IMG/VR virus record: IMGVR_UViG_3300044846_000324
Span: 1 to 30,026 of that record
Length of the DNA stretch: 30,026 bases
Direction: 5' to 3' (one strand)
Source: a virus
Shown: in pieces, positions 1-30,026 of the stretch
Numbering within the stretch: the first letter of the stretch is position 1
Layout of the letters: every line of letters starts with the position of its first letter
Made by a program: the position numbers and the translations under genes
Notes under the pieces: model-generated
Database searches by the model: none
What the model was told of the DNA's origin: nothing
What the model saw: only the letters and a program-made list of their open reading frames with translations

Positions 1-848
1 CTACTGGTCAGAACCAACCTTTGGTCGCTGACTTCCGAGTCCCAGGAATTATCAATAATCCGAATCGCGTTTTGACTATTCGTGATGTATTGCCTGTCGG
101 TCGCACATCTTCTAACTTGGTTCAGTACACCAAAGAGAATGTGTTTACTGATAATGCGGCCGCACAATATTCAAGCCCTGCGCGTGAGAATGTGACGAAG
201 CCTGAGTCAGGAATTACATTCACATTGGCTAACGCCCCTGTGGTGACATTGGCTCACTTTATCCCTGTCTCTCGTCAGGTGTTGGATGATTCTCCTCAAT
301 TGCAATCTTATGTCAATGGTCGTTTGACTTATGGCTTGAAGTTGGAAGAAGAAGCTCAGTTGTTGAATGGTACTGGTTTAAGCGGAAATATCTCGGGTAT
401 CACAGCATCAGGAAATCACACAGCATACAGCCGTCGTGTTACTGGTGATACTAAGTTGGATACATTGCGTCGTGCTATTACTCAGGCTCAATTGTCTGAC
501 TATATGCCTGACACAATTGTTATCAATCCTGCTGATTGGGAAACAATTGAAATCGCTAAGACCACTTATGGCGAATACATCTTTGGCGGTGAGAATGGTC
601 CTGTCAACGCATTGCAACCATTGATTTGGGGCAAGCGCGTTATCGCTACAAACAGCATGACTGCGGGTAAGTTCTTGGTTGGTGGCTTCACTATGGGCGC
701 ACAAATCTGGGATCGCATGGATGCCGCTGTTCAAATCTCCTATGAAGATGGCGACAACTTCAAGAAGAACATGGCGACATTGTTGGCAGAAGAGCGTTTG
801 GCTTTGACAGTCTATCGCCCATCCGCTTTCATTTACGGCAATCTGTAA
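1..848 (+). CDS. Major capsid protein, HK97 fold (5' end missing)
   Basis: The frame is open from the window edge, so the true start lies upstream; a TTG at 21 is only an internal codon. About 280 residues are visible. They match the C-terminal part of HK97 gp5-type capsid proteins: an RVPGIINNPNR segment, a VLPVGRTSSN segment, then ENVTKPESG, a helix-rich ISRQVLDD-like region (here PVSRQVLDDSPQLQ), the LEEEAQLLNGTG motif, and a C-terminal end RLALTVYRPSAFIYGNL. These are the A and P domain signatures of the family. The product forms the icosahedral shell. A strong terminator follows 9 bases after the stop, consistent with very high expression of the capsid operon. The family call is from recognised sequence; the delta domain or a scaffold cannot be judged because the N-terminus is absent. 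Confidence 0.93.
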   Translation, partial: TGQNQPLVADFRVPGIINNPNRVLTIRDVLPVGRTSSNLVQYTKENVFTDNAAAQYSSPARENVTKPESGITFTLANAPVVTLAHFIPVSRQVLDDSPQLQSYVNGRLTYGLKLEEEAQLLNGTGLSGNISGITASGNHTAYSRRVTGDTKLDTLRRAITQAQLSDYMPDTIVINPADWETIEIAKTTYGEYIFGGENGPVNALQPLIWGKRVIATNSMTAGKFLVGGFTMGAQIWDRMDAAVQISYEDGDNFKKNMATLLAEERLALTVYRPSAFIYGNL

Positions 849-856
849 TTGAGCAG

Positions 857-885
857 ACCCCCATGCCTAGCGGTGTGGGGGTTTT
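857..885 (+). terminator. Rho-independent terminator after the capsid gene
   Basis: ACCCCCA (857-863) pairs perfectly with TGGGGGT (876-882) around a 12-base loop that can pair further, and is followed by a short T run (882-885). It sits just after the capsid stop, where phages commonly place a partial terminator to keep capsid mRNA above that of the connector genes downstream. Confidence 0.85.
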
Positions 886-917
886 GTAATTGTTAAACTA
901 ACTGAAATAACCCCGCG

Positions 918-1400
918 ATGGAATTAGTTGAAATAATTGCCCTGACTCATTTTCATGATTCACGCATTGGTAGCGTGAGTAGAAAGATGAGACTAAAAGT
1001 TCCGTCAGTAGTTGCTGACGATCTTCAATCAATTGGTGTGATTGAAATAGTAAACCCTCCCGTGGCGACCGCCCGATCAGTTCATACGACCGCACCGCAG
1101 GTCGATGGGCGGGGCGTGTCGCCTGTATTATTGCAAGCGGACCGAGTCTCACCGAGGAAGATTGCAACATCGTTGGAAACAAAGGATGGGCGACCATTGC
1201 TGTCAATGACAGCTACCGCAGAGCACCATTCGCGGACTGCTTATACGCTTGCGATGATCAATGGTGGAGAGTCCACTTTGAGCGAGTCAAATCAGAATAC
1301 GAAGGCGAATGTTGGACTCAAGACGAGGGGGCGGCCAAGAGGTACAAAATCAACCGCATTGGGTCTGAGTACAAAGAAGGACTCGGCACTAATGGCGTAA
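918..1400 (+). CDS. Small post-capsid protein; reading frame runs far into the next gene
   Basis: The first ~47 residues (MELVEIIALTHFHDSRIGSV... up to IGVIEIVN) look like the small protein often found after phage capsid genes: a short beta-rich domain with an R/K patch and the pattern VADDLQSIGVIEI. Beyond that the frame stays open to a TAA at 1398-1400 (160 residues), but this tail overlaps a better supported protein in the -1 frame and has the look of an out-of-frame translation. An RGRPRG string near residue 137 is probably fortuitous. No clear ribosome binding site precedes the ATG. Likely either a ~50-residue protein that continues into the next frame by -1 shifting, or a gene whose stop has been lost through an indel. 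Function unknown. Confidence 0.55.
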   Translation: MELVEIIALTHFHDSRIGSVSRKMRLKVPSVVADDLQSIGVIEIVNPPVATARSVHTTAPQVDGRGVSPVLLQADRVSPRKIATSLETKDGRPLLSMTATAEHHSRTAYTLAMINGGESTLSESNQNTKANVGLKTRGRPRGTKSTALGLSTKKDSALMA

Positions 1401-1699
1401 TCCATCAGGGCGGTAACAGCGGTTATCAGGCAATCAATCTTGCTTACCTATGGGGGGCAAAGACAATTGTTCTGCTAGGATTGGATTGTTCGCTTTCACC
1501 AAAAGGCGAAGCGCATTGGTTTGGTCAGCATGGTGAAGGATTAACAAACCATCAACCATTCCAGATGTGGCAAGCTAAGTTTCCGCAACTTGCAGTTGAT
1601 CTGCAAGCTGAAGGTGTTCGAGTAATTAACGCAAGCAGACAGACAGCCCTGACTTGCTTTGAGCGCATGACGCTTGAGGAAGCAATTAAAGTATGTTGA
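1046..1699 (+). CDS. DUF115-like / phage 6-hydroxymethylpterin-kinase-like protein, start unresolved
   Basis: The frame is open from 1046 (just after a TGA at 1043-1045) to the TGA at 1697-1699. It contains a typical N-terminus of this phage family: YDRTAGRWAGRVACIIASGP, then SLTEEDC, ATIAVNDSYR, ADCLYACDDQWWRVH, GTNGVIHQGGNSGYQAINLA, a hydrophobic strand TIVLLGLDCS, HWFGQHGEGL and a closing INASRQTALTCFERMTLEEA. The ACIIASGPSL glycine motif and NSGYQAI are hallmarks of the DUF115-like Rossmann proteins found next to phage glycosyltransferases. No ATG, GTG or TTG exists in this frame before 1481, well inside the conserved domain. So it is read as a -1 fusion with the upstream small protein, uses a rare start, or the sequence carries an indel. 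Enzymatic role unproven. Its stop overlaps the next start. Confidence 0.7.
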   Translation, partial: NSKPSRGDRPISSYDRTAGRWAGRVACIIASGPSLTEEDCNIVGNKGWATIAVNDSYRRAPFADCLYACDDQWWRVHFERVKSEYEGECWTQDEGAAKRYKINRIGSEYKEGLGTNGVIHQGGNSGYQAINLAYLWGAKTIVLLGLDCSLSPKGEAHWFGQHGEGLTNHQPFQMWQAKFPQLAVDLQAEGVRVINASRQTALTCFERMTLEEAIKVC

Positions 1700-2412
1700 C
1701 CTTATTGACAGCAACTGGTGCAAGACCGAAGGCGTGGGCTATCTGTGAACTGTGGATGGCAAGGCAGACTTACAGAGGAGATGTTCGTTGGATTATTGTT
1801 GATGATGGTGAGGTTGCACAGCCAATCACATTCAGCAAAAAGAACTGGACATTAGAAGTAATCAGACCTAATCCATTCTGGCAAGATGGAATGAATACTC
1901 AAGCGCGTAATCTTCGGGCGGGTATGGATATTGTTGGCGCAGATGAAAGAGTTGTTTTTATTGAGGATGACGATTGGTATGCGGCTGATTGGCTCGAGAC
2001 AATTGATAAGAAGTTTGAGAAAGCTGAGTTAATTGGTGAGGCTAATGCTCGCTATTACAACTTGCCTCAGAAATCTTATCGACCAATGTTCAATACTTTG
2101 CACAGCAGTCTTTGCTCATCGGCTATTCGAGGTCAGGCATTAGATACATTCAGATCAGTATGCAGAGCGCAGATTAAATTTATTGATGTTTTGCTATGGC
2201 AAGCACATGGCAACAATCATTTGTTTAGTGGTGAGCGTGTTCTTGGTATCAAGGGCATGGAAGGTCGCGGTGGCATTGGAGTTGGTCACGCAAAAGAATT
2301 CCGTGGAACAAGGGATGTTGGCGGTAAAATTTTGAAATCGTGGATTGGTGATGATGCTTTGGTTTATAAGCCAGAGGAAAAATTAAATGACGCAATTAGT
2401 TCGGAAAATTAA
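1693..2412 (+). CDS. GT-A fold glycosyltransferase (family 2-like)
   Basis: A 239-residue protein starting MLTLLTATGARPKAWAICEL, which is the nucleotide-sugar-binding first strand and loop of GT-A enzymes. VDDGE at residues 36-40 and EDDDWY at 91-96 give the acidic DXD-type metal site. The later part (NTLHSSLCSSAIRG, FIDVLLWQAHG, GIKGMEGRGGIGVGH) resembles the acceptor half of phage-borne GT2 proteins. Its ATG overlaps the end of the DUF115-like gene and its own 3' end overlaps the connector gene, so all are translationally coupled. Placement inside the head operon suggests that it modifies a virion protein or a host glycan; the acceptor cannot be read from sequence. Confidence 0.8.
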   Translation: MLTLLTATGARPKAWAICELWMARQTYRGDVRWIIVDDGEVAQPITFSKKNWTLEVIRPNPFWQDGMNTQARNLRAGMDIVGADERVVFIEDDDWYAADWLETIDKKFEKAELIGEANARYYNLPQKSYRPMFNTLHSSLCSSAIRGQALDTFRSVCRAQIKFIDVLLWQAHGNNHLFSGERVLGIKGMEGRGGIGVGHAKEFRGTRDVGGKILKSWIGDDALVYKPEEKLNDAISSEN

Positions 2413-3004
2413 ACGCACAAGCATAGTAACGACAGAGCCAATCACATTGGCAACTGCTCGATTGCATTTGCGTCTTGATGCTGTTGGCTCTCCTGCCGCA
2501 CATCCTGATGATGCTTTGGTAACTGCATTGATTAAGACAGCAAGGGAATCGGTTGAGTCATTTACAGAATTGACTGTTGCACAAACAACTTTTGCATTGG
2601 CTCTTGATGAGTTTCCTGTAAATGAAATTCCTTTAGGAACAAGTCCAGTTAACTCAATCACTAGCATCACTTACACAGATACGAATGGCGCGACTCAAAC
2701 ACTAAATGCCAATCAGTACATTTTTGACTCTTACAGTAATCCTGCAAAGATTTTTCCTGTAACTACTTGGCCTCATACAAAGATAGTTCCAAACGCTGTC
2801 ATTGTTAGATTTGCCGCAGGGTTCACAGATGGATTAAGTCCGAATGAATATCCGATGCCTACTGCATTGAAGCAAGCGATGTTGTTATACATTGGTGAGC
2901 TTTATGAGAATCGTGAAGCAATCAATGTTGGAAATATTGTTTCTGAAATTCCGTATGGAATGATTCACTTGATGACTCCCTATCGCATTAACATGGGTGC
3001 GTGA
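2387..3004 (+). CDS. Head-tail connector, gp6-like
   Basis: A 205-residue protein of the Phage_connect_1 / HK97 gp6 type. Visible features are the N-terminal PITLATARLHLRLD with the DDALVTALIKTARESVESFTE helix pair, the central VNSITSITYTDTNGATQTL beta hairpin, the VRFAAGFTDG motif, and the C-terminal helix PTALKQAMLLYIGELYENRE. In HK97 this protein forms a ring beneath the portal. The ATG lies 26 bases inside the glycosyltransferase gene and is preceded by a GAGGAAA ribosome binding site. The stop overlaps the next start. Confidence 0.9.
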   Translation: MTQLVRKIKRTSIVTTEPITLATARLHLRLDAVGSPAAHPDDALVTALIKTARESVESFTELTVAQTTFALALDEFPVNEIPLGTSPVNSITSITYTDTNGATQTLNANQYIFDSYSNPAKIFPVTTWPHTKIVPNAVIVRFAAGFTDGLSPNEYPMPTALKQAMLLYIGELYENREAINVGNIVSEIPYGMIHLMTPYRINMGA

Positions 3005-3354
3005 TGAGAATATCTAAACTTCAACAGCGCATTACTGTTCAGCGTAGAAGCACGACGCTAGATGCGTATGGTCAAGAGATCAACTCTTGGACAAACATCG
3101 GAACAGTATGGGCAGAAGTTAAGCCGTTAAGTGGTACTGAAAAAATGAGAACTAACGCAATGGTCGTTGAGTCTCAAATATCACATCGAGTCACAGTAAG
3201 ATATTCCACATTGCTCTTGCCATCGGTGGATGCTGACGCATGGCGTATTCTTTTAGGTACACGCATCTTTAATATCACAGCATCATGGAATGTTGACGAA
3301 GCTGATAAGACAATTATCTTTGATTGCACAGAAGGAAGTTTAGATGGCCAGTGA
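3004..3354 (+). CDS. Head-tail adaptor / head-closure protein (SPP1 gp16-like)
   Basis: A 116-residue protein beginning MRISKLQQRITVQRRSTTLDAYGQ, with the classic adaptor pattern: an RITVQRR strand, a WxxxGTVWAEVKPLSG core, the HRVTVRYS strand, and DAWRILLGTRIFNI. This family (Phage_H_T_join) sits between connector and tail. A GTG at 3001 in the same frame is possible, but the ATG at 3004 overlaps the upstream TGA (TGATG), which favours coupled re-initiation. Its 3' end overlaps the next gene by 11 bases. Confidence 0.88.
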   Translation: MRISKLQQRITVQRRSTTLDAYGQEINSWTNIGTVWAEVKPLSGTEKMRTNAMVVESQISHRVTVRYSTLLLPSVDADAWRILLGTRIFNITASWNVDEADKTIIFDCTEGSLDGQ

Positions 3355-3859
3355 TCAAAGCATATCGATAAGCGGACTTGCTGACTTGCAGAAAATGTTA
3401 GATGAGTTACCCGCAAAGATAGAAGCAAACATCATGCGAGGCGCATTGCGTCAAGGTGCGAATGTCTATCGTGATCGTGCAAGAGCTGCCGCCCCTGTCG
3501 GTAAGACTGGAAAATTAAAGAAAAGCATTAAAGTAAAAACTAATGTGAAAAAAGGTAAAGCTGTTTCGCAAGTTGTTGCGGGTGGCGGTGATGCTTTTTA
3601 TGCGAAGTTTGTTGAATTCGGCACAGCTTCTTTTTATGAAGGAAGCGGAAAGACAGTAGGCGGTCCATATAAAATTTCTCCAAAGAATAAAAAGGCGATA
3701 AAATTTGGAGAAGTCTTTTCTGAGACAGCCGTTCATGAAGGCGTAAGACCAACTGGATTTATGCGTAAAGCATTTGATGGTGGGACTACTGAGGTAATTG
3801 ATCAAGTGGCTGATTACATTCGTATGAGAATCGGACGAGAGATTGTGAAATCATTATGA
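3344..3859 (+). CDS. Tail-completion protein, HK97 gp10-like
   Basis: A 171-residue protein with the gp10 family pattern: SGLADLQKMLDELPAKIEANIMRGALRQGANVYRDRARAAAPV, then TGKLKKSIKVK, FYAKFVEFGT, and a C-terminal RPTGFMRKAFDGGTTEVIDQVADYI. In HK97-like phages this gene lies between the adaptor and the tail terminator, exactly as here. It contains the only GCTGC pentamer I found in the window (3485-3489). The stop codon overlaps the next ATG (ATGA). Confidence 0.9.
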   Translation: MASDQSISISGLADLQKMLDELPAKIEANIMRGALRQGANVYRDRARAAAPVGKTGKLKKSIKVKTNVKKGKAVSQVVAGGGDAFYAKFVEFGTASFYEGSGKTVGGPYKISPKNKKAIKFGEVFSETAVHEGVRPTGFMRKAFDGGTTEVIDQVADYIRMRIGREIVKSL

Positions 3860-4254
3860 ATCCAGAACTCATAATTGCCGCGATGCTGAATACTAATGGC
3901 ATTACAGCATTGGTAAGCACTCGCAAAGCAATGTCACAGTTGCCGCAGAATACAGCCTTTCCTGCGCTTGTTTACACACTCATTGATGCAATACCATTGC
4001 CGCACATAAATTACGCGACAGAACGCCAGATGGCGCGAGCTAGAGTGCAGATCAATCCACTTGCCAAAACAATGGCAGAGGTGAAAGCAATCCATGATCA
4101 AGTTCGCTTGGCGATGGACTTTAAATTACAACAGACATTTGCGGGTAAGACAGTTATCAGTAGTCGCCTAGATTTATTCGGTTCACCCGAAAAAGATTTA
4201 GATACTGGTACTTGGACTCAATCCGCAGATTATTTGGTGTCTTACTATGAGTGA
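3856..4254 (+). CDS. Tail terminator protein (DUF3168)
   Basis: A 132-residue protein. The N-terminal helix with ITALVSTRKAMSQLPQNTAFPALVYTLID, the strand RQMARARVQINPLAKTMAEVKAIHDQV, and the closing WTQSADYLVSYYE are the DUF3168 pattern of tail terminators, which cap the tail tube and join it to the head. It starts in an ATGA overlap and is the last gene before a strong terminator. Confidence 0.87.
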   Translation: MNPELIIAAMLNTNGITALVSTRKAMSQLPQNTAFPALVYTLIDAIPLPHINYATERQMARARVQINPLAKTMAEVKAIHDQVRLAMDFKLQQTFAGKTVISSRLDLFGSPEKDLDTGTWTQSADYLVSYYE

Positions 4255-4291
4255 GACACAAACCAGTTTCAGGCATTTGCTTGAAAATTCT

Positions 4292-4316
4292 GCTCACATC
4301 CCTGTGGGCTTTTTTT
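4292..4316 (+). terminator. Rho-independent terminator before the tail-tube gene
   Basis: GCTCACA (4292-4298) and TGTGGGC (4303-4309) form a 7-bp stem with one G-T pair around a TCCC loop, followed directly by seven T residues (4310-4316). It separates the connector operon from the tail operon. Confidence 0.9.
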
Positions 4317-4336
4317 AAAACCGAGAGGAAAAGACC

Positions 4337-4813
4337 ATGACAGTCCGCACATCCGCAGGGACAACACTTCGTGTTACTGCGTCAGCACCCGCTACCTTCA
4401 ACAGCGCAGGGTACACAACCCTGTTCACAACATCTCCCGTCCCCGCACTCGTTGGTGAAATCACCGACTTGGGCGAGTTTGGTCGTGAGTATGCTTTGGT
4501 CACGCATATGCCAGTTGGCTCGCGTGGCACACAGAAGTTCAAAGGCTCATTCAACGAAGGCACAATCACTTTGTCTTTGGGTTTGGACACCGATGACGCA
4601 GGTCAGATTATTATGAAAGCCGCAAGCATTTCTGATAACGACTATTCGTTTATGGTGACTACACAGAATGGCGACAAATACTTTTTCAGAGCACAGATCA
4701 TGTCTTGGAAAGTAGGCGTTGGCTCTGTTGATTCAATCACTACTGCAACTGCAACATTGGAAATCACAACCAATGCCGCAGGAGTTGGTATTGTTGAATC
4801 ACTTGCCGCTTAA
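4337..4813 (+). CDS. Major tail (tube) protein
   Basis: A 158-residue beta-rich protein with a good GAGAGGAAA ribosome binding site. TFNSAGYTTLFTTSPVPALVGEITDLGEFGREYALVTH, then KFKGSFNEGTITLSLGLD, DYSFMVTTQNGDKYFFRAQIMSWKVGVGSVDSITTATATLEIT fits the phage tail-tube family in siphoviruses. Position directly upstream of the frameshifted chaperone pair and the tape measure confirms it. It polymerises as rings along the tail. The isolated transcription unit after the terminator suits a protein needed in many copies. Confidence 0.9.
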   Translation: MTVRTSAGTTLRVTASAPATFNSAGYTTLFTTSPVPALVGEITDLGEFGREYALVTHMPVGSRGTQKFKGSFNEGTITLSLGLDTDDAGQIIMKAASISDNDYSFMVTTQNGDKYFFRAQIMSWKVGVGSVDSITTATATLEITTNAAGVGIVESLAA

Positions 4814-4860
4814 AGAATTGCCGTAAATGGCAACACGCGCACCTACTCGGGTCAGTTCGC

Positions 4861-4918
4861 ATCCTTCGCGGGGTGCGGCTGATTCGAGCAAGGGCAATAA
4901 CTCTCCCCGCGAAAGGAT
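4861..4918 (+). promoter_or_regulatory. Long hairpin burying the chaperone ribosome binding site
   Basis: ATCCTTCGCGGGG (4861-4873) pairs with CCCCGCGAAAGGAT (4905-4918) as 13 base pairs with one bulged A at 4914; the loop is 31 bases. The right arm contains AAAGGA (4913-4917 core), the only good ribosome binding site for the ATG at 4926. In RNA the site would be closed unless opened by a ribosome or factor. It may also slow transcription or block exonucleases at the 3' end of the tail-tube mRNA; there is no T run, so it is not a standard terminator. Confidence 0.7.
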
Positions 4919-4925
4919 TACTAAA

Positions 4926-5330
4926 ATGTTTGATATCTCAGAACTAGCAGTTAAAGACACAGCCATCGTTGAATTGGAAACAGTTGAAGGCGATGCGTTG
5001 CTCGATGTAAATGGAAATCAACTTTCCATCACAGTTTACGGACCAGGCTCTAAAGCATTTCAGAAGGCACAAAGCATCCGCAATCGTGCGATTCTTGAGT
5101 ATGTGAAGAAGGGTGGCAAGAAGATGAAAGAAGGCGAACAGCGCGAGCTTGATGCTGAGTTCTTATCTGCTTGCACAGTCAGCTTCAATGGCTTTGGCTA
5201 CAAAGACTTCACAGGCATCGAGATGTTTAAAGCGGCTTATCTTGATTCAGCAATCGGCTTCATTACTGAGCAAGTAAATAAAGCCGTTGGTGATTGGGCA
5301 AATTTTACTCAGGCATCATCGAAGACCTAA
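4926..5330 (+). CDS. Tail assembly chaperone, short form (gpG-like)
   Basis: Start chosen at the ATG in MFDISELAVKD, 8 bases after AAAGGA; an in-frame ATG at 4827 would add 33 low-complexity residues translated from the hairpin region and is not favoured. The 134-residue protein has a VELETVEGDALLDVNGNQLSITVYGPGS beta part, then a helical KAFQKAQSIRNRAILEYVKKGG region and EFLSACTVSFNGFGYKDFTG, the usual plan of short chaperones (DUF/Phage_TAC) that coat the tape measure before tube assembly. It is a position analogue of lambda gpG. The slip site near its end produces the longer form. Confidence 0.85.
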   Translation: MFDISELAVKDTAIVELETVEGDALLDVNGNQLSITVYGPGSKAFQKAQSIRNRAILEYVKKGGKKMKEGEQRELDAEFLSACTVSFNGFGYKDFTGIEMFKAAYLDSAIGFITEQVNKAVGDWANFTQASSKT

Positions 5331-5782
5331 CTCTGTATGCGAGACAACTGGCTTGGTTCAAAGCAATCCCAGTTGTCAAGCAAGAGAAATCGGTTGCATC
5401 AGGCGATAAGCAAGCTGAGTTAACACGCGCTGAGAAGATTCAAAAAAATGGCGGGAAGCCATTGATGCCTGATGTTGGTGATGCAGAATATGTGATAACC
5501 TACTGGCAAGATTTGGGTATGGTTGAGATGGGCGCGATGGGTCCAGTACCATTGTCTGCAAGAGAAATAATATCGTGGCAACAATGCACAGGCGTTGATC
5601 TTACGGCTTGGGAATATAGAGCGATCAAACAAATGTCACAGGCATATTTGATGCAATCTAAAGACAGCGAAAAGCCAGAGTGCGAGCCACCATTCGGTGA
5701 TCCAGTAAATGAGTTCGATAGAACTATCGTCAGCAGAAAAGTAGGCAACGCCTTTCAAGCGTTCATTCAGGCAAAAAGGTAA
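4926..5782 (+). CDS. Tail assembly chaperone, -1 frameshift long form (gpGT-like)
   Basis: Predicted 285-residue product: 127 residues of the short form through ...DWANF, then YSGIIEDLTLYARQLAWFKAI in the -1 frame to the TAA at 5780-5782. The downstream frame has no convincing start of its own (a TTG at 5294 lies inside the overlap), which supports frameshift expression. The T-like extension has SWQQCTGVDLTAWEYRAIKQMSQAYL, a short helical domain, and a charged linker. In lambda and relatives the ratio of the two forms is critical for tail length and assembly. The order tail tube - G/GT - tape measure is conserved. Confidence 0.85.
5300..5306 (+). promoter_or_regulatory. -1 ribosomal slip site A AAT TTT
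   Basis: The heptamer AAATTTT lies in the X XXY YYZ phase of the short chaperone frame (codons AAT at 5301 and TTT at 5304). After a one-base slip both tRNAs re-pair with AAA and TTT and reading continues with TAC at 5306. The short-form stop is 22 bases further on. Confidence 0.85.
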
Positions 5783-5785
5783 GTC

Positions 5786-8700
5786 ATGGCAACAACAGTC
5801 GGGCAACTAACAATCGAGATGGCGGCTAACATTGTTCGCCTCCAACAAGATTTGGATAAAGCCAAGAACTCTGTTTCCTCTGCGATGTCTTCAATACAGA
5901 AGTCAGCAAGTGTCGCGGCTTCTGCATTGGGTGCGATTGGAGTTGGCTTATCTGTTGCCGCATTTACTGGATGGATTAAAAGCGCGATTGATGCCGCTGA
6001 CGAAACCAATAAGATGGCGCAGAAAATTGGTGTCGCTGTCAAAGATGTAGCAGGGCTTCAGCTCGCTTTTAGACAAGCGGGTATCGAGGGAGGCGCATTA
6101 CAAACAAGCATGGGTAAGTTGTCTGTCGCTATTGCGAATGGCAATGATGCGCTTGTTGCAATGAACATCAATACTCGGAACACAGATGGCAGTCTTAAAT
6201 CTACTCGCCAAGTTCTTGGTGAGGTTGCCGATAAATTCAAGTCATACGAAGATGGTGCATCTAAGACTGCGCTTGCAATCCAGTTGTTCGGCAAAGCGGG
6301 TGCTGAGTTAATCCCATTACTTAATGCGGGTTCAGATAGCTTAGACCAGTTTGATGAGATGGCTCGCAAGCTAGGTTTAACAATAACAGATGAGACAGCC
6401 GCAAGAGCCGAGAAGTTTAATGACACATTAGATTTGATGGGTCAAGGCTTCAAGGGTATTTCAATGCAAGTGATGGCTGAGTTGTTGCCTACGCTTGAAG
6501 GTCTTGCCGATCAATTCTTTTCATCAATGACAGAAGGTGATCGCTTAGAGCGTATTGCTAAAGGCTTGGCTATTGGACTCAAAGGTCTTTACATAGTTGT
6601 TGTCTTGGTTTATGAAGCCGTGGAGACAATGGTTGATACGCTATACACAGCGGGTCGACAAATCTATGCTGTGATGACAGGTGACTTTCAAGGTGCGATG
6701 AAGCTAGGCACAGATTACGCCAATCGCATGAAAACAAATTGGACTGGTGCATTAGAAGAAGTTGACAAAGCATGGAACGCTAACGGAAGCACAGCAGTTT
6801 CCACAATGACAGCTATATCTAAAGCGGTAAAAAAAGAAGCTCCTTATGTAAGTGATGCTTCAAAGAAACAAGCTGAAGAATTAAAGAAGCTCGAAGAAGC
6901 ATATAAAAAGTTATTGACTAGCGTTGATGAAAAGATTGCAACCAACAAAGCTGAAGTTGATGCATCTGAAAAATTAACTGAGTCACAAAAGCTAGAGATC
7001 AAATACACAAATGATATTGAATCAGGAACTCTGAAGCTCACCAAGGCACAGCAAGATAATTTATTTGCAAAGCTAAAAGTATTGAAGGCAACAGAAGATG
7101 CGATAGCTGTTGCAAAGCTCGAGAAAGAAATTCTTGATGAGTCTGCAAAATCTAATTACGCTGTCTATGAAACAATCCTAAAAAAGAATAAAGCAATTGA
7201 AGATGAAGTTACAAAACAGAAAGAAGCTAATGCGGCAATTTTCTTAGGTGCTGAAGCAGTTGCAAAATTAGATGTTGAAAAAACTTATGAGTTGGCTACA
7301 ACTGCAAAGCTAAACGCAGAACTCGCAGAAGAAGCGTTCTTGAGTGAAGGCGTAGTCAATGGTTACAAAGATCAAGCCAAAGCATTAACTGAATTGGCTA
7401 GTTCCAAAGATAAAGCAATTGGTCTTAAAGCCGCGAAGGATGCACAAGATGCATGGGATAAAGCGGCAACATCCATCACAGAAGGATTGACTGATGCGCT
7501 GATGCGTGGCTTTGAATCAGGCAAAGGATTCGTGGACAACATCTTGAGCTTCATTAAAAACAAGTTTAAGACTACTGTCGCTGAGTTCATCATTCGCCCG
7601 ATCATGTCGCCAATCGGCAATGCGTTTGCATCAATGATGCCGACAGCCGCAGGAGCGACAAGTGGTGGTGGCGGAATGATGAGTTCCGCATTCGGAGCAA
7701 TGGGAACTGCGGGTTCAATGTTCGGCACAGGATTCGGTGCGACCATGAGTGGCGCAGGATTCATGGACATGATGGGTGCTTCATCTGCAATGATGGGCAA
7801 TGGAAGCATGATGAGTGGCATGGCTATGGGTGCGGGTGCAGTCATGCCTTATGTCCTAGCGGCGGCGGCTCTTGTCTCTCTGATCAAATCAATGGATGAC
7901 TCAGGCACTATGCACACAGGTGGCGCGGCAACAGCAAGCGCGGCAGGAGCGAAGGCAACAACAGGCTCAGAGTTGAATTTCGTTGTTGATACAAATAAAG
8001 AAATGCAATCAAGTATTGTCACGATGGCGGGAAGCATCTCCAATACTTTGAACGGATTACAACGCGCATTCGGGAAAGCGGAAGAAGTAGTTGTTGGTCT
8101 TGGATTCGCAGATGACTCAAGCGCAGATGGTGCTTGGGGTGCATTGAAGATTCTTGCAAGCGGTAAGACTCTGGTTGATTGGGCAAGCGGTGTCGACAGA
8201 TGGCCAGGCTTTGAGTTCTCCGATGGTGAGGCAGGACTCGCAGAATTCACAGCAAAGATCGCCACAGATGTGAAGGGCATGATAAGCACACTAGGCTTGC
8301 CTGAGTGGGCTTTGGCAATCACAAACAATCTCCAAGAAGGCGCGACACTTGAAGAAGTGCTGACGGCCTTACAGCAAGTTGCCGCGATTAAGACTCAACT
8401 GGTTGAAGCGGGTAATGCTTTGACATTGATGGGTGGTCCATTTGAAGCTCTTGCCTTGAGTGGCGAAGCGGCTGTTCTTGCTGTTTCAGGATTGGTTGGC
8501 GGTATTGACCAACTGATTGCCAAGGCTCAAGGCTTCATGGCTAACTATTACACAGAGCAAGAGCAAGCGGGTGTGATCGCTTCGTCTTTGGTTCAGGCTT
8601 TGACAAAAGCGGGATTCACGGAACAACAGATCGCGGCATTGCAACAACGCCAAGACTTCAGAGACTTGCTTGAAAGCATTGATCTCAGCACAACTCTTGG

Positions 8701-9400
8701 TCAAGAACAGTTTGCATCCTTGCTTAACTTGCAAGCGCAATTCGCTGATGTGCAGACTTACCTTGATGCACAGAACTTAACGCTTCAAGAGTTAGCTCTT
8801 GCCGCACCACAGGTCGCATTGCTTCAGCTTATCGCTGATAATGATTTAACCTCGACAGAGAAGGCGGTTACTCAAGCGCAGGAAAGCATTGATAAGCTGA
8901 CTAGCGTTGATACAGGCATTGCTAAGTCAAATGAATTATTGGTGACTTTAGATAGCACAATGAAAACAGGTTTAACAAATATTGCTAATGCAACAGATCG
9001 CGCAATGGACTTGGCTAACTCTGCAATCGCCAATGCTAATGCTTCAGCGGCTCAAGCAATAGCAATTGCACAATCAATGTCACAGCAAGAGATTCCAGTA
9101 TTTGCGAATGGCGGTGCTTATAACGGAGGCATGGCTCTTGTCGGTGAGAATGGTCCAGAGCTTATTGACTTCAACAGAAGCGGAACTGTCTACACATCAA
9201 ACCAAACAGCAAGCATGATTGGCGGTGAGGTGGCGGGTGAGATTAGGGCTTTGCGTGAGGAAGTTTCCTTGCTAAGATATGAAGCAAGATCAACAGCAGT
9301 AAGCTCGGCAAAGATTGCTAGGTTGCAGGATAACTGGGATGTTCGCGGTCTTACTGTCAGAACAGATGTTGATCAACCTTTGGATACAGTAACAGTATGA
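5786..9400 (+). CDS. Tape measure protein
   Basis: A 1204-residue protein. The N-terminal part (VGQLTIEMAANIVRLQQDLDKAKNSV and SSIQKSASVAASALGAIGVG) is the usual tape-measure start with coiled coil; the region KIGVAVKDVAGLQLAFRQAG resembles the family core. Hydrophobic segments lie near residues 45-62, 264-285 and 687-703, and a long charged coiled coil runs about 355-560. Residues ~610-690 are Gly/Met/Ala-rich. Near the C-terminus, FANGGAYNGGMALVGENGPELIDF is the typical tail motif. At about 0.15 nm per residue the tail would be near 180 nm. It is the largest gene here and overlaps the next start (ATGA). Confidence 0.93.
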   Translation: MATTVGQLTIEMAANIVRLQQDLDKAKNSVSSAMSSIQKSASVAASALGAIGVGLSVAAFTGWIKSAIDAADETNKMAQKIGVAVKDVAGLQLAFRQAGIEGGALQTSMGKLSVAIANGNDALVAMNINTRNTDGSLKSTRQVLGEVADKFKSYEDGASKTALAIQLFGKAGAELIPLLNAGSDSLDQFDEMARKLGLTITDETAARAEKFNDTLDLMGQGFKGISMQVMAELLPTLEGLADQFFSSMTEGDRLERIAKGLAIGLKGLYIVVVLVYEAVETMVDTLYTAGRQIYAVMTGDFQGAMKLGTDYANRMKTNWTGALEEVDKAWNANGSTAVSTMTAISKAVKKEAPYVSDASKKQAEELKKLEEAYKKLLTSVDEKIATNKAEVDASEKLTESQKLEIKYTNDIESGTLKLTKAQQDNLFAKLKVLKATEDAIAVAKLEKEILDESAKSNYAVYETILKKNKAIEDEVTKQKEANAAIFLGAEAVAKLDVEKTYELATTAKLNAELAEEAFLSEGVVNGYKDQAKALTELASSKDKAIGLKAAKDAQDAWDKAATSITEGLTDALMRGFESGKGFVDNILSFIKNKFKTTVAEFIIRPIMSPIGNAFASMMPTAAGATSGGGGMMSSAFGAMGTAGSMFGTGFGATMSGAGFMDMMGASSAMMGNGSMMSGMAMGAGAVMPYVLAAAALVSLIKSMDDSGTMHTGGAATASAAGAKATTGSELNFVVDTNKEMQSSIVTMAGSISNTLNGLQRAFGKAEEVVVGLGFADDSSADGAWGALKILASGKTLVDWASGVDRWPGFEFSDGEAGLAEFTAKIATDVKGMISTLGLPEWALAITNNLQEGATLEEVLTALQQVAAIKTQLVEAGNALTLMGGPFEALALSGEAAVLAVSGLVGGIDQLIAKAQGFMANYYTEQEQAGVIASSLVQALTKAGFTEQQIAALQQRQDFRDLLESIDLSTTLGQEQFASLLNLQAQFADVQTYLDAQNLTLQELALAAPQVALLQLIADNDLTSTEKAVTQAQESIDKLTSVDTGIAKSNELLVTLDSTMKTGLTNIANATDRAMDLANSAIANANASAAQAIAIAQSMSQQEIPVFANGGAYNGGMALVGENGPELIDFNRSGTVYTSNQTASMIGGEVAGEIRALREEVSLLRYEARSTAVSSAKIARLQDNWDVRGLTVRTDVDQPLDTVTV

Positions 9401-10293
9401 AAGTCATAAAGCCAGTTACAGTTACTCCCGCAATGATTCTTGCGAGCAATGCGACACAGCTATATCCTAATTGGGCTATTGGTACATCTTACTCAAAAGA
9501 TGCGATTGTTGATTACCTAACGCATTACTACATCAGCTTAACAAATACCAATGTAGGAAACAATCCTGCGACAGATACAGTCAATTGGGCATTTGTGGGT
9601 CCAGACAATCTTCACGCAATGTTTGATGGGCAGATAAGCACCGAGACAACTAAGGCAACTTCACCATTGACAGTTACGATAGGCGCGGGAATTGTAAACA
9701 GCGTCGCTTTGCTTGGTCTTACTGGTCAATCGGTAACTATCGTTATGCGAGATGGCGGGGCAAGTCCTCCAGTTTATTCAAGGACAATTGACTTAGAAGG
9801 CTCAATCATTCTTGATTGGTATATGTACTTCTTCGAGCCATTTGAACAATTGTCTGAAGTGGTGTTAACTGACTTACCTCCATATTCAGCAGGTCAGATA
9901 ACAATGACTCTATCTTCTGGCGGCAATGTTGCCATCGGTGAAATGCTTGTCGGTACTGTTTACGCTTTGGGTGAGATGGCTCTTGAGCATGGAACTACAA
10001 TCGGCATCATTGATTACAGCCGCAAAGATACAGACCCCGATACTGGATTGACAACATTCGTTCAGCGAGCTTATAGTAAGCGAATGAGTGGACAGTTCTT
10101 GATTGAGAATGGAAGCATCAGCGGAGTGCAGAAAATTCTATCTAGCATTCGTTCTATTCCTAGCGTGTTCATTGGTTCTGAAGATACTGATTATTCAGCA
10201 TTGATTGTTTATGGTTTCTATCGAGACTTCAGCATTGACATTGCGTACCCTACGCATAGTTTCTGTCGCATTGAAGTTGAAGGTTTGATTTGA
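9397..10293 (+). CDS. Tail-tip protein with carbohydrate-binding-like segment
   Basis: A 298-residue protein directly after the tape measure, in the slot usually held by the distal tail protein. Residues ~24-68 (YPNWAIGTSYSKDAIVDYLTHYYISL, then NNPATDTVNWAFVG) resemble a small CBM5/12-like module that binds carbohydrate. The middle is beta-rich, and the C-terminal half (TIGIIDYSRKDTDPDTGLTTFVQRAYSKRMSGQFLIENG) is like proteins annotated only as phage tail protein. No Dit or gpJ/Tal homologue could be recognised beside it. It presumably forms part of the tail tip and links tube to receptor-binding protein. Confidence 0.65.
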   Translation: MKVIKPVTVTPAMILASNATQLYPNWAIGTSYSKDAIVDYLTHYYISLTNTNVGNNPATDTVNWAFVGPDNLHAMFDGQISTETTKATSPLTVTIGAGIVNSVALLGLTGQSVTIVMRDGGASPPVYSRTIDLEGSIILDWYMYFFEPFEQLSEVVLTDLPPYSAGQITMTLSSGGNVAIGEMLVGTVYALGEMALEHGTTIGIIDYSRKDTDPDTGLTTFVQRAYSKRMSGQFLIENGSISGVQKILSSIRSIPSVFIGSEDTDYSALIVYGFYRDFSIDIAYPTHSFCRIEVEGLI

Positions 10294-10308
10294 TAAAGGA
10301 AATTTGAA

Positions 10309-13119
10309 ATGGCTCTTACACCTCTGCCAACGCCACCAAGTCGTGATGACCCCGCAAACTTCGCGGCTCGCGGTGATGCCTTCTTAGGCGCATTGCCAAC
10401 ATTCGCCTCTGAGCTAAATGCTGAATTGCCAACAATCAATGAGGCTATTCCTGCATCTGAGATTGCTGTTGCATTGGTGAACTACAAAGGTGATTACAGC
10501 GCATCAACAACTTATCTTGTTGGTCAGTCTGTAACTTATAACGATGTTCGTTTCCTTTCTAAGAAAACAAATCTAAACATCACTCCAGTAGACGGAGCTG
10601 ATTGGTATGAGTTAGCGGCAGGAGCAGAGACAGTTGTTCGTAGCATCCTTAATCAATCATCTGCAATCACTTTATTAGCAAGTGATGGGGGTGGATATTT
10701 ATTGGTCAGCGGAACGACAGAAATAAATTTAAATCTACCCAATGCAACAACTCTGATCGGCAGAACATTTGTAATCAAGAACATTGGGAACTTCCCGATG
10801 TTTGTTCAGAACTCAGCGGGAACATTCCTTTTTGTTTTGAATGGAAATGAAAGCTGTGCTATTTGGGCATCTGATATTTCTACATCCGCAGGAGAGTGGA
10901 CTATCCAAGATTTGACTGCGCCATACGGGAGTAATTTTTTGAATTTTGGTCCAACTACGGGTACTGGTGCAAGTTCTTTGCAACCTATTGCAAGATTAAG
11001 TTCCTCAAAGGTGATTGTATTTTTTAATCAAACTGTTGATGTATCAAATAAAATTTATGGAGTTGTTGTCACTAATACAGGCGGCACAATAACATTCGGC
11101 TCTCCTCAATTGATTACATCAATTGACGGAACTGGAACTGCCGCAGTTGGATTGTCTAGTACATCCGCAATCGTAAGTTGGAGAACAACTAACGGATCAG
11201 CATGGATGGCGTGTGCATTATCTTTATCAGGGGACACAATTACAGCAGGAACTCCAATCACAATAGCTTCCTCCATCTCAGACAAAATTAAGTTTAGCTT
11301 CTTGACATCAACTACGGCTGTCATTGCGGGATATACAACTACATCTCAATTATCAGCAGGAGTTTGCACAGTATCAGGCACTACATTGACTTGCGGAACA
11401 TTGGTTGACATTGGCACACCACAAGTTGTTAATTCTTTAGTTGGGTATGGGTTGTGTTCATTAAGTGCAACTCTTTGCTTGAGCCATGCGGCGGGAGGAG
11501 GTGGAAATAATGGTCATGCTAGAACGCTAACTATCTCTGGAACAACCATTACTGCAAATGCAACAGTATCAAGTGCAATAGCTAGTGGCAATCCATTCTC
11601 ATCTTTATCTGCTCAATCAGCAACAAGTGCTACATTAGCTTATTATGATTCTGGAAATCTTAACTTTTGTTTGAGAAGAATAACAGTATCAGGAACAACA
11701 CCAACATTTCAAACTCCACAGACTGTTGTGAGCAATGCTTATTTTTCAGGAAATGGTATTCAGCAATGTTATGTAATGCACAAAGATGCAAATAGTGGAT
11801 ATGCATATGGACAAGTTGCATCAACAGATGGAGATAGGATTTGGGGATTTACCCTATCAGCTAACACATACACTATCGGTTCAGCAATAAGCCCATCATC
11901 AGGCTCATCAACCAATACCGCTTGGAGAGCTTTAGAGAATTTTTCAGTTCCTACTGTTGGCGGTGAATCAACAACATACACAGCTTATTTCACTCCACTA
12001 CAACAAGTCAATATTCAGAGTTTATCTTTAAGCGGAACAACTGCATCAGCATCAACAAGAGTTGGAGTTGCAAATAGATTACTTGGTGCAGTTGAATCAC
12101 CAAGCGGAATCACATCTATCTCTGCAAATAGGGCTATCGTTTTAACAGCAAAACAAACAAATGCTGTAACAATTTCTTTGTTTGCAAATCTTGTTGATTA
12201 CTCAACAGCAACACCGACTCTTGTTTCAACAATATTATTGTCATCAAGTTTTGCAAGCACTGGCGGATATTCTTCCGTTAGCTTGAGTGCAACGCAATGC
12301 TTACTCTCATACACAACAGGAGCTAACAATGATTTATATTCTGTGATTTTGACAATCACAGGAGATACTCTTGCGCTTGGTACGGAAGTTTTAGTTACAA
12401 GCGGTAATGCGAGTGGGGCTAATATGTATCATTCCCTTGCAAAGCTAACTGCTACTTCTGTATTCCTTACATTTTCTTTAAATAACACCATACTAGCTAG
12501 AGCTGTTGTTCTAAGCATTTCAGGAACAACAATCACAGTTGGTACTGCAGTAAGTTTTACTGCCACCAGTTCACAAGGAAGGTCGGATTGTATTGCTCTT
12601 GATTCAACAAATGTAGTTGTTGCGTATTACACGAACTCAGACTACATTGCATATTGCACAGTATCAGGATCAACAATCACAATTGTTCAAAATTTTAGAT
12701 CAAACATAGGGGATACAAGAGTTAAATTAACATCTTTATCTAGTACAAAATTTATATTATCAGGGGGAGATTCAACAAGTGGTGGATATATGTACGCTAG
12801 AGTTGGAGAATTATCTAGTGGATCAATCAACCTATATGCAATGGGAAGATATCCAACAAGATATGGCGCATGGCAATTCATTGCTACATCTTCTAATCGC
12901 GGAATAGCTTATGACGATCAAAGTAATGTCGCAATGAATTTCACAGTTGATGCATCTAATGTCATTCGCATAGGTAAGACTGCAAATATCTATACTCCTT
13001 ATAACGCTTCCCTATTGCAAACAAATGCTGTGTCACCAAACGGATACGAAATCGCAACTCTTGGATACACTAATCAGGTTTATACAAATCAAATCTATGG
13101 CTCTGGAGCAATTAAATGA
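10309..13119 (+). CDS. Receptor-binding tail protein built of propeller-like repeats
   Basis: A 936-residue protein with an AAAGGAAA ribosome binding site. Residues 1-50 (LTPLPTPPSRDDPANFAARGDAFLGALPTFASELNA) are the conserved virion-attachment start of many tail fibres. Residues ~56-105 repeat the carbohydrate-binding-like pattern seen in the preceding gene (YSASTTYLVGQSVTYNDVRFL). From ~210 to ~890 a repeat of roughly 55-65 residues recurs about ten times. Each has a strand like LSLSGTTITAGT followed by an S/T-rich stretch and an LSSTxxIVxY strand, as expected for blades of a beta-propeller. A short C-terminal part follows. The repeat part is more A/T-rich than the head genes, which suggests separate ancestry or fast divergence. 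Likely host-recognition protein; it could carry enzymatic activity that is not visible. Confidence 0.75.
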   Translation: MALTPLPTPPSRDDPANFAARGDAFLGALPTFASELNAELPTINEAIPASEIAVALVNYKGDYSASTTYLVGQSVTYNDVRFLSKKTNLNITPVDGADWYELAAGAETVVRSILNQSSAITLLASDGGGYLLVSGTTEINLNLPNATTLIGRTFVIKNIGNFPMFVQNSAGTFLFVLNGNESCAIWASDISTSAGEWTIQDLTAPYGSNFLNFGPTTGTGASSLQPIARLSSSKVIVFFNQTVDVSNKIYGVVVTNTGGTITFGSPQLITSIDGTGTAAVGLSSTSAIVSWRTTNGSAWMACALSLSGDTITAGTPITIASSISDKIKFSFLTSTTAVIAGYTTTSQLSAGVCTVSGTTLTCGTLVDIGTPQVVNSLVGYGLCSLSATLCLSHAAGGGGNNGHARTLTISGTTITANATVSSAIASGNPFSSLSAQSATSATLAYYDSGNLNFCLRRITVSGTTPTFQTPQTVVSNAYFSGNGIQQCYVMHKDANSGYAYGQVASTDGDRIWGFTLSANTYTIGSAISPSSGSSTNTAWRALENFSVPTVGGESTTYTAYFTPLQQVNIQSLSLSGTTASASTRVGVANRLLGAVESPSGITSISANRAIVLTAKQTNAVTISLFANLVDYSTATPTLVSTILLSSSFASTGGYSSVSLSATQCLLSYTTGANNDLYSVILTITGDTLALGTEVLVTSGNASGANMYHSLAKLTATSVFLTFSLNNTILARAVVLSISGTTITVGTAVSFTATSSQGRSDCIALDSTNVVVAYYTNSDYIAYCTVSGSTITIVQNFRSNIGDTRVKLTSLSSTKFILSGGDSTSGGYMYARVGELSSGSINLYAMGRYPTRYGAWQFIATSSNRGIAYDDQSNVAMNFTVDASNVIRIGKTANIYTPYNASLLQTNAVSPNGYEIATLGYTNQVYTNQIYGSGAIK

Positions 13120-13349
13120 TTAGGAAAAATACTAACTTTGGGCATCTATCTTTTGATGATGCCCAAAAAGAAATTAGAAAAATTAGAGATGCTTTGTTGG
13201 TTCAAGATATTGATTCAATGAATCCTATGCGATGGGAATTACTGACTCCTGAAAAGCAAGAAGAATTTAGAGCTTACCGAAAGAGCTTGCTTGATATGCC
13301 AGACACCATGTCAACATTCTTTGAAGTTGTATGGCCTGAAAAGCCATAA
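13116..13349 (+). CDS. Tail fibre assembly chaperone-like protein
   Basis: A 77-residue protein that starts in an ATGA overlap with the receptor-binding gene. The pattern MRWELLTPEKQEEFRAYRKSLLDMP, then VVWPEKP, is the C-terminal signature of the Phage_tail_APC family, which help fold or attach tail fibres. Location straight after the fibre gene fits this role. Confidence 0.75.
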   Translation: MIRKNTNFGHLSFDDAQKEIRKIRDALLVQDIDSMNPMRWELLTPEKQEEFRAYRKSLLDMPDTMSTFFEVVWPEKP

Positions 13350-13358
13350 GGATAAATC

Positions 13359-13568
13359 ATGGAGCCAGTAGACATTGATCCAGTTAAGTACGGAGTCCTT
13401 TGGGAACGAGTGCAGAACATGGATAAGAAGATGGACAAGATGGAAGCTCAGATTGCAGAACTGCTCGAGCTTGCCAACAAATCTAAGGGCGGTTTCTGGA
13501 TGGGCATGACAATAGCGTCAGGCGTTGGAGGCTTTGTGAGTTGGGCAGTAAGTCACATTAAGTCATGA
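13359..13568 (+). CDS. Coiled-coil membrane protein, holin-associated type
   Basis: A 69-residue protein with an AAGGA ribosome binding site. The N-terminal half DPVKYGVLWERVQNMDKKMDKMEAQIAELLEL is a coiled coil; GGFWMGMTIASGVGGFVSWAVSHI is a single C-terminal membrane segment. This plan resembles XhlA-like and small phage membrane proteins placed ahead of the lysis genes. It could be a holin or a holin partner; nothing in the sequence decides this. Confidence 0.65.
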   Translation: MEPVDIDPVKYGVLWERVQNMDKKMDKMEAQIAELLELANKSKGGFWMGMTIASGVGGFVSWAVSHIKS

Positions 13569-13657
13569 AAGATTGGGCTGTCGCTATTACTGCGGCAGTC
13601 CTTTTAGTCATCACGATTCTGTGGTGCATCTTAATTTTTATTTGGTACTGGTCGTGA
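13565..13657 (+). CDS. 30-residue single-pass membrane peptide
   Basis: ATG overlaps the preceding TGA (ATGA). The translation is MKDWAVAITAAVLLVITILW and then a Trp-rich end CILIFIWYWS. It is one hydrophobic segment with almost no soluble part. Its stop in turn overlaps the GTG start of the next gene. Tight coupling on both sides supports translation. A small holin or antiholin-like peptide is possible. Confidence 0.6.
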   Translation: MKDWAVAITAAVLLVITILWCILIFIWYWS

Positions 13658-13779
13658 GTTTACTTGCGTTTGTAATACTCGCGTCCATAGAATATCGCTG
13701 TGTCCGATGGACATGGATTGGTGATGTTTATAACCGCAGAGTAATTTGCCTTGAGTGGAAGAAGGTAGAACGGAAATGA
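13654..13779 (+). CDS. Conserved-looking 41-residue protein
   Basis: GTG start in a GTGA overlap. After a short hydrophobic start (MSLLAFVILAS) comes IEYRCVRWTWIGDVYNRRV and a basic CLEWKKVERK tail. The WTWxGDVYNRRVxCLxW pattern is familiar from small proteins in the structural-to-lysis region of other phages. An in-frame extension back to 13573 exists but would ignore the coupling. Function unknown; probably membrane-anchored. Confidence 0.6.
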   Translation: MSLLAFVILASIEYRCVRWTWIGDVYNRRVICLEWKKVERK

Positions 13780-14270
13780 TTGATCCGCTAACAGCCCTAG
13801 CAGGAATACAGTCGGCCATCTCAATGGTCAAGAAGGCTAGTGCGGTCGCTAACGATCTTGGGTCTTTAGCCCCAATGATTGGGAAGTTATTTGACGCTAA
13901 GTCAACCGCCACTAAAGCCCTGATTGAAACGAAGAAGGGCAAAGGTTCCAATATGGGAACTGCGCTTCAGATAGAGATGGCTTTGGAACAAGCTCGAGCA
14001 TTTGAGGAAGAATTGAAAATGCTCTTTATGACCACAGGCAAGATTGATGTGTGGAATAAAATTAAAGCTCGGCAAGATCAGATGGACATTGATGATGCTA
14101 GAGAGCTTCGCGCATTAGAGAGAGCAGAGAAGAAAGCCAAAGAAAAAGAAGCAGAGTTAAATGAGTTGGCTGTGATTCTTGGAGTCTCTGCGTTTGTTCT
14201 GTTCTTAGTGGTGATTGGTATCTATGAGTTGATGGAGTTCTGTCAGCAAACAAGAAGGTGCGGTCGGTGA
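13776..14270 (+). CDS. Helical membrane-anchored protein, unknown function
   Basis: Start at the ATG in an ATGA overlap (MIDPLTALAGIQSAISMVKKASAV); an in-frame start 21 bases earlier is not needed. The 164-residue protein is mostly alpha-helical: a first amphipathic domain, IEMALEQARAFEEELKMLFMTTGKID..., then a charged coiled coil ARELRALERAEKKAKEKEAEL, and a C-terminal membrane segment LAVILGVSAFVLFLVVIGIY. Similar proteins are found between tail and lysis genes of phages infecting Proteobacteria. The topology suggests anchoring in the inner membrane with the coiled coil in the cytoplasm. Confidence 0.7.
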   Translation: MIDPLTALAGIQSAISMVKKASAVANDLGSLAPMIGKLFDAKSTATKALIETKKGKGSNMGTALQIEMALEQARAFEEELKMLFMTTGKIDVWNKIKARQDQMDIDDARELRALERAEKKAKEKEAELNELAVILGVSAFVLFLVVIGIYELMEFCQQTRRCGR

Positions 14271-14422
14271 ATGAATATCAAAAGACATTTGATGTGTGCA
14301 TAAAAATCTTTGTCTATGGTTGCGTGGCTCTTTATTTTTTAGGCTTTCTTAAATTCTTGCCTGATGATTTGTCGGATAGGATTGTTAATCTGTTGCTTGG
14401 AAAGGTTGGTCTTGGCAAATGA
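14267..14422 (+). CDS. 51-residue membrane protein
   Basis: GTG start in a GTGA overlap with the preceding stop. MNEYQKTFDVCIKIFVYGCV continues into a hydrophobic ALYFLGFLKFL stretch and a short amphipathic end DDLSDRIVNLLLGKVGLGK. One membrane segment. It ends in an ATGA overlap with the next gene. Function unknown. Confidence 0.6.
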   Translation: MNEYQKTFDVCIKIFVYGCVALYFLGFLKFLPDDLSDRIVNLLLGKVGLGK

Positions 14423-14595
14423 AAATCTCAGCTTATCAACAAAACGCTAAGATGCAATGGGAAGTTCAGAGACTTACCCATCAGCAGAACATGGAATATC
14501 TAGCGAAGCTGAACCGACAAGCTGACCAACAGCAAAAGGTTCAAGAGATCAAATCACATTGGGTCAAGGTCAATCAAGTGGATGTAATGGCATGA
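14419..14595 (+). CDS. 58-residue Gln-rich helical protein
   Basis: ATG in an ATGA overlap. MKISAYQQNAKMQWEVQRLT continues HQQNMEYLAKLNRQADQQQKV and ends IKSHWVKVNQVDVMA. Strongly helical and polar, with 11 Gln residues; no membrane segment. It lies between two membrane-associated proteins with overlapping ends on both sides. Function unknown. Confidence 0.55.
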   Translation: MKISAYQQNAKMQWEVQRLTHQQNMEYLAKLNRQADQQQKVQEIKSHWVKVNQVDVMA

Positions 14596-14795
14596 GATAT
14601 ATTCTGCTTCTGCTTTTACTTACTGGATGCAAAGATGTTTACCGCTATCCATGTCAGAACCCTGATAACTTTATCTTGCCTGAATGTCAGAAGCCGAAGT
14701 GCTTGTTCACTCAGCAATGTCCTGAATACTTAGTCGCCCCAATCTTGGAGAAGAAAGTTAATGAACAGCAATCAGAAGCCAAAGCTAACAACTGA
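14592..14795 (+). CDS. Small Cys-rich lipoprotein
   Basis: Start chosen at MRYILLLLLLTGC, in an ATGA overlap, which gives a very short signal peptide with the lipobox LLTG-C (acylated Cys13). The mature part KDVYRYPCQNPDNFILPECQKPKCLFTQQCPEYLV has regularly spaced cysteines. The KDVYRYPCQxPxNxxxxEC pattern is one I associate with small lipoproteins of marine and freshwater phages. It should be exported and attached to a membrane; a lysis or superinfection-exclusion role is possible but not shown. Confidence 0.7.
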   Translation: MRYILLLLLLTGCKDVYRYPCQNPDNFILPECQKPKCLFTQQCPEYLVAPILEKKVNEQQSEAKANN

Positions 14796-15303
14796 AGAAT
14801 TTGAAGTTCGAGTCTGGGGCTTTGTGGTCATGGTGGTCACTTGCATCTTGTGCGTCATTGTCATTGCGCTTTTGTATTCTGTGACCTTCGTGACACAGCC
14901 AATCAAGAGCATGGCTCCAATTGACCAAGCCTATACCAAGATGCTGAACGACATTGTTCTGCTGATCGTTGGCGGCATCGGTGGGGTAATGACCAAGAGG
15001 GCGGCAGGGGCGGCTAATAGGGCGTTTAATCCTACGCAACCATCCCAACCTATGTGTCAGCCATTCCAAGGGCAAGGAGGCGGTTTTAACCAACCTTACA
15101 ATTCTGGCTTCAGCCAAGCCTATAACCCGCCTTCGGCTTATGGAGGCTTACCAAGTCAGCCATTCGGTGCTATGCCAGTATTCGTGAATCCGCAACTGGA
15201 TGAAAACTGGACACCGCCACCGCCACCAGATACCCCGCCTGAACATTTGGAATCAGATGCAGATCGGGAAGTTATCGCTCTAGCAAGAACCGAGGCTGAC
15301 TAA
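14761..15303 (+). CDS. Two-helix membrane protein with Pro/Gln/Gly-rich tail
   Basis: A 180-residue protein. Two membrane segments are visible: VWGFVVMVVTCILCVIVIALLY (about 18-41) and the weaker MLNDIVLLIVGGIGGVM (about 61-77). After a basic TKRAAGAANRAF come ~80 residues rich in Pro, Gln, Gly, Asn and aromatic residues (QGQGGGFNQPYNSGFSQAYN) and an acidic end. The tail looks disordered. The gene overlaps the lipoprotein by 35 bases and is followed by Rz in a TAATG overlap. A holin-like function is conceivable because it directly precedes the spanin genes. Confidence 0.6.
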   Translation: MNSNQKPKLTTEEFEVRVWGFVVMVVTCILCVIVIALLYSVTFVTQPIKSMAPIDQAYTKMLNDIVLLIVGGIGGVMTKRAAGAANRAFNPTQPSQPMCQPFQGQGGGFNQPYNSGFSQAYNPPSAYGGLPSQPFGAMPVFVNPQLDENWTPPPPPDTPPEHLESDADREVIALARTEAD

Positions 15304-15803
15304 TGTTTCCAATTCCATTGCCTTGGCTTATCGTCGGAGTGATTGTTTCCTTGTTCGGAACTTATCAAGTTGGCCATCATTACGGATGGCTTGAGCGTGA
15401 CAATGACATGAAGATTGCCATCGCAAAAAAGAACGAGGAATCTAGGGCGACTGAGCAGAAGCTCGGTGAACAGATAAACACTAACGCAACTAAATTATTG
15501 GAGGCAAACAATGTCCTTAATCAAAAGCAATCTGCTCTTGATCGCGCTATTCGTTCTGGCAGGGTGCGCCTCCCAACCGCAAGTTGTCAGCAAGCCGCCT
15601 CAAGTCCCGCCATTGCCACCGCAGATAGCAAAGAAACAGGAAGCCAACCTGACGGACAGACTGACACAGCTTCTAATGCCGAGCGAGAAACCCTTATCGC
15701 CATCGCAGAAATAGTCGCGCAGGGTGACAGGAATACTTTGCAACTGAACTCTTGCATCGATGCTTACAATGAAGTTAGGAATCTTTTAAATGGTAAGTCC
15801 TGA
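15303..15803 (+). CDS. Rz: i-spanin (Rz)
   Basis: A 166-residue protein with an N-terminal membrane segment (LPWLIVGVIVSLFGTYQVGHHYGW), followed by a periplasmic coiled-coil region AIAKKNEESRATEQKLGEQI and a C-terminal part with NAERETLIAIAEIVAQGDRNTLQLNSCIDAYNEVRNLL. The last part is typical of phage Rz-like lysis regulatory proteins. It spans the periplasm and joins the outer-membrane o-spanin to fuse the membranes in the last step of lysis. A complete o-spanin gene is embedded in a different frame, which strongly supports the call. Confidence 0.88.
   Translation: MFPIPLPWLIVGVIVSLFGTYQVGHHYGWLERDNDMKIAIAKKNEESRATEQKLGEQINTNATKLLEANNVLNQKQSALDRAIRSGRVRLPTASCQQAASSPAIATADSKETGSQPDGQTDTASNAERETLIAIAEIVAQGDRNTLQLNSCIDAYNEVRNLLNGKS
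15511..15714 (+). CDS. Rz1: o-spanin (Rz1), fully nested in Rz
   Basis: A 67-residue lipoprotein in the +1 frame relative to Rz, with a strong GGAGG ribosome binding site 6 bases before its ATG. The signal peptide LLLIALFVLAGC ends in a lipobox with the acylated Cys19, and the mature part is Pro-rich (KPPQVPPLPPQIAK), as in known Rz1 proteins. Anchored in the inner leaflet of the outer membrane, it pairs with Rz. The complete nesting is the same genetic plan as lambda Rz/Rz1. Confidence 0.88.
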   Translation: MSLIKSNLLLIALFVLAGCASQPQVVSKPPQVPPLPPQIAKKQEANLTDRLTQLLMPSEKPLSPSQK

Positions 15804-16404
15804 ACAATTACGCCAACTGAAGATTGAACCATCGTTGGCTGACCCATTCAATGAAACATTTGAACGCTTCGGAATTCTGTCGCCAATTCAGCAAGCCGCT
15901 TGGCTCGGACAATGTGGTCATGAGTGCAACAACTTCAGAGTGCTTGAGGAGAATCTGAACTATCGTGCGGCAACTTTGCTGAAGCTCTTTCCATTGACAG
16001 CAAAACGCGCTTGGGGTTTCACGCCTGAGTCAGCCGCGCAGTATGAACGTCAGCCAGTTAAGATTGCTAATCGCATTTACGGCTCGCGTATGGGCAACAG
16101 GGATGAGGCATCAGGGGATGGGTTCTTGTACCGAGGCTCAGGATTTTTACAATTAACTGGCGCGGCAAATTTTTTTCATGCAGGAAAAGCGTTAGGCGAA
16201 GACTTCGTTCGCAATCCTGATTTGGTTCGGACAGCAAAGTATGCGAGCCTCACCGCAGGATGGTTCTGGCAGACTCACAACTTGAATCAGTATGCCGACA
16301 AAGAAGATTGGCTCATGCTGACAAAGCGAATCAATGGCGGCACGATTGGATTAGAGGACAGGAAGATTCATATTAACCATGCTATTCATGTACTTGCTAA
16401 TTGA
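15790..16404 (+). CDS. Endolysin, GH19 chitinase-like lysozyme fold
   Basis: A 204-residue protein starting inside the end of Rz. GILSPIQQAAWLGQCGHECNNFRVLEENLNY holds the probable catalytic Glu (GHE). RANRIYGSRMGN-like (here KIANRIYGSRMGNRDEASGDGFLYRGSGFLQLTG) and WFWQTHNLNQYADKEDWLMLTKRINGG are hallmark segments of phage GH19 endolysins. It cleaves peptidoglycan glycan strands. No signal peptide or anchor is seen, so it needs a holin. Its last 54 bases overlap the end of the convergent leftward gene. Confidence 0.92.
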   Translation: MVSPEQLRQLKIEPSLADPFNETFERFGILSPIQQAAWLGQCGHECNNFRVLEENLNYRAATLLKLFPLTAKRAWGFTPESAAQYERQPVKIANRIYGSRMGNRDEASGDGFLYRGSGFLQLTGAANFFHAGKALGEDFVRNPDLVRTAKYASLTAGWFWQTHNLNQYADKEDWLMLTKRINGGTIGLEDRKIHINHAIHVLAN

Positions 16405-16716
16405 TATCTTAACTCGCCACTCTCTTTCATTGCGACCTGAGTTTGACTTGACTGTCCTACCAGTAAGCTCAATAAGGTCACGCGCCTTCATCTCATTCAG
16501 CCGCCTAGATACTTGACTGCCATCGAGTTTTGTATGCGCGGCGATCCCATCCTTTCCAAGCGCGCCATGCTGTGCGAGACACGCCAAGATAATATCGTGG
16601 TGCTGTGGGGCTATATCCTTGATTGAATCAGCCGCCTCAAAGGAAGTTACTGGGTCTGTACTTCTGACTCTTGGGAACTCTGGAAATATCTTGTCAAACA
16701 TTTTTCGGTAATCCAT
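16351..16716 (-). CDS. Winged-helix DNA-binding protein
   Basis: Start chosen at MDYRKMFDKIFPEFP, preceded on its strand by AAAGGAC; an upstream in-frame ATG would add 12 residues. RSTDPVTSFEAADSIKDIAPQHHDIILACLAQHG and LGKDGIAAHTKLDGSQVSRRLNEMKARDLIELTGRTVKSNSGR form a winged-helix domain of a type common in phages. The SQVSRRL helix would read DNA. It is the last gene of the leftward operon, with its 3' end 54 bases inside the endolysin gene. Likely regulator; the target is unknown. Confidence 0.75.
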   Translation of the reverse strand: MDYRKMFDKIFPEFPRVRSTDPVTSFEAADSIKDIAPQHHDIILACLAQHGALGKDGIAAHTKLDGSQVSRRLNEMKARDLIELTGRTVKSNSGRNEREWRVKISISKYMNSMVNMNLPVL

Positions 16717-16776
16717 GATCTTGTCCTTTAAGGTAAGGGTACTGACTTTCAAGTTTTCCCCTAGTTAATTTAATTA

Positions 16777-17019
16777 TCAGAACGGAACATCTGCATCTTC
16801 ATCTTGCGGGAAGCCATCATTCTCTTTCGGCTTTGGTGGGTTCAGATAAGCCCAACCATTCCAACCGCCATCGACAAGCGGAGTGCTATCCAGTTTTAGC
16901 ATTGGTCCATTCTTTGTATCGATCACAGAGCCGATGCGCTGATAACGATTCTTACTTTCACCATTCTTATTGACATACTTTCCATTGGTGACGGAAACTT
17001 CGTAAATTGTTTTAGACAT
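16777..17019 (-). CDS. Small protein with SSB-type acidic tail
   Basis: An 80-residue protein. KTIYEVSVTNGKYVNKNGESKNRYQRIGSVI is a beta-rich domain seen in small phage proteins, and the C-terminus PQDEDADVPF copies the acidic, phenylalanine-ending tip of bacterial single-strand DNA-binding proteins. That tip recruits SSB partners. It sits just downstream of the exonuclease and ERF genes, so a single-strand DNA-binding role in recombination or replication is probable, although the family fold is not proven by eye. Confidence 0.6.
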   Translation of the reverse strand: MSKTIYEVSVTNGKYVNKNGESKNRYQRIGSVIDTKNGPMLKLDSTPLVDGGWNGWAYLNPPKPKENDGFPQDEDADVPF

Positions 17020-17674
17020 TTGCTTCTTTCTTTAAGTTAAAAAATTCATGTTGTTCGCTGATCTCGCGAATTACTTTTTCGTAATACTCTCTCGCGGCAT
17101 CAACTTTAAATTTGATCTTGTCTTCTAATGCCTGATCTCGTTTGTAGTGAACAAGCGTCACACGCAAGTCAGGAATAATGTGAGACACATCATGCAGACT
17201 TTGATCTTCCCATCCGATAAGATCATCTGGAGTATCAACCAAGCAGTAAGCAATGCTGAACTCAGGCACATCCCAAAGCATCATGTATGCGCGACCTTGC
17301 CATTCGTATCTGATCTCCTCACCTAGTGATGGCAGGGCGGGGAATGTAGCAAGGCTCCAACTGGATTTGATATCAATGATTCTGTTGTCTCCAACGATAT
17401 CGCACTCACCAGTTATCCAATCATTGTTCTTGCGTTCCTCATTCTTGACATAGCCTGTATTCAAGACAGCGTTAAGCAAGTCAATCGAATCATTCTCAAC
17501 TCGAGTTCCCTTGCTCATGTATTTGTTTGATATGCGCTCGTCATATCCGTAAACAAACTCCTTGGCCATCTTGATGATCGCAGTCTTTGCACCAACCGAA
17601 AGCGTATCGCCTTTGGTCTTTGGCTCTGTCATGATGTCAGCCAGACTTGAAGCCCTGAACCTTTTGATTTTCAT
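17012..17674 (-). CDS. YqaJ / lambda-exonuclease-like recombination nuclease
   Basis: A 220-residue protein with the PD-(D/E)XK plan of phage 5'-3' exonucleases: FRASSLADIM at the start, GTRVEN (56-61), GECD (89-92) and IDIKSSW (100-106), in which E90, D92-type and D101/K103 residues form the metal site, followed by YEWQGRAYMMLW. These enzymes resect double-stranded ends to give single strands for the annealing protein. The start overlaps the ERF stop (ATGA) and the 3' end overlaps the SSB-tailed gene by 8 bases. Confidence 0.85.
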   Translation of the reverse strand: MKIKRFRASSLADIMTEPKTKGDTLSVGAKTAIIKMAKEFVYGYDERISNKYMSKGTRVENDSIDLLNAVLNTGYVKNEERKNNDWITGECDIVGDNRIIDIKSSWSLATFPALPSLGEEIRYEWQGRAYMMLWDVPEFSIAYCLVDTPDDLIGWEDQSLHDVSHIIPDLRVTLVHYKRDQALEDKIKFKVDAAREYYEKVIREISEQHEFFNLKKEANV

Positions 17675-18252
17675 TTGGCTTCCAATCTTGTTTTGACTTC
17701 ATTCTTTTTGGCAATGACTTTCCCTTGCCACTCTTTGCTGTGAGCAGAATCGTGATACGCATTAGCAAATGCTCTACGCAATTCATCCTCTGATGTGCAA
17801 GCATCGATGGCAAGCAAGTGGTCGTGCATCTGACTCTCATTGATCTCAGGCTTCTTGATAACCTTCGTTACATTGCTTGTCTTTGATGCAGAGTTTCCGT
17901 CGTCGTCTTCTGGCGCGATGCCGCAAGCTGACATGAGGCTATATCTCCGAGCGTAAGTCAACGCGCTACCATAACCTTGCGCGTCATGCTTCACCGCAGG
18001 GATGTGCAACTTGCCGCAGTTGAAGCTCTCACCAGACTCATGCAAGAAGATGGTTTCCACAATCACCCCATCATTACACTCGCTTAGTTGCTGAACCAAA
18101 GCTATTCCATTGGCATTCAATCCCTCTATAACGGCCTCAACGCAAGCGGACAGGTCAGCATAGCGGGATTTGAAATGCGGGTTTGTAGAGGTTTTGAGCG
18201 CAGGACCAAAAGCCTTCTGTGCTTTGACCAACGCTGTCGCGATTTGTTTCAT
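17671..18252 (-). CDS. erf: ERF-family single-strand annealing protein
   Basis: A 193-residue protein with the ERF signature: ALVKAQKAFGPALKTSTNPHFKSRYADL (about 7-34), then EAVIEGLNANGIALVQQL, and GYGSALTYARRYSLMSACGI (93-112) before an acidic EDDDGN. P22 Erf-type proteins anneal complementary single strands during phage recombination. The C-terminal part from ~125 is charged and variable as usual. A good AAAGG ribosome binding site precedes the ATG. It forms a two-component recombination pair with the neighbouring exonuclease. Confidence 0.9.
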   Translation of the reverse strand: MKQIATALVKAQKAFGPALKTSTNPHFKSRYADLSACVEAVIEGLNANGIALVQQLSECNDGVIVETIFLHESGESFNCGKLHIPAVKHDAQGYGSALTYARRYSLMSACGIAPEDDDGNSASKTSNVTKVIKKPEINESQMHDHLLAIDACTSEDELRRAFANAYHDSAHSKEWQGKVIAKKNEVKTRLEAK

Positions 18253-18407
18253 TGTGTTACCTTTTCAATTTGTTTAGCCATCAACCATTTATTCCCGAGC
18301 TGTCTTACAGATCGAACCCATTGCCGTTGATAAGAACGGATAGTCTCAGGAGGCGCATCGTAAGTTGCAAAGATTCGTCTGACATGAGTTAAGAATTTGA
18401 TGTTCAT
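18249..18407 (-). CDS. 52-residue basic protein, unknown
   Basis: Start at MNIKFLTHVRRIFATYDAPP, 7 bases after a strong GGAGGGG; an earlier in-frame ATG (to 18527) would read through the neighbouring small gene. The sequence continues ETIRSYQRQWVRSVRQLGNKW and ends MAKQIEKVTQ. The QRQWVRSVRQLGNKW part suggests a helix of a small nucleic-acid-binding protein. The stop overlaps the ERF start. No family recognised. Confidence 0.65.
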   Translation of the reverse strand: MNIKFLTHVRRIFATYDAPPETIRSYQRQWVRSVRQLGNKWLMAKQIEKVTQ

Positions 18408-18409
18408 TG

Positions 18410-18499
18410 TTATCCCCTCCAAGCCAACATCACACCAATCCCACCGAACACAATCACGCATCCGATGAAACACAAAAAGTCGATTGTTTTTTCTTTCAT
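18410..18499 (-). CDS. 29-residue membrane peptide
   Basis: Reads MKEKTIDFLCFIGCVIVFGG then IGVMLAWRG, a single hydrophobic segment between a charged start and an Arg end. An AAAGGAAA ribosome binding site lies 7 bases before the ATG, and the stop is 2 bases from the start of the next leftward gene, whose ribosome binding site lies inside this one. Too short to assign. Confidence 0.6.
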   Translation of the reverse strand: MKEKTIDFLCFIGCVIVFGGIGVMLAWRG

Positions 18500-18517
18500 G
18501 ATTTTTCCTTTCAATTC

Positions 18518-18790
18518 TTAACACCAACCCAAACCCAAGTTCACAGGAGTGGTTTCATAGATACTCACAAATTTGCGAGTTGCACTATCCAACTTTGCAG
18601 AAGCATCCTTGGCTTGAGCTTCAGTTGAGTAATCTAGCTTTTCATTTAACTGAGCTTTCATGTTGGTTCTGATGTACTTGATAGTCAACATTAAGTCTCT
18701 GCGAGTTGCATCTTTTTTTGTTGCATAAAGATCATCCCAAACTTTATCTTGATTGATTGAAAGACTCCAATATGATTTGCCTGATTTCAT
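18518..18790 (-). CDS. 90-residue protein, unknown
   Basis: AAAGGA precedes the ATG. The protein starts MKSGKSYWSLSINQDKVWDD and has a central TIKYIRTNMKAQLNEKLDYSTEAQAKDASAKLDSATRK, which looks like a small alpha/beta protein with an amphipathic helix. I do not recognise a family. It belongs to the leftward operon of small early genes. Confidence 0.65.
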   Translation of the reverse strand: MKSGKSYWSLSINQDKVWDDLYATKKDATRRDLMLTIKYIRTNMKAQLNEKLDYSTEAQAKDASAKLDSATRKFVSIYETTPVNLGLGWC

Positions 18791-18804
18791 TTTGAATCCT
18801 TTGA

Positions 18805-18972
18805 TTAACCGAAGAACTTTTTAGCATCGCCCATAAAGACGCGATAGGCGTTCATGGTCGCTTGCGTTTGAGCCATTGGGTTCTCTTTGATGAACTGCAA
18901 GAGTTCTAAAAGTCCCATGCCAAGAAACTCGGCATCTTTGTTCAGTTGTTTGATTGCTGTTTGAATCGTCAT
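18805..18972 (-). CDS. 55-residue protein, unknown; first gene after an internal promoter
   Basis: Reads MTIQTAIKQLNKDAEFLGMG and ends VFMGDAKKFFG, with a helical middle LLELLQFIKENPMAQTQATM. An AAAGGGG ribosome binding site lies 7 bases before the ATG. A longer reading frame on the same strand (18821-19057) overlaps it in a different phase, lacks a ribosome binding site and crosses the promoter, so I chose this one. The promoter at 19028-19090 lies just upstream. Confidence 0.7.
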   Translation of the reverse strand: MTIQTAIKQLNKDAEFLGMGLLELLQFIKENPMAQTQATMNAYRVFMGDAKKFFG

Positions 18973-19018
18973 TTTTAATCCCCTTTAAGGTACTTAGTAA
19001 GACCCCGAACAATTCGAG

Positions 19019-19091
19019 GCATGGTGAATTATAAGCTAAGTTATCAGGATAAATCACCTAGATCAAATTATTTTCTAAGTGATTACCCTTA
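19019..19091 (-). promoter_or_regulatory. Leftward promoter 1 with operator-like blocks
   Basis: On the minus strand a perfect TATAAT (19028-19033 on the plus strand as ATTATA) lies ~56 bases before the 55-residue gene's start; the -35 region is weak (TGATTT). Two blocks are shared with leftward promoter 2: GGTGAATTxTAAG through TTATCA around the -10 (19023-19046), and TAAGTGATTACCCT (19076-19089). An inverted copy AAATCACCTA lies at 19051-19060. The weak -35 and the repeated GTGATT blocks suggest regulated activity. Confidence 0.65.
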
Positions 19092-19097
19092 TACCAA

Positions 19098-20066
19098 TCA
19101 AGCTATCAATATGCTCTCAGCTTCTGACTTCATGCGATTGCCATTACCGAACCAAGCATTGTTCATTCGGCTATCGACATTGTGTCCCTTGTTGTGATCG
19201 ATGTATTCAGTCACAGCATTAAGCAATCCCCATCGAGTCCCATTCGCGCCATCGATTGTTGAACCCATACCCTTGCCTTCAAATAGTTCAAGGACTTTGT
19301 TGTATCCGCGAGAAGGTTTGAATGTTGCTGACTTCACATCGAAGTTTGCAGGGAATAAATTGTTCAGGAATTCTTTGACATAAGAAACGCTGACTTGCTG
19401 TCTCGCTAAGTAACGATACTTATCCATCATTCCATCGAATCCACTTACTACCAATCCGAGCTTATCGCGCATCAGACTTGCATCGAACTCTCTGCCATGC
19501 GTGATGTTGAATCGGCTCGGTGCAGTCTCATTGTCAGCCGCAGATAGCGTGTTATTGCAGACAACTCTGACGCTAGTGAACTGACCAATGGTCGCTGTCG
19601 AGCCATCAAAGCTAGTCGATAAAAGTAAGTATCCTTTCACCGCATCATCACCAAGAACGCAAGCCTCCTTATTTGTGTTCGCTAACGCCCAGATTCTTTT
19701 CCCTCCTTTGATAGAACCCGCGACTTCCATTTTGAATCCTGCGCTTTGCATCAGAACATTAAAGAAGTCCAGTACATCCTTGGGCTGATGCAACTTGTAT
19801 CGATCAGTCACCAATCCCAATGGTGCAAGAGTGTCATCACGATAAACAACATTCTGTCTTTGTACTTCTTTGATATCGCCAAAGTTATCTGGCTTATAAA
19901 GAACCTTCGCGACCTTCGCTTGCCAATCAAGTCCTGACATCTTTGCCCATGTCTCGATATCCGCATCTGGGTTTAGTTGCTGACCAAGACCATGCCAAGG
20001 TTTCTGTCCGACATAAGCGATCTCAGCCATGCCTGTCATTTCGTTTGTTTCGATTAAGTGAGCCAT
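19098..20066 (-). CDS. DUF932 phage/plasmid-like protein
   Basis: A 322-residue protein with AAAGGGAAA before its ATG. MAHLIETNEMTGMAEIAYVG, KPWHGLGQQL, LGLVTDRYKLHQPKDVLDFF, KGGKRIWALAN and the FDGSTATIGQFTSVRVVCNNTL core are the pattern of the DUF932 / TIGR03299 family, widespread in phages and plasmids (related to plasmid LGT/StbA-type unknowns). The biochemical role is not known. The gene lies between the amidoligase/cyclotransferase group and promoter 1, so the first leftward transcript probably covers amidoligase to DUF932. Confidence 0.88.
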   Translation of the reverse strand: MAHLIETNEMTGMAEIAYVGQKPWHGLGQQLNPDADIETWAKMSGLDWQAKVAKVLYKPDNFGDIKEVQRQNVVYRDDTLAPLGLVTDRYKLHQPKDVLDFFNVLMQSAGFKMEVAGSIKGGKRIWALANTNKEACVLGDDAVKGYLLLSTSFDGSTATIGQFTSVRVVCNNTLSAADNETAPSRFNITHGREFDASLMRDKLGLVVSGFDGMMDKYRYLARQQVSVSYVKEFLNNLFPANFDVKSATFKPSRGYNKVLELFEGKGMGSTIDGANGTRWGLLNAVTEYIDHNKGHNVDSRMNNAWFGNGNRMKSEAESILIA

Positions 20067-20076
20067 GATTTCCCTT

Positions 20077-20526
20077 TCAGTTGTAAGAATTAAATTGATC
20101 GCAGATTTCCTGCGTCAGCATGAGCGCGTCTTCGAGTGCATCCAGTTGCAAGCCACAGTCTTTGTATCCATCTGCAATCGACTTGTAATATCCGTGGGTC
20201 GGTGAGCCATAGTCAATTGAGTTCATGTAGTAAGCAATGGCAGGAACTGGCGAACCTTTCTGTTTGTGAACCATGAATGTGTCACGCTCATAAACGCTTG
20301 GCCATCCTTCGTACCTATCGAGGGCGGCTAAACAGGCGTCTGTGATTCGCCAGAGTCCAACCAATACCTCTGAGCCACGATCAGATTCAATGTCTGCAAC
20401 GCCCCTAAAAACGAGCCTGTGGTTCTTGAGCTTTCCTGTGCCAACAAAGACAGCTTTCGGACAACGCACCGCCATCTGTGCATGGTTGAGGTTGCTTCCG
20501 TATGCGGCATAAATATAAGTCTTCAT
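20077..20526 (-). CDS. Gamma-glutamylcyclotransferase-like (AIG2/GGCT family)
   Basis: A 149-residue protein with AYGSNLN near residue 8-14, the phosphate/substrate loop of the family; ADIESDRGSEVLVGLWRIT as the next strands; and ALDRYEGWPSVYERDTF, in which E73 is the position of the catalytic glutamate. GGCT enzymes release 5-oxoproline from gamma-glutamyl amine linkages. It is 2 bases from the preceding small gene and in one unit with an amidoligase, which would make such amide bonds. This pairing suggests making and trimming of gamma-glutamyl or similar modifications. Confidence 0.85.
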   Translation of the reverse strand: MKTYIYAAYGSNLNHAQMAVRCPKAVFVGTGKLKNHRLVFRGVADIESDRGSEVLVGLWRITDACLAALDRYEGWPSVYERDTFMVHKQKGSPVPAIAYYMNSIDYGSPTHGYYKSIADGYKDCGLQLDALEDALMLTQEICDQFNSYN

Positions 20527-20528
20527 GT

Positions 20529-20774
20529 TTAATCCAATGTAATAGCGATAACAAATTCGTGGTCGATAAGGTCTTCTAGGAATGCATCGTAGTTATCGGT
20601 TCTGATAAACGATGCATTGTCTAGGTGGCATCGATGTGCAACAGCATCCATAAACTCGGCAAGGTTCTTCTCCTTGTTCATCGATGTGTGTCGCATCTTC
20701 TCTGCAAATTCCTTGGCATCGGAGGCGAGGACAAAGCCCCCTCCTGAAAATAAGTAAGCTGTCTTGCTGATCAT
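20529..20774 (-). CDS. 81-residue protein between amidoligase and cyclotransferase
   Basis: Starts in an ATGA overlap with the amidoligase gene. MISKTAYLFSGGGFVLASDA, then EFAEKMRHTSMNKEKNLAEFMDAVAHRCHLDNASFI and DAFLEDLIDHEFVIAITLD: a small alpha/beta protein with an acidic end. I do not recognise a family. Because it lies between two enzymes of opposite chemistry, it may be a substrate, a partner or an inhibitor of them; this is only position-based. Confidence 0.65.
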   Translation of the reverse strand: MISKTAYLFSGGGFVLASDAKEFAEKMRHTSMNKEKNLAEFMDAVAHRCHLDNASFIRTDNYDAFLEDLIDHEFVIAITLD

Positions 20775-21577
20775 GCTGTCACCTCTTTAGAAAATTTAAC
20801 TGCGCGCTTCTTGTAGAACTTCGCTGTGTAGTTACCGATGTGGCCTCTGCGAACCATTCCTGCCAACATTGTGTCGAGGGCTTCTTTGGCTGTCGTCACT
20901 TGCGTGAAGTTCTTGATTGCGACATGGTCTTGCGCGTCTTTGACCATTGCGAATGTCAAGCGGATGTACTGTTCAACCTTGTCGGCTTCAACTGTTCCCG
21001 CATGATTGCGGAACTCAACTGAACCCATGCGGAAGAAAGACTGCAAGTTCAGCTTGTAGTAGCGATTGCTTCCGTAAGCTGTCGACAATTGCTGAACTGT
21101 TGTGCAACGATCGATCTTAGCGAATGTCTCTGCAACTGTATTCATCACGATGCTTTTGCAAAAGCGATTGTTGTTGGCGCGACGGCTCGTTGGCTGAACG
21201 CTGTCGAGTGCGAGTTCAAATTTAACAAAACGCTTGAACAAATTACGGAACTCTTGGATGCCCCAGTTCTTTGCATTGTGGTGAATGTGGAAACCGCAAG
21301 ACTGGTTGACCTTAGCACCGATCGCTACCAAGACTTCGCAAACCTTGCGAGCTTCTGCGATTCCTGCCTCGCCTTCCAAGATTGGGCTGACAACTTCGAA
21401 GCCGTTGACTCCGTTGATCGAACCATCAGTCTTGATTTGCCAGAGTGCATAGTTGCTACCAGAGTAGCCAGAGGTGATCGCGTTGACACCTGCATTGACC
21501 AATGCTTGAGCCACTTGGATTTGTGTAGCGTTGAAGCACTCGAGTTCGATTCCAAATTTGCCTGTTACCATTTTCAT
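20771..21577 (-). CDS. Amidoligase (Amidoligase_2, COOH-NH2 ligase)
   Basis: A 268-residue protein with the glutamine-synthetase-like fold motifs of the putative amidoligase family: GIELE (9-13), a QIKTDGSI strand with D51, FEVVSP (60-65), CGFHIHH (94-100) and EFRNHAGT (188-195). The paired Glu and His residues fit an ATP- and metal-binding ligase that joins an amine to a carboxylate. This is the first gene of the leftward operon, just after promoter 2. Comparative work by Iyer, Aravind and colleagues linked this family to AIG2-like cyclotransferases in phages and bacteria; here the two are separated by one small gene. The substrate is unknown. Confidence 0.85.
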   Translation of the reverse strand: MKMVTGKFGIELECFNATQIQVAQALVNAGVNAITSGYSGSNYALWQIKTDGSINGVNGFEVVSPILEGEAGIAEARKVCEVLVAIGAKVNQSCGFHIHHNAKNWGIQEFRNLFKRFVKFELALDSVQPTSRRANNNRFCKSIVMNTVAETFAKIDRCTTVQQLSTAYGSNRYYKLNLQSFFRMGSVEFRNHAGTVEADKVEQYIRLTFAMVKDAQDHVAIKNFTQVTTAKEALDTMLAGMVRRGHIGNYTAKFYKKRAVKFSKEVTA

Positions 21578-21617
21578 TCTCCTTGAGAGGGTTTAAAAGA
21601 CCGCGTTTTGTTTGCGG

Positions 21618-21690
21618 CATAGGTGAATTGTAAGGCAACTTATCAAATAAATAGTCCGAATATAAAAATAAATGTAGGTGATTACCCTAG
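21618..21690 (-). promoter_or_regulatory. Leftward promoter 2 with operator-like blocks
   Basis: On the minus strand TACAAT (plus-strand ATTGTA, 21627-21632) lies ~50 bases before the amidoligase start. The surrounding GGTGAATTGTAAG and CTTATCA match promoter 1, and TAGGTGATTACCCTA (21675-21689) lies at exactly the same distance (48 bases between the left edges of the two elements) as in promoter 1. GGTGATTACC is an imperfect palindrome, as expected for a dimeric repressor. Confidence 0.65.
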
Positions 21691-21718
21691 TTCCCTATGA
21701 AGATGGCTTAAAAAACTG

Positions 21719-21746
21719 TTGCTTTTTCGCTAATCCGCCTTAAAAT
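21719..21746 (+). promoter_or_regulatory. Rightward promoter for the Cro-like gene (leaderless)
   Basis: TTGCTT (21719-21724), a 16-base spacer and TAAAAT (21741-21746) make a sigma-70-type promoter. The ATG of the Cro-like gene begins at 21753, only 6 bases after the -10, so transcription should start at or next to the A of the ATG. No ribosome binding site is present. Confidence 0.65.
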
Positions 21747-21752
21747 TACTGC

Positions 21753-21920
21753 ATGAAAACACAAACCGCAATCGAAAAAGCAGGCTCTATCAAGCAACTC
21801 GCTGAGTTACTAGGTATCAGCCGACCCGCGATCTCCCAATGGGGCGAAGATGTTCCAACTATGAGAGTCTTTCAACTGAAGGCAATCAGACCTGATTGGT
21901 TTATCAATGAAGCCGCCTGA
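21753..21920 (+). CDS. Cro-like repressor (small HTH protein)
   Basis: A 55-residue protein: MKTQTAIEKAGSIKQLAELL, then GISRPAISQWGEDVPTMRVF and QLKAIRPDWFINEAA. This is the Cro/YdaS-type helix-turn-helix, with SIKQLAELLGISRPAISQWG as helices 2 and 3. It lies in a divergent arrangement with the leftward early operon, the classic place for a Cro-type regulator. Candidate operators are the GTGATTACC blocks on its left. No CI-type partner is encoded here. The transcript appears leaderless. Confidence 0.85.
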   Translation: MKTQTAIEKAGSIKQLAELLGISRPAISQWGEDVPTMRVFQLKAIRPDWFINEAA

Positions 21921-22119
21921 GAAAATTAGAAGTCCATTTGATTGGGATACTGGTGAGCCGACCTTTGCAATTGAGATGCAAAGATATAAGCCAACTGTCT
22001 CATCGAATGGGAAAGAGAGTCAGAAAAAAAACGGACTGCCTGTCATGGAAAAGATCATGATCATGCGCGAGTCAATCATCATCAATAAAAAAAACGGATT
22101 GCAGAATAAAAAGATTTAG
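21907..22119 (+). CDS. 70-residue protein, unknown
   Basis: ATG lies 14 bases inside the Cro-like gene. MKPPEKIRSPFDWDTGEPTF continues to a Lys-rich end. The first ~30 residues look protein-like; the later part contains two near-copies of a run of eight A residues followed by ACGGAYTGC (around 22026 and 22087), encoding KKNGLP and KKNGLQ. No family recognised, and translation is not certain. Confidence 0.45.
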   Translation: MKPPEKIRSPFDWDTGEPTFAIEMQRYKPTVSSNGKESQKKNGLPVMEKIMIMRESIIINKKNGLQNKKI

Positions 22120-22145
22120 CCGATACTTGTTTTGAAACACGGCTA
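22117..22145 (+). other. Hairpin upstream of the replication gene
   Basis: TAGCCG (22117-22122) pairs with CGGCTA (22140-22145), and inside it TGTT can pair with AACA around TTGA. It covers the stop of the 70-residue gene. The 22146-22233 stretch beyond it holds no gene I can support; it contains TTGG...CCAA and GAAAAG...CTTTTC inverted repeats. It may be a 5' leader structure or part of the replication region. Confidence 0.4.
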
Positions 22146-22233
22146 GGGTTGGCTTGATCACCAATCCGAAAAGGGTTCCCACTTTTCCCCTGCCGAGGTT
22201 TCTTTGTTCTAAGTGGATTTTATAAAGTGGCTT

Positions 22234-22980
22234 ATGCATTACTATCAATTCAACATTGGTGACTATCAAAGTCACACATCACATTTGTCCGACATAGAGG
22301 ACTTGGCTTATCGAAGAATGCTCGATTGGTCTTACCTACATGAGAAACCTTTGCCGCTTGAGGCAGAAGAAATTGCAAGGCAGATTAGGATGCGATCGCA
22401 TAGCGACAGCATAGCAATCGTATTGCAAGAGTATTTCGAGCGCAGACAAGATGGATGGATTCACTTGCGGGTTATCCAAGAACTGCAAAAGGTCGGTATC
22501 AAATCAGAGAAGGCGAGTGCTAGTGCCAAAGCCAGATGGGGCAAGAAAGATGCGGATGCAATGCGGTCGCATAGCGAAGGCAATGCTACACATAACACAC
22601 TACACATAACACAAGACACAATACAAAAGAAACAAAAGAAGGCGGCTGTCAAACCTGAAGGTTTTCCAGTTGAATTGTGGGATGACTTTTTAACCTTGCG
22701 TAATGGGCAAAAGAAGCCCCTCACAGAAACCGCATTGAAGGGGTTGGTACGCGAGGCAACAAAAGCAGGATGGACGCTTGAGCAAGCGATCTCGCATTGT
22801 TGCATGAAGGGATGGATTGGCTTTGATGCAAGTTGGGTTAAGGAAAAACTGAGCAATGCTGAACAACGGCAAAGCACAATGTCTCAATTGACCCGAGGCT
22901 TATCGACACCGAAACCTTTTTGGCAGAAACCTAGTGAAACATTGGAGGTGAATGATGGACAACGACCAAGACTTCTGTGA
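22234..22980 (+). CDS. DUF1376 replication protein (YdaU / O-like)
   Basis: Start chosen at MHYYQFNIGDYQSHTSHLSD, the canonical DUF1376 start; a GTG at 22213 would add seven residues. IEDLAYRRMLDWSYLHEKPLP completes the N-terminal winged-helix domain. A linker of low complexity (RMRSHSDS, AMRSHSEGNATHNT) is followed by a C-terminal domain VELWDDFLTLRNGQKKPLTETALKGLVREATKAGWTLEQAISHCCMKGWIGFDASWV, as in phage O-type replication initiators. The DNA of the linker carries repeats that look like an origin. It ends just inside the next gene, the likely helicase loader. Confidence 0.85.
   Translation: MHYYQFNIGDYQSHTSHLSDIEDLAYRRMLDWSYLHEKPLPLEAEEIARQIRMRSHSDSIAIVLQEYFERRQDGWIHLRVIQELQKVGIKSEKASASAKARWGKKDADAMRSHSEGNATHNTLHITQDTIQKKQKKAAVKPEGFPVELWDDFLTLRNGQKKPLTETALKGLVREATKAGWTLEQAISHCCMKGWIGFDASWVKEKLSNAEQRQSTMSQLTRGLSTPKPFWQKPSETLEVNDGQRPRLL
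22390..22650 (+). repeat. Origin-like repeat cluster inside the replication gene
   Basis: ATGCGATCGCAT (22390-22401) is a perfect 12-base palindrome. The extended 22-mer ATGCGxTCGCATAGCGAxxGCA recurs at 22561-22582. Directly after it, CTACACATAACACA is repeated twice in perfect tandem (22586-22599, 22600-22613), followed by an A/C-rich stretch poor in G to about 22650. In lambda the origin lies as iterons plus an A/T-rich stretch within the O gene, so this is a candidate origin. The protein linker that it encodes is low-complexity and therefore free to carry such signals. Confidence 0.45.
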
Positions 22981-23374
22981 CCCAGACTCTGGGTTTGATT
23001 ACATTTTTTCTGTGATGAACGCAATTTATGGTTCGCGCTTTGAAAGCAATTGGCAGAATGTTGACCCGCTTATTGTTCGGCAAGTATGGAAGGAACAGCT
23101 TGGCAGATTCCTGACTTACAGACCGAGCCTTGATTACGCGATAAGCAGACTGAAGGGCGAGTTCCCGCCAAGTGCTATAACCTTTCGCGAATACTGCAAT
23201 GCAGGACCGCAGATTCCTGTGAAGCAAGTTCCAGTTATCGAGAGACAGCCGACATTGCATGAACAGATTGAAGGTGCAAGGGTGAAGGCAGAGGCATTGG
23301 CAAAGCTCGAGCAACTTAAACGAGACATAAAGGCAAAGAATGAACTATCACCAAGCTCAAGCGATACTGACTGA
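22955..23374 (+). CDS. Helicase-loader-like replication protein (P-like)
   Basis: The ATG at 22955 is 6 bases after GGAGG (the ATG at 22952 is only 3 bases away), so I prefer it. The 139-residue protein has FDYIFSVMNAIYGSRFESNW, then DPLIVRQVWKEQLGRFLTYRPSLDYAISRLKGEFPPSAITFREYCNAGP, a pattern of phage proteins placed after the O-like initiator and thought to deliver host DnaB helicase. The C-terminal ~50 residues form a charged helix. Coupled by overlap with both neighbours. Confidence 0.7.
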   Translation: MDNDQDFCDPDSGFDYIFSVMNAIYGSRFESNWQNVDPLIVRQVWKEQLGRFLTYRPSLDYAISRLKGEFPPSAITFREYCNAGPQIPVKQVPVIERQPTLHEQIEGARVKAEALAKLEQLKRDIKAKNELSPSSSDTD

Positions 23375-23561
23375 AGTTAAGCATGGTGCAGATTACAGTC
23401 TTGTAATGATTAACACGGCACTCGAATTAACTGGTGACATTGATGGACAAGGAACATTTCAAAGACTGCGAAGCGCGAGAGTGGATATTGAGATTCAAGA
23501 AGCGGCAATTGGAAGAAGGTCTTGGGGAAGCAATCGAGTGGTGGCAAGGCATCTTGTCTGA
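23340..23561 (+). CDS. 73-residue protein, long overlap with the next gene
   Basis: MNYHQAQAILTEVKHGADYS then LVMINTALELTGDI is a short helical motif seen in small phage proteins in the replication region. The remaining 38 residues overlap the next gene in another frame and may be free-running sequence. An AAGG-type ribosome binding site precedes the ATG. I am fairly sure of the first ~35 residues and less sure that the tail is functional. Confidence 0.55.
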   Translation: MNYHQAQAILTEVKHGADYSLVMINTALELTGDIDGQGTFQRLRSARVDIEIQEAAIGRRSWGSNRVVARHLV

Positions 23562-23640
23562 TATTGCCAAGCGCAGAGGACAAGAAGCCGCAGATGATTT
23601 GCGAAGAAGAATGAACATTCAAAGGACAATTCGGAAATGA
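23443..23640 (+). CDS. 65-residue helical protein, unknown
   Basis: Start taken at MDKEHFKDCEAREWILRFKK (ATG 23443); a GTG nine bases earlier is also in frame. The rest, RQLEEGLGEAIEWWQGILSD and IAKRRGQEAADDLRRRMNIQ, is a highly charged helical hairpin. Small proteins with an EAREWI...RRGxxAADDLRRRM pattern occur in phage replication regions (DUF7696-like), but function is not known. Its stop overlaps the RusA start. Confidence 0.6.
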   Translation: MDKEHFKDCEAREWILRFKKRQLEEGLGEAIEWWQGILSDIAKRRGQEAADDLRRRMNIQRTIRK

Positions 23641-24065
23641 CTTTCATGACCACATTCCAAGTGTTCGGAACTCCGCAGGGAAAAGCTCGACCAAGATTTA
23701 AAACCTTTGGAAAGTTTGTGCAAACCTACACACCGCAGAAGACGCGAGCTTATGAAGATGAGATTGCCATCTATGCGCGTGAAGCAATGGGTAGCTCCCC
23801 GCCATTAGAAACGCCTGTAAGCGTCTATATCTACATCGCCATGCCTGTGCCAGTAAGTTACTCAAAGAAGCGCAGGGAAGCCTGTTTATCAAATGATGAG
23901 AAACCCATAAAGAAGCCTGATTCTGATAATGTTGCAAAGGCTTTTCTCGATTCAATGAACGGCATTGTCTATCTTGATGATTGCCAAGTAACTCAACTTT
24001 TCGTAAAAAAAACCTATGAATCTATCGCGAAGGTTCATGTCTTAGTTAAGGAAGATTTGGAATGA
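23637..24065 (+). CDS. rusA: RusA-family Holliday junction resolvase
   Basis: A 142-residue protein: FQVFGTPQGKARPRFK at the start, KKPDSDNVAKAFLDSMNGIVYLDDCQV in the core. D95, D97 and D114/D115 match the catalytic aspartates of RusA, and the surrounding pattern is diagnostic. RusA resolves four-way junctions made during phage recombination. ATGA overlaps join it to both neighbours. Either ATG (23637 or 23646) could start the protein. Confidence 0.92.
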   Translation: MTFMTTFQVFGTPQGKARPRFKTFGKFVQTYTPQKTRAYEDEIAIYAREAMGSSPPLETPVSVYIYIAMPVPVSYSKKRREACLSNDEKPIKKPDSDNVAKAFLDSMNGIVYLDDCQVTQLFVKKTYESIAKVHVLVKEDLE

Positions 24066-24394
24066 GCACACCATACAAAGCAATTGAGTTCATTGTTGCC
24101 AACGCGCCAAAGTTCGCGAAAGCAAAAAGTGATCGGATTTATTTAGAAGAATTCCGCAAGACTAAAAAAGCCTTGTTAATGAAAGAGGCGATGCAAGCAG
24201 GGTTTGATAGCGCGGTCAGTCAAGAGCGCGAAGCCTATGCACATCCTGATTATCAAGTCTTGTTAAGAGGCTTGGCAGAAGCAATTGAAATAGAGGAAAC
24301 ATTGAAGTGGCGAATGACAGCCGCAGAAATGAAGACTGAAGTCTGGCGAACAGAATCAGCGAATGCGCGAATGCAAATAAAGTCAACGGAGTAG
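24062..24394 (+). CDS. Conserved phage protein next to RusA, unknown
   Basis: A 110-residue, nearly all-helical protein. AIEFIVANAPKFAKAKSDRIYLEEFRKTKKALLMKEAMQAG and SAVSQEREAYAHPDYQVLLRGLAEAIEIEETLKWRMTAAEMKTEVWRTE form a recurring pattern among phage proteins near RusA. It is probably a replication or recombination accessory; no motif gives an activity. It overlaps RusA by 4 bases and is the last gene before a new promoter. Confidence 0.7.
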   Translation: MSTPYKAIEFIVANAPKFAKAKSDRIYLEEFRKTKKALLMKEAMQAGFDSAVSQEREAYAHPDYQVLLRGLAEAIEIEETLKWRMTAAEMKTEVWRTESANARMQIKSTE

Positions 24395-24423
24395 TTGCCT
24401 TAATTGATAAGGTCGCTTACACT
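24395..24423 (+). promoter_or_regulatory. Sigma-70-like promoter
   Basis: TTGCCT (24395-24400), a 17-base spacer and TACACT (24418-24423) lie in the only gap between 22955 and 25992, 41 bases ahead of the next ATG. The leader carries a small CCGATAGTTCTCGG hairpin and GGAG before the start codon. Confidence 0.55.
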
Positions 24424-24463
24424 TAGGTCATGCCGATAGTTCTCGGTCTTTATTGGAGCAATC

Positions 24464-24712
24464 ATGTCAGATATGCAATGGCAATTTGAAACGAAAACTG
24501 GTGAAGGCCAGTTTGAGATTACTGTTCATGTTTCTTATGAAGTAGATGAGCATGGGATTTATAACGACAACATTGACAAGATCACGCAAAAAGATTTTGA
24601 TCTAACTGGAATATTCTGTGCAGATCAGTTAGCAGAGTTAGAGATGGAAGCATCAATGAAATTGCGCGATCATTATTTGGGACTTAAAAATTCAGACTTT
24701 GGATTGCTATGA
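24464..24712 (+). CDS. 82-residue protein, unknown
   Basis: GGAG precedes the ATG. The first half MSDMQWQFETKTGEGQFEIT and VHVSYEVDEHGIYNDNID is a beta-rich segment; the second, DLTGIFCADQLAELEMEASMKLRDHYLG, is helical. No family recognised. It is the first gene after a promoter and overlaps the next by ATGA. Confidence 0.65.
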   Translation: MSDMQWQFETKTGEGQFEITVHVSYEVDEHGIYNDNIDKITQKDFDLTGIFCADQLAELEMEASMKLRDHYLGLKNSDFGLL

Positions 24713-24930
24713 CTAAATTAAAAAAACTTTTATTCTTAGAACTCTGCGCCAGTTTCCATCTGTATAGGATGTGGGCTTCTGCTGAATGCGGAGATTTTGA
24801 GGAAGCAATGACTGAGCAGTTCATGTATCTTGAAAATTACCATGAACAACGCGCAATCATTTTCTCGCTATCAGCAACAGACTTTCACGCCTATGCTGAT
24901 CTCTCTGACATAGCTGTTCATGGAACTTAA
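24709..24930 (+). CDS. 73-residue protein, unknown
   Basis: ATGA overlap with the preceding gene. MTKLKKLLFLELCASFHLYR, then MWASAECGDFEEAMTEQFMYLENYHEQRAIIFSL: an alpha-helical protein with an early hydrophobic stretch that is more likely a packed helix than a membrane segment. No family recognised. Confidence 0.6.
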   Translation: MTKLKKLLFLELCASFHLYRMWASAECGDFEEAMTEQFMYLENYHEQRAIIFSLSATDFHAYADLSDIAVHGT

Positions 24931-25107
24931 ATGAGAAGTTGGCAAGATTTTATAATCGCTTATGTCTTTGTCTATCTTTGGTGCTTAGTGGTTGCATGGG
25001 ATTTCAATCCCGCAGAATGGACAGAGACAATGCGAATGGTATGGATGATTCTTGGCTTCATTGTCTTTGCTATGGTTCGAAGTGAAAGAAAGAAGAATGA
25101 GCAATAA
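24931..25107 (+). CDS. 58-residue two-pass membrane protein
   Basis: ATG directly follows the preceding stop. MRSWQDFIIAYVFVYLWCLV is the first membrane segment and MVWMILGFIVFAMVRSERKK the second, with a short acidic loop DFNPAEWTET between. The basic C-terminus would face the cytoplasm. It overlaps the next membrane peptide by 11 bases. Function unknown. Confidence 0.6.
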   Translation: MRSWQDFIIAYVFVYLWCLVVAWDFNPAEWTETMRMVWMILGFIVFAMVRSERKKNEQ

Positions 25108-25186
25108 AGTTGTATTTACTTTTTTGTTTTTAATTCTTGCTGTTTACTGGTGGTGGGTGATTTGGTTGCTTTGGACAAACAAATAA
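25097..25186 (+). CDS. 29-residue Trp-rich membrane peptide
   Basis: Reads MSNKVVFTFLFLILAVYWWW then VIWLLWTNK, one membrane segment with five tryptophans. It starts inside the two-pass membrane gene and its TAA abuts the next ATG without a gap, so translation in series is likely. It resembles the 30-residue Trp-rich peptide at 13565 in style but not in sequence. Confidence 0.55.
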   Translation: MSNKVVFTFLFLILAVYWWWVIWLLWTNK

Positions 25187-25645
25187 ATGCGTAAGATTAC
25201 TAAGCGCAAAATTTGGGCATTGGTCAATCCAATTGAACACGCCATTACTGGTGCGGCTTTAGTTGATAGAACATCATTAAATAAATTGCGTCTGTCAGAA
25301 TTAGCGGCATTGGATGCAATGATTCGCGGCAAGGGAACAGTAAGTGATTGGCGAACGCTTGTTGATGTGCTGAACCTTACTGAGATGATGGCTCGGCAGG
25401 GCATTGGTCCTGAAGCATTGGATTGTTGCGAGAAGGCGCAAGATGCCTTACACAAAGCGGCAATCAGATATCAGAACACAATGCGTATGGGATTAAACGG
25501 CATCGGCATTCAGGCAATTCGTGATTTGCTTGAGTACGCAGACCTTCAGCAACAAAGTATTCCTAGAAGCGAGTTTGAGAAGATGATTAAAAAGACTAAA
25601 GATCACATAAAGTCGCACAATGAAAGAGTTGTAGAGATTAAATGA
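25187..25645 (+). CDS. Conserved-looking phage protein, unknown
   Basis: A 152-residue protein starting MRKITKRKIWALVNPIEHAI. TSLNKLRLSELAALDAMIRGKGTVSDWRTLVDVLNLTEMMARQGIGPEALDCCEKAQDALHKAA is a helical domain of a kind found in phages of Proteobacteria ahead of nuclease genes. The C-terminal part is a charged helix. No catalytic motif seen. ATGA overlap with the YbcO-like gene. Confidence 0.7.
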   Translation: MRKITKRKIWALVNPIEHAITGAALVDRTSLNKLRLSELAALDAMIRGKGTVSDWRTLVDVLNLTEMMARQGIGPEALDCCEKAQDALHKAAIRYQNTMRMGLNGIGIQAIRDLLEYADLQQQSIPRSEFEKMIKKTKDHIKSHNERVVEIK

Positions 25646-25992
25646 AATTCCCAAAACACAAATATATAAGAAGCCTTACCTTATTGCGTAATGCGCGTGA
25701 AATCGCCTGTCAGCATTGCGGAACAGACGATGGCACAGTAGTAGCGGCACACACCAACTTCGGAGGCGGGAAGGGGCGTTCTATTAAGGCAGATGACAAT
25801 TTAATAGCGAGCCTTTGCCATCGATGCCACATGGAAATTGACCAAGGAAGTAAGCTGTCTAAAGAGGAGCGTCAATTCATTTGGCAGAAAGCCCATCGCA
25901 AAACAGTTCAGCGTTTGGTCATGCTTCACCTTTGGCCTCACGATGTGCCAGTTCCTGATTTGCAAAAGTTCTATGAACAAGAATCAAAATAG
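25642..25992 (+). CDS. YbcO-like nuclease (DUF1364)
   Basis: A 116-residue protein with CQHC (23-26), VVAAHTNFGGGKGRSIKADDNLIASLCHRCHMEIDQG (33-69) and a helical end. The two Cys/His pairs and the GKGxxIKADD strand are diagnostic for the DUF1364 family, whose member YbcO has a treble-clef HNH-like fold. In the E. coli DLP12 prophage ybcO and rusA are also close together. Probably acts on branched or single-stranded DNA. Confidence 0.85.
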   Translation: MKFPKHKYIRSLTLLRNAREIACQHCGTDDGTVVAAHTNFGGGKGRSIKADDNLIASLCHRCHMEIDQGSKLSKEERQFIWQKAHRKTVQRLVMLHLWPHDVPVPDLQKFYEQESK

Positions 25993-26024
25993 GCTAAGAT
26001 GCCTTATTAAATTTGTGAGGACTC

Positions 26025-26672
26025 ATGGATAAAAAACTGATTATCAAATATAAAAAAACTTCTGAGCTAATCCCTTATGCAATGAACAGCCGCACTCACA
26101 ATGAGCAACAAGTGGGGCAGATTGCGGCATCAATCAAAGCATTCGGTTTCACCAATCCAGTATTACTCGATGGAGACAACGGCATCATTGCGGGTCATGG
26201 TCGCGTGATGGCGGCACAGAAGCTCAACTTAGATCAAGTTCCTACAATTGAGTTGTCTCACTTTGATGAAAATCAGAAGCGAGCTTATGTCATCACAGAT
26301 AATAAGTTGGCTTTGAACGCAGGATGGGACAGCGAGTTCTTGGCCTCAGAGATTCAGACTTTAGAGTTTGAAGAATTTGATCTGAGCCTACTGGGTTTCA
26401 CAGTTGAGGACTTGGCTCGTCTTGCTGACGATCAGGACTTGGCGAAGATTCAAGCGATGGCTGATGTTGAAGATGAAGATGACTTAGATGATATTGATCA
26501 AAGCGATAAGGCAGATAAGCCGAAGCAAGAGTTATATCCTTTGTCAGTCATGCTAGATCATGATCAGCGAGAGGTTGTCTTTGCGGCTCTTAAGCAAGCA
26601 AAGAGAGATAAGCAACTGGAAAACAGCAGTCAAGCAATTTGGTTTATTTGTAAGGAGTACATAAATGAGTAA
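26025..26672 (+). CDS. ParB-like N-terminal-domain protein
   Basis: A 215-residue protein with GTGAGGA before the ATG. SELIPYAMNSRTHNEQQVGQIAASIKAFGFTNPVLLDGDNGIIAGHGRVMAAQKL is the ParB N-terminal (ParB/Srx) domain; GHGR at 57-60 is the nucleotide-binding box. VPTIELSHFDENQKRAYVITDNKLALNAGWD follows, as in ParB-like parts of phage methylase fusions, but no methylase is attached here. The C-terminal ~70 residues include an acidic patch (DVEDEDDLDDID). It overlaps the cupin gene by 8 bases and may be a NTPase or DNA nuclease/adaptor. Confidence 0.85.
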   Translation: MDKKLIIKYKKTSELIPYAMNSRTHNEQQVGQIAASIKAFGFTNPVLLDGDNGIIAGHGRVMAAQKLNLDQVPTIELSHFDENQKRAYVITDNKLALNAGWDSEFLASEIQTLEFEEFDLSLLGFTVEDLARLADDQDLAKIQAMADVEDEDDLDDIDQSDKADKPKQELYPLSVMLDHDQREVVFAALKQAKRDKQLENSSQAIWFICKEYINE

Positions 26673-27369
26673 AGCGTTTTCAACATTTGAATTTAAGAAC
26701 GGAAAGATAGCTGACTTGGACAGAAAATATCCGAGTTATTTATCTGCATTTGACTTTCACCTGACCATGCCTGATGGTGATACACACTATGTCTATTGCT
26801 ACGAGGACACAGCGACCGTTCTTTATAACGATCTGCATTTCACTCTAAAGACTGGAATGTTCGGATGCTTTCCTGGTCGTGTCCGAATCTTAGGAGGGAA
26901 AGGCATTGTCGTAAGCCGACAAGGTTACATGGGATTGATGAGTATCGGTGGACCCGCAGAGAATGAAGGTCGCCTGAAGTACATTGATGGTTGCACAGAT
27001 AGCTTATTGATTCCACCAATCATGCTTGGCGATCCTTGCTTGAATCTCTTGTACTTCCCGCCAGACATTGATCAGACAGCGCACACTCACCCGAGTGATC
27101 GAATTGGTATTGTCATGTCAGGAAAAGGAAAGTGCGTTGCATGGCAAGATGGCGTCGAAGAATCAATTGATCTGGTTGCAGGAATGATTTGGGTTATCCA
27201 TACAGATGGAGTCCATAAGTTCCAAACACCATATGGAGAATCAATGCGCGTCTTGGCTTATCACCCTGATAGTGATTATGGACCAACGCACCAATTCCAT
27301 CCGATGCTGAACCGCACAATCGTTGATGGCATCAGCGCGAATCAATTGCCAGAAATTCAGACAAAGTAA
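26665..27369 (+). CDS. Double cupin protein
   Basis: A 234-residue protein. A first beta-barrel spans about 50-115 (TLKTGMFGCFPGRVRILGGKGIVVSRQGYMGLMSIGG). A second, metal-binding barrel has HTHPSDRIGIVMSGKGKC (140-157) and a VAGMIWVIHTDGVHKFQT strand, giving His140, His142, His179 and His184 as likely metal ligands. The C-terminus has YGPTHQFHPMLNRTIVDG. Phage cupins near PAPS-reductase-like genes are of unknown function; the fold suits a small-molecule dioxygenase, isomerase or sensor. It lies between ParB-like and PAPS-reductase-like genes with tiny gaps. Confidence 0.8.
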   Translation: MSKAFSTFEFKNGKIADLDRKYPSYLSAFDFHLTMPDGDTHYVYCYEDTATVLYNDLHFTLKTGMFGCFPGRVRILGGKGIVVSRQGYMGLMSIGGPAENEGRLKYIDGCTDSLLIPPIMLGDPCLNLLYFPPDIDQTAHTHPSDRIGIVMSGKGKCVAWQDGVEESIDLVAGMIWVIHTDGVHKFQTPYGESMRVLAYHPDSDYGPTHQFHPMLNRTIVDGISANQLPEIQTK

Positions 27370-27370
27370 C

Positions 27371-28558
27371 ATGGCACGAATTCACAAGAAGGAAGTTGTT
27401 GAAGGTATCAATGTCTATGATGCGGCTATCGAGAGATTCCGCTATTTGTTTGATAACTTTGATAAGGTCGTCATTTCATTTAGTGGCGGCAAAGACTCGA
27501 CAGTCTGTCTGAACCTTGCCATGCAAGTGGCGAAGGAAAAAAACAAATTACCGCTTGATGTTTATTTTTGGGATGAGGAAGCAATCCACCCAGAGACAAT
27601 CGATTATGTTGAGCGTGTAAGGCAGAACCCCGACATTAAATTTAAGTGGCTATGCGTACCTATCAAGCACAGGAACGCTTGCTCAAGGTCTGAGCCTTAT
27701 TGGTATTGTTGGGATGAGACAAAGAAGGATAAGTGGGTTCGCCCAATGCCTGACAATCCTGATGTAGTCAAAGAAGTTAAGGGCTTCAAGATGGGCGACA
27801 CAGTTCCTGATGTTGCTCACTTTGTCTATGGTCCTGAACATGGGACTGTGGCTGATGTGCGTGGCATCAGGGCTGATGAGAGCTTGCGTCGTTACCGAAG
27901 CGTGGCGATGAAAACAAAGAACAACTGGATTGGCGCACCTCGAGTAGGACACAACTATCCAGTAAGCCCGATCTATGATTGGACAACCTTTGATGTTTGG
28001 ACAGCACCAAGATTATTCGGATGGGACTATAACCACTCTTATGATCTGATGGCGATGGTTGGTCAGTTGCCAAGCGACCAAAGGGTCTGTCCACCATACG
28101 GAGAGGAGCCTCTGTCGGGTCTTTGGATATATAAGCAATGTTGGCCTGAGATGTGGCACAAGATGATTGGAAGGGTGCATGGCGCGGCAACAGCAGGGCG
28201 ATATGCAATTACAGAACTCTACGGCTATGGGAAGCTCGAGTTACCGCAGGGAAAGACTTGGCGGCAATGGACTTATGATTTGCTTGAAATCTATCCAAAG
28301 CATCTGAGGGCGCAAGTCGCGGCAAACATCGCAGGGCTTATCGCTATTCACAAAAGCAAGACCAACAGACCGATACATGAAACAGAGACAGACATGGTCA
28401 CTGGTCTGAGTTGGAAATTCCTTTGCATGATTGCTAATCGCGGTGATCTGAAACAAAGGCGCGTCAATCAAGTGACCGCAAATGCAAACCTCGCCCGAGA
28501 CAAAGCGGGTATCACCTTAGAAGAATTGACGGAGCAAGATCATGATTCACGATACTGA
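27371..28558 (+). CDS. PAPS-reductase-like protein (IbrA-like)
   Basis: A 395-residue protein; start at MARIHKKEVVEGINVYDAAI. KVVISFSGGKDSTVCLNLA has the SGGKDS PP-loop (38-43) that binds and adenylates substrates. DVYFWDEEAIHPETIDYVERV and the later DVRGIRADESLRRYRS follow the pattern of phage and plasmid PAPS-reductase-like proteins. The C-terminal half, WIYKQCWPEMWHKMIGRVHGAATAGRYAITELYG, matches DUF3440-type proteins such as E. coli IbrA. True PAPS reductases have a C-terminal ECGLH motif, which I do not see, so reduction of PAPS itself is doubtful. Overlaps the following ParB-like gene by 17 bases. Confidence 0.85.
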   Translation: MARIHKKEVVEGINVYDAAIERFRYLFDNFDKVVISFSGGKDSTVCLNLAMQVAKEKNKLPLDVYFWDEEAIHPETIDYVERVRQNPDIKFKWLCVPIKHRNACSRSEPYWYCWDETKKDKWVRPMPDNPDVVKEVKGFKMGDTVPDVAHFVYGPEHGTVADVRGIRADESLRRYRSVAMKTKNNWIGAPRVGHNYPVSPIYDWTTFDVWTAPRLFGWDYNHSYDLMAMVGQLPSDQRVCPPYGEEPLSGLWIYKQCWPEMWHKMIGRVHGAATAGRYAITELYGYGKLELPQGKTWRQWTYDLLEIYPKHLRAQVAANIAGLIAIHKSKTNRPIHETETDMVTGLSWKFLCMIANRGDLKQRRVNQVTANANLARDKAGITLEELTEQDHDSRY

Positions 28559-29060
28559 TAAGCAACCAATAAGCAGAGTTAAGTGGGTTGATCGCCAGAC
28601 ACTTAAACCCAATGACTACAATCCAAACAAGGTCGCACCGCCTGAGATGGAATTGCTTATCACCTCAATCCTTGAGGATGGATGGACACAGCCAATCGTT
28701 ATCTTGCCAGACAGCACAATTGTTGATGGCTTCCATCGGTACACAGTAAGCGCAGATAAACGCCTGATGGCTCGATTTGGTGGCTTAGTGCCGACTGTAA
28801 CTGTGGACATCGATCCAGTTCACAGGCAGATGAGTACCATTCGCCACAATCGTGCGCGAGGAACTCATGGCATCTTACCAATGGCGGCAATCGTCAGACA
28901 CATTGTCAATGAAGGAGTCAGCAAGGAAGAAATCCAAGCGAGGCTCGGAATGGAAGATGAGGAAGTTGATCGCTTAGTTGATCGCGCAGGGATGCCGATA
29001 CAGGCAGGGCGCAAACAAGAAGGCTTCGGTAATTCTTGGAAACCTAAAGCGTTTGAATAA
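28542..29060 (+). CDS. ParB-like protein (IbrB-like)
   Basis: A 172-residue protein. VDRQTLKPNDYNPNKVAPPEMELLITSILEDGWTQPIVILPDSTIVDGFHRYTVS is a ParB N-terminal domain; the GxxR box is DGFHR (62-66). A second helical domain (AAIVRHIVNEGVSKEEIQARLGMEDEEVDRLVDRAGMP) looks like helix-turn-helix. Together with the preceding gene it reproduces the IbrA-IbrB pair described in E. coli, which raises expression of prophage-borne genes. Low sequence similarity to the other ParB-like protein 2.5 kb upstream makes a recent duplication unlikely. Confidence 0.82.
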   Translation: MIHDTDKQPISRVKWVDRQTLKPNDYNPNKVAPPEMELLITSILEDGWTQPIVILPDSTIVDGFHRYTVSADKRLMARFGGLVPTVTVDIDPVHRQMSTIRHNRARGTHGILPMAAIVRHIVNEGVSKEEIQARLGMEDEEVDRLVDRAGMPIQAGRKQEGFGNSWKPKAFE

Positions 29061-29141
29061 AAGAGGGGGGGGGATATCCCCGCATAATCCCTAAAAAAAT
29101 TCGGGGGTGCTTACTTAGAATATTTTTCCGAGGCTTGCGTT
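29061..29141 (+). other. G-run and nested inverted repeats before the late regulator
   Basis: Nine G residues (29065-29073) lead into the perfect palindrome GGGGATATCCCC (29070-29081). Its CCCCG (29078-29082) can instead pair with CGGGG (29102-29106), giving two mutually exclusive hairpins. The second is not followed by a T run. The stretch has no gene. It may be a terminator/regulatory switch for the upstream cassette. Confidence 0.4.
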
Positions 29142-29531
29142 ATGGAATATGTGGACTTCATTAAGCTAGATGATGATGAGAAGAACATCGATAAGCGGCT
29201 TCGTAATTGGGCGATCTGGGTAAGACCTAAGCGAGGCTTTGGCGCAGTACATCCGATGTTTCGTTGGTATCGACCAACTGAGCATTGGCAGGGAATCGGG
29301 GACAAATCAAGCTGTGATCTCCCAGATGCTGAAGCAGTCGAAAGGGTAATGCGTGATCTTCCTACGATAGAACGCTTGGCTATTAAGTGGTATTACATTG
29401 AGTTCAGCTCACCGACAAAAATTTGTAAAGTTCTGGGACTCAGCTTGATTGATCTGCGAGTCATAGTAAGGAAAGCTAGGAAGAACACAGAGCGATTACT
29501 TGGAAGCAGTAACAGTAAGCCAACTAAATAA
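29142..29531 (+). CDS. Putative late transcription regulator (Q / sigma-region-4-like HTH)
   Basis: A 129-residue protein with GAGG 9 bases before the ATG. The N-terminal part RLRNWAIWVRPKRGFGAVHPMFRWYRP is basic; the C-terminal half DLPTIERLAIKWYYIEFSSPTKICKVLGLSLIDLRVIVRKARKNTERLL is a helix-turn-helix like sigma-70 region 4 and like small phage late-gene regulators. The position, right before a promoter-like region and the packaging-end genes, matches that of Q-type antiterminators. Exact mechanism (antitermination or activation) is not visible. Confidence 0.65.
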   Translation: MEYVDFIKLDDDEKNIDKRLRNWAIWVRPKRGFGAVHPMFRWYRPTEHWQGIGDKSSCDLPDAEAVERVMRDLPTIERLAIKWYYIEFSSPTKICKVLGLSLIDLRVIVRKARKNTERLLGSSNSKPTK

Positions 29532-29552
29532 ATTGGAAAATAATTTATGATC

Positions 29553-29580
29553 TTGCAAAATAATGTTGCAATTTTTTTTT
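29553..29580 (+). terminator. A/T-rich hairpin plus T9
   Basis: The self-complementary hexamer TTGCAA occurs at 29553-29558 and 29566-29571 and can pair across a 7-base loop, followed by nine T residues (29572-29580). The stem is weak in G/C, so termination may be partial. It follows the late regulator gene by 21 bases. Confidence 0.5.
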
Positions 29581-29593
29581 GTTGTGGAATAAT
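29566..29593 (+). promoter_or_regulatory. Possible late promoter overlapping the terminator
   Basis: TTGCAA (29566-29571), a 16-base spacer and AATAAT (29588-29593) read as a sigma-70-like promoter whose -35 is also the right arm of the terminator hairpin. The following 113 bases to the HNH start hold an inverted repeat CAGAGG...CCTCTG and no gene. This resembles the late promoter/leader region that Q-type regulators act on. Confidence 0.45.
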
Positions 29594-29706
29594 GCAACTG
29601 TCAAGAGCGAATACGCAGAAGTTGACCACTATCTTTGCAGAGGTTTTACCGCCTCTGAATAGTTATTTACATCATTCTGCAAGAGCTTCGTAAACCACTC
29701 AATCAA

Positions 29707-30026
29707 ATGTCAAACCCTGATAAGCGATTAAGTGGATGGAAGCTTCAAAAGATTCGTCACTTGAGAATGATGCAATCACCGCTATGCATTCATTGTGAAG
29801 CTAAAGGATTGGTCAAGCTAGGTGAGGAACTAGATCACATCATTCCAATATCTAAGGGTGGCGGCAATGAGGATTCAAATCTTCAAATGCTGTGTAAAGA
29901 ATGTCATGCAATCAAGACGATTGCTGATCTAGGTCAGAAACCAAAACCGAAAATCGGGTTGGACGGATGGCCAGAAATCGAAATGGCAGGGGGGGAAAGA
30001 AAGTCTAAAGCCTTTCATTACAAAAC
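29707..30026 (+). CDS. HNH endonuclease (3' end beyond window)
   Basis: Reads MSNPDKRLSGWKLQKIRHLR, then SPLCIHCEAKGLVKLGEELDHIIPISKGGGNEDSNLQMLCKECHAIKT. The CxxC pairs (CIHC, CKEC) hold zinc, and the DH...N...H set forms the HNH metal site. In HK97-like phages an HNH gene sits next to the terminase genes and helps packaging. The frame is still open at the window edge after 106 residues, with a final ...EIEMAGGERKSKAFHYKT. The G7 run that encodes AGGE may be part of the cohesive-end region. Confidence 0.88.
   Translation, partial: MSNPDKRLSGWKLQKIRHLRMMQSPLCIHCEAKGLVKLGEELDHIIPISKGGGNEDSNLQMLCKECHAIKTIADLGQKPKPKIGLDGWPEIEMAGGERKSKAFHYK
29983..30012 (+). other. Candidate cohesive-end (cos) or packaging region
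   Basis: A run of seven G (29989-29995) followed by GAAAGAAAGTCTAAAG-type sequence lies at the end of the HNH reading frame. In many phages a G-rich run followed by AAGTCT-like sequence is found right after the HNH gene and before the small terminase, and I recall this as a cos-linked element. No terminase is visible in the window to confirm it. Confidence 0.35.

Follow-up and report, generated by a model that had tools for sequence, protein, structure and literature searches.

A small protein family linked to phage Amidoligase_2 enzymes: a candidate two-component gamma-glutamyl-type ligase with an optional cyclotransferase

The stretch of DNA analysed here (the window) is a 30-kb phage contig, positions 1 to 30,026 of the IMG/VR record IMGVR_UViG_3300044846_000324. 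Its minus strand carries four consecutive genes with overlaps or with gaps of at most 10 nt, encoding an amidoligase (the ligase), an 81-residue protein (S), a gamma-glutamyl cyclotransferase (GGCT) and a DUF932 protein (Table 1). The ligase and S genes overlap by 4 bp (ATGA, 20771-20774), S is followed by GGCT after 2 nt, and GGCT by DUF932 after 10 nt, in agreement with the order and tight spacing of the first three genes given in a first-pass annotation made from the sequence alone. The ligase of one relative (L003) is 94% identical to that of the window, with 51 synonymous versus 15 non-synonymous codon differences, and the corresponding S genes differ by 8 synonymous versus 4 non-synonymous codons. 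Because these substitutions are mostly synonymous and hundreds of loci contain homologues, the genes are real rather than chance ORFs. The ligase ORF does extend to 21577, where the annotation had opened it, but translation probably starts at the second ATG (21571), which has AAGGAG 7 nt upstream and is equivalent to the codon at which the L003 ligase begins.

Table 1. Features of the window around the amidoligase operon
Feature	Position	Strand	Evidence
Amidoligase_2 (predicted GS-fold carboxylate-amine ligase)	20771..21577	-	PF12224 E 2.5e-37; likely start codon 21571
81-residue partner protein, family S	20529..20774	-	AF2 model; linkage to amidoligase loci
Gamma-glutamyl cyclotransferase (GGCT/AIG2 family)	20077..20526	-	PF06094 E 7.9e-12; phrog_2520 E 7.5e-33
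DUF932/TIGR03299 protein, gene 4 of conserved block	19098..20066	-	PF06067 9.3e-54; TIGR03299 1.7e-86
ERF-type single-strand annealing protein, downstream of operon genes	17671..18252	-	PF04404 1.8e-22
Phage exonuclease, downstream of operon genes	17012..17674	-	phrog_5715 1.5e-63
Cro-like repressor, divergent from operon	21753..21920	+	PF14549 P22_Cro 1.2e-11

The genes had also been placed under the first leftward promoter. Their position, divergent from the Cro-like gene, is consistent with this, but a consensus search of the divergent gap gave no sigma-70-like promoter between 21577 and 21753. The gap itself (21578-21752, 175 bp) contains no CI-like repressor gene. The site resembles the leftward early operon in lambdoid phages, and its position would point to early expression. 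The Rz-like spanin and endolysin genes of the window suggest a Gram-negative host; RNA families and tRNAs were not found in the window. Elsewhere on the contig, a PAPS-reductase-like gene (phrog_2302 1.7e-87) overlaps a ParB-like gene (phrog_2159 3.3e-64) at 27323-29060 (+), a pair that is weakly similar to DndC, SspD and BrxP and that we take to resemble IbrA/IbrB. A second ParB-like gene lies at 26025-26672 (+); its product, although only 215 aa long, aligns with the N-terminal portion of a PADLOC model for a type II methyltransferase (2.2e-37).

The assignment of the first enzyme proved sound: the ligase scores 129.5 bits against PF12224, for which the curated cut-off is 22 bits, and contains the GS-type metal/ATP residue pattern (ExE, E, HxH, ExR). 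Residues E11, E13, E61, H97, H99, R132, E188 and R190 are invariant in 48 aligned homologues, and the motifs quoted by the annotation (GIELE, CGFHIHH and EFRNHAGT in the ligase; YGSNL and RYEGW in GGCT) are all present. Because a sequence search of solved structures with the ligase gave no significant match, a fold search was used. The AF2 model (pLDDT 95.2, pTM 0.92) is predicted to have the glutamine-synthetase (GS) fold, the closest solved folds being YbdK (Z 14.6), GS (about 14), glutamate-cysteine ligase (13.1), GmaS (12.9) and Dop (12.8), with VIA Z 12-15 across about 220 residues for GS/YbdK. Every one of these neighbours acts on a gamma-glutamyl carboxylate or amide, which makes gamma-glutamyl chemistry the natural guess for the ligase, a guess drawn from the fold neighbours and the link to GGCT rather than from substrate-pocket residues.

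Some relatives of the ligase carry extra domains: a C-terminal winged-helix/DUF3489-like extension is found at L185:5992-6930, L138 and L155, and an N-terminal HTH-like one in relatives from Bacteroidota. These extensions hint at DNA association. Such extensions (L185), together with a DNA methyltransferase near the amidoligase in L006, L013 and L014, would fit a role in DNA hypermodification, in which a carboxylated base would be coupled by the ligase to an amine or an amino acid, as 5-carboxymethylcytosine is by CmoY. CmoY, which works with CmoA/CmoX, is a published phage amide-ligase precedent in DNA hypermodification (PMC12783734). However, CmoY is AMP-forming and asparagine-synthetase-like rather than GS-fold, neither a methyltransferase nor CmoA/CmoX (Cx-SAM synthase, carboxymethyltransferase) was found among the ORFs scanned in this incomplete 30-kb contig, and GGCT would have no obvious role. 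We regard this reading as very unlikely.

The third gene was likewise correctly assigned, and its YGSN loop is present. With the GGCT family profile, human GGCT (2i5t) is hit at E 3.6e-17, and E73 of the window protein (in RYEGW), invariant in the alignment of GGCT homologues, aligns with the glutamate of human LDEQEG, the catalytic Glu98. The catalytic residues have thus been retained in both enzymes, as the annotation had supposed, and both look catalytically active because of their family matches and conserved catalytic residues, in the case of the ligase also because of the predicted fold.

The middle protein has no family entry in Pfam, PHROG or NCBIfam. Its AF2 model (pLDDT 93, pTM 0.83; beta-beta-alpha-alpha-alpha-beta) confidently predicts a compact, well-folded protein. 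Comparison with solved structures was informative neither by Foldseek/PDB (best E 0.84) nor by VIA (best Z 2.9), and BFVD gave four good matches, three without a name and one uncharacterised. S looks like an orphan because single-protein searches return almost nothing; those with the window S found only two loci, both beside an amidoligase. As far as could be found, it nevertheless represents a new, widespread and unannotated family. Across 42 sequences F65 is the sole invariant residue; there is no invariant Lys, Glu or Asp, and D68 is present in 37. A Pup- or LysW-like C-terminus was considered and rejected, as a C-terminal Glu/Gln is not conserved and the last position is occupied by 18 different residues in the same 42 sequences. 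Residues 22-75 weakly match the same stretch of phrog_2695 (531 positions; E 0.0025) and PADLOC PDC-S25 (528 positions; E 0.0063). Short ORFs beside S-less amidoligases (L008:6238-6456, L011:5866-6090, L070:1350-1550) look, on visual inspection, like the helical core of S; they miss the S profile and were left out of the S counts.

A profile of S, made without positional information from amidoligase loci, so that a remote branch living elsewhere could escape it, gave 188 matches among the 18,775 ORFs in 298 loci. In 186 cases an amidoligase is no more than 700 bp away, which supports a dedicated partner and is in line with the annotation's view of the middle protein as a candidate substrate or regulator, and the remaining two matches are at fragment ends, where an upstream gene would be cut off. 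Because most of the 298 loci, which include near-copies and fragments, had been fetched through the ligase or GGCT, S-seeded searches were added. The ligase was found just upstream of S in 25 of 25 testable loci of the first S-seeded set and in all 11 of the second, each of the latter having the order ligase-S-GGCT. Whole bacterial genomes, complete or draft, picked for carrying the pair (n = 10) have exactly one S match each. Among 121 genomes of one family, centre genome included, Amidoligase_2 occurs in three and a clear S match in the centre genome only, 129 bp past its amidoligase match. A marginal match in G126 (E 2.6e-4), which spans half of the profile and lies within a frame of 564 aa, may be due to chance; it is similar to the partial matches of S with phrog_2695 and PDC-S25.

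The ligase and S genes overlap by exactly 4 bp in 33 of 102 pairs, as judged from mechanical ORF starts. Across 37 loci, pairwise distances correlate more strongly between ligase and S (rho 0.70) than between ligase and GGCT (0.37) or S and GGCT (0.31), a pattern that can also come from co-inheritance of neighbouring genes. No natural ligase-S fusion (Rosetta stone) was found among amidoligase ORFs. By the frequent 4-bp overlap, the lack of S elsewhere and the correlated divergence, the ligase and S are the tightest unit of the operon, and for the same reasons an obligate subunit or adaptor fits S best. S is very probably the obligate, dedicated partner of its ligase. It is not required by every Amidoligase_2, because clades with a direct GGCT or a class-II glutamine amidotransferase (GATase) have no detectable S. 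At L151:5390-5641, L157:3630-3881 and L040:353-604, a further copy of S directly precedes the amidoligase, placing S on both flanks.

S could instead be the substrate, which the ligase would amidate, extend or conjugate to proteins like Pup, with GGCT removing the mark. The gene order and the GS-type enzyme are reminiscent of Pup/PafA, one fold neighbour of the ligase is Dop, and S co-varies with the ligase and is similar in size to known tags. We nevertheless consider this unlikely: the C-terminal residue is unconserved, S is predicted to be compact rather than a flexible tag, GGCT is absent from most S loci, and no acceptor side chain is invariant, although modification at the N- or C-terminus would need none. 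A long shot is a full protein-conjugation system, in which the ligase would, early in infection, attach S, or a gamma-glutamyl unit on S, to targets of the host or the phage, with GGCT reversing or recycling the product; if true, this would be a counterpart of the ubiquitin and Pup pathways assembled from unrelated components.

The position of GGCT is different. It lies within 1.5 kb in 26 of the 102 S-bearing amidoligase loci, leaving 76 without it, and none was found in full contigs of the Bacteroidota type. In the 80 GGCT-seeded loci, the ligase is directly upstream in 40 (S being present in 26 of the 80) and downstream in 15 more, many of the rest being fragments. GGCT is an optional third enzyme of the ligase-S unit. 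The first-pass annotation had proposed that the opposite chemistries of the flanking enzymes add and remove a gamma-glutamyl-type tag; such a cycle is one of several possible uses of GGCT, but as a general rule it does not hold, because most S loci lack GGCT.

Partner choice was compared across 160 ligase-fetched loci (80 viral and 80 genomic), in which S occurs in 102, GGCT in 40 and a class-II GATase in 32. With kinship ignored, S and the class-II GATase were never found together (20.4 expected if independent), nor were GGCT and the class-II GATase beside the same ligase (8.0 expected); S and GGCT co-occur independently (26 seen, 25.5 expected), and these 26 loci, together with the second S-seeded set, agree with the predicted conservation of the trio in relatives. 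Downstream, at a distance of up to 4 kb, DUF932 follows in 15 of the 26 ligase-S-GGCT loci versus 0 of the 134 other amidoligase loci. On a tree of 191 ligases the partner types are each clustered, yet each needs several changes, and because of this clustering both exclusivities probably reflect clades in part.

The exclusivity of GGCT and GATase invites another reading, in which GGCT is equivalent to a class-II GATase, freeing an amine from a gamma-glutamyl donor that the ligase would join to a carboxylate; the set would then be an amidotransferase and not a pair that adds and removes a tag. In phage C75C1 (L013:6699-7595), a class-II GATase-like N-terminus (GATase_4 E 9.4e-05, just below the Pfam cut-off) is fused to GGCT (PF06094 2.7e-21) and adjoins an amidoligase. 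The same fusion, and the presence of both enzymes in one cassette of LUZ24, show that they are not strict substitutes, and S is likewise exclusive with GATase, so that the pattern may be clade-driven. This reading is possible, though we regard it as doubtful.

Combined with the above analysis, the locus is best explained as a two-component, ATP-dependent phage ligase of gamma-glutamyl type with an optional GGCT, a mechanism to which, taken as a whole, we give a probability of roughly 40%. The minimal GS-fold ligase would most likely phosphorylate, and so activate, a glutamate-type (gamma) carboxylate before joining it to an amine. We infer that S binds the ligase, most likely as a small subunit or adaptor that completes or directs the active site and less likely as a protein substrate. 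Translational coupling would keep the two proteins in matched amounts. Where present, GGCT would split gamma-glutamyl amides into 5-oxoproline and free amine, a step that may clear or reverse the ligase product or supply the amine. The module shares the leftward, probably early, operon with recombination genes.

Amidoligases have long been annotated in phages without a known substrate, and the ligase with S and the optional GGCT defines a unit for cloning, purification and assay. S may explain why single-enzyme views of the amidoligase family are incomplete, and it could serve as a marker for finding such systems in prophages, among others those of Bacteroidota and Desulfovibrionaceae.

Among known systems, the Amidoligase_2 (PF12224) neighbourhoods reportedly described by Iyer et al. 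in 2009 place a GS-fold amidoligase by an AIG2/GGCT or a glutamine-amidotransferase gene; to our knowledge, neither the small partner S nor its strict linkage is described there. As far as could be found, the family S and its strict linkage to the ligase are new and the amidoligase-GGCT pair was already known. The family link that the first-pass annotation credited to published genome surveys is indeed on record, amidoligase-GGCT and amidoligase-amidotransferase links being cited in PMC11318856 and PMC5498523.

The cassettes of RIO-1/LUZ24/phiEco32-like podoviruses share Amidoligase_2 and GGCT with the window, among early/replication genes (PMC5498523, PMC3890496), and have been proposed to change the cell surface and block superinfection (PMC5498523). 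A similar modification of the envelope, at the peptidoglycan peptide, would suit the enzyme families in common and the S relatives in GGCT-first loci (e.g. L251 and L274). But the published role is itself only a proposal, and those cassettes have an additional COOH-NH2 ligase, GATase and ATP-grasp, none of which was found in the window ORFs scanned (GATase in no frame of this incomplete contig). LUZ24 carries the extended cassette, GATase and GGCT included, and S was not detected in it (gp20 E 0.35). Envelope modification therefore seems improbable for the window. In Heliusvirales and Clostridium prophages (L006, L009, L014), phrog_2443 adjoins phrog_2520 as the amidoligase and GGCT do here (PMC11318856), and no S was detected in these three loci. 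The Pup system (PafA/Dop/Pup) also combines a GS-fold enzyme with a small protein; unlike Pup, S lacks conservation of a C-terminal Glu/Gln and is predicted to be compact. Compared with YbdK, glutamate-cysteine ligase, GmaS and glutamine synthetase, the window ligase is smaller (266-268 aa) and only about 10-16% identical, and it has the predicted fold and the catalytic residue pattern in common with all of them.

Follow-up and report, generated by a model that had tools for sequence, protein, structure and literature searches.

What could a virus do with four closely packed genes, in which two ParB-like proteins flank a double cupin and a PP-loop protein? This question is raised by positions 26025–29060 of the window, that is, of the whole 30,026 bases of DNA analysed, which come from an IMG/VR virus record. 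In short, the four genes look like an uncharacterised set of enzymes by which phage DNA would receive a chemical mark before being packaged. That the cassette serves, late and linked to the terminase, to modify a nucleotide or the phage DNA itself just ahead of packaging is a reading to which we give slightly less than an even chance. It agrees with the original prediction, made from the sequence, in which DNA or nucleotide modification was a leading possibility.

Gene layout

The cassette and its neighbours in the window are as follows:

25642..25992, + strand: HNH endonuclease directly upstream of the cassette (phrog_131, 1.8e-24)
26025..26672, + strand: ParB1, ParB/sulfiredoxin-fold NTP-binding protein with a GHGR box and an acidic C-terminal part (phrog_620, phrog_498)
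26665..27369, + strand: bicupin, predicted metalloenzyme (AF2 model, invariant columns)
27371..28558, + strand: IbrA-type PP-loop ATPase, PAPS_reduct and DUF3440 with SGGKDST (Pfam and PHROG matches, AF2)
28542..29060, + strand: ParB2, IbrB-type ParB-fold protein with a DGFHR box and an RHNRARGTHG motif (phrog_2159)
29142..29531, + strand: small protein resembling sigma-70 region 4 / antitermination Q, next after the cassette (weak matches)
29707..30026, + strand: another HNH-type ORF, which runs off the end of the window (read from the sequence)

The four ORFs of the cassette are the same that had been described as a run with tiny gaps or overlaps, all of them on the + strand: ParB1 and the bicupin overlap by 8 nt, a gap of 1 nt separates the bicupin from the PP-loop gene, and the latter overlaps ParB2 by 17 nt. 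A TTG at 27323 was considered as the start of the PP-loop gene and rejected as an over-extension, the start being at 27371. Promoters and terminators showed no excess over shuffles in 25500–29700. The matches of the small ORF at 29142..29531 are weak for both phrog_79 (7.9e-4) and Sigma70_r4_2 (0.014). In the closest relative (L002), ParB2 is followed by a small ORF, an HNH gene, another small ORF and TerL, in that order. With respect to this relative, dN/dS is 0.059 for ParB1, 0.083 for the bicupin, 0.035 for the PP-loop gene and 0.065 for ParB2; all four genes are under strong purifying selection (0.035–0.083).

The four proteins

The gene identities first assigned (ParB-like, double cupin, DUF3440 PP-loop and second ParB-like) are upheld by PHROG, Pfam and AF2. 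The PP-loop protein matches PAPS_reduct (2.2e-15) and DUF3440 (1.8e-17), both above the Pfam cutoff, as well as phrog_2302 (1.5e-87), and it can be aligned with annotated IbrA. Having both domains and the SGGKDS motif, it is, as judged from its sequence, an IbrA-type protein. Its AF2 model (pLDDT 89) has the PP-loop fold on which the original prediction depended, with the PAPS domain of FAD synthase, APS/PAPS reductase and CysD as nearest folds. The gene directly after it is of the IbrB type, and the matching of the last two genes with IbrA-IbrB is thus borne out by phrog_2302, phrog_2159, DUF3440 and the order of the pair.

For the ParB proteins, the ParB_N match by Pfam is weak and the PHROG matches are strong. 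ParB1 matches phrog_620 (2.5e-53) and phrog_498 (ParB-methyltransferase, 2.1e-49), its profile matches Noc, ParB, sulfiredoxin and SbnI structures, and its residues G57, R60 and N93 are invariant in 39 relatives. Its closest kin are ParB domains that phages carry as fusions with DNA methyltransferases (phrog_498, PADLOC MTase_II). ParB2 matches phrog_2159 (3.3e-64) and, over residues 15–144, can be aligned by profile with solved ParB. The DGFHR box proposed for it is confirmed by the invariant D62, G63, H65 and R66, which are joined by R101, N103, R104, G107 and H109, and the HTH proposed along with the box is plausible from the profile alignment. R60 and N93 in ParB1, and R66 and N103 in ParB2, are the Box II Arg (P motif) and Box III Asn of the ParB/Srx NTP-binding fold. 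ParABS plasmid partition was considered and set aside; no ParA ATPase is present among the subset of window ORFs scanned.

The cupin is, with high confidence in its AF2 model (pLDDT 93.5), a clear bicupin, even if Pfam gives a Cupin_2 match of 3.4e-5, below the curated cutoff. The nearest solved folds are bicupins of the DUF861/YlbA/ureidoglycine aminohydrolase kind, with Z 17–19 and rmsd of about 3 over about 195 residues. The similarity to them is in the fold, with about 12% identity and no NCBIfam or Pfam family match. A profile search of the PDB with the bicupin gave nothing convincing at the sequence level (best E 0.46), its comparison with BFVD gave generic cupin matches only, and it has no match to PF06339 (ectoine synthase, EctC), unlike other IbrA-linked cupins.

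Metal ligands are present in the C-terminal barrel only. By motif spacing, the canonical ligands are H140, H142 and H184, with the spacing canonical in all sequences compared (HxHx3-4E...H set), and the usual Glu position of the motif is taken by an invariant Arg146. Of the double cupin with four His ligands that had been proposed, the bicupin stands and the ligands become three. The protein may thus be described, on its residues, as a three-His variant of the metalloenzyme ligand pattern. H200 and H212 are also invariant, as are C110, C125 and C157, and altogether 46 columns are invariant across 50 phage homologues, among them clusters of His, Cys, Arg and Asp. Moreover, about 75 homologues encoded in the genomes of bacteria from many phyla show little or no variation at H140, H142, H184, R146, C110, C125, H200 and H212.

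In those bacterial genomes the bicupin is mostly found outside the phage cassette, and the loci that do bear the cassette (L113, L123, L133, L160 and L164) are probably prophages. A PP-loop gene lies near the bicupin in 41 of 76 bacterial loci; these neighbours are mostly AsnB-like synthetases, with the Cys2 nucleophile in 0 of 27, or stand-alone PP-loop proteins. Between the phage cassette and these bacterial neighbours, the bicupin tends to accompany PP-loop synthetases in two unrelated contexts.

Conservation of the cassette

A scan of IMG/VR with the bicupin gave 137 relatives, and the loci studied are the best 80 of these, in which the cupins form 53 clusters at 85% identity. The search for conserved neighbourhoods that had been called for found all four genes together in 39 of the 40 loci with complete surroundings among these best 80 of 137, and across the 80 the order is overwhelmingly ParB1-cupin-PPloop-ParB2. 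Absence of the set from other phages, which had been named as grounds for refutation, is therefore not what is observed. Such an order, kept in dozens of dissimilar contigs, together with the low dN/dS, places the cassette beyond chance. A large-terminase gene follows in 52 of the 55 loci of the same best 80 of 137 that extend at least 1.5 kb after the cassette, at a median of 425 bp. By single linkage, these terminases fall into four sequence clusters, one of them confirmed by Pfam as Terminase_3 and the others assigned by motif and position only.

Variations on this arrangement are also found. The order ParB1-PPloop-ParB2-cupin occurs in one locus (L009), with which two fragments (L007, L012) are consistent, and in four loci (L084-L086, L088) a TctC/Bug solute-binding gene (Pfam 1.7e-38) occupies the cupin slot. 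A second PP-loop protein is encoded between the cupin and IbrA in 17 of the best 80 of 137 loci, six of which (6/80) also have a class-II glutamine amidotransferase (GATase II); a SET-domain gene is present in a single locus (L089). The second PP-loop protein and the amidotransferase, along with the AsnB-like neighbours in bacteria, suggest ATP-driven amide or amidine chemistry.

In mirror-tree comparisons, IbrA-IbrB gave r of 0.80–0.84, cupin-IbrA 0.53–0.60 and cupin-TerL 0.69, so that the cupin is not singled out as co-evolving with IbrA. As it tracks the terminase at least as well, co-evolution of cupin and IbrA beyond linkage is not demonstrated.

Cupins beside IbrA-IbrB in other phages

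The insertion of a cupin in this company had been thought unusual. A tblastn search with the bicupin of 50,697 INPHARED phage records gave no match, and annotated phages were therefore approached through IbrA. In a second, independent sample, anchored on IbrA and ranked by similarity to a cupin-less Streptococcus IbrA, 80 loci were reduced to 56 by dereplication; IbrB is present in 54 of the 56 and an EctC-like (ectoine-synthase-like) cupin in 27. In Pseudoalteromonas phage XCL1123, IbrA is followed by an ectoine-synthase-family cupin (Ectoine_synth 1.7e-35) and then by IbrB, while in Mycobacterium phage Gaia an EctC-like cupin (residues 1–126) is fused to IbrB (136–200). The XCL1123 cupin can be aligned with solved L-ectoine synthase and retains E57, Y84 and H92, which we take to be the EctC iron ligands. 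EctC-like cupins occur in 5 of the 50,697 annotated phage records, beside IbrA in four of the five, and by profile they have no homology to the window bicupin. As the bicupin loci, the EctC-like loci and the Gaia fusion show, IbrA-IbrB is repeatedly accompanied by cupins, which belong to two families, and the insertion is not unusual after all.

Phages also have IbrA-IbrB as a pair without such partners, as does E. coli (ybdNM). The order ParB-IbrA-ParB-terminase is found in annotated Mycobacterium and Arthrobacter phages as well. In Bacillus phage 031MP003 and Arthrobacter phage Salgado, the same run also holds genes annotated as methyltransferases; they have no Pfam match and are therefore weak evidence.

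Possible function

If the cassette modifies DNA, the IbrA-type enzyme would spend ATP on adenylating a DNA base, a nucleotide or a small precursor at an oxo or acid group, and the cupin metalloenzyme would make or tailor (hydrolyse, cyclise or rearrange) the small group to be joined. The two ParB-fold proteins would bind NTP and DNA and direct this chemistry to the phage DNA not long before it is packaged. Nitrogen could be supplied, in some phages, by the second PP-loop enzyme and the class-II glutamine amidotransferase. DNA or a nucleotide would be the substrate, the group added may be nitrogen-linked, and its purpose could be protection from host defence or a packaging mark.

We favour modification because of the four-gene order, the terminase proximity, the pairing with two cupin families and the accessory PP-loop and amidotransferase genes. 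It is also favoured by the AsnB-like or stand-alone PP-loop synthetases adjoining bacterial bicupins, and by the closeness of ParB1 to methyltransferase-fused ParB domains, of which there are examples in phages (PMC12704722). Moreover, there is the precedent of DpdB, a ParB-like ATPase that inserts a modified base (7-deazaguanine) into DNA (PMC12839542). Against modification are the existence of bare IbrA-IbrB pairs, for which only regulatory roles are recorded in E. coli, the replacement of the cupin by a Bug/TctC gene, and cupin distances no closer to IbrA than to the terminase. In addition, no genes for nucleotide biosynthesis or glycosyltransferases, such as known hypermodifying phages have, were seen beside the cassette. 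A more specific form of the proposal, rather doubtful as it stands, would be a new hypermodification, in which a group made by the cupin (possibly a cyclic amide or amidine) is joined to a base by the PP-loop ligase, with ParB-type NTP-driven clamps, before packaging. If this is true, interchangeable cupins and optional amidotransferase or PP-loop partners would diversify the mark among phages.

The cassette might instead regulate transcription of late phage or host genes, with ParB1 and IbrB as DNA-binding NTP switches, IbrA as co-activator and the cupin as small-molecule sensor. Phage annotations and literature indeed name IbrA and IbrB as co-activating the expression of prophage genes, E. 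coli ybdNM is tightly regulated with YbdM a predicted transcription factor, and the Q-like/sigma-4-like gene lies just downstream. Cupins can also be AraC-type sensors, and AraC_binding matches 19 of the 50 members of the bicupin family. However, the 46 invariant cupin columns, with their His, Cys, Arg and Asp clusters kept over several phyla, are more enzyme- than sensor-like, and what the accessory genes encode are again enzymes, of the PP-loop and amidotransferase kinds. We think that a regulator is unlikely.

Marking of the packaging site, with ParB clamps on pac/cos and enzymes modifying the DNA there, or the terminase, for correct start and stop, is distinctly improbable in our opinion. 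It would explain the position near terminases of four clusters (52/55 loci among the best 80 of 137) and the ParB-IbrA-ParB genes beside the terminase in Mycobacterium and Arthrobacter phages, and ParB folds are CTP clamps in chromosome segregation (PMC12704722). In Streptococcus and Microcystis phages and in Gaia, however, IbrA-IbrB lies by helicases or recombinases and not beside the terminase.

For the two remaining readings, tested features stand against them. DNA phosphorothioation of the Dnd/Ssp type, suggested originally through DndB/DndC, is very unlikely: DndB is a ParB-family protein and the PP-loop/PAPS_reduct domain is in common, but the PADLOC DndC match (4.9e-6) covers residues 25–53 only, which is the P-loop, NCBIfam DndC scores 20 bits where the cutoff is 290, no DndA-, DndD- or DndE-like partner is found among the window ORFs scanned, and no Cys is invariant in the PP-loop family. 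A viral CysH-type PAPS reductase for auxiliary sulfur metabolism is hardly credible in spite of the PAPS_reduct domain, the usual annotation of phage copies as PAPS reductase and the wide reporting of viral cysH as an auxiliary metabolic gene, since a conserved C-terminal catalytic Cys is missing from the 45 sequences of the family (best columns C95 41/45, C257 36/45 and C240 35/45), the NCBIfam CysH models score far below cutoff (16.3 vs 165.1 and 23.7 vs 154 bits), and sulfate assimilation has no place for ParB and cupin partners.

For two decades, annotations of IbrA and IbrB in phages and E. coli have usually called them virulence co-activators or viral PAPS reductase. That they travel with two cupin families, an optional PP-loop/amidotransferase and, in the bicupin form, a terminase directly downstream makes of this orphan pair an enzyme system open to testing, and culturable phages are now available for measuring the product. 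Many of the auxiliary genes called cysH in viruses may also encode IbrA-type proteins and not enzymes of sulfate assimilation. IbrA-IbrB is already known by name, and GenBank has a label 'ectoine synthase/ParB multidomain protein'; no description of a cupin-containing cassette was found in the literature searched, which included surveys of ParB-fold proteins and of phosphorothioation and outside which most subscription papers lie.

Comparison with known systems

Dnd, Ssp and BREX-4 share with the cassette the PAPS_reduct PP-loop domain (DndC/SspD/BrxP) and, in DndB, a ParB-family protein, but the cassette is without desulfurase, DndD and DndE. The ureidoglycine aminohydrolase (YlbA/AllE) bicupins, closest in fold, have no family match with the window bicupin at the sequence level, and their pathway is absent. 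The Dpd 7-deazaguanine system pairs a ParB-like NTPase (DpdB) with a base-modifying enzyme (the transglycosylase DpdA), a likeness in plan; in the cassette, PP-loop and cupin stand in place of DpdA/DpdC. Mycobacterium phage HarveySr and Arthrobacter phage Salgado have no cupin, and Salgado has the methyltransferase-annotated gene, but gene order and terminase position are those of the cassette. The classical IbrA-IbrB pair of E. coli and Streptococcus phages (YbdN-YbdM in K-12) lacks bicupin and ParB1; its DUF3440 PP-loop protein, followed by a DGFHR ParB-fold protein, is homologous over most of its length to the last two genes of the cassette, and across phages its two members are found together. 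Finally, the loci of XCL1123 and of the Mycobacterium phages Gaia and Nebkiss have an ectoine-synthase-family monocupin where the window has a bicupin, and in them, as here, a cupin metalloenzyme is found beside IbrA, adjoining IbrB or fused to it.

Gene neighbourhoods

A row of consecutive genes elsewhere in the window is a possible further amide-chemistry module within the same phages:

19098-21577, - strand: DUF932 protein, gamma-glutamylcyclotransferase (GGACT), 81-aa ORF and Amidoligase_2 protein

Genes of these kinds are also found near the cassette in the relative loci L084, L086, L011 and L089. In some relatives, the cupin slot between ParB1 and the PP-loop gene is filled by a gene for a TctC/Bug periplasmic solute-binding protein, which suggests Burkholderiales-type hosts:

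L084 2756-3598, L086 4175-5017, L088 4174-5004: TctC/Bug gene

ParB1 and the PP-loop gene are separated in L089 by an inserted SET-domain gene (4642-5001).

Cellular cupin homologues are adjoined by AsnB-like proteins, of which none of 27 has the Cys2 nucleophile, and also by a zinc-ribbon protein family (L150, L134, L136 and other bacterial loci). These loci possibly represent an undescribed small-molecule pathway of Planctomycetes, Verrucomicrobia and Bacteroidota. Separately, the cupin homologues of a Ramlibacter genome (L103, L105) adjoin very large multi-domain genes that, by eye, look like non-ribosomal peptide synthetases.

Other genes flank IbrA-IbrB. Many phages that have the pair but no cupin carry the first kind immediately upstream of IbrA; the second kind lies downstream of IbrB:

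L194 2809-4008, and relatives: SNF2-type helicase
L186 6135-6398, L214 6086-6340, L217 6617-6886: small stand-alone proteins like the IbrA C-terminal part

Comparison with asparagine synthetase

Some relatives encode a class-II glutamine amidotransferase that retains the MCGI start:

L053 6429-6965, L065 6411-6959, L037 6281-6964: class-II glutamine amidotransferase

This gene never occurs there without a second PP-loop gene, and the two together resemble a split version of asparagine synthetase.
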